Shown here one piece after another: positions 1-27,592 of a DNA stretch of 27,592 bases; position 1 is the stretch's first letter, and each line of letters begins with the position of its first letter. The DNA is taken from the IMG/VR virus record IMGVR_UViG_3300032304_000773, positions 1 through 27,592 of that record; one strand, 5' to 3'. This DNA comes from a virus. A program made the position numbers and the translations under genes. Below the pieces are notes generated by a model that did not search any database, was not told the DNA's origin, and worked only from the letters and a program-made list of their open reading frames with translations.

Positions 1-1
1 A

Positions 2-235
2 CCTACGAATACAGTTACGCCAACTGAAACGCCAACAAATACACCTACGAATACACCAACCAATACACCTACGAATACACCAACATCAACATTAACTCCA
101 ACCAATACACCTACTAATACGGTAACTCCAACGGAAACTCCAACTAACACGCCTACACCAACAATTACACCAACTGAAACACCAACAAATACTCCTACAC
201 CAACAAATACTCCTACACCAACACCATCACCTGAG
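2..235 (+). repeat. Tandem degenerate Thr-Pro coding repeats
   Basis: The first 235 bases are short degenerate tandem units (for example ACACCTACGAATACACCAAC, with ACN, CCN and AAT codons) coding for Thr-Pro-Thr-Asn runs. A shorter run of the same type lies at about 634-694. Copy number could change by slippage or recombination, altering the linker length without breaking the frame. Confidence 0.85.
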
Positions 236-697
236 CCAACGATATTCGAGGTATTTGCGTCGGTAGAATCTCCCATATCTCCGTTTATTGGTACTGCTTG
301 GTATGCTGTTAGTCAAACTAATGACCCAACCCAACCATCCCCAATTGGTTTAACTTGGAATCAGGTTGGAAATCCTCTATTAATTGATCAATGTAATACA
401 TCTGTCTCATTTGGTACATTTGGTACTTACAACCCAAACACAGTTTACTTCCAAATAAGAGATGTAAATGGAACGGTTTTATATGGTACGACAGGAAGTT
501 TCTTATTTTTTGATCCTTGTACTAATGTTTTATCGTCAGGATTTACTCAGAGTTTTTCTAATGGATCGACAGGTAATATACAGTTCAAATTAAAAGTAAT
601 TAACCCTATAACAACAACAGGGGCTCCCCAATTAACACCTACACCCACACCAACTAATACGACCACTCCAACACCTACACCAACACCTACATTTTAA
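2..697 (+). CDS. Pro/Thr-repeat fibre-like protein, 3' part (5' end outside window)
   Basis: An open frame enters from the left edge and ends at TAA 695-697, followed at once by a second TAA. Three blocks are visible. First come about 78 residues of almost pure Thr-Pro repeats with Asn, Glu, Ser or Val at the variable place (units such as PTNTPT and PTETPT). Next is a globular, beta-rich, Gly/Thr/Asn-rich domain of about 130 residues with two cysteines. Last is a second Thr-Pro run that ends the protein in PTPTF. Such linkers join domains in surface-exposed phage fibre or adhesin proteins, and the globular block may be a receptor-binding or decoration unit; that role is inference. No homologous family is recognised. 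It lies upstream of the polymerase and does not belong to that transcription unit. Confidence 0.7.
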
Positions 698-708
698 TAA
701 TTTTCTGT

Positions 709-737
709 TTGACTTGTTATAGTTGATTTAATATATT
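709..737 (+). promoter_or_regulatory. Candidate sigma70-like / Bacteroidota-like promoter for the polymerase
   Basis: TTGACT (709-714) is separated by 17 bases from TATATT (732-737), close to a standard -35/-10 pair. The same bases also fit the Bacteroidota pattern TTTG (708-711) then TANNTTT (732-738) with a 20-base spacer. The -10 box overlaps the phage motif TATTTAT at 734-740. It would give a leader of about 50 bases before the polymerase start. Confidence 0.45.
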
Positions 738-740
738 TAT
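734..740 (+). promoter_or_regulatory. TATTTAT motif upstream of DNA polymerase
   Basis: TATTTAT ends 57 bases before the polymerase ATG, the longest leader of the eleven sites found. It overlaps the -10 box of a sigma70-like promoter, so the gene could be read both early and late. Confidence 0.45.
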
Positions 741-746
741 TTACGA

Positions 747-770
747 AGGTAAATGCCGACCTAAATCGGT
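747..770 (+). promoter_or_regulatory. Possible small pseudoknot or hairpin in the polymerase leader
   Basis: AGGT (747-750) can pair with ACCT (759-762), and GCCGA (755-759) with TCGGT (766-770). The order of the strands is that of an H-type pseudoknot; A759 can be used only once. If only the second stem forms, it is a simple 4-5 bp hairpin. T4 polymerase is known to repress its own mRNA by binding a leader hairpin, so an operator is conceivable, but this element lies about 28 bases before the start codon rather than on it. Confidence 0.25.
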
Positions 771-797
771 AGCGAATACACCAAAACTAAATAATAT

Positions 798-3593
798 ATG
801 ATACCACAAGAAGAAATTAAGAATTTCCTAGAAGGAAATGATCCTGAAAAATACATAGTATCGGTAGAGTACGACTATGTTTCCGACAAAATTTTTAAAA
901 TAAAAGAAATACCTGGTAAAGGTAAAGAAATCCAACGAGACACATTGATCTCATTTGCTTGGGTTGGTGACCTTCGTGGTCAAAATTTCTATTCATCATC
1001 AAAGGCATTACAGAAAGAAGCGATGACTAAACACGGAATTATCATCGAGAAACTAAGAACCGATGATAATGAGAGATTGGAGAATGGATTAACATTTTTG
1101 GTTAAGTCCATGAAAGGTTATAGAAACCTTATTCAGTTTTTCAGAGAAGGTGGTGTTGATCCTTGGGGTGAAAAAACAAAAGATCTTATTACATTATTAT
1201 CACCTGTAGAACAATACTTAATCGCAAAAGAAAAACGATTATTTAAAGGGTTTGAGGAATACAATGATATCACAAGGTTTGTATTTGACCTTGAGACGAC
1301 CGCATTAGAACCAAAAGACGGTCGTATCTTCATGATTGGAATGAAAACAAACAAAGGGTTCATGAAAGTAATTGAGTGTAAAGATGCTGACGACGAACGA
1401 AGAGGTCTTGTTGAATTCTTCAAAACCATCGATGAACTCAAACCATCAATCATTTCAGGATACAATTCAGCAAACTTTGACTGGTTTTGGATATTCGAAA
1501 GATGTAAGGCATTGAACTTGGACATCAAGAAGATTGCCATTTCAATGAACCCAGCAAAAACAATCTCACAAAGAGAATCAATGTTAAAGTTGGCGAATGA
1601 GGTCGAAAGATATAATCAAGTTCAAATGTGGGGATATAATGTAATTGATATCATCCACTCAGTTCGTAGAGCACAAGCAATTAACTCAAGTATCAAAGAG
1701 GCAGGTTTGAAGTATATTACCAAATATATTGATGCTGAAGCCAAAGATCGTATCTACATTGACCACACAAGTATCGGACCTATGTACGCCAAGAAAGAAG
1801 AGTATTGGTTAAACACAGATAATGGTAATTACAAAAAAGTGGGTATAGATCCAAAGGTAGATGAGATATGTGTAAGACGAGGTGATGTATACATTAAAAC
1901 AACGGGGGACGACATAGTTGAGCGTTATCTTGACGATGACCTTGACGAAACTTTAATTGTGGATGACGAGTTCAACCAAGCAACTTTTCTATTGGCATCA
2001 TTGGTCCCAACAACATATGAGAGAGCATCCACGATGGGAACGGCAACATTATGGAAAATGGTGATGTTGGCTTGGTCTTATAAGAACGGACTTGCTATTC
2101 CAAGAAAAGAAGAGAAGAGAAACTTCGTTGGTGGTCTATCCCGATTACTTAAAGTTGGTTACTCTAAGGATGTATTAAAACTTGACTACTCTTCACTATA
2201 CCCATCCATTCAGTTAGTTCACGATGTGTTCCCTGAGTGTGATATAACAGGGGCGATGAAGGGATTGTTAACCTACTTCCGTAACTCTCGTATTATGTAT
2301 AAGAACTTGGCGGCAGAGTATAAGAATATTGATAAAAAGAAATCAACATCTTTTGACCGTAAACAATTACCGATCAAGATCTTTATCAACGCATTCTTCG
2401 GATCGTTATCGGCACCACATGTATTCCCTTGGGGAGATATTGACATGGGAGAACAGATCACCTGTACTGGTAGACAATACCTCAGACAGATGTTAAAGTT
2501 CTTTGAGAAGAGAGGATATAGCCCTTTGGTGTGTGATACCGATGGTATGAACTTCTCATTACCTGAAGGTGGTGTTGATGACCGAGTTTATATTGGTAAA
2601 GGAAAAAATTGGTTGGTTAAAGAAGGTAAGGAGTATCGTGGTTATGATGCTGATGTGGCAGAGTTTAACGATATCTTTATGAAAGGTGAGATGGGACTTG
2701 ATTGTGATGGTACTTGGGATTCTTGTATTAATTTGGCTCGTAAGAACTATGCTACCATGGAACAAAACGGTAAAATTAAATTAACCGGTAATAGTATCAA
2801 ATCTAAGAAGATGCCAAAGTATATTGAGAAATTCTTAGACAAAGGAGTTAAGCAATTACTTAAAGGTGAGGGTAAAGAATTTATTGAGTGGTATTATGAA
2901 TACATACAAAAGATATTCGATCAAAGAATTCCGTTGGCTGAAATCGCATCTAAAGCAAAAGTTAAGTTAAGTGTAGATGACTACATTAAGCGAAGTAAAC
3001 AAACAACTAAGGCGGGAGCGTTGATGTCAAGACAAGCACATATGGAACTTATCATAAGAGATGGTATACAATCAAATCTTGGGGATATGATTCTTTATGT
3101 GAATAATGGAACCAAAGCATCTCACGGAGATGTTCAGAAAGTTAACAAACCAAAAAAAGGATGGAATGAAGAACAATTAGGGATTTATTTTACAAACACT
3201 AAGGGAGACCCAAATACAACTGATTCAGTTATCCAACTTAATTGTTACCGTATCGAACCTTCGGATTTAGAGAACAACCCTGAAATGTTAGGTGAGTACA
3301 ATATCCAAAGAGCAATAGCAACATTTAACAAACGAGTGGAACCTTTATTAATTGTATTTGATGATGAGGTTAGAGATTCATTATTGATTAAGAATCCTGA
3401 AGATAGAAGTTTCTATACTACAGATCAATGTAAATTAATTAATGGTAAACCATTTAGTCCTGGCGACCAAGATGATGTTTACGAAAACTTAATCAAGATG
3501 GAACAAGGTGAAGTAGACTTTTGGGAATCAGTTGGTATCGATCCTAACTATATGTATGATTTGGCGGAAGAAGGGTGGGAGGAACACATTTAA
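798..3593 (+). CDS. Family B DNA polymerase with 3'-5' exonuclease (T4 gp43-like)
   Basis: Replicative DNA polymerase, 931 residues (T4 gp43 has 898). The exonuclease domain shows Exo I FDLETT (D164, E166), Exo II NSANFD (D228) and a candidate Exo III Y377-x3-D381. The polymerase domain shows motif A DYSSLYPS (D463), motif B K527-x3-N531 followed by FFG, motif C CDTDG (D580, D582), and a downstream K/G-rich segment at 660-676 matching the DNA-contact motif of the family. All catalytic acids are present, so it should be active in synthesis and proofreading. Motif C has Gly583 where most family members have Ser. The ATG at 798 has no Shine-Dalgarno sequence. The gene stands alone on the plus strand and converges on the minus-strand gene cluster, with only four bases between the two stop codons. 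Confidence 0.95.
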   Translation: MIPQEEIKNFLEGNDPEKYIVSVEYDYVSDKIFKIKEIPGKGKEIQRDTLISFAWVGDLRGQNFYSSSKALQKEAMTKHGIIIEKLRTDDNERLENGLTFLVKSMKGYRNLIQFFREGGVDPWGEKTKDLITLLSPVEQYLIAKEKRLFKGFEEYNDITRFVFDLETTALEPKDGRIFMIGMKTNKGFMKVIECKDADDERRGLVEFFKTIDELKPSIISGYNSANFDWFWIFERCKALNLDIKKIAISMNPAKTISQRESMLKLANEVERYNQVQMWGYNVIDIIHSVRRAQAINSSIKEAGLKYITKYIDAEAKDRIYIDHTSIGPMYAKKEEYWLNTDNGNYKKVGIDPKVDEICVRRGDVYIKTTGDDIVERYLDDDLDETLIVDDEFNQATFLLASLVPTTYERASTMGTATLWKMVMLAWSYKNGLAIPRKEEKRNFVGGLSRLLKVGYSKDVLKLDYSSLYPSIQLVHDVFPECDITGAMKGLLTYFRNSRIMYKNLAAEYKNIDKKKSTSFDRKQLPIKIFINAFFGSLSAPHVFPWGDIDMGEQITCTGRQYLRQMLKFFEKRGYSPLVCDTDGMNFSLPEGGVDDRVYIGKGKNWLVKEGKEYRGYDADVAEFNDIFMKGEMGLDCDGTWDSCINLARKNYATMEQNGKIKLTGNSIKSKKMPKYIEKFLDKGVKQLLKGEGKEFIEWYYEYIQKIFDQRIPLAEIASKAKVKLSVDDYIKRSKQTTKAGALMSRQAHMELIIRDGIQSNLGDMILYVNNGTKASHGDVQKVNKPKKGWNEEQLGIYFTNTKGDPNTTDSVIQLNCYRIEPSDLENNPEMLGEYNIQRAIATFNKRVEPLLIVFDDEVRDSLLIKNPEDRSFYTTDQCKLINGKPFSPGDQDDVYENLIKMEQGEVDFWESVGIDPNYMYDLAEEGWEEHI

Positions 3594-3599
3594 TGTGTT
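3583..3599. terminator. Hairpin across the convergent gene ends
   Basis: AACACAT (3583-3589) and ATGTGTT (3593-3599) form a perfect 7-bp stem with a TTA loop. The polymerase stop codon lies inside the hairpin and the end of the opposing gene overlaps it. There is no T-run on either side, so it is not a textbook intrinsic terminator. It may act as a bidirectional pause or as 3'-end protection. Confidence 0.35.
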
Positions 3600-3927
3600 A
3601 TCCCATCTTTATACCATCGGATGATAGTATGTACCATATGCCATCAACAAATTGAAACTGAACACAGGCACCTCTCTCGATGTCTAATTGATCCCAATCT
3701 TCATCAATTCTATTTTGATCAGGAACGATAATACAAGATGTTAAAGTTTTAATAATAATTTTTTCGGTGGTGGAGGAATTAAGTTCTATCGTGGACTTCT
3801 CAATATCTCTAATGATAAGTAAAGTTTCTCCATTTGTTGAATAATAGTCTTGAGAAACAACTTTAGTTTTTGGTTCCTCAATTATTTTTTCACCTAAATT
3901 TACTACTTTTCTATTTGGACGCATCAT
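3598..3927 (-). CDS. Small beta-rich protein of unknown function, probably structural
   Basis: 109 residues, with no signal peptide or membrane segment. Residues 1-25 are charged and flexible. Residues 30-109 alternate hydrophobic and polar residues as in a beta-sandwich, with the segments IELNSSTTEKIIIK, CIIVPDQNRIDEDWDQLDIE and CVQFQFVDGIWYILSSDGIK. I recall similar small domains among phage virion proteins, but I cannot name the family. Its ATG (3927-3925) overlaps the TGA of the upstream gp13-like gene (3926-3924) as ATGA, so translation is probably coupled. It is the last gene of the leftward operon, and the tie to a neck gene suggests a small virion or neck-associated part. A second ATG follows directly. 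Confidence 0.65.
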   Translation of the reverse strand: MMRPNRKVVNLGEKIIEEPKTKVVSQDYYSTNGETLLIIRDIEKSTIELNSSTTEKIIIKTLTSCIIVPDQNRIDEDWDQLDIERGACVQFQFVDGIWYILSSDGIKMG

Positions 3928-5042
3928 ATAACATATATTTGTCGAGGCATTGCTCTGAACCTTAATTGTTTGTTAAGATTTTCCGCAAGTAAAGCCTCTC
4001 TCTCCATAATTTTTTCAGGACGAAGTCTTGTTAATCTACCATCAGCACCAATTAATTCATCAATTAATTTGGTTTTTTCGTCTTTTGCTTCGGTGGCTAA
4101 CGATGTGTAATCCATAGTTAAATCGGCATCAGGAGTTTTTAAACTACCACTAAACTTACCTCTAACTCTGGATAAAGTTTCTTTACAATAGGCGGTGAAC
4201 CATCTTCTGATCCATATTTGTGCGGGGTTATTAAGATCGTCCCAAGATAATTGATTATATGGTACATCTGATGGTAACTTAATAATATCAGGATTGTCCG
4301 CCAAACACTTGTCTCTATCACCTTGTGATGTATCGTAGTACCAATACCAAACACGACCCTGCATCAATTCATAATTACCAAAGTCAAATTTACCACCAGG
4401 AACCTGCATCAGTTGTAACGCCTTTTTACCTTCGGGTAATGCGGTAATTCTATATGTTAAGTCGCCAGCAATAAGTCTTCTTTGGATATTAATTTCCTGC
4501 ATACTCAATAACATATCAAAAGCCGGTGTCATATAAAATGATCCCCCACCCGTTTGAGCCATACCGGCAGGACCTGAGATACCTCCACCGGCAATTCCAC
4601 CAAATCCCCATGGATTAACCATCATGTTATTTAATGTTGGTGGTGAAAACCATAAAACCTCATTAATTTCACGACCAGCAGGTATTTCATATATTTGTTG
4701 GTTTGCTTGTAATTGTACATAATCTTTCTTCAAAACCCAATCACCGCTTGCCTGTAAACCAACAATTTTAGAGTAAGCGTATTGATATCTTTCCTCGTAA
4801 TCCAAACTCTTGGTAAGGAATGCTCTTGATAATGATTGAGTATCTAAATTTAGATTATATAATGAAGTCCACTGAGATTCCGTTAACCAATCTTGTACAT
4901 ATTGTGAGTAATCGTCGATTGAATACTCCAATAGAGTATCCATCATTTCATCTTCTAATTCTACAGATCTTAAGGGCGCACCTAATAAATGTCTTACCTT
5001 TTGGTAGAATTTTGTTCTTTCCGGTTCAGAGATAATTGCCAT
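3924..5042 (-). CDS. Neck protein, T4 gp13-like (head-tail connector)
   Basis: 372 residues (T4 gp13 has 309). The N-terminus, residues 10-50, has the helical pattern FYQKVRHLLGAP followed by an acidic helix, DEMMDTLLEYSIDDYSQYV. This matches the start of gp13-type neck proteins, in which KLGAP is followed by an acidic amphipathic helix. A Gly/Pro/Met-rich loop (about 134-170) looks inserted. The end, around IWIRRWFTAYCKETLSRVRGKF, is the conserved C-terminal helix of the same group. The role by family is sealing the filled head and joining it to the tail. Its translation is coupled to the following 109-residue gene, and it follows the fusion gene by 24 bases. The family assignment rests on motif memory, so a different connector is possible. 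Confidence 0.6.
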   Translation of the reverse strand: MAIISEPERTKFYQKVRHLLGAPLRSVELEDEMMDTLLEYSIDDYSQYVQDWLTESQWTSLYNLNLDTQSLSRAFLTKSLDYEERYQYAYSKIVGLQASGDWVLKKDYVQLQANQQIYEIPAGREINEVLWFSPPTLNNMMVNPWGFGGIAGGGISGPAGMAQTGGGSFYMTPAFDMLLSMQEINIQRRLIAGDLTYRITALPEGKKALQLMQVPGGKFDFGNYELMQGRVWYWYYDTSQGDRDKCLADNPDIIKLPSDVPYNQLSWDDLNNPAQIWIRRWFTAYCKETLSRVRGKFSGSLKTPDADLTMDYTSLATEAKDEKTKLIDELIGADGRLTRLRPEKIMEREALLAENLNKQLRFRAMPRQIYVI

Positions 5043-5055
5043 AGAGGTTTTATCT

Positions 5056-5062
5056 ATAAATA
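5056..5062 (-). promoter_or_regulatory. TATTTAT motif upstream of the gp13-like gene
   Basis: Minus-strand TATTTAT, flanked as ATATTTATAG, ends 13 bases before the ATG at 5042. It lies in the 24-base gap after the fusion gene, giving the neck genes their own promoter candidate inside the leftward cluster. Confidence 0.5.
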
Positions 5063-5066
5063 TCTA

Positions 5067-7205
5067 TTAACCAGTAATAATTTTTAGGATTTTGTTATTA
5101 AAGTAATTGGTCACCTCGTTAATTGAGTCTTCATATCCAAGTTCTTTTAGTTTGTTTTTGAAGTACTCAATTCTTGTTTTATAAAACTCAACCTCCTTAT
5201 CGGTGTCTCGTTTGATACCAGATTTAACGGGAACTTTTGGTTTTTCTTGTTTCATATCAAGTTTAAAGTTACTTTTAAGTGGCATCTCGTAGTAATAGAT
5301 ATAGAATGGTGGGAACTTATTTGGGTTACCTACCGTCAACATTTTATTAAAATCATTCCTGAACATAATATATCTGTTTGTCGATCTGTCAACATACATA
5401 ATCACATCAACATTCTCACCCTTATATTTGTTTTGATTGTGCCATGAAGAAACCTTAAAGTAGTAACCTCTATCACCACTATCGTAAAATTCAATATCTT
5501 CACCCATAAATGGTTTTACTTGAAAATAAATTGGATCTTGTTTTGGAAATTTAAGTACGATATCCTGACCTTTTTTTCTATCGTTAACATCACCCGAACA
5601 ATGTTCATAAAGTTCGTATTCAATTCCAGCCTTATCAGGATCTAAATTATAAACTTCTCGGATCGTTTTAATTGCGTATGTTTCATTTTCTTTACCGATA
5701 AGTATTGTACCTAAATTTAGTTTAACTAATCTTTCAGTATACATACCATCGTTAGAGAATAAATCACTAGCATTGTTTCTAATCCATGTTTTTAAATCTT
5801 CTTCCCCATTAGTCTCCTCCATCCATATTTTTTGGATTTCGTCTTTTACTCTACTATTTGTATCAAATCTATTAATGATCGACCATTGACTGGTTCCCCC
5901 ATTTTTTTTCTCAGAGTAATCACCACCTAAGATACCAACATCAGTTGAACACTTTTTGGTCTGTATTTGACCTAAACACCCATACTTATATTGTTTCCCA
6001 AAACAACCTTCATATTGTGAATTAACCAATTCCCTCATTTGTTTTGGTGTGTATGGGAATGAATTTTGATTGACCTTCTCAGTTAATATTTTTTTAACAT
6101 TAACATTTTCTTTTAAGGTTTTTTTCTTTGTTTTTGATTGATAAAGATCCTCAACGAATTCCCAATTTACATGATCCCAAAATTTAGAAATATATTCGTC
6201 TCTTTTGTTTTGGTACTTTAAATAATAAGCATGTTCCCATACATCAAGACCAAGAAGTGGATAACCCCCACCTTTAACAACATCCATTAATGGATTGTCT
6301 TGATTAGGTGTTGACATGATTTTTAATTTATTATCCTTACCTAAAACTAACCAAGCCCAACCAGAACCAAATCTTGTTTTGGCAACTTCGTTAAATTCTG
6401 TTTTAAGTTTTTTAATATTACCGAAATCGGATTTAATTTTTTTAGAGATCTCACCTTTAGGTATTTGTTTCTTTGGTGACAACATCTTCCAAAATAATGC
6501 GTGGTTAAAAGCACCACCACCATTATCTCTAACTTTATCGTCAAATTTACTTATGGACTTAACAATTTCTTCTAAATCCATATCACCATCTTTACCCTTT
6601 AAAGCGTTATTTAATTTCTTAACATAACCTTTATAGTGTTTGTTGTAATGAATGTCCATGGTTTTTGGATCAACAAAACTTCTTAGAGATGCGTATGAGT
6701 AAGGGAGTTTATCAATACCGATTTTTTTCATTTCGGTTAAAATATCTTTTCTAAGGTTATGAACCTCAACAAGTAATATTTGTTCGTTGATTAACTCTAT
6801 TTTTTTATTAATGACTTTAGACTCAAAAATTTGTTTGTCATGCTCAGGATATTCTTTTTCAAACATCTTCATTAGTTTTCCTGCTTCGGCATTTGCTTCG
6901 TCTTCGTTTTGACCACCAATGTCAGGACCATGTTCTCTGTCAAGTACGGTCATTTGATATTGGTGAACCCACTCATGTGCTAAGGTTCTTAAGATGTCCC
7001 TATTCATTCGACCTTTAGTAAGTACCTTTAATAAATTTTTATCTGATCTACTACCTGTGGTCATCCCACCAACTCTTTCGGGTAAGAAATGAATTCTAAA
7101 TTCACTATTAAGGGGAAAATGTTTTTGTAGGAATGTACAAAAATCTTCTACGAGTTCTTTGTTTTTTTTATAATCCTTATCAACATATGTTATTGAAACC
7201 TTCAT
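5067..7205 (-). CDS. Zincin metallopeptidase-like / Mn-Fe superoxide dismutase / nuclease-like fusion protein
   Basis: One uninterrupted 712-residue frame with three parts. (1) Residues 1-125 are a zincin-like domain with H77-E78-W79-V80-H81 and the downstream segment NEDEANAEAG (about 100-109), which could supply a third zinc ligand. (2) Residues 164-356 are a full Mn/Fe superoxide dismutase with all four metal ligands, H186, H235, D321 and H325; the signature DVWEHAYY and Gln302 in TPNQDNPLM favour the Mn type. (3) Residues 380-712 are unrecognised, with GQDIV (546-550) and FQVK (561-564) as in PD-(D/E)XK nucleases. A Lys-rich linker lies at 357-375. Domain 2 would convert superoxide to peroxide and oxygen. 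It stands between a helicase and a neck gene under a TATTTAT motif, so a late, perhaps virion-carried, protein is possible. There is no signal peptide. Confidence 0.85.
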   Translation of the reverse strand: MKVSITYVDKDYKKNKELVEDFCTFLQKHFPLNSEFRIHFLPERVGGMTTGSRSDKNLLKVLTKGRMNRDILRTLAHEWVHQYQMTVLDREHGPDIGGQNEDEANAEAGKLMKMFEKEYPEHDKQIFESKVINKKIELINEQILLVEVHNLRKDILTEMKKIGIDKLPYSYASLRSFVDPKTMDIHYNKHYKGYVKKLNNALKGKDGDMDLEEIVKSISKFDDKVRDNGGGAFNHALFWKMLSPKKQIPKGEISKKIKSDFGNIKKLKTEFNEVAKTRFGSGWAWLVLGKDNKLKIMSTPNQDNPLMDVVKGGGYPLLGLDVWEHAYYLKYQNKRDEYISKFWDHVNWEFVEDLYQSKTKKKTLKENVNVKKILTEKVNQNSFPYTPKQMRELVNSQYEGCFGKQYKYGCLGQIQTKKCSTDVGILGGDYSEKKNGGTSQWSIINRFDTNSRVKDEIQKIWMEETNGEEDLKTWIRNNASDLFSNDGMYTERLVKLNLGTILIGKENETYAIKTIREVYNLDPDKAGIEYELYEHCSGDVNDRKKGQDIVLKFPKQDPIYFQVKPFMGEDIEFYDSGDRGYYFKVSSWHNQNKYKGENVDVIMYVDRSTNRYIMFRNDFNKMLTVGNPNKFPPFYIYYYEMPLKSNFKLDMKQEKPKVPVKSGIKRDTDKEVEFYKTRIEYFKNKLKELGYEDSINEVTNYFNNKILKIITG

Positions 7206-7210
7206 TAAAC

Positions 7211-7217
7211 ATAAATA
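7211..7217 (-). promoter_or_regulatory. TATTTAT motif upstream of the fusion gene
   Basis: Minus-strand TATTTAT, in the context TTAATATTTATG, ends only 5 bases before the ATG at 7205. If it is a -10 element, the transcript would start at or near the start codon (leaderless). Confidence 0.5.
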
Positions 7218-7234
7218 TTAAGATTTATGAAAGA

Positions 7235-8998
7235 TTAGTTTCGTTTGTTGATTAACTTTAAAATATCTTCTACCACATCCGCAGAATTGAAACTAACCTC
7301 ATCACCCATTACGGTTCTGATAATTTCTTTTTTCTTATTTAGAATGTCGTAAATCGCACCTTCTATTGTGTTATCAAATAGGGGATAATAAACCAACACA
7401 TTTGATTTTTGACCATAACGATATGCTCGGTCTTCGGCTTGTGCGTGTTCCGCAGGTACAAAGGATAAGTCGTTCATAATAACAACCTCAGCTGCGGTTA
7501 ATGTTAAACCCACACCCGCAGCCTTTAAGTTACCAACAAATACATTTATTTTTTCGTCGTTTTGGAATTGGTCAACAGCCTGTTGTCTTACTGAGTTAGA
7601 ACAACTACCATCAAGATAAACCGCTTTTTTACCAAAATGTTGGTAGATACTTTGGAGTGTGTCGGTAAAGTTGGTGAAGATAATTACCTTCTTACCTTGT
7701 TCAATAATGTTTTCAGCGAACTCAATAGTTTGTTTAACTTTTTCATTGGCAATCACCTTTCTAACTTTCATTAGTTTTGAGAACTGAACCGTAAGTGATG
7801 AAGACTCGTCAGGATTTTTATCATACCAATCATAATATTCACCCATAAGTTCTTCGTACTCTTTGGATTGTAATCTTAGGTAGACAGGTGTGATGATTTT
7901 ATCAGGTAAGTCTAACACATCTTCTTTTAATCTACGAAGGATTTGTTTTGATGTCCGATCTCTTAATTCCTCGAGGTTAGATGCTCCCGATACATTCCAA
8001 ACTTTTCTCTTGCCCGCAGTGAATTGGTATCCTTGACAATAACGAATCGCATAAGCCATCCAATTTTGAGCAACAGGACTTTCGATGAGGTTTAACAAAT
8101 TATAATAATTCATTGGTCTTGATGTCATCGGTGTACCTGTCAACAACCAAACTCTATTAATATTCTTTGCGAAATGATTAATGAGTTTAGTTCTTTGAGC
8201 CTGTGCGTTGGATACCATATGTGCCTCATCTAAGATAACCAAGTCAAAATTACTTTTAAGTAGTAGTGATTCACTTTTGTCTTTTGTGTCGTGGAAATTT
8301 TTTAGGATATCATAATTAACAATTACAAAATCAGATTCAGTTGAAAATTTCTTACCTTCCGCAATAAAAACAGGTCTATCTGAATAATTTTCAATTTCTC
8401 GTTGCCAGTTGATCTTTAATGATGCGGGACAAACAATTAGAATTTTTTTCGCACCTGTTTCTAATGCCGCGATAATAGTTGCGGTAGTTTTACCAAGACC
8501 CATATCATCGGCAAGAATAAATCTTTTTGACCCCGCCAATTTTTCAATCGCAATCTTTTGATGTTCTAATGGTGGTCTATGACCATACTTTGAGTAATCA
8601 ACCTTAACCTCTTCCACATTGTGACTCTTGATTAAGGCAGATTTAGGAACCCAAAACTCACTTAATATATCTTTCTCGAAGAACTTACCCCAAACATGAT
8701 AAGATTTTTCTTTCTCAACTAAAAGTTTCTCAATAAAAATCTGTTTAGGTATTTCTAACAAATATCTTTCTTCGGCAAACTTTTTAGCAAAATATGTATC
8801 TAACTCAACCCACTTACGAGCAACCTTAGGTTTGGTGTCTTGATAAGTAATAATATAATCCGACTGAGCACGAGTGGGGAAGAATTTTTTATTTGATACC
8901 TTCTTATGTTGTAGGTATAATATATAGTTATTGGCACCTGAATATACATCGAGTATATCTAATGCCTTATGTTCTTTTAATTGTTGCTGGTTTTCCAA
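7235..8998 (-). CDS. SNF2-family DNA helicase/translocase
   Basis: 587 residues with the complete superfamily 2 motif set in SNF2 style: a Q-like segment PLEHQKIAI (143-151), motif I DDMGLGKT (164-171), motif Ia ending CPASLKINW, motif II DEAH (257-260), motif III LTGTP (286-290), motif IV IIFTNF, motif V GVGLTLTAA (495-503) and motif VI QAEDRAYRYGQ (520-530). The QaeDRayRyGQ form is typical of SNF2/SMARCAL1-like enzymes. These translocate on duplex DNA with ATP and serve in fork remodelling or recombination; T4 uses UvsW for related tasks. Residues 1-135 are a lineage-specific N-terminus. The start is TTG at 8998: no ATG lies upstream in frame, and the next Met (residue 166) is inside motif I. 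It is the first gene of the leftward cluster, 29 bases before the fusion gene. Confidence 0.93.
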   Translation of the reverse strand: MENQQQLKEHKALDILDVYSGANNYILYLQHKKVSNKKFFPTRAQSDYIITYQDTKPKVARKWVELDTYFAKKFAEERYLLEIPKQIFIEKLLVEKEKSYHVWGKFFEKDILSEFWVPKSALIKSHNVEEVKVDYSKYGHRPPLEHQKIAIEKLAGSKRFILADDMGLGKTTATIIAALETGAKKILIVCPASLKINWQREIENYSDRPVFIAEGKKFSTESDFVIVNYDILKNFHDTKDKSESLLLKSNFDLVILDEAHMVSNAQAQRTKLINHFAKNINRVWLLTGTPMTSRPMNYYNLLNLIESPVAQNWMAYAIRYCQGYQFTAGKRKVWNVSGASNLEELRDRTSKQILRRLKEDVLDLPDKIITPVYLRLQSKEYEELMGEYYDWYDKNPDESSSLTVQFSKLMKVRKVIANEKVKQTIEFAENIIEQGKKVIIFTNFTDTLQSIYQHFGKKAVYLDGSCSNSVRQQAVDQFQNDEKINVFVGNLKAAGVGLTLTAAEVVIMNDLSFVPAEHAQAEDRAYRYGQKSNVLVYYPLFDNTIEGAIYDILNKKKEIIRTVMGDEVSFNSADVVEDILKLINKRN

Positions 8999-9019
8999 AA
9001 CAAGTTTTAAATAAAAATA

Positions 9020-9026
9020 ATAAATA
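9020..9026 (-). promoter_or_regulatory. TATTTAT motif upstream of the helicase
   Basis: Minus-strand TATTTAT, 21 bases before the TTG start at 8998. It is the left half of a back-to-back pair with 9033-9039. Confidence 0.5.
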
Positions 9027-9032
9027 AAAAGG

Positions 9033-9039
9033 TATTTAT
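9033..9039 (+). promoter_or_regulatory. TATTTAT motif upstream of the gp14-like gene
   Basis: Plus-strand TATTTAT, 12 bases before the ATG at 9052. With the opposite site it forms ATAAATAaaaaggTATTTAT, a divergent pair six bases apart that starts the leftward and rightward clusters. Confidence 0.5.
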
Positions 9040-9051
9040 CAATAAAAGCGT

Positions 9052-9564
9052 ATGCAAAGTAGAGTTCCGATTACAAGATTAGGTAAGTTTTTTGGTTCTG
9101 AGGATTTTAATTTAGAGATTGACATGGGTCAAGAATGGCTAATTGGTGACCTTAATTTTACTTGTGTTTTATACAGAATTGATAAGACTAAAAACAAAGT
9201 TGATGATGTTTATGGTGAAGCATTAGAAAACGGAATTAAGTTCTTACCCCCTGTTGAGTTTCAGGCATATGTTACAATAGCACCATCTGAAAACAAAACC
9301 ATAGGGACATCTAAAATCTCACAATCAGAACCTGGCAATATCACAATGTCGGTTTATAATAAAACATTAGACGACTTAGATATCCAAATTAATTACGGTG
9401 ATTACATTGCGTATTACGATAGTGAGAACTTTGTTAGATACTATACGGTTGTTGACGACGGTCGTGTTATTTCAGATTCTAAACATACATATAAAGGTTA
9501 CAAACCATTTTACAGAACCGTAAAAGCGGCGTATGTAACACCTAACGAATTTATGGGATTATAA
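9052..9564 (+). CDS. Putative neck protein (T4 gp14-like candidate)
   Basis: 170 residues, with no signal peptide or membrane segment. It is rich in beta strands and aromatic residues; the segment LDIQINYGDYIAYYDSENFV (about 120-139) resembles the gp14 region in which a 'GDLIYF' strand precedes the interaction surface. The call rests mainly on order: it is followed by a gp15-like gene and then by sheath and tube, as 14-15-18-19 are ordered in T4, though without the terminase genes 16 and 17 between. T4 gp14 is longer (256). By family it would join the head portal/neck to the tail. It could also be an unrelated connector or head-completion protein. The next gene starts two bases after its stop, so the two form one operon. 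Confidence 0.4.
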   Translation: MQSRVPITRLGKFFGSEDFNLEIDMGQEWLIGDLNFTCVLYRIDKTKNKVDDVYGEALENGIKFLPPVEFQAYVTIAPSENKTIGTSKISQSEPGNITMSVYNKTLDDLDIQINYGDYIAYYDSENFVRYYTVVDDGRVISDSKHTYKGYKPFYRTVKAAYVTPNEFMGL

Positions 9565-9565
9565 T

Positions 9566-10600
9566 ATGGCACTACCTAAAATAAAAAAAACACTTCCATT
9601 AAAATATCCTAAAACTCTTTTACCAAGAAGAGAACAAATTAAGGATATGATTTCTAATGACGGTACTTATCTTCCTAAGTCATTACTTCATGCGGATTTA
9701 GACCGTGGATTTTTGGATTTTGTGAAGAACACTTTAGAATGTATTGTTGAAGGTGAGAAAGTACCTACCGTTGATATTTTATTAACAACTCAAAATTGGT
9801 CTCAATTTGTTGAGACTTGGGATTTCCAAAACATTGATAGTAATGTTGAACCTCCGTTCATCACAACAATCAGAACCCCTGAAGTTAAATACGGTAATAA
9901 TCCTTCGGTTGTTTATAACATACCTAATAATAGAATGTATTATTATATGAATATCCCAACTTGGGATGGTAACCGAAATGGTATGGACATTTATAAAATA
10001 CCACAACCAATACCTGTGGATATCAAATATACCGTGGCTATTGTATGTAATAGAATGAGAGAGATTAATAAATTTAATCAAATCATTATGAGAACTTTCG
10101 CATCAAGACAAGCATACCAAAATATTAAAGGACATTATATTCCGATTATTAATGATGGTATTTCAGACGAGTCGGTTATGGATCTTGAAAAAAGAAAGTA
10201 CTACATTCAAAAATACGAGTTCACAATGATGGGTTTCTTACTCGATGAGGATGACTTTGAAGTTGCTCCCGCAATATCAAGAGTATTCCAAATGTATGAA
10301 TTGGATTCATCACCAGGTAAGAAAAAACAAAGAAAACCTGTCCCTAACCCACCACAAGAAATTATTTTTAATTATCCGATAGATGTTACGGAATTTAGTA
10401 AATCGTTTGAGTACACCGCAAACTTAACGGTAGTTGGTACAAATAACATGGCTGGTTGGCAAGTTTATATTAATGGTGACTTTTATGGGTACGAATCTGA
10501 ATTTATACAGATCAATACAAATGACACATTATCTATTACAGCATCTAAAGATTTTGGTGGTGCGGAATCGTCAATTACCTTTTCGGTGGATCTTATTTAA
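9566..10600 (+). CDS. Tail completion/terminator protein, T4 gp15-like, with extra C-terminal domain
   Basis: 344 residues. The core (about 60-240) holds PQPIPVDIKYTVAIVCNRMR and a following helix with NQIIMRTF. It continues to HYIPIIND and YIQKYEFTMMGFLLDEDDF. This recalls the gp15 tail-terminator pattern in which 'P..I.Y.L.I.TR' leads into a helix and then a beta strand ending the fold. Such proteins cap the tail tube and sheath and accept the head. Residues 262-344, after a Lys/Pro-rich linker, look like an added Ig-like domain (FNYPIDVTEFSKSFEY to SITFSVDLI) absent from T4 gp15 (272 residues). It follows the gp14-like gene by one base and precedes the sheath by about 280 bases. Its stop overlaps the end of the opposite-strand small gene by four bases. 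Confidence 0.5.
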   Translation: MALPKIKKTLPLKYPKTLLPRREQIKDMISNDGTYLPKSLLHADLDRGFLDFVKNTLECIVEGEKVPTVDILLTTQNWSQFVETWDFQNIDSNVEPPFITTIRTPEVKYGNNPSVVYNIPNNRMYYYMNIPTWDGNRNGMDIYKIPQPIPVDIKYTVAIVCNRMREINKFNQIIMRTFASRQAYQNIKGHYIPIINDGISDESVMDLEKRKYYIQKYEFTMMGFLLDEDDFEVAPAISRVFQMYELDSSPGKKKQRKPVPNPPQEIIFNYPIDVTEFSKSFEYTANLTVVGTNNMAGWQVYINGDFYGYESEFIQINTNDTLSITASKDFGGAESSITFSVDLI

Positions 10601-10761
10601 TCCTCCCCGTAGATATCTTTTTTTTCCTTACATTTTTCCATAATTAGACCTTCTAAAAACTTATACATTTTAAGTCCTCGCTTATCACAATAATTTTTAA
10701 GCACTTTGTGAACATCTGTGTCTATCTTTAAATTTTTTATCTTCTTGCTATTGTTATCCAT
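10597..10761 (-). CDS. Small ribbon-helix-helix-like DNA-binding protein
   Basis: 54 residues, starting MDNNSKKIKNLKIDTDVHKV. The pattern of a short basic strand (KIKNLKID) followed by two amphipathic helices (TDVHKVLKNYCDKRG and LKMYKFLEGLIMEKCKEK) fits the ribbon-helix-helix (Arc/MetJ/CopG-type) fold, in which the strand pairs in a dimer and binds the DNA major groove. The charged tail ends GED. It lies against the direction of the structural genes. Its 3' end overlaps the gp15-like stop, and a TATTTAT motif on its own strand lies 37 bases upstream. It may regulate transcription at the adjoining sheath promoter; that is inference. Codon-level coding evidence is limited because it is short. 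Confidence 0.6.
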   Translation of the reverse strand: MDNNSKKIKNLKIDTDVHKVLKNYCDKRGLKMYKFLEGLIMEKCKEKKDIYGED

Positions 10762-10798
10762 GGGGTAGAAAAAAGGCAGAATTAAATCATACCAAAAT

Positions 10799-10805
10799 AT
10801 AAATA
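10799..10805 (-). promoter_or_regulatory. TATTTAT motif upstream of the small RHH-like gene
   Basis: Minus-strand TATTTAT, 37 bases before the ATG at 10761 and about 37 bases from the oppositely directed site of the sheath gene. Its presence supports the short gene being real. Confidence 0.4.
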
Positions 10806-10841
10806 CTTTTTAATATGTAAAGTTTTTGTAGTTTGACCTAA

Positions 10842-10848
10842 TATTTAT
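10842..10848 (+). promoter_or_regulatory. TATTTAT motif upstream of the sheath gene
   Basis: Plus-strand TATTTAT, in the context CTAATATTTATAAATAA, 36 bases before the sheath ATG. It also contains TATAAATA, the T4 late promoter core, overlapping in the same direction (10846-10853). Confidence 0.55.
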
Positions 10849-10884
10849 AAATAAAATAAATAAATAAAATCGTAAAACTTTAAC

Positions 10885-13800
10885 ATGGCATCAAACAGCA
10901 AAGTATTTGTTTCGCCAGGTGTGTACACCTCTGAAGTTGACCTAAGTTTTGTAGCACAAAGCGTTGGGGTAACAACATTGGGTATTGCTGGAGAGACACT
11001 GATAGGTCCAGCCTTCGAGCCTATCTTTATTAGAAACTATGACGAGTTTACTACTTATTTTGGTGGGACATCACCTGAAAAGTTTGTAAACACTCAAATA
11101 CCTAAATACGAGGCAGGATATATCGCGAAAGCATATCTTCAACAATCTAATCAATTATTTGTAACTAGAATCTTAGGTTTATCAGGTTATGACGCTGGAC
11201 CATCTTGGTCTATTAGAACAGTAGCAAATGTCGATCCAACAACTATCGATCTTTACTGTTTAAGTGCCGCAACCTCATCTGCCACTTGTGACACAACTTG
11301 TGTTCAGTTTAAAGAAGAAAATTACATTGTGACTTTCACAGGTTGTACTGATAATATAACTAGCGTTGGATTTGGTACTTTCCCAAGTAATATACAAAGT
11401 ATTTTAACTGAACAATACCAATTATATAATGGATCAACAAGTACATTAGAAGAAAATTTCCAATCTTTAGTATTTGATATGATCACTGCGGCTTCACCAT
11501 CAACGGCTGAAGATCAAGACATTTACTACTTTGGTTCTGTACCTTCAACCGAATACAACTCTTTTGAAGGGTTAGGATATACCGCATCAACAAATGTTTA
11601 CGATGTACCTGAGGTTTCATTAGACTTTAATGATTTAACAGACTCTTTAAATGATCCTTGGTATTACTCTTTGTTTGACAATATCGGTAACTACGAATAT
11701 ACAGGAACATCTTTCGCTTCTTATGTGACAGGTTTAACTCAAGTATCAAGTTCAAACACTTGTTCTTCATTCTATAACTTTAGTGTAAGTGGTTACCCCG
11801 CAAACATTAATTACACAAATTTAACAATCGATGTTTGTTTACCAACATCATTCTCAGGATCTCTAAGTAATATTGTTGCTAACTTCAGTGCTTGTACATC
11901 GGCAATTACAGTATCATCAGTTACTCAAGTTAGTGGTGTTACATCTAATAATTTTTCTTCAGGTAGTTTAACTTATACTGTAGTTTCTCAAGATGGTTCT
12001 ATCACAACTAATTGGACCGTATCTGTAGTTATTAGTGACCCTTGTAATCCATGTGCTTACACAGGTAACACTGGTACTCAAAACAGCGGTGGTATTACAA
12101 CTTGTTATTCAGGATCAATCAACTTAAGTATGTATTTCTTTACAGGTACTTCTTATTCAGACTATGACAATGTGGTAGTTAGTACCCTAAGATCAAGAGG
12201 TATTGCGACTTACGCACCTAACTCAAGAAATCCGGCATGGGAAGTTACAGGTTTAACTGATGTTTCTTTAACAATGTCAGGTCAGTACCTTAATGTATTA
12301 AAAAACCCATACTCACCATTCGCAGTTAATGTTACTAACAAAGACGGACAGAACTACACATTTGAGACATCACTTACTCTTTCTGACCCTAGTTACATAT
12401 CTAAAGTATTTGGTATTACCAATTTCCAAAAACCAAGATTAGAAACTCCTTTATTCTGTGAAGAAGCGTACCAATCATTCTTAAACTTCGGTTATAACAA
12501 AGGTTATATTAGAGGTTTAAATCCAAACCTAATCGCGTTAGACTCAGCACAAAGTGGAGATGTTAACTCAATTGGTTGGTATTTGGATAGATGGCAAACA
12601 CCAAACTCACCTTGGGTTGTATCAGAATTAAGAGGTAACAAAGTATTTGACCTATTCAGATTCTACACAGTATCCGATGGTGATGCCGCTAACACATTGA
12701 TTAAAATATCAATCGCCGACATTTCATTCGCAAATTCAACATTTACAGTGTTGGTTAGAGATTACTTTGATACAGATGCTAACCCTGTTGTTCTTGAGAA
12801 ATTTACTAATTGTAGTATGAATCCAGCACAGAATAACTTTATCGGTGTTAAGATTGGTACATTAGATGGTGAATATACTTTGAACTCTAAATTAGTAATG
12901 GTTGAGATCAACGAAGATGCTCCTGTAGATGCACTTCCTTGTGGATTTAACGGATTTAACTTTAGAAATTACGCAGGTGCTAACTCACCATTCCCAATTA
13001 TTAAAGCGAAATACGACTTCCCTGGTGAAGTTATTTACAACCCACCATTTGGTTTAGCAACAGGAACAAGTAACGCGGCTACAAGTCCAGGTGATAACAT
13101 TAGAAGAACTTACCTTGGTATATCAAATACAGTTGGTTATGATCCTGCTTACTACGAATATGTAGGTAAGAGAAATCCAAATGATAGTTGTAGTATTGAA
13201 TCGATTCCTTTTAACTACAGATCATCAGGTTTCCACATGGATAAAAACGCAAGTGGTATCACAATCGGAAATGAGTTCTCAACAGCAGGTGAACCAAGAT
13301 TCGTTGTAGGTTCTGACTCGTTCACAACTGACCCTGATAACCCAACAAATGTATACTACAGATTGTTCGCTCGTAAATTTACATTCTTAGTACAAGGTGG
13401 ATTTGACGGATGGGATATCTACAGAGAATGGAGAACTAACACTAATGAATATGTAATCGGTAGAACTGGATTCTTACGAGGAGCATGTCCATCATCAAGA
13501 TATCCAAACGCAACAGGTTGGGGAGCATTCAAACAAATCGCAATCAGTGACGGTACAACTGACTTCGCAAATACTGACTACTACGCTTACTTATTAGGTT
13601 ACCAAACATTTGCTAACCCTGAAGCGGTAAACATCAATGTATTTGTATCTCCAGGTATTGACACAATGAACAACGATAACTTAGTTGAAGATGTTGTTAA
13701 CATTATTGAGTACAACAGAGCGGATTCACTTTATGTGGTTACAACTGCTGACTACAATATGTATACGCCAACAACAACAGGTGCTGACTTCTTCATCTAC

Positions 13801-14463
13801 CCAACAGAAGCGGTAGACATCTTAGAAGCAACAGGACTTGACTCTAACTACACCGCAACTTACTACCCTTGGGTATTGACTCGTGATGTTGAGAATAACA
13901 CTCAAATTTACATTCCAGCAACGGCTGAAGTAACAAGAAACTTGGCATTAACCGATAACATTGCTTACCCTTGGTTCGCAGCGGCAGGTTACACTCGTGG
14001 TATTGTAAACGCAGTTAAGGCTCGTAAGAAGTTGACTCAAGAAGATAGAGACATTCTTTACACAGGAAGAATTAACCCAATCGCAACCTTCGCAGATGTA
14101 GGTACGGTAATTTGGGGTAACAAAACTCTTCAAGTTAGAGAAAGTGCTCTTGATAGAATCAATGTTAGAAGATTATTACTACAGGCTCGTAAATTGATTT
14201 CAGCAGTATCCGCAAGATTATTGTTTGAACAAAACGACCAACAAGTAAGACAAGACTTCTTAAACGCGGTGAATCCAATCTTAGATGCTATCAGAAGAGA
14301 TAGAGGTTTGTATGACTTTAGAGTAACGGTTTCAAGTGACCCTGAAGACATCGATAGAAACCAAATGACAGGTAAGATTTACATCAAACCAACTCGTTCA
14401 TTAGAATTTATCGACATTACATTCTATATCACTCCAACAGGAGCATCGTTTGATGATGTTTAA
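10885..14463 (+). CDS. Contractile tail sheath protein, T4 gp18-like, with large insertion
   Basis: 1192 residues, nearly twice T4 gp18 (659). The N-terminus (SPGVYTSEVD, then a TLGIAGETLIGPAFEP strand and an LFVTRILG strand at about 91-98) and the C-terminus (about 830-1192: YPWFAAAGYTRGIV, LTQEDRDILYTGRINPIATF, RRLLLQARKLI, and the terminal strands IYIKPTRSLEFIDITFYI) are classic sheath. The terminal strands exchange between subunits in contracting sheaths. The middle (about 100-700) is extra. It contains many cysteines between 125 and 410 (including CNPC at 387-390) and an Ig-like stretch at about 312-382 with a GSITTNWTVSV end, as found in bacterial surface Ig-like repeats. The insertion should face outwards. 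The gene begins the main tail cluster under its own TATTTAT motif and ends in a strong terminator. Confidence 0.92.
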   Translation: MASNSKVFVSPGVYTSEVDLSFVAQSVGVTTLGIAGETLIGPAFEPIFIRNYDEFTTYFGGTSPEKFVNTQIPKYEAGYIAKAYLQQSNQLFVTRILGLSGYDAGPSWSIRTVANVDPTTIDLYCLSAATSSATCDTTCVQFKEENYIVTFTGCTDNITSVGFGTFPSNIQSILTEQYQLYNGSTSTLEENFQSLVFDMITAASPSTAEDQDIYYFGSVPSTEYNSFEGLGYTASTNVYDVPEVSLDFNDLTDSLNDPWYYSLFDNIGNYEYTGTSFASYVTGLTQVSSSNTCSSFYNFSVSGYPANINYTNLTIDVCLPTSFSGSLSNIVANFSACTSAITVSSVTQVSGVTSNNFSSGSLTYTVVSQDGSITTNWTVSVVISDPCNPCAYTGNTGTQNSGGITTCYSGSINLSMYFFTGTSYSDYDNVVVSTLRSRGIATYAPNSRNPAWEVTGLTDVSLTMSGQYLNVLKNPYSPFAVNVTNKDGQNYTFETSLTLSDPSYISKVFGITNFQKPRLETPLFCEEAYQSFLNFGYNKGYIRGLNPNLIALDSAQSGDVNSIGWYLDRWQTPNSPWVVSELRGNKVFDLFRFYTVSDGDAANTLIKISIADISFANSTFTVLVRDYFDTDANPVVLEKFTNCSMNPAQNNFIGVKIGTLDGEYTLNSKLVMVEINEDAPVDALPCGFNGFNFRNYAGANSPFPIIKAKYDFPGEVIYNPPFGLATGTSNAATSPGDNIRRTYLGISNTVGYDPAYYEYVGKRNPNDSCSIESIPFNYRSSGFHMDKNASGITIGNEFSTAGEPRFVVGSDSFTTDPDNPTNVYYRLFARKFTFLVQGGFDGWDIYREWRTNTNEYVIGRTGFLRGACPSSRYPNATGWGAFKQIAISDGTTDFANTDYYAYLLGYQTFANPEAVNINVFVSPGIDTMNNDNLVEDVVNIIEYNRADSLYVVTTADYNMYTPTTTGADFFIYPTEAVDILEATGLDSNYTATYYPWVLTRDVENNTQIYIPATAEVTRNLALTDNIAYPWFAAAGYTRGIVNAVKARKKLTQEDRDILYTGRINPIATFADVGTVIWGNKTLQVRESALDRINVRRLLLQARKLISAVSARLLFEQNDQQVRQDFLNAVNPILDAIRRDRGLYDFRVTVSSDPEDIDRNQMTGKIYIKPTRSLEFIDITFYITPTGASFDDV

Positions 14464-14482
14464 TTAAAAATAAATCATAAGG

Positions 14483-14513
14483 AAAAAGGTGTCAGAAATG
14501 GCACCTTTTTTTT
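14483..14513 (+). terminator. Rho-independent terminator after the sheath gene
   Basis: AAAAAGGTGTC pairs with GGCACCTTTTT around an AGAAAT loop (11 bp with one G-T pair), followed by a run of eight T in total. It lies 20 bases after the sheath stop and isolates the sheath from the phosphatase gene. Confidence 0.9.
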
Positions 14514-14520
14514 ATTGTAA

Positions 14521-14527
14521 TATTTAT
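14521..14527 (+). promoter_or_regulatory. TATTTAT motif upstream of the HAD gene
   Basis: Plus-strand TATTTAT directly after the terminator, only 4 bases before the ATG at 14532. The spacing suggests a leaderless message or use of a downstream start. Confidence 0.5.
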
Positions 14528-14531
14528 TAAT

Positions 14532-15359
14532 ATGAATTATAAGAAAGTTGTTAGACAGATTATATCTGAGATTATTAATGATCAGATGAAACCCACGATG
14601 AAATACTATGCTTTTGACTGGGACGATAATCTTATGTACATGCCGACTAAAATTTATCTTAAAGATGAAGACGGAAAAGTTGTTGGTATGTCAACAGAAG
14701 ATTTTGCGGAATATAGAACTGAAATAGGTAAGGAACCTTTCGAATATGAGGGACATACTATTGTTGGTTTCGATGACGAAGCGTTTAGAGATTTCAAAGT
14801 ACCGGGAGATAAAGGTTTCATTAGAGATGCGATGACAGCACCAACAGGACCAGCATGGAGTGATTTTGTTGAGGCAATCAATAATGGGTCAATATTTGCG
14901 ATTGTTACAGCAAGAGGACACACACCTACCGTTCTTAAAAACGCAATTTACAATTTAATTAAGAAAAACAAACACGGAATTAGTGAAAAAGAATTGGTTA
15001 AAAACTTAAAAAAGTATAGAGAACTTGCCGATGAAGATGATTTGTCTGACGATGAATTAGTTAGAGTGTATTTAGACATGAATAAATACCACCCTGTAAC
15101 TTTCGGTGAAGGATCTGCTGCCAATCCAGAGCAATTAAAAGTTGATGCTATGAAAGAATTTATGACTTATGTAAATAATTTATCTAGAAGGCTGCAAGAA
15201 AAGGCATTTATGAAAAACAAGATAAGTAATTACTTTGTACCATATGTAGGTTTTTCAGATGACGACTTAAGGAATGTTCAAGCAATGAAGAAACACTTTG
15301 ATGATGAATCAGGATTAGATATTTATCATACTGGAGGAGGAAATAAAACTAAATATTAA
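14532..15359 (+). CDS. HAD-superfamily phosphatase-like protein
   Basis: 275 residues. HAD motif I is FDWDDNL (nucleophile D29, acid/base D31), motif II is the TARGH threonine (IVTARGHT, after a hydrophobic strand), a Lys-rich helix follows, and motif IV is GFSDDDLRN (D243, D244). These are the residues of Mg-dependent phosphoryl transfer; the substrate cannot be read from sequence, and a nucleotide or DNA/RNA 3'-phosphate is only a possibility by analogy with T4 polynucleotide phosphatase. A long acidic and Lys-rich helical insert lies between motifs II and IV. The first 18 residues, MNYKKVVRQIISEIINDQ, form an amphipathic helix not part of the HAD fold. Met19 or Met23 are alternative starts. 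The gene sits as a separate unit between sheath and tube, with a terminator before it and a motif at its start. Confidence 0.8.
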   Translation: MNYKKVVRQIISEIINDQMKPTMKYYAFDWDDNLMYMPTKIYLKDEDGKVVGMSTEDFAEYRTEIGKEPFEYEGHTIVGFDDEAFRDFKVPGDKGFIRDAMTAPTGPAWSDFVEAINNGSIFAIVTARGHTPTVLKNAIYNLIKKNKHGISEKELVKNLKKYRELADEDDLSDDELVRVYLDMNKYHPVTFGEGSAANPEQLKVDAMKEFMTYVNNLSRRLQEKAFMKNKISNYFVPYVGFSDDDLRNVQAMKKHFDDESGLDIYHTGGGNKTKY

Positions 15360-15395
15360 CTAGAAAACTAGATATTAATTAAAAACTAGGCCTAG
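15360..15395. repeat. CTAG cluster with palindrome in the HAD-tube intergenic region
   Basis: Four CTAG sites occur in 36 bases (15360, 15368, 15386, 15392). They form the inverted repeat CTAGAAAACTAG and the perfect palindrome CTAGGCCTAG (15386-15395). No terminator-like T-run follows. It may be a protein-binding site; nothing else is seen in the 130-base gap apart from the TATTTAT motif and A-rich DNA. Confidence 0.5.
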
Positions 15396-15450
15396 AAACA
15401 ATATATTCCGAAAAAAAATCAAAGTAAATAGAAAAAAAAATTAAACGATA

Positions 15451-15457
15451 TATTTAT
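15451..15457 (+). promoter_or_regulatory. TATTTAT motif upstream of the tail tube gene
   Basis: Plus-strand TATTTAT, in the context GATATATTTATCATAAAA, 32 bases before the ATG at 15490. A very A-rich leader lies between. Confidence 0.55.
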
Positions 15458-15489
15458 CATAAAATAAAAGAAAAACAAAAAAATAAGAT

Positions 15490-15978
15490 ATGGCTGATTT
15501 GTTAATGAAAATGCCGATTCCCTACGAACCGAAAAGGGAGAACCGATGGATCTTGAGATTTCCTTCATCACTTGGTATTAACGAGTGGTATGTTGAAACA
15601 ACCTCTAGACCAAAACTTACTATCAATACAACTAAGATCGACTTTTTGAATACTTCAACATATGTTGCTGGCCGTTTTGAATGGGGTGAACTTCCTGTTA
15701 CTTTCCGTGATCCAATTGGACCTTCAGCGTCTCAAGCGGTAATGGAATGGATTCGTTTATGTGCTGAGTCAGTTACTGGTCGTATGGGTTACGCTGCGGG
15801 TTACAAAAAGAATGTTGACCTTGAAATGTTAGACCCAACTGGTGTAGTTGTTGAGAAATGGATTTTAGAAGGTACATATCTAACAGGATACGATGGGGGA
15901 GCATTAAATTACTCACAAGATGGTATCGCTAAAATCTCGGCAAACATGAGAATGGATCGTTGTATTTTAGTATACTGA
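15490..15978 (+). CDS. Tail tube protein, T4 gp19-like
   Basis: 162 residues, very close to T4 gp19 (163). It starts with the tube-typical pattern RENRWILRFPSSLGI, then VETTSRPKLTI. The segment FEWGELPVTFRDPIGPSASQ is the strand-loop characteristic of T4-type tubes, followed by a helix (VMEWIRLCAES) and a C-terminal strand set with LEGTYLTGYDGGALNYSQDG and ISANMRMDRCIL. Hexamers of this protein stack into the inner tail tube through which DNA passes. It lies right of the sheath, as in T4, but separated by the HAD gene. It has its own TATTTAT promoter candidate and its own terminator, which fits a high-copy protein. Confidence 0.92.
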   Translation: MADLLMKMPIPYEPKRENRWILRFPSSLGINEWYVETTSRPKLTINTTKIDFLNTSTYVAGRFEWGELPVTFRDPIGPSASQAVMEWIRLCAESVTGRMGYAAGYKKNVDLEMLDPTGVVVEKWILEGTYLTGYDGGALNYSQDGIAKISANMRMDRCILVY

Positions 15979-15998
15979 TTAAAAAATAAGATATATTC

Positions 15999-16034
15999 AA
16001 GACCTATTACTTTACTAGTGGTAGGTCTTTTTTA
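15999..16034 (+). terminator. Rho-independent terminator after the tube gene
   Basis: AAGACCTA (15999-16006) pairs with TAGGTCTT (16022-16029), with further weaker pairs inside, followed by TTTTTT. It lies 20 bases after the tube stop, before the chaperone gene. Confidence 0.85.
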
Positions 16035-16060
16035 TTTTTATAACAAAAGAATTTTATATT

Positions 16061-16825
16061 ATGGAACAAGATGTTTATCAAGCAGGTCAAGAGGGTTTTA
16101 ATTTACCACATGATGTTGTATCGTTACCTTCGGAAGGTATTTTTTACAAAAGTAAAAAAAGAAGTGTAAAAGTTGGTTATCTTACTGCGGCCGACGAAAA
16201 CATTATTTCCTCAATGGACAGAAAAAAAACTATTAATGAGTCCATAGTACTACCCTTACTTAGAAATCGTCTGTATGAGACTGATTTGAGACCTGAGGAA
16301 CTTTTGGAGGGAGATACTGAAGCGATCTTAATCTTTTTAAGAAACACCGCATTTGGTCCTGAATATAAATTAACCGCTGTTGATCCTGTTTCTTTGGAGA
16401 CATTTAATTACAACTTAGATTTAAGCGAGTTAAATATTATTAAACCAAAAGTTAATCCTAATCAAGAAGGGTTGTTTGAGGTTGAGTTACCCATGTCAAA
16501 ACAAAGAGTTAAACTTAAACTTTTATCGATGGGTGATAAGTTGGAAATTGAGAGAATTATTAGTTCATATCCCGCAGAAAGAAACGCACCTGTTGTTACA
16601 ACAAGATTAGTTAAAAATATTGTTGAATTGGGTGGATCTACGGATCGTACTAAAATTGCTACATTTGTGGAACAAATGCCAATCCAAGACTCGAAGTTCA
16701 TTAGAAACTTTCTTAATGAGAACGAACCAAGGTTAGACCTATCAAGAGAAGTTATAGCCCCGTCAGGAGAAAGAGTAATGGTGAACATTGCTTTTGGGGT
16801 GGAATTTTTTCGGCCTTTCTTCTGA
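16061..16825 (+). CDS. Tail assembly chaperone / baseplate-hub assembly protein (gp26-like), zero frame
   Basis: 254 residues. The start region LPSEGIFYKSKKRSVKVGYLT (about 22-42), an acidic turn and SSMDRKK, then ILPLLRNRLYETDLRPEELLEGDTEAILIFLR, is the pattern of the T4 gp26-type and gpG-like chaperones that coat the tape measure before tube assembly. It sits between tube and tape measure, exactly where such chaperones lie. The frame ends in FFRPFF at TGA 16823-16825. A second frame continues without a stop to 16967, so a longer 301-residue product by frameshift near residue 250 is likely. There is no clean TATTTAT upstream (only TATTTTTAT just after the terminator), so a weaker promoter or read-through from the tube gene is possible. 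Confidence 0.65.
   Translation: MEQDVYQAGQEGFNLPHDVVSLPSEGIFYKSKKRSVKVGYLTAADENIISSMDRKKTINESIVLPLLRNRLYETDLRPEELLEGDTEAILIFLRNTAFGPEYKLTAVDPVSLETFNYNLDLSELNIIKPKVNPNQEGLFEVELPMSKQRVKLKLLSMGDKLEIERIISSYPAERNAPVVTTRLVKNIVELGGSTDRTKIATFVEQMPIQDSKFIRNFLNENEPRLDLSREVIAPSGERVMVNIAFGVEFFRPFF
16805..16813 (+). other. Candidate programmed frameshift site TTT TTT CGG
   Basis: Zero-frame codons UUU UUU CGG. Phe-tRNA can re-pair from UUU to UUC by a +1 shift, or from UUU to UUU by a -2 shift on the six-T run; both reach the same second frame. CGG should be a slow codon in this AT-rich genome, favouring a pause. The site is a close match in form to the known influenza PA-X shift site (UUU CGU). Confidence 0.55.
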
Positions 16826-16967
16826 GTATAGCCGTTATCTTATCGACGAATTTTATTATTTAGCAAAAACCATGAATATTCAGTATAGTGAATTTACTGC
16901 TATGCCCACTTATGTTAGAAGATATCTAATGGATAAGGTATTAGAATCGTATAAAAATAATACTTAA
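16812..16967 (+). CDS. Second-frame extension of the tail chaperone (gpT-like)
   Basis: 51 codons in the +1 frame relative to the chaperone, from GGC 16812 to TAA 16965-16967. It would be translated only by shifting from the chaperone; an internal ATG at 16872 gives a poor alternative. The peptide GLSSEYSRYLIDEFYYLAKT followed by MNIQYSEFTAMPTYVRRYLM and a basic tail has the form of gpT-type extensions: a helix with F/Y-Y-L-A-K, a turn with 'y.e...MP', and a helix ending in R/K. The frame has no stop back to 16782, so it overlaps the zero-frame end. The extended product would be 301 residues and is expected at a small fraction of the short one, as in lambda gpG/gpGT. Tape measure follows 24 bases later. 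Confidence 0.6.
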   Translation, partial: GLSSEYSRYLIDEFYYLAKTMNIQYSEFTAMPTYVRRYLMDKVLESYKNNT

Positions 16968-16969
16968 AA

Positions 16970-16976
16970 TATTTAT
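16970..16976 (+). promoter_or_regulatory. TATTTAT motif upstream of the tape measure gene
   Basis: Plus-strand TATTTAT, in the context AAAATATTTATCTC, 15 bases before the ATG at 16992. A weak purine stretch, AAAAGAAG, precedes the start. Confidence 0.5.
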
Positions 16977-16991
16977 CTCTAAAAGAAGTAC

Positions 16992-18824
16992 ATGGCTACT
17001 ATTGACGAATTATCAAAAAAAGTTTCAGAATTAGAATCTCAAGTCAAATCATTAGGGGGTGAGAATAAAACTTTACAGGATCAACTTAGTAAGAATAAGG
17101 TTAGTGAAACCTATCAGACGGGAGATTTATACATGAAATCACAATCCGAAGCAATGGCCAATATTGGAAGTATGGCCAAAAACTTAGGTGCTGCTTTTAG
17201 CCAAGGAATGCTTGGTGCTGTCGAAGGTATTAATTTGTTGGAAGAACAAGGGGTACAAATTCAAAATTCGTTAGGTGTCTCAAGACAGAGAATGGAGGAA
17301 TTTAAAACTCTAATTGCTGATGTTGGACCTGTACTTGCGTCTATGGGTATTAGTGAAGATCAATTTGCTTCCACAATTATTTCTGTAACAGACAAGTTAG
17401 GTGGTGTGGCAACATTATCCTCAGAGGCGATAACTAATATGGCTGCGGCATCAAAAGTTACTGGTCAAGAGGTTGGTACATTGGCTAAAAACTTTAGAGA
17501 GGTTGGTATATCAATGTATGATGTTGGTGAGACAATGAAAGATGTTGCGGACTACGCCAAAAATGTTGGTGTACCTGTTAAAGCGGTTGCTGAAGGTGTG
17601 GTTAGTAATTTAGGTAAGATTAACCTTTATAACTTTGATGGTGGTGTACAAGGATTAACTAAAATGGCCACTCAATCGGCAAGATTAGGTGTTGAAATGG
17701 GTAGTGTGTTTAGAATTGCTGAAGACCTATTCTCCCCTGAAAAGGCAATTGATTATGCGGCATCATTACAAAGATTAGGTGTGACAGCAAATGGATTATT
17801 AGATCCGTTAAGAGCGATGGACATGGCTCAAAATGACCCTGCCGCACTCCAAGAAGAGATTGTTAACTTAACTAAGGACTTTGTTAGATTCAGTAGTGAA
17901 AATAATAAGTTTGAAATTATGCCAGGTGCTCAAAGGCGTTTAAGGGAAGTATCAAGTGCGTTAGGTATTGACGCAGCGGAGTTTGCCAAAATGGGTATAC
18001 AAGCTGCGGAGTTTGATAGAAAGTTGTCACAGATTAAATTACCAAGTTTTGCTGACGACAAAGAAACTAAAGAATTAATTGCTTCAATGTCACAAATTAA
18101 AGATGGTGTTGCTACGGTAACGATTAAAAATATACAAACAGGTGAGGTTGAGTTAAAACAACCTGACCAATTAACACCTGAAGATATTGAAAGTTTAAAA
18201 ACCTCAAGTGAAGAAAGTAGTAAATCTATAGAACAACTTGCGATTGATCAATTGGATCAGTTAAAATTCCTTAATAGTCAGATAGATTCTGTTAGACTTG
18301 CGGGTCAGTTAGGTACCGCATCTTTAGGTCCTGTACAAAGATTGGCCGAAATGGCAGCACAAGCAACAAGAGGTGGTACCAGAGCGATAACGACCGAATA
18401 CACTTCTGCTAAAACAAGAGAAACTTTTACACCGGCAACAAGAGCAGTGGAAGACGCAATTATTTCTGCGGTTAGAGACAATAAGATGGGGTTAGAACAA
18501 GCAATGACAGACTTCCAAAGTGGATTGAGTGTAATTAAAGATAATACGGTTAAAATGGCTGAGGGTATTGTTACTAAGTTTGATGCCGCAATGAAAAATT
18601 CAACAAAAGGATATGACCCTGTAATACAAAGATTAGAAGCTAAAAATGATATTAATCTTAATCTGAGTGTTGATGTTAAGGGAGGTCAAAATGTTCAGAT
18701 AAGTGATAGTGAATTGGCTAAAAAATTAAAAGGTTTAATGGAAACCGACACTCAGATACAAGAAACAATAAAGAAAGCAGCAGGATCAACTCAATTAGGT
18801 ATGAACCCTAATAAACCAGGATAA
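16992..18824 (+). CDS. Tail tape measure protein
   Basis: 610 residues, close to T4 gp29 (590). A heptad-rich coiled coil occupies residues 1-35 (IDELSKKVSELESQVKSL). The body is mostly helical and Ala/Gly/Met/Gln-rich, with no signal peptide. The N-terminal part (50-110) contains the small-residue stretch ANIGSMAKNLGAAFSQGM, and residues 110-330 carry the segment LASMGISEDQFASTI and the motif LRAMDMAQNDPAALQEEIV, as seen in tape measures. Such proteins set tail length by spanning the tube lumen. About 0.15 nm per helical residue predicts a tail near 90 nm. It follows the chaperone with its frameshift extension and precedes the large tube-cap/baseplate gene, as expected for a tape measure. 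Confidence 0.8.
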   Translation: MATIDELSKKVSELESQVKSLGGENKTLQDQLSKNKVSETYQTGDLYMKSQSEAMANIGSMAKNLGAAFSQGMLGAVEGINLLEEQGVQIQNSLGVSRQRMEEFKTLIADVGPVLASMGISEDQFASTIISVTDKLGGVATLSSEAITNMAAASKVTGQEVGTLAKNFREVGISMYDVGETMKDVADYAKNVGVPVKAVAEGVVSNLGKINLYNFDGGVQGLTKMATQSARLGVEMGSVFRIAEDLFSPEKAIDYAASLQRLGVTANGLLDPLRAMDMAQNDPAALQEEIVNLTKDFVRFSSENNKFEIMPGAQRRLREVSSALGIDAAEFAKMGIQAAEFDRKLSQIKLPSFADDKETKELIASMSQIKDGVATVTIKNIQTGEVELKQPDQLTPEDIESLKTSSEESSKSIEQLAIDQLDQLKFLNSQIDSVRLAGQLGTASLGPVQRLAEMAAQATRGGTRAITTEYTSAKTRETFTPATRAVEDAIISAVRDNKMGLEQAMTDFQSGLSVIKDNTVKMAEGIVTKFDAAMKNSTKGYDPVIQRLEAKNDINLNLSVDVKGGQNVQISDSELAKKLKGLMETDTQIQETIKKAAGSTQLGMNPNKPG

Positions 18825-18828
18825 AGTG

Positions 18829-18835
18829 TATTTAT
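18829..18835 (+). promoter_or_regulatory. TATTTAT motif upstream of the 1661-residue gene
   Basis: Plus-strand TATTTAT, in the context GTGTATTTATAAAAAG, 8 bases before the ATG at 18844, in the short gap after the tape measure. Confidence 0.5.
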
Positions 18836-18843
18836 AAAAAGAC

Positions 18844-21800
18844 ATGGCAGAGAGTACACTTTCATTTGGTAATTCAGAGTTTTTTAGAAAAAATCTTTTA
18901 ACTAAAAATTTAGAACCGTATTCGGTTCAAGGGGTATTATCCGCTAGACAACCAGCGGTTAATTACGAAACTAGTTTATCGGTTTATTCTGTTATAGACT
19001 CACCAAATACATTTGTGTCTACTAATACATTTGCGAATGCTCAGTATCCGTTGAATGAATTTGGACCTGAGGGTGGATTTGGAGTACCTATTGGTCTTAA
19101 CGCATTATCATCGTCACAACTACCAAACGGGTCAAATCAAGGACCATATAATCAAAATTCGGCACAGATTGACTTATTAAATGAGTTCTTCATTGATGCT
19201 GCTTACGTTAAAAACATTTTTGGACCTGAGGGTGGATATAAAGATTTGGTTATTATTACTGATATTCAGAACAATAATAGTATCTATCAACCATATTGGG
19301 ACCCTTCTTATTTTGTTAGTTCATCATATTCAACATTTAATATCGTTTTCCAAAACAATCCGTTAGGTACTGATGGGTTATTATCGCAAGATACTTATTT
19401 AGCGAAGATTGGGGCCGCTCAACTTAAAGGTTTATTTGAAGAGAGGATTGCCGCTGAGATTGCTCAAGCAACGGTAGGTTCTATTAACTTAGATACAATA
19501 ACCAATCCATTTACCGCTTCTCAATTAGCAACAGGACAACAACCTTTCTTTGATCGAAATTGGAAAATTTCACAACCTGAAAACATTGTACTTGCTACAG
19601 TATCTTTGGCGAATAGAGTATCGGGAACATATTTTCCGGCATCATTTATACCTGGTGATTATTTTGAGGAGATTAATCCTTACACTAATCCGAAACAGAC
19701 GAGTAATGCTTTAAATATTGCGAACAATTTAACGGGTGGTTTAATATCACCAATATTAAATAAGACAAGAAACCCTTCTGAAGTATTTGTTGCCAACACA
19801 GGTAATGGACAAAAATCAGTTTTATTTGCGAGTTTAGATTATAACAAATATAGACCGGCATATAATAGAGGGCTTATCGCAGGAGCGGCTCAAGCGTTAA
19901 ATAACTTTTTTGATCAAGACACAACATCACAAGGTGGGTATTATGTAGGTAGTCCGAATGCGGAACCTAGTATGATTGATTCACCTGCTAACCAAGTTCC
20001 TGTGAATGAATTTGGTGAACAACAAGCAACCATAGTATACGGTCCACAAGAATTGGCTATTCTATATGAGGGTAATCAGGGTAGAATACAAAATGGATTA
20101 GCGGGTAGATCTTACACTAATGATGGTGGTATAACCGGACAATTTGTTTGGACATCACCTAAGTATAAGGATAATGCCGGATGGAAAGTTGGTGTTGGTG
20201 GTAAGGTAACAAACTACGATCAAGAATTCCCAACATTACAAAGTGATTACAACAAGTATCAATCAACAGATATTGATTTTAAACCGGGGTCTATATTAGA
20301 CAACACCCAAAGATTAGTGGAATCTGCGGATCAGGTACAAGGTCAAACAAGATTAAAACATGTTGGTACGGCAATCAATCAAGTCTCTAAGGTGTTCAAC
20401 GACGGATATAAAGAGATTACTAAAGGGTCTCAAGTACTTTCATATACCGATCAGACTTCGGGTGCTGAGGCTGGTATTGAGTATTGTAGAGTATTCACTA
20501 AAGACACACCATACTTCTTCTATAATGATTTACAGAAGACTGATGGTATTACTCAGAATGGTAGAAAATTTGGTTTCTCCATCTTAGATAATACTTACAA
20601 CTTAAACATCGCACCATTAAAAAACCCTGGATCAACAAATATTGTTAATGGTAAGGTTAAGAAATATATGTTCTCAATTGAGAACTTGGCTTGGAGAACT
20701 TCCGATAGACCAGGATTTACTTACGATGATTTACCTGTTTGTGAAAAAGGACCTAATGGTGGTAGAATTATGTGGTTCCCACCATATAACTTAAAATTCA
20801 ACGATGACTCCACACCAAACTTTAATGAAACTACTTTTATTGGTAGATCAGAACCTATATATACTTACAAGAATACGAGTAGGTCAGGTTCGATAAGTTG
20901 GAGTATTATTGTGGATCACCCGTCAATGTTAAATACAATTATAGAAAAACAATTGGCGAATATTCCTAAAGAAAGAGTTGATTCAATTATGGACTCGTTC
21001 TTTGCGGGATGTGTTAAATATGATATCTATGAATTGGCAATTAAATTTAATACGGTACCAACTAGTGATCTATTCACATACCAAGAAATTTTAAATAACC
21101 CAAGACTAACACCTGAAGAGTTAACACAAACCTTAACTGAAATACCTGTAAACCCTGAAGGTGATACGCCAAAATCTGCAACAGGTGTGAATGCTATTCC
21201 TAATGAAACAGCAACCAATGGTAATACAAAGGTACAAGATCCTGTTGTTACTAATCTTGATACTTATGTGGGTTATGGATTCTATTTTGATAATGACTAT
21301 CCGGATCCGAGAACTAGAAACACAACTGCGAGTCAACCGTACAATGTGTGGTATAATCAATACACAGCACCTGCGGTTAAAGATGTTTATTTAGGTAATA
21401 CATCACCGGCAGTTGTGTATGTTGGTAACAAACAATTTAAAAGAGACGGAATTAGTAACTTTTACGATCAAGTAATACAAGGTAACTTCTCGGTTATCCA
21501 AACGGATTTAATGACAAAGATTAAAGAGGTATTAACTAATAAAGGTAGTGTTGAAATTGATTTAGTTGGATCTGCTTCGGCACCAAATTCGCCTGAATAT
21601 AATACAAACTTATCTGAAAGAAGGATTGATTCTGTTATACAATGGTTTAATTCACAAACATTGGCTGATGGTACCACATTAGGTCAATTAGAAAAAGATG
21701 GTAAAGTTAAATATAATAGAACACCTAGAGGTGAAAATATTGTTATACCTAAAAATAGTACAACCGCAAGTGGTACGACGGGAATTACGGTAACCACATC

Positions 21801-23829
21801 TGGTGGTACTGAGATTTTAAATGATGAAATTAATTGTAATGTTAATATTAGACAAAATGCCGTTAACGGACCTGTAACTTCTGTATCTCAAAAATATAGT
21901 ATTCCGGCAATGGCTTGTAGACGAGTTGCGATTAAAAAAATTACGATTACTGAAACGCCACCACCACCACCTGAAGTTAAGCCGGATCCTGTTGTTATTT
22001 CAGAACCATCGACCCCAAAAACCGGTGTTACTCAAACAATCAAACCGCAAGGTAGAGTTGATGTAATCACTAAAATTAAAGAAGGTATTTCCAAAAAGAT
22101 ATTAAGAAACTTATTTACTGAGTGTGACTACTTCCAAGTAATTGAGAAAGAGAACCCAATGATTTACGATACGATTAAAGATAAAATTAAGTACTTTAAT
22201 CCTGCGTTTCACTCAATGACACCTGAAGGTCTAAACTCTAGATTGACCTTCTTAAATCAATGTATGAGACCTGGTCAGTCAATACCTGTAATAGATGTTG
22301 ATGGTAAACCAAAATATAACGATGCGTTGAACACATCATTTGGAGCACCTCCTATTTTGGTGTTAAGAGTTGGTGACTTCTATAATACTAAGATAGTGCC
22401 TAAATCATTAACGATTGCTTATGATCCGTTACAATTAGATTTAAATCCTGAAGGTATTGGAGTACAACCAATGGTTGCTAATATCACATTAGGGTTTAGT
22501 TTTATTGGTGGTCATGGATTAGCGGGTCCAGTACAAGAATTACAAAACGCACTTTCATTCAACTACTACGCTAATACAGAAATTTATGATGAAAGAGCCA
22601 CAGCAACTGAGGATACAACGGCACTTGATAAGTATGTTGTTGAGAAGATCACGGGAGGTATAACTCCAATAAACTCGGCTCAAGCGGCAGCAGTTCAAAA
22701 TGTTGACCCAAAAAGAGGTCAAGGAACCGTAGGTACTCAGTTAATTAATGAACTAGAATATAATCCTGTTTTAATTGAATTACAGGGACAATTAAAATCT
22801 TATTTTGATACATACTTTAATGGGTTACTTAGTGTTCAGTCACAGGCTAATTACGGGATACTCCAAATAATGAATAACAAACGAAAATATCAAAAAGGTG
22901 ATTTGGGTGGTCAAGAAGTTATTATTTATGGTAAACCTTATGATTACGAAACCATAATTGATGATTTAGTTAATCAAATAATAAGTGATATTGATGATCA
23001 AACGGATCCGATATCAGCAGCATTAAAGGATGACCCCGCAAAATTCCCAAATAAAGCGTTAAGGGAAGTTAAAGATAGACTTAAAGTATTAGTTGGAACC
23101 CAAAAAGTTGAATTAAGAAATATTGTAAATGATGGATTTGCTGACTTGGTAGATTCTCAGGAGGAGTTAATTTATACATTTAGAAAATTAAATGTTGTTA
23201 ATGGAAAACTTGACGGATATATTGATACAAATAATGGGGCAATAACTTTTGATTTAAGTGGTGATACATTCTTTGCTGATTCATCAAATACTCAAAGTTT
23301 ACAACATGTGATTTCACTTGAAGTACCTGAATATTTAACAAAGTTAAATACATTCATGAGTGATACTTTAATCACAAAACCATCTAATTTTAGTACCACA
23401 GACTATACAATAACCGATCCATTTACCGGTAATTTTATTACAATACAGGAGAACCGATTCTATGTGTGTAACTCAAAAATTTTCTTAGATGACGGTAAGT
23501 TTAAAGATTTTGTAAACGCATTAATCACATTAGAAGAAGTTAAAAAAATACCTGAAATGGTAAAAAAAGTTGAAGAAATTTGTGAAGGATTCAAAGTAAT
23601 ATGTAAAGCAGAGTTTGATGCTGAAGTTAAAAACTTCGACACTGCAAAATCAGACCCAATTTACACTCAACTAACAACGCTTACTTTATCTATAATACCT
23701 GGTAAGGTTGGGTATGTAAGTCCAGCACCTAACGATGTACAACTTAAACAACAAAAGTTAAAAGACCTTTACGCAAATCAAAACCTAAACACTACCGATT
23801 CATTTGATGGTAAAGTAACACTAAATTAA
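18844..23829 (+). CDS. Giant baseplate / tail-tube-cap protein with OmpA-like domain
   Basis: 1661 residues. A beta-rich N-terminal region (1-630) contains the twice-repeated FGPEGG. The central segment (about 640-720) has IMWFPPYNL (642-650) and a later IGRSEPIYTYKNTSRSGS-type stretch, as in the tube-initiator proteins gp48/gp54 of contractile tails. A further block with FIGGHGLAGPVQELQNALS (from 1220) supports this. Between them, residues about 808-1030 form an OmpA-like domain: FYFDNDYPDP, then DLVGSAS (906-912), N920-x2-L923-S924-x2-R927, GENI, and CRRVAIKKI at the end. A Pro-rich hinge (PPPPPE near 1039) follows. The C-terminal 300 residues are helical and Lys/Asp-rich. It would cap the tube start and perhaps contact peptidoglycan. 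It lies after the tape measure and one base before the gp53-like gene. Confidence 0.65.
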   Translation: MAESTLSFGNSEFFRKNLLTKNLEPYSVQGVLSARQPAVNYETSLSVYSVIDSPNTFVSTNTFANAQYPLNEFGPEGGFGVPIGLNALSSSQLPNGSNQGPYNQNSAQIDLLNEFFIDAAYVKNIFGPEGGYKDLVIITDIQNNNSIYQPYWDPSYFVSSSYSTFNIVFQNNPLGTDGLLSQDTYLAKIGAAQLKGLFEERIAAEIAQATVGSINLDTITNPFTASQLATGQQPFFDRNWKISQPENIVLATVSLANRVSGTYFPASFIPGDYFEEINPYTNPKQTSNALNIANNLTGGLISPILNKTRNPSEVFVANTGNGQKSVLFASLDYNKYRPAYNRGLIAGAAQALNNFFDQDTTSQGGYYVGSPNAEPSMIDSPANQVPVNEFGEQQATIVYGPQELAILYEGNQGRIQNGLAGRSYTNDGGITGQFVWTSPKYKDNAGWKVGVGGKVTNYDQEFPTLQSDYNKYQSTDIDFKPGSILDNTQRLVESADQVQGQTRLKHVGTAINQVSKVFNDGYKEITKGSQVLSYTDQTSGAEAGIEYCRVFTKDTPYFFYNDLQKTDGITQNGRKFGFSILDNTYNLNIAPLKNPGSTNIVNGKVKKYMFSIENLAWRTSDRPGFTYDDLPVCEKGPNGGRIMWFPPYNLKFNDDSTPNFNETTFIGRSEPIYTYKNTSRSGSISWSIIVDHPSMLNTIIEKQLANIPKERVDSIMDSFFAGCVKYDIYELAIKFNTVPTSDLFTYQEILNNPRLTPEELTQTLTEIPVNPEGDTPKSATGVNAIPNETATNGNTKVQDPVVTNLDTYVGYGFYFDNDYPDPRTRNTTASQPYNVWYNQYTAPAVKDVYLGNTSPAVVYVGNKQFKRDGISNFYDQVIQGNFSVIQTDLMTKIKEVLTNKGSVEIDLVGSASAPNSPEYNTNLSERRIDSVIQWFNSQTLADGTTLGQLEKDGKVKYNRTPRGENIVIPKNSTTASGTTGITVTTSGGTEILNDEINCNVNIRQNAVNGPVTSVSQKYSIPAMACRRVAIKKITITETPPPPPEVKPDPVVISEPSTPKTGVTQTIKPQGRVDVITKIKEGISKKILRNLFTECDYFQVIEKENPMIYDTIKDKIKYFNPAFHSMTPEGLNSRLTFLNQCMRPGQSIPVIDVDGKPKYNDALNTSFGAPPILVLRVGDFYNTKIVPKSLTIAYDPLQLDLNPEGIGVQPMVANITLGFSFIGGHGLAGPVQELQNALSFNYYANTEIYDERATATEDTTALDKYVVEKITGGITPINSAQAAAVQNVDPKRGQGTVGTQLINELEYNPVLIELQGQLKSYFDTYFNGLLSVQSQANYGILQIMNNKRKYQKGDLGGQEVIIYGKPYDYETIIDDLVNQIISDIDDQTDPISAALKDDPAKFPNKALREVKDRLKVLVGTQKVELRNIVNDGFADLVDSQEELIYTFRKLNVVNGKLDGYIDTNNGAITFDLSGDTFFADSSNTQSLQHVISLEVPEYLTKLNTFMSDTLITKPSNFSTTDYTITDPFTGNFITIQENRFYVCNSKIFLDDGKFKDFVNALITLEEVKKIPEMVKKVEEICEGFKVICKAEFDAEVKNFDTAKSDPIYTQLTTLTLSIIPGKVGYVSPAPNDVQLKQQKLKDLYANQNLNTTDSFDGKVTLN

Positions 23830-23830
23830 G

Positions 23831-24154
23831 ATGGCAAATCAATATTATAATAGATACCAAGACTTTATTATTAACGGACAACAAACGGTTGTTCCTTATT
23901 TGGTATTACCTTCTAAAAGTTCAGATAAGAGATTTATCTATAAAGTAGGTCAATCTCGTTTAGATAAAATATCACAACAATATTATGGGTCACCTTTATT
24001 TGGTTGGTTGATACAACAAGCAAACCCTGAATATAGTGGTTTTGAATTTGTGATACCCGATGGGGCTGTATTGACTATACCATTTCCGTTAGTAACTTCA
24101 TTACAGGACTACAAAAACTCCTTAGATAATTACTTATTCTATTATGGCAGATAA
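23831..24154 (+). CDS. Baseplate wedge protein, T4 gp53-like (LysM fold)
   Basis: 107 residues (T4 gp53 is 196). The LysM-like fold covers residues 36-86: an IYKVGQSRLDKISQQYYGSP strand-helix, FGWLIQQANPEYS, and the terminal VIPDGAVLTIP strand. The 'rlD.is...Yg.p..wW.i...N' pattern is shared by gp53 and tail protein X. By family it holds baseplate wedges together; in LysM proteins it may bind glycan. The tail SLQDYKNSLDNYLFYYGR is helical. It starts one base after the giant gene's stop and its last 11 bases overlap the next gene's start, so the three genes form one tight operon. Confidence 0.8.
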   Translation: MANQYYNRYQDFIINGQQTVVPYLVLPSKSSDKRFIYKVGQSRLDKISQQYYGSPLFGWLIQQANPEYSGFEFVIPDGAVLTIPFPLVTSLQDYKNSLDNYLFYYGR

Positions 24155-27100
24155 TACAGATAACATACTAGTTGAATTTGACTACGACAACATTACACTT
24201 ATTGACCCAAACAGAACGATAGATCCTGATGGTACGGTAAAAGAAAGGTTAGTCAAACAAGAAGATTTGGTGTACTACGCCAATCTTGAGTGTAATGTAT
24301 TGCCAAGAACTAAGTTAGCGGTTGGTAATGCTTTAAACGACTCTCAACGAACAATTTCTGTTGGTAAGATCAATTTCCTAAACCCTGGTAATAAAAAGTT
24401 CATGGACACAGCGTGGTCTGATGAAATTACAGGAAAAGGAACATTACAAGGTGAGGGGGTTAATCAGGTTAAATTAATTGCTCCTGAAGTACAAAACCCA
24501 AGTAGATCTTCGGATTATTATATAACACAAAATTTATTATCTAATGGTAAGCCAGGTGCGACTGATACAGGGTTATTAGGTATGAAAGATATTACGGTAA
24601 ATATTGATTCAAGTTTCTTACCTGTAATTGATATTACATTAGAGGATGTTAAAGGTAGAGCGTTGTTTGAAGGTGGAAACAATTCACCATACGCAGCATT
24701 CTTCCAACTACCTTACCCACAGTTCACATTAACATTGAAGGGTTATTATGGTAAGGCAATTAAATTGCCAATAATGTTACAATCATTTACCTCATCATTT
24801 GATCCAGGGTCGCATAATTTTGTGATCAAGTTAAAGTTCTATGGTTACAAATATACACTATTATCTTATGTAAATTTCGGTATGTTAATGGCGGTGCCTT
24901 ACATGTTTGAAAACACCATTACAAGACCGGCAACTACTCAAACTACTCAGAGTACTCAGACAGAGACATCCCAAAAAGAAACTAAGGTTTACCGAGGGTA
25001 TGAGAAAATGAGAGAGATTTATTCTGACTATAAATCCAAAGGATTAATTGATGATGATTTTCCTGAAATAACTTTAAATCAGTTAAGATATAGGTTGGAT
25101 ACGTTCATTAAGGACATATTGGAAAAATTTCGTAAGGAGAACTTGGGTGTTATTACCGAAATATCAAATTATTTAAATACTTTAAATTCATATAGGTTAG
25201 ATGTGTATACCTCAAGTGGATCTTGGTTTAATCAATATATGGATAGGAAAGCCCCTTTTGTTACAACAGATGGGTTAGTTTATTATACATTTAAAAAAGA
25301 ATACGACCCAACACAAAAACTTGATGGTAAATCTAAATTAGAAACGGGTATAATACAAAAATATAATAAAATACTTGACTCGAATAGTGTTTTAGGTAAA
25401 AACGGAAGTTACACAGTTGGGGGTAAACAATTTGAGAGCCCTATAACTTTTAACATTACAATACAAACCGTAAACCCACCAAATCTTAATCCCGCCACTG
25501 AGTTTGATTTAATTAAAACATATAAAGAAAGGTTTCCTAATGTACAAAGAGTAGATATTACAGGAGATACTAATTACATAAGTTTTAAGGCAGAATTTGA
25601 AAAATCTTTAACTGATAACAAAGATCTATTTTTCATATTTGAAAACCCTGGAGGGTTTATTCCAATAACAGATGGAATGTCCAAAGATACAAATACATTT
25701 AAAAAAACAATAGAACAACAAATAACGGATAATCTTGCTGAGCAGTTTACAAGTAACTCAACAGGGTTGGGGTTTGTACCATCCATTAGAAATATATTAG
25801 CGGTATTTTATTGTCAGGGTGAGGCATTCTTAAGGTTGTTGGATGAGGTTCACAAAAAGTCTTGGGACCAAAGAAATAACAAATACAGAAGGGCTGCTAT
25901 ATTTGGAAATCAAAGTACGGCACCTAGTGTTGATATTAAAACATCGACTCAAAATGATGAGCCTATTTACCCTTGGCCTCAAGTATTAAAAGAAACAACA
26001 ACTGACAACAATAAAGAAAAATTTGAACTTGTATATCCTGGTGACTTAAGTGTTGCGTCAACATATAATGCTTTTAATCCTGAGGTTTGGCCTGAGGTTG
26101 AATTTGTTGAGGAATTTATTACCGGATATGTTAAAAGACAAAGTGAAGAATCTAAAGCCGACCCAATCCAAGTTAACTTATTAGGTAAACCAAAAAGAAT
26201 TTCACTCAACTCGATTGATTTTCCTGTTTCGGATCAAGTCTTCCAAAATAAAGAACAAGCGAAATACTTTTATGAGATTTACGAAAGAGTAATACTAAAT
26301 AGTTACTACAGTAAACTCGGAAGACAAACTGGTTATCCATTAAGTATTTATAATGTTGAAGCGGAAAATGAGGCAATTAACATATTAGAAAGTTTGGGTA
26401 CTGACAATCCTTACTTATCAAAAATATTAAAAGAATACTTAATTGACCAAAACAACTTCATTCCTTTCTTAAGACATATATCCAACCAAGGACAAGGTGA
26501 AAGTTGGCAAAGATACATTAGGGGTGAATTTACCACACCATATATTAGGGGTGAGGTTAATAACCCTAATAAGTTATTTAATATTGATATATTATCTCAA
26601 GGTAAGTCACAACCTGATGTTACGGTTAAAAATGAATCGAATGTTAGAAACATATCAACATATGTGGGAGATTCTACATCATCCAATCTATTTGATTTTA
26701 CTGATATATACCCAATCACAAATTTAGGGTGGGATCAAACTAATTTGGCGGATGGTCAGTCACTACAAAGTCCCCAAGAAGCGTACGATACTAAAGATGT
26801 TTTAAGATACAATACTACTCAAAAAACTATCACAAACTTTAGTTCGGAGATATTCAATAATAACGATGCGGTTAGACCATTTACCAACTTTAATTTTTCT
26901 GATTTAAATATCACACCAAATAATACTGACTTGAGATTGTTTTATGTAACAAGAAAAATTGAAGATCAGTTTATCACTGAGGGTAATATAAATTATTCGG
27001 AATATTCGGGTAATGTACTGCCTAATCAAACTACCTCTATATTGAATTCACCATATTTTATGAATGCTATTATAGATGGTGTTAAAACATTTAGATATAA

Positions 27101-27592
27101 TCAATCTGAAACATCACCATATAAGGCGGCGGCTTATTTGTTTTTAAACTCATTACCGTTATCGACTCTTAGAGAAAAGTATAGAACTAAAAATGAGGCG
27201 GAGGATTTAGATTATTTAATATCAACATTTAAAAAGTTTGGTGCGATACATAGGTTACCATATGCTTGGGTATTAAAATACGGATCTATTTGGAATAGAT
27301 ACAAAACATGGTTAGACACAGGAAACGATATGTTGGATTCCTCGTGGACAAACTTTAACTACTTACAGAATTATGATCCCGTAAATTCTGCCAGTACAAA
27401 AACATTTAATTTAACTATTAATAATACTCCTGAAACCATAGTGTTAAATCAAAACACAGGAATCGGACCATACACAAACATTAATGTTGGATTTTACCCA
27501 CAATTAATGGAAGACTTTAATGTTTTCTTACAAGGAAGAGGGTTGTATACAGGACAGACACAAGTAACGGGTAATGGTCAGATTGTTGAGGT
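24144..27592 (+). CDS. Giant baseplate protein, 5' part (3' end outside window)
   Basis: The frame starts at ATG 24144, inside the last codons of the gp53-like gene, and stays open for at least 1149 codons to the window edge. The N-terminus MADNTDNILVEFDYDNITLI leads into a conserved-looking block at about 170-250: ALFEGGNNSPYAAFFQLPYP, then LKGYYGKAIKLP, then FDPGSHNFVIKLKFYGYKY. I recall that block from large structural proteins of big phages, next to baseplate genes, but cannot name its T4 equivalent. A Thr/Gln-rich hinge (about 265-285) follows, then helices at 290-360 and long beta-rich and helical stretches. There is no signal peptide or membrane segment. Gene position makes a baseplate or wedge role likely; the exact function is unknown. 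Confidence 0.7.
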   Translation, partial: MADNTDNILVEFDYDNITLIDPNRTIDPDGTVKERLVKQEDLVYYANLECNVLPRTKLAVGNALNDSQRTISVGKINFLNPGNKKFMDTAWSDEITGKGTLQGEGVNQVKLIAPEVQNPSRSSDYYITQNLLSNGKPGATDTGLLGMKDITVNIDSSFLPVIDITLEDVKGRALFEGGNNSPYAAFFQLPYPQFTLTLKGYYGKAIKLPIMLQSFTSSFDPGSHNFVIKLKFYGYKYTLLSYVNFGMLMAVPYMFENTITRPATTQTTQSTQTETSQKETKVYRGYEKMREIYSDYKSKGLIDDDFPEITLNQLRYRLDTFIKDILEKFRKENLGVITEISNYLNTLNSYRLDVYTSSGSWFNQYMDRKAPFVTTDGLVYYTFKKEYDPTQKLDGKSKLETGIIQKYNKILDSNSVLGKNGSYTVGGKQFESPITFNITIQTVNPPNLNPATEFDLIKTYKERFPNVQRVDITGDTNYISFKAEFEKSLTDNKDLFFIFENPGGFIPITDGMSKDTNTFKKTIEQQITDNLAEQFTSNSTGLGFVPSIRNILAVFYCQGEAFLRLLDEVHKKSWDQRNNKYRRAAIFGNQSTAPSVDIKTSTQNDEPIYPWPQVLKETTTDNNKEKFELVYPGDLSVASTYNAFNPEVWPEVEFVEEFITGYVKRQSEESKADPIQVNLLGKPKRISLNSIDFPVSDQVFQNKEQAKYFYEIYERVILNSYYSKLGRQTGYPLSIYNVEAENEAINILESLGTDNPYLSKILKEYLIDQNNFIPFLRHISNQGQGESWQRYIRGEFTTPYIRGEVNNPNKLFNIDILSQGKSQPDVTVKNESNVRNISTYVGDSTSSNLFDFTDIYPITNLGWDQTNLADGQSLQSPQEAYDTKDVLRYNTTQKTITNFSSEIFNNNDAVRPFTNFNFSDLNITPNNTDLRLFYVTRKIEDQFITEGNINYSEYSGNVLPNQTTSILNSPYFMNAIIDGVKTFRYNQSETSPYKAAAYLFLNSLPLSTLREKYRTKNEAEDLDYLISTFKKFGAIHRLPYAWVLKYGSIWNRYKTWLDTGNDMLDSSWTNFNYLQNYDPVNSASTKTFNLTINNTPETIVLNQNTGIGPYTNINVGFYPQLMEDFNVFLQGRGLYTGQTQVTGNGQIVE

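What the first reader, a model, noticed from the sequence alone, without database searches (positions are those of the whole stretch)
5067..7205. Phage fusion protein carrying a complete Mn/Fe superoxide dismutase between a zincin and a nuclease-like domain
Seen: one frame holding HEWVH, an SOD with all four metal ligands (H186, H235, D321, H325) and a Mn-type Gln302, and a C-terminal part with GQDIV/FQVK. Known: SOD in tailed phages is very unusual, and I know of no fusion of this form. Inferred: as the gene is linked with a neck gene under a late-type motif, the enzyme may be packaged, protecting DNA or the infected cell from oxidative attack. The SOD segment resembles Bacteroidota enzymes, hinting at acquisition from the host.
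Basis: partly seen in the sequence, partly recalled or inferred. Interest (0 to 1): 0.87.

Follow-up and report, generated by a model that had tools for sequence, protein, structure and literature searches.

The report
Phage cargo polyprotein carrying superoxide dismutase
A widespread lineage of giant water-borne phages makes one long protein that strings together a peptidase-like domain, a complete superoxide-detoxifying enzyme and interchangeable extra cargo, joined by conserved sites that look made for the phage's own head protease, which suggests that the parts are packed into the virus head and cut apart there for delivery to the bacterium.

Summary
Window 7205-5067 (-) is one 712-aa ORF: zincin-like domain (about 1-128), full-length Mn-type SOD (164-356) and a C-terminal PD-(D/E)XK nuclease-like module (about 383-712). 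It is not an assembly error: a collinear homologue is 81% identical, and 80/80 fetched relatives keep the gene between the helicase and neck genes. The fusion is common: 575 matched stretches in IMG/VR encode a related SOD.

The new point is the joints. The only [L/I]-x-E triplets conserved across the zincin+SOD family (residues 141, 147, 158, 366, 376) all lie in the two disordered linkers. This is the T4 gp21 head-protease motif. The same phages encode an S77 (gp21-type) protease, a Gp23 capsid protein with LINE|A, and dozens of proteins with short [L/I]-x-E leaders. The modules are shuffled between genomes (Z, S, ZS, ZSA, ZSB, ZSC, ZSD, ZSDA, SE, SAC, free A/D/E). When split, the SOD and cargo genes start with the same kind of leader that forms the linker.

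Best reading: a head-targeted cargo polyprotein, cut by the prohead protease and ejected with the DNA, delivering SOD plus other effectors. Packaging, cleavage and catalysis are inferred. New variant of a known kind.

The parts
5067..7205 (-). 712-aa polyprotein gene: zincin - SOD - PD-(D/E)XK-like cargo
   Evidence: conserved in at least 80 loci with fixed synteny
6822..7205 (-). zincin-like domain, residues 1-128 (HEWVH 77-81, invariant E101/E103)
   Evidence: alignment; AlphaFold pLDDT about 70-93, helix-strand order of a zincin; stand-alone gene in L258/L268 ends at the residue equivalent to E128
6723..6821 (-). linker 1, residues 129-161, disordered, with [LI]xE sites at E141 (INE), E147 (LVE) and E158 (LTE|MKKIG); codons at 6783-6785, 6765-6767, 6732-6734
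   Evidence: conserved in 100%, 85% and 100% of 33 sequences; pLDDT <50 for 129-170; used as an N-terminal leader of SOD in split forms
6138..6716 (-). Mn-type superoxide dismutase domain, residues 164-356 (H186, H235, D321, H325, Q302)
   Evidence: Pfam; solved MnSODs; invariants
6060..6128 (-). linker 2, residues 360-382, disordered, with [LI]xE sites at E366 (LKE) and E376 (LTE)
   Evidence: E9 and E19 of A4 invariant; conserved 92% and 83%; pLDDT <50
5070..6059 (-). cargo module A, residues 383-712: PD-(D/E)XK-like fold with D...QxK; exchangeable in relatives with unrelated modules B, C, D
   Evidence: AlphaFold pLDDT 80; Foldseek I-Ssp6803I E 2.1e-3, prob 1.00; shuffling; stand-alone leader-bearing copy in L467
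7211..7218 (-). late-type element ATATTTAT, 5 bases before the ATG
   Evidence: sequence; present upstream in all 24 orthologues inspected; 71 of 292 genes of a relative, about 2.8 expected by chance
3924..5042 (-). neck / head-tail adaptor gene, next gene downstream
   Evidence: phrog_211 E=1.3e-9
7235..8998 (-). SNF2-type helicase, gene upstream in the same run
   Evidence: Pfam PF00176, phrog_62
14532..14570 (+). another gene with the same kind of leader: MNYKKVVRQIISE at the start of a 275-aa protein (FDWDDN, HAD-like by eye)
   Evidence: sequence; orthologue in the 304-kb relative G001 begins MNYSVLTRQIIKE

Best explanation
The gene makes a head-targeted cargo polyprotein. It is expressed late with the virion genes. 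The leader-like linkers, the same kind of peptide that works as capsid-targeting propeptide in T4 internal proteins, bring the chain into the prohead core. The phage's S77 (gp21-type) protease then cuts after [L/I]-x-E at residues 141, 147 and 158, and at 366 and 376. This frees the zincin, an SOD starting at Met159 and the nuclease-like cargo, which leave the head with the DNA at the next infection. There the SOD would remove superoxide in the newly infected cell while the other parts act on host proteins and DNA. Shown: the domains, the conserved sites in disordered linkers, the matching protease and capsid protein in related genomes, the module shuffling and the split forms. Inferred: targeting, cleavage, packaging, ejection, enzyme activity and target.
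For: (1) Over residues 3-380 of 33 orthologues the only [LI]xE triplets kept in at least half the rows are at E141 (100%), E147 (85%), E158 (100%), E366 (92%) and E376 (83%), all in the two linkers predicted disordered. (2) In unrelated cargos A, B and C the first invariant glutamates of the leader are E9/E19, E20 and E11, each ending an [LI]xE in most members. (3) T4 gp21 cuts after L/I-X-E and IPIII is targeted by a 10-residue propeptide (PMC9026906); T4 IPII and IPIII begin MKTYQEFIAE. (4) Relatives encode S77 protease (5 of 10 partial records, best 1.5e-23) and Gp23 (6 of 10) with LINE|AT near the expected maturation site. (5) 58/376 proteins of G001 have such leaders versus 7.9 in shuffles (pattern chosen after seeing examples). 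(6) Combinatorial modules: ZS 35, ZSA 34, ZSB 23, ZSC 17, ZSD 10, ZSDA 4, SE 7, SAC 1. (7) Split forms in the same syntenic slot: SOD genes starting MKHIENKIKLITED...FLNE|MKKIGI (L436), cargo A alone starting MKYIFTES...KILINED (L467), SOD-A-C with leader ITENMNSTIIITKEQ...FLISED between A and C (L424); SOD with leader MNLKIVDILRE in a 222-kb virus contig. (8) Late-type element upstream in all 24 orthologues inspected.
Against: No proteomics or cleavage data. The chain begins with the zincin, so unlike T4 internal proteins the leader is internal. [LI]xE is short and also occurs unconserved elsewhere in the chain (13 in the window protein). S77 protease and Gp23 were found only in relatives, not in the 27.6-kb window, which does not reach the capsid genes. 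A few orthologues have V instead of L/I at the site before SOD (e.g. L177 and the LVSEM group). Cellular SODs are dimers or tetramers of about 45-90 kDa (general knowledge); whether they pass the tail folded is unclear.
Confidence: 0.72

Rival explanations
1. Polyvalent-protein model: the zincin domain itself cuts the chain (before packaging, in the head or after injection), as proposed for P1 DdrB and other polyvalent proteins; the [LI]xE sites are incidental.
For: Zincin-like peptidases are the commonest domain in polyvalent proteins and were proposed to process them (PMC5512222). Catalytic residues are invariant here.
Against: Chains without zincin (SE, SAC) and free cargo genes keep the same leaders, and [LI]xE is the specificity of the T4 S77 protease. 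The zincin may still act on host proteins.
Confidence: 0.12
2. Uncut multidomain enzyme made late in infection as an auxiliary metabolic gene that protects the producing cell from superoxide; not packaged.
For: Freshwater phages carry several anti-oxidant genes and were proposed to help the infected host (PMC6802176). Other jumbo phages have plain SOD genes (Vibrio phage 2.275.O, Wroclawvirus).
Against: Does not explain conserved [LI]xE in disordered linkers, unrelated exchangeable cargos, or split forms that retain the leaders. The gene sits among neck and tail genes rather than metabolic genes.
Confidence: 0.12
3. The SOD-fold domain is a structural or metal-storage part of the head or neck without dismutase function.
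For: Placement next to the neck gene with conserved synteny.
Against: All four metal ligands, the Mn-type Gln and neighbouring active-site residues are invariant, and the relatives' SOD segments stay 71-94% identical to the window's, which suggests selection on catalysis. SOD also occurs as a separate gene elsewhere.
Confidence: 0.04

Closest known systems
T4 internal head proteins (IPI, IPII, IPIII, Alt) with capsid targeting sequences cut by gp21
   Same: Short leaders ending in [LI]xE; S77 protease and Gp23-type capsid protein in the same phage lineage; accessory proteins sharing interchangeable leaders.
   Different: Here the leaders lie inside one chain between two to five unrelated domains; an SOD is the fixed cargo; one relative has dozens of leader-bearing genes.
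Polyvalent proteins of phages and conjugative elements (Iyer et al. 2017)
   Same: Several unrelated enzymatic domains in one chain, zincin included, mosaic architectures, likely delivered on infection.
   Different: SOD is not mentioned in that paper; these chains have conserved head-protease-type sites at the joints and occur both fused and split at exactly those joints.
PBCV-1 Cu/Zn SOD (A245R)
   Same: A virus-encoded SOD, late gene, packaged in the virion, linked with lower superoxide in infected cells (PMC7019647).
   Different: Unrelated SOD family (Cu/Zn), algal virus, separate protein.
Stand-alone Mn/Fe SOD genes of jumbo phages (Vibrio phage 2.275.O, Pseudomonas Wroclawvirus)
   Same: Same SOD family in tailed phages.
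   Different: Separate genes about 28% identical to the window SOD, on very long branches; no fusion.
A0A6J5L953, 'superoxide dismutase', 501 aa, uncultured Caudovirales phage (BFVD)
   Same: Best structural match of the whole chain and second best of cargo A, so SOD plus cargo A; a 127-aa zincin (A0A6J5L9U4) is also listed.
   Different: Too short for zincin plus SOD plus cargo A in one chain; I found no study of it.

Membership tests
Iron/manganese superoxide dismutase | Sod_Fe_N and Sod_Fe_C domains over the curated cut-off | tested here: met
   70.9 and 137.2 bits against 27 and 20.9
Iron/manganese superoxide dismutase | Four metal ligands (3 His, 1 Asp) and the Mn-type Gln | tested here: met
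   H186, H235, D321, H325, Q302 invariant and aligned to solved MnSOD
Iron/manganese superoxide dismutase | Dismutase activity | not testable with these tools
   needs expression and assay
T4-type internal head protein (capsid targeting sequence plus gp21 cleavage) | [LI]xE at the end of a short leader before the mature domain | tested here: met
   E158 and E376 in the fused form, N-terminal leaders in split forms
T4-type internal head protein (capsid targeting sequence plus gp21 cleavage) | Leader at the N-terminus of the primary product | tested here: not met
   the window chain begins with the zincin; the leader is internal. Met in zincin-less relatives. I therefore do not file the window protein as a plain member
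T4-type internal head protein (capsid targeting sequence plus gp21 cleavage) | S77 prohead protease and Gp23 capsid protein in the same phage | tested here: met
   in relatives: 5 and 6 of 10 partial records; not assessable in the window itself
T4-type internal head protein (capsid targeting sequence plus gp21 cleavage) | Presence in the virion head and ejection | not testable with these tools
   needs virion proteomics
Polyvalent proteins | Two or more unrelated enzymatic domains in one phage polypeptide | tested here: met
   zincin, SOD, PD-(D/E)XK-like
Polyvalent proteins | Domains drawn from the described polyvalent domain set | tested here: inconclusive
   zincin fits; SOD not mentioned in the paper; cargos A-D match nothing in Pfam over the cut-off
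Zincin-like metallopeptidase | HExxH plus a third ligand Glu in the following helix | tested here: met
   HEWVH 77-81, E101/E103 invariant
Zincin-like metallopeptidase | Match to a named peptidase family | tested here: inconclusive
   only sub-threshold SprT-like, M78 and DUF6055 hits; IrrE-like and SprT-like proteins among BFVD structure matches
PD-(D/E)XK nuclease | Fold and D...(E/Q)xK motif | tested here: inconclusive
   GQD...QVK invariant; Foldseek to I-Ssp6803I E 2.1e-3, prob 1.00, low TM; no Pfam match

The most novel reading that the evidence does not exclude
These phages use a viral-polyprotein strategy for infection cargo: a fixed slot beside the neck gene strings together capsid-targeted enzymes (peptidase, SOD, nucleases and unknown modules) in one chain that the head protease cuts inside the prohead, so that equimolar effectors, including an anti-oxidant enzyme, enter the host with the DNA.
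Probability: 0.6. Interest if true: 0.88.

Novelty: new variant of a known kind. Interest (0 to 1): 0.8.

Why it matters
It would extend the T4 internal-protein system from single leader-bearing proteins to modular polyproteins. It would make superoxide removal at the start of infection, possibly against an oxidative host response, a delivered function. It also gives a sequence rule (leader ending in [LI]xE, late-type element upstream) that flags dozens of unknown genes per genome as candidate injected effectors in an abundant aquatic phage lineage. The fused and split natural variants make the idea directly testable.

Tried and rejected
Assembly chimera or frameshift: rejected (81% identical collinear homologue and constant gene order). 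MW462191 and several 'phage' hits with plain SOD look like bacterial DNA, e.g. class C beta-lactamase and LysR/AmpR neighbours; not used as phage evidence. T4 late promoter TATAAATA: not enriched (6 found, 4.8 expected); the recurrent element is [AG]TATTTAT. Pfam, PHROGs and PADLOC for the zincin and cargos: nothing over the cut-off in Pfam, nothing convincing in PADLOC, only phrog_23806 (unknown function, 3.7e-4) for a cargo D chain. PDB profile searches with zincin and cargo A: nothing significant. Donor of the SOD: unresolved; long branches. Internal translation start at the conserved Met159 (EMKKIG): possible as relic or extra start, not tested.

Full report
1. The observation. The 712-aa frame at 7205-5067 (-) is real. 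Pfam places a full Fe/Mn SOD at residues 164-353. The SOD profile aligns over its whole length with solved MnSODs. Ligands H186, H235, D321, H325 and the Mn-type Gln302 are invariant in 33 relatives. The N-terminal 128 residues carry HEWVH and an invariant Glu pair in the next helix, and the predicted order strand-helix-three strands-two helices is that of a zincin. The C-terminal 355 residues fold with mean pLDDT 80. Their best structural relatives in the PDB include PD-(D/E)XK enzymes: I-Ssp6803I, SPARDA nuclease subunits and DpnI, at modest scores. The D...QxK residues are invariant.

2. Conservation. Eighty IMG/VR loci encode relatives, and broader scans hit 575 stretches encoding related SODs and 438 encoding related zincins. 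In all 80 loci the gene follows the SNF2 helicase and precedes the neck gene, flanked by polB and tail genes, as far as the contigs reach. This excludes a chimera and shows a core gene. Contigs reach 304 kb, so these are jumbo phages.

3. The joints. I asked which [LI]xE triplets are conserved. Over residues 3-380 there are five, at E141, E147, E158, E366 and E376, all in the two linkers that AlphaFold leaves disordered. Directly before the SOD Met the motif is present in 91 of 92 unique sequences with the standard context. In the leaders of the unrelated cargos A, B and C the conserved glutamates E9/E19, E20 and E11 are those of the motif. [LI]xE is the published cutting rule of T4 gp21, and T4 IPIII is targeted by its 10-residue propeptide (PMC9026906). 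T4 IPII and IPIII start MKTYQEFIAE.

4. The machinery. Relatives carry a gp21-type S77 protease and a Gp23 capsid protein. The capsid proteins have LINE|AT near the expected maturation position. In the 304-kb relative, 58 of 376 predicted proteins have an [LI]xE leader versus 7.9 in shuffled sequences (the pattern was written after seeing examples, so the excess is somewhat inflated). The upstream element [AG]TATTTAT occurs before 71 of 292 genes (about 2.8 expected), including the S77 protease, core, neck, tail and leader-bearing genes, and before the zincin-SOD gene in all 24 orthologues inspected.

5. Module shuffling. Unique closed chains: ZS 35, ZSA 34, ZSB 23, ZSC 17, ZSD 10, ZSDA 4, SE 7, SAC 1; plus free Z, S, A, D and E genes. 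L403 has five modules (Z-S-D-D-A) with INE before each D and INEH...LSEN before A. Where the zincin is missing, the linker is the N-terminus of the SOD gene (L436: MKHIENKIKLITEDIQNVEKQENEVLFLNE|MKKIGI). In L467 cargo A is its own gene with the leader MKYIFTESQLDILKNKILINED. In L424 cargos A and C are joined by a leader that keeps its own Met (MNSTIIITKEQAQIMNFLISED). Free zincin genes stop at the residue equivalent to E128. An SOD with leader MNLKIVDILRE lies in a 222-kb virus contig and in a contig binned with Fluviicola. Fused and split forms share one slot. The simplest explanation is that the products are the same after processing.

6. Mechanism. I commit to a head-targeted polyprotein cut by the S77 protease, with the products ejected (0.72). 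Packaging, cleavage and ejection are inferred. Self-processing by the zincin (polyvalent-protein model, PMC5512222) is the main rival; zincin-less chains that keep the same leaders speak against it being required. SOD benefit: removal of superoxide in the newly infected cell. Packaging of a virus SOD has precedent in PBCV-1 (Cu/Zn type, PMC7019647).

7. Origin of SOD. Phage SODs form one clade (99/95). The closest cellular sequences by identity are Bacteroidota SODs at 49-53%, but the connecting branch is unresolved. Host acquisition is plausible and old, not recent.

8. Novelty. Both parent ideas, capsid-targeted internal proteins and polyvalent proteins, are known. SOD as fixed cargo and the shuffled polyprotein with conserved head-protease-type joints I did not find in the open-access library; that library is incomplete.

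Noticed in passing
window 14532-15359 (+): A 275-aa protein with FDWDDN (HAD-like by eye) starts MNYKKVVRQIISE, a leader of the same kind; its orthologue in G001 does too. Likely another packaged protein.
   Followed up: partly
L095-L110 (304-kb relative G001): Dozens of unknown genes start with leaders such as MKIIITENQ, MKKVIRLTESDLTRIVKRVINE or MKDLIRHILKEE; a large candidate set of injected effectors.
   Followed up: partly
L030, L033, L035, L044 downstream of the SOD gene: Tandem arrays of free cargo-D paralogues (about 147-151 aa) with MKIIITEN/MKIIISES leaders next to the fused copy.
   Followed up: partly
G001 and window, upstream regions: [AG]TATTTAT occurs at two preferred spacings (4-6 and 13-16 bases before the start codon); the short spacing would imply nearly leaderless mRNAs if it is a -10 element.
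   Followed up: partly
L436, L423, L425, L427, L467: Cargo E also has a GIDxxI...QIKPF motif, a second QxK nuclease-like module distinct from cargo A.
   Followed up: no
window residues 695-697 (INE, about 5115-5123): [LI]NE near the C-terminus is nearly invariant in cargo A (E340 of A4); possible C-terminal processing site as in T4 Alt.
   Followed up: no
window 3924-5042 (-): The neck gene is only a distant match to phrog_211, yet found at the same place in the relatives.
   Followed up: no

Follow-up and report, generated by a model that had tools for sequence, protein, structure and literature searches.

Why should a phage carry an OmpA-like domain inside a protein of its tail tip, and does that domain keep a pocket with which the cell wall could be bound? 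The question is raised by a virus record of 27,592 bases (G+C content of 34.5%), analyzed here in full and referred to as the window. An earlier note, made from the sequence alone, had proposed a peptidoglycan-binding domain of this type within a baseplate protein, based on four short motifs in the order and spacing of the OmpA C-terminal domain. All four are found in the 1661-residue protein where they were said to be (Table 1). The proposed span of 21270-21935 agrees with the motif positions but falls short of the full domain, which is larger (about residues 797-1045); the last motif, CRRVAIKKI, ends seven bases beyond it.

Table 1. Features of the contractile-tail gene block in the window and of the OmpA-like domain.
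Feature	Position	Strand	Basis or remarks
Tail sheath	10885..14463	+	PHROG 23, E 3.3e-54
HAD-like ORF (YYAFDWDDNLMYMPT)	14532-15359	+	Between sheath and tube
Tail tube protein (gp19-like)	15490..15978	+	PHROG 4542, E 1.9e-20
T4 gp26-like baseplate protein	16061..16825	+	Pfam T4_baseplate, 24.9 bits (cut-off 24.5); PHROG 150
610-aa ORF	16992-18824	+	Between gp26-like gene and 1661-aa ORF
1661-aa tube-initiator-like baseplate protein with OmpA domain	18844..23829	+	ORF; fold match of flanks; at least 118 other distinct relatives
Putative first half of tube-like fold	20641..20955	+	Residues 600-704; aligned to PVC 6j0n_b and AFP 6rao_G; local pLDDT about 37-72
OmpA-like domain	21232..21978	+	Residues 797-1045; AlphaFold2 model, VIA-align, Pfam OmpA in relatives
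FYFDNDYPDP	21280..21309	+	Residues 813-822; first strand and the beginning of the long loop that follows
DLVGSAS	21559-21579	+	Residues 906-912
GSAS	21568..21579	+	Residues 909-912; Ser912 at the place of the diaminopimelate-binding Asp
YNTNLSERR	21598..21624	+	Residues 919-927; Tyr919, Asn920, Leu923 and Arg927 at diaminopimelate-contact positions
NTNLSERR	21601-21624	+	Residues 920-927
Cys998	21835..21837	+	First of the invariant Cys pair
CRRVAIKKI	21916..21942	+	Residues 1025-1033; last strand, carries Cys1025
Putative second half of tube-like fold	22357..22515	+	Residues 1172-1224; same PVC and AFP alignments; local pLDDT about 41-75
gp53-like baseplate wedge / LysM-type small protein	23831..24154	+	Next gene; PHROG 7145 baseplate wedge subunit, E 3.1e-6
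Long ORF	from 24144, off window end	+	After gp53/LysM-like gene

An AlphaFold2 model of residues 797-1045 was built on 42 relatives (pLDDT 87.2, pTM 0.87). Its elements (strand 16-18, helix 71-102, strand 106-115, helix 121-141, strand 159-168 and strand 231-241) give the beta-alpha-beta-alpha-beta-(bulge)-beta fold of the OmpA superfamily (PF00691), the layout on which the earlier proposal had been staked. The best structural match by VIA-align is PorE (6top_B; Z 9.6, 136 residues, rmsd 3.2), followed by Acinetobacter baumannii OmpA (3td3_A; Z 9.5, 120 residues, rmsd 2.7). The A. baumannii entries 3td3, 3td4 and 3td5 score Z 9.2-9.5, the matches to OmpA and PorE range overall over Z 9.2-9.6, rmsd 2.7-3.2 and 119-136 residues, and the PDB matches listed are structures of the OmpA, Pal, MotB, TagL or PorE type. 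Foldseek E-values for the same model are weak (best 4.8e-3). At the sequence level, likeness to OmpA is borne out in the relatives, as Pfam OmpA is matched by 32 of 42 with an E-value of 0.01 or lower (best 3.2e-6), and by the family profile, which finds OmpA/Pal chains in the PDB at E-values down to 3.4e-6; the window sequence alone remains below the Pfam cut-off (E 0.037; 14.8 bits against 27.2). A profile of six Bacteroidota domains, described below, gives the window protein 58.2 bits, and 2000 shuffled versions of the domain reach 8.8 at most. This shuffle control, together with the Pfam matches in relatives and the family-profile matches in the PDB, places the resemblance above chance. 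Fortuitous likeness of short motifs, with no OmpA domain present, could appeal to the sub-threshold Pfam score and the weak Foldseek values, but has a negligible probability, as it is already refuted by profiles that match in both directions, the shuffle control and a VIA-align list made up of OmpA-type folds.

As modeled, residues 797-1045 form an OmpA-fold domain. The phage domain has in common with the OmpA/Pal/MotB/TagL family the fold, the order and spacing of the motifs, and the pocket Arg, Asn, Leu and Tyr. It differs in having a serine for the pocket aspartate and a much longer loop after the first strand, and in not being located at the end of an envelope protein.

PorE, an Asp-type relative, was crystallized with a stem peptide, which is bound by the side chains of Asp576, Asn584 and Arg591, with Phe541, Tyr583 and Ile587 around it (PMC7192894). 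In the phage protein these positions correspond by register to Ser912, Asn920, Arg927, Phe815, Tyr919 and Leu923, respectively. Their conservation was assessed over 119 distinct IMG/VR sequences, 117 of which cover the pocket site. The diaminopimelate-binding arginine, noted earlier as kept, is present in 117/117 (Arg927), and the reported replacement of the aspartate extends to the whole set, with Ser in 116/117 and Asn in 1/117. The residue that binds the diaminopimelate amine in peptidoglycan-binding OmpA domains is hence absent from the phage domain, and Ser or Asn takes its place in every relative read, four distant ones included. Tyr919 and Asn920 are invariant (117/117), position 923 is Leu or Ile in 117/117, and Phe815 and Pro820 are kept in all 118 relatives with a residue there. 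Five of the six PorE side-chain contact positions keep the family residue type (F815, Y919, N920, L/I923 and R927), and the 15 invariant columns out of 248 include four of the six (hypergeometric p 1.2e-4). Few residues of the domain are as well conserved as those of the pocket; the mean column identity of the domain is 36%. The spacing between Ser912 and Arg927 is 15 residues, the same as between the Asp-Arg pairs of PorE (Asp576/Arg591; PMC7192894) and TagL (Asp486/Arg501; PMC8253398). This pattern of conservation supports a binding pocket, short of proof, as the fold may also keep these residues. Within the close set, the domain diverges most in the single relative with GITN instead of GSAS (L063:5361-6005), which shares 24% identity with the window.

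The loop after the first strand contains about 50 residues between the model strand 16-18 and helix 71-102, with conserved N817, D818, P820, Y837 and Y840. Cys998 and Cys1025, each a cysteine in 116/116 sequences, are both placed in the bulge that precedes the last strand; the C-R-x-V of CRRVAIKKI is invariant. Escherichia coli OmpA has a disulfide in this bulge (PMC7192894), and Cys998 and Cys1025 may likewise form one.

The core of the 1661-residue protein gave no named tail family in sequence searches against PHROGs, Pfam and PDB profiles, and the pointer to its identity comes from fold comparison only. A model of residues 540-1300 is poor outside the OmpA domain (mean pLDDT 55). Its two segments flanking the domain (600-704 and 1172-1224), taken together and passing over the OmpA domain, match baseplate chains that we take to be tube initiators, namely those of PVC (Z 9.2), AFP (8.8), Streptomyces CIS (8.2), P1 (8.1), diffocin (7.8) and Anabaena CIS (7.6). 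The alignments to PVC and AFP span model residues 61 to 685; for PVC, AFP, Streptomyces CIS, P1 and Anabaena CIS the rmsd is 4.1-5.2 over 120-131 residues. The matches are of moderate strength at a local pLDDT of about 37-75. The description as a baseplate protein stands insofar as this appears to be a tail-tip protein, and is refined to a probable tube initiator (hub) in which the OmpA domain separates the halves of the tube-like fold. Based on the model, we assign it to the tube initiators of contractile tails with moderate confidence.

The gene is located among contractile-tail genes, as expected of tube initiators of the Afp7/Pvc7/Alg7/Mu gp43 type. The order sheath, HAD-like ORF, tube, gp26-like, 610 aa, 1661 aa, gp53-like and 1149 aa is found in 18 of the 19 close relatives checked, the contig of the remaining one stopping at the 1661-residue gene; gene order in distant relatives is less complete. 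The HAD-like ORF lies between sheath and tube in all 19, and in the window has no Pfam match at E<=0.01. Elsewhere in the window, a 712-residue ORF (5067-7205, minus strand) contains a complete Fe/Mn superoxide dismutase mid-protein (Pfam N- and C-domains, E 1.3e-19 and 2.2e-40) and a zincin-like HEWVH motif in its N-terminal part. An ORF open at its 5' end (2-697, plus strand) has long Thr-Pro repeats (TPTNTPTNT) followed by a further part, with no Pfam match. Counts of TATTTAT, which recurs before genes, do not exceed chance in the window (18 against an expected 17.8).

Tube initiators with a LysM domain have been described in AlgoCIS (Alg7) and Mu (gp43), where this domain touches the wedges in the assembled baseplate (PMC11915804, PMC8894135). 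These proteins and their AFP and PVC counterparts likewise combine a tube-like fold with a domain of peptidoglycan-binding fold, next to hub and wedge. In the phage protein, however, the OmpA domain lies inside the tube-like fold rather than attached after it, and a LysM-like protein is separately encoded next door. Other phage-encoded OmpA-like domains are known by annotation from Cellulophaga phage phi17:2 (R9ZWT8) and virus sp. ctML55; these proteins are short and stand-alone, give a very weak structural match, and are not known as tail parts. Searches of the open-access literature turned up no phage tail protein described as having an OmpA fold.

The bacterial kin of the domain were sought with the phage profile in 198 genomes of Bacteroidota, the phylum of a Paludibacteraceae bin that contains a distant relative. 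Seven long matches were obtained in six genomes (E 2e-19 to 2e-21), while other OmpA domains score 2e-8 or weaker. The strong matches read are TPR-PD40-OmpA-like proteins (loci L192-L197). One of them, compared with Pfam, has PD40 and TPR, and two compared with NCBIfam match the PorE and CHU_0125 models, both below the cut-offs. Their OmpA domains match over most of the phage domain and also have Ser at the place of the Asp, with the Arg kept; we refer to them as Ser-type domains. The phage profile gives them 67-73 bits, compared with at most 34 for other Bacteroidota OmpA domains, and in the reverse search the profile of six Ser-type domains, which scores the window as given above, reaches at most 31 bits on other Bacteroidota OmpA domains. 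In both directions the match includes the YFDND-x-PDPR segment of the phage domain. Shared motifs are YFDND-x-P-x-P, FF-x2-V/L, G-x-(A/T)-S-P, YN-x2-L-x2-RR and an RRVEI-like last strand, and in a tree of the central 102 columns the phage and Ser-type bacterial domains are joined with an SH-aLRT of 94. The bacterial domain ends a TPR-propeller protein and has no Cys pair, whereas the phage domain is a tail-protein insert with two invariant cysteines. PorE of Porphyromonas gingivalis itself has Asp, unlike the Ser-type phage and bacterial domains.

The Ser-type PorE-like domains, whose two-way profile match stands above that of other Bacteroidota OmpA domains, are the closest bacterial relatives found. 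By these sequence comparisons, they and the phage domain have a common origin. A phage-specific loss of the aspartate is ruled out by the Ser-type bacterial domains. Cyanobacteriota were considered as a source and rejected, with only 1 of 98 genomes matching at E<=1e-5 (best 3.1e-6). The bacterial character of the domain suggests transfer from bacteria to phage; the phages may have taken over a host component for handling the wall at entry. PorE/CHU_0125-like proteins of Bacteroidota are associated with type IX secretion and outer-membrane integrity. Loss of CHU_0125, an Asp-type relative, results in outer-membrane damage (PMC5891637).

Relatives are encoded by at least 599 confirmed IMG/VR stretches, on contigs of up to 304 kb. 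A tblastn search of 50,697 phage records with the whole protein, the domain and three more distant homologues gave no match. Four distant relatives occur in GTDB contigs, assigned to rumen Bacteroidales, Paludibacteraceae, a Mycoplasmatota bin and a Prochlorococcus single cell. In all four, the equivalent site is occupied by an OmpA-like stretch that keeps the Arg and has Ser or Asn for the Asp, detected by Pfam in two (E 1.1e-4 and 6.8e-4) and by motif only in the other two. Relatives lacking the insert were looked for, and none was found among the 117 covering the site or these four. In the tree, the four domains are on long branches outside the main phage clade and may represent separate insertions. 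The Prochlorococcus contig (L160, single cell AG-409-L21) contains a distant relative of the tail block and could derive from an infected cell or a co-sorted particle. None of the 15 larger genes in the window has AGGA, GGAG or GAGG within 25 bases before its start, and this lack of a Shine-Dalgarno core is as expected for Bacteroidota phages. Together with the closest kin in this phylum and two of the four GTDB bins (Bacteroidales and Paludibacteraceae), it indicates that the host is likely a member of the Bacteroidota.

How might such a domain act? Six copies of the tube initiator would ring the tail hub, and upon sheath contraction, as in other myophages, hub and tube would cross the outer membrane and bring the OmpA domains into the periplasm. 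The pocket formed by Phe815, Ser912, Tyr919, Asn920, Leu923 and Arg927 would then most likely bind the peptidoglycan stem peptide through the carboxylate of diaminopimelate, with Ser912 standing in for Asp at the diaminopimelate amine, and this binding would anchor the tip of the tube at the cell wall or place it there. We favor wall binding because the pocket is kept and is shared with envelope proteins of the likely host phylum. We consider it about evenly balanced whether the domain is an accessory carried into the periplasm that binds the stem peptide of the wall. We found no binding data for Ser-type OmpA domains.

The loss of the Asp in every relative argues against wall binding and is equally what would be expected if the fold had been reused as a structural clamp, linking the tube initiator to the wedges or to the protein's own long terminal parts on the N and C sides. 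Such a clamp, whose Ser/Arg pocket would take up a carboxylate from a baseplate partner instead of peptidoglycan, is a real possibility, though one we rate clearly below an even chance. The presence of the domain in every relative covering the site, distant ones included, is as expected of a structural part, and the wedge-contacting LysM domains of the AlgoCIS and Mu tube initiators are a precedent for a wall-binding fold put to structural use. The separate gp53/LysM-like gene next to the 1661-residue gene also favors the clamp, and the pocket residues might be kept for folding. However, the Ser-type pocket is also kept in bacterial TPR-PD40-OmpA proteins, which have no baseplate, and its residues are conserved far above the domain mean.

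An unlikely alternative is that the pocket recognizes, rather than anchors to, another Bacteroidota envelope ligand, one common to the PorE-like proteins of Ser type; this could be a modified stem peptide, a polysaccharide or a periplasmic protein. That phage and bacterial domains alike have Ser for Asp suggests that the ligand lacks the charged amine, and the conserved residues of the long loop could also be read in this way. On the other hand, there is no known candidate for such a ligand, and P. gingivalis, a member of the Bacteroidota, has meso-DAP (PMC7192894).

Returning to wall binding, Ser912 and Arg927 define a pocket, and the Ser-type PorE-like proteins provide a ready bacterial comparison for a direct binding test. 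The kinship of the domain points to Bacteroidota hosts. Knowledge of how contractile phages deal with the peptidoglycan between the outer and inner membranes comes mainly from lysozyme-type spikes. The present phage lineage, uncultured and very common, appears to have a non-enzymatic wall-binding fold within the tube initiator itself. We tentatively suggest, at somewhat less than an even chance, that these large myophages dock the tube tip at the host peptidoglycan through a Ser-type anchoring domain that they share with Bacteroidota, which would be an undescribed kind of virion anchor.
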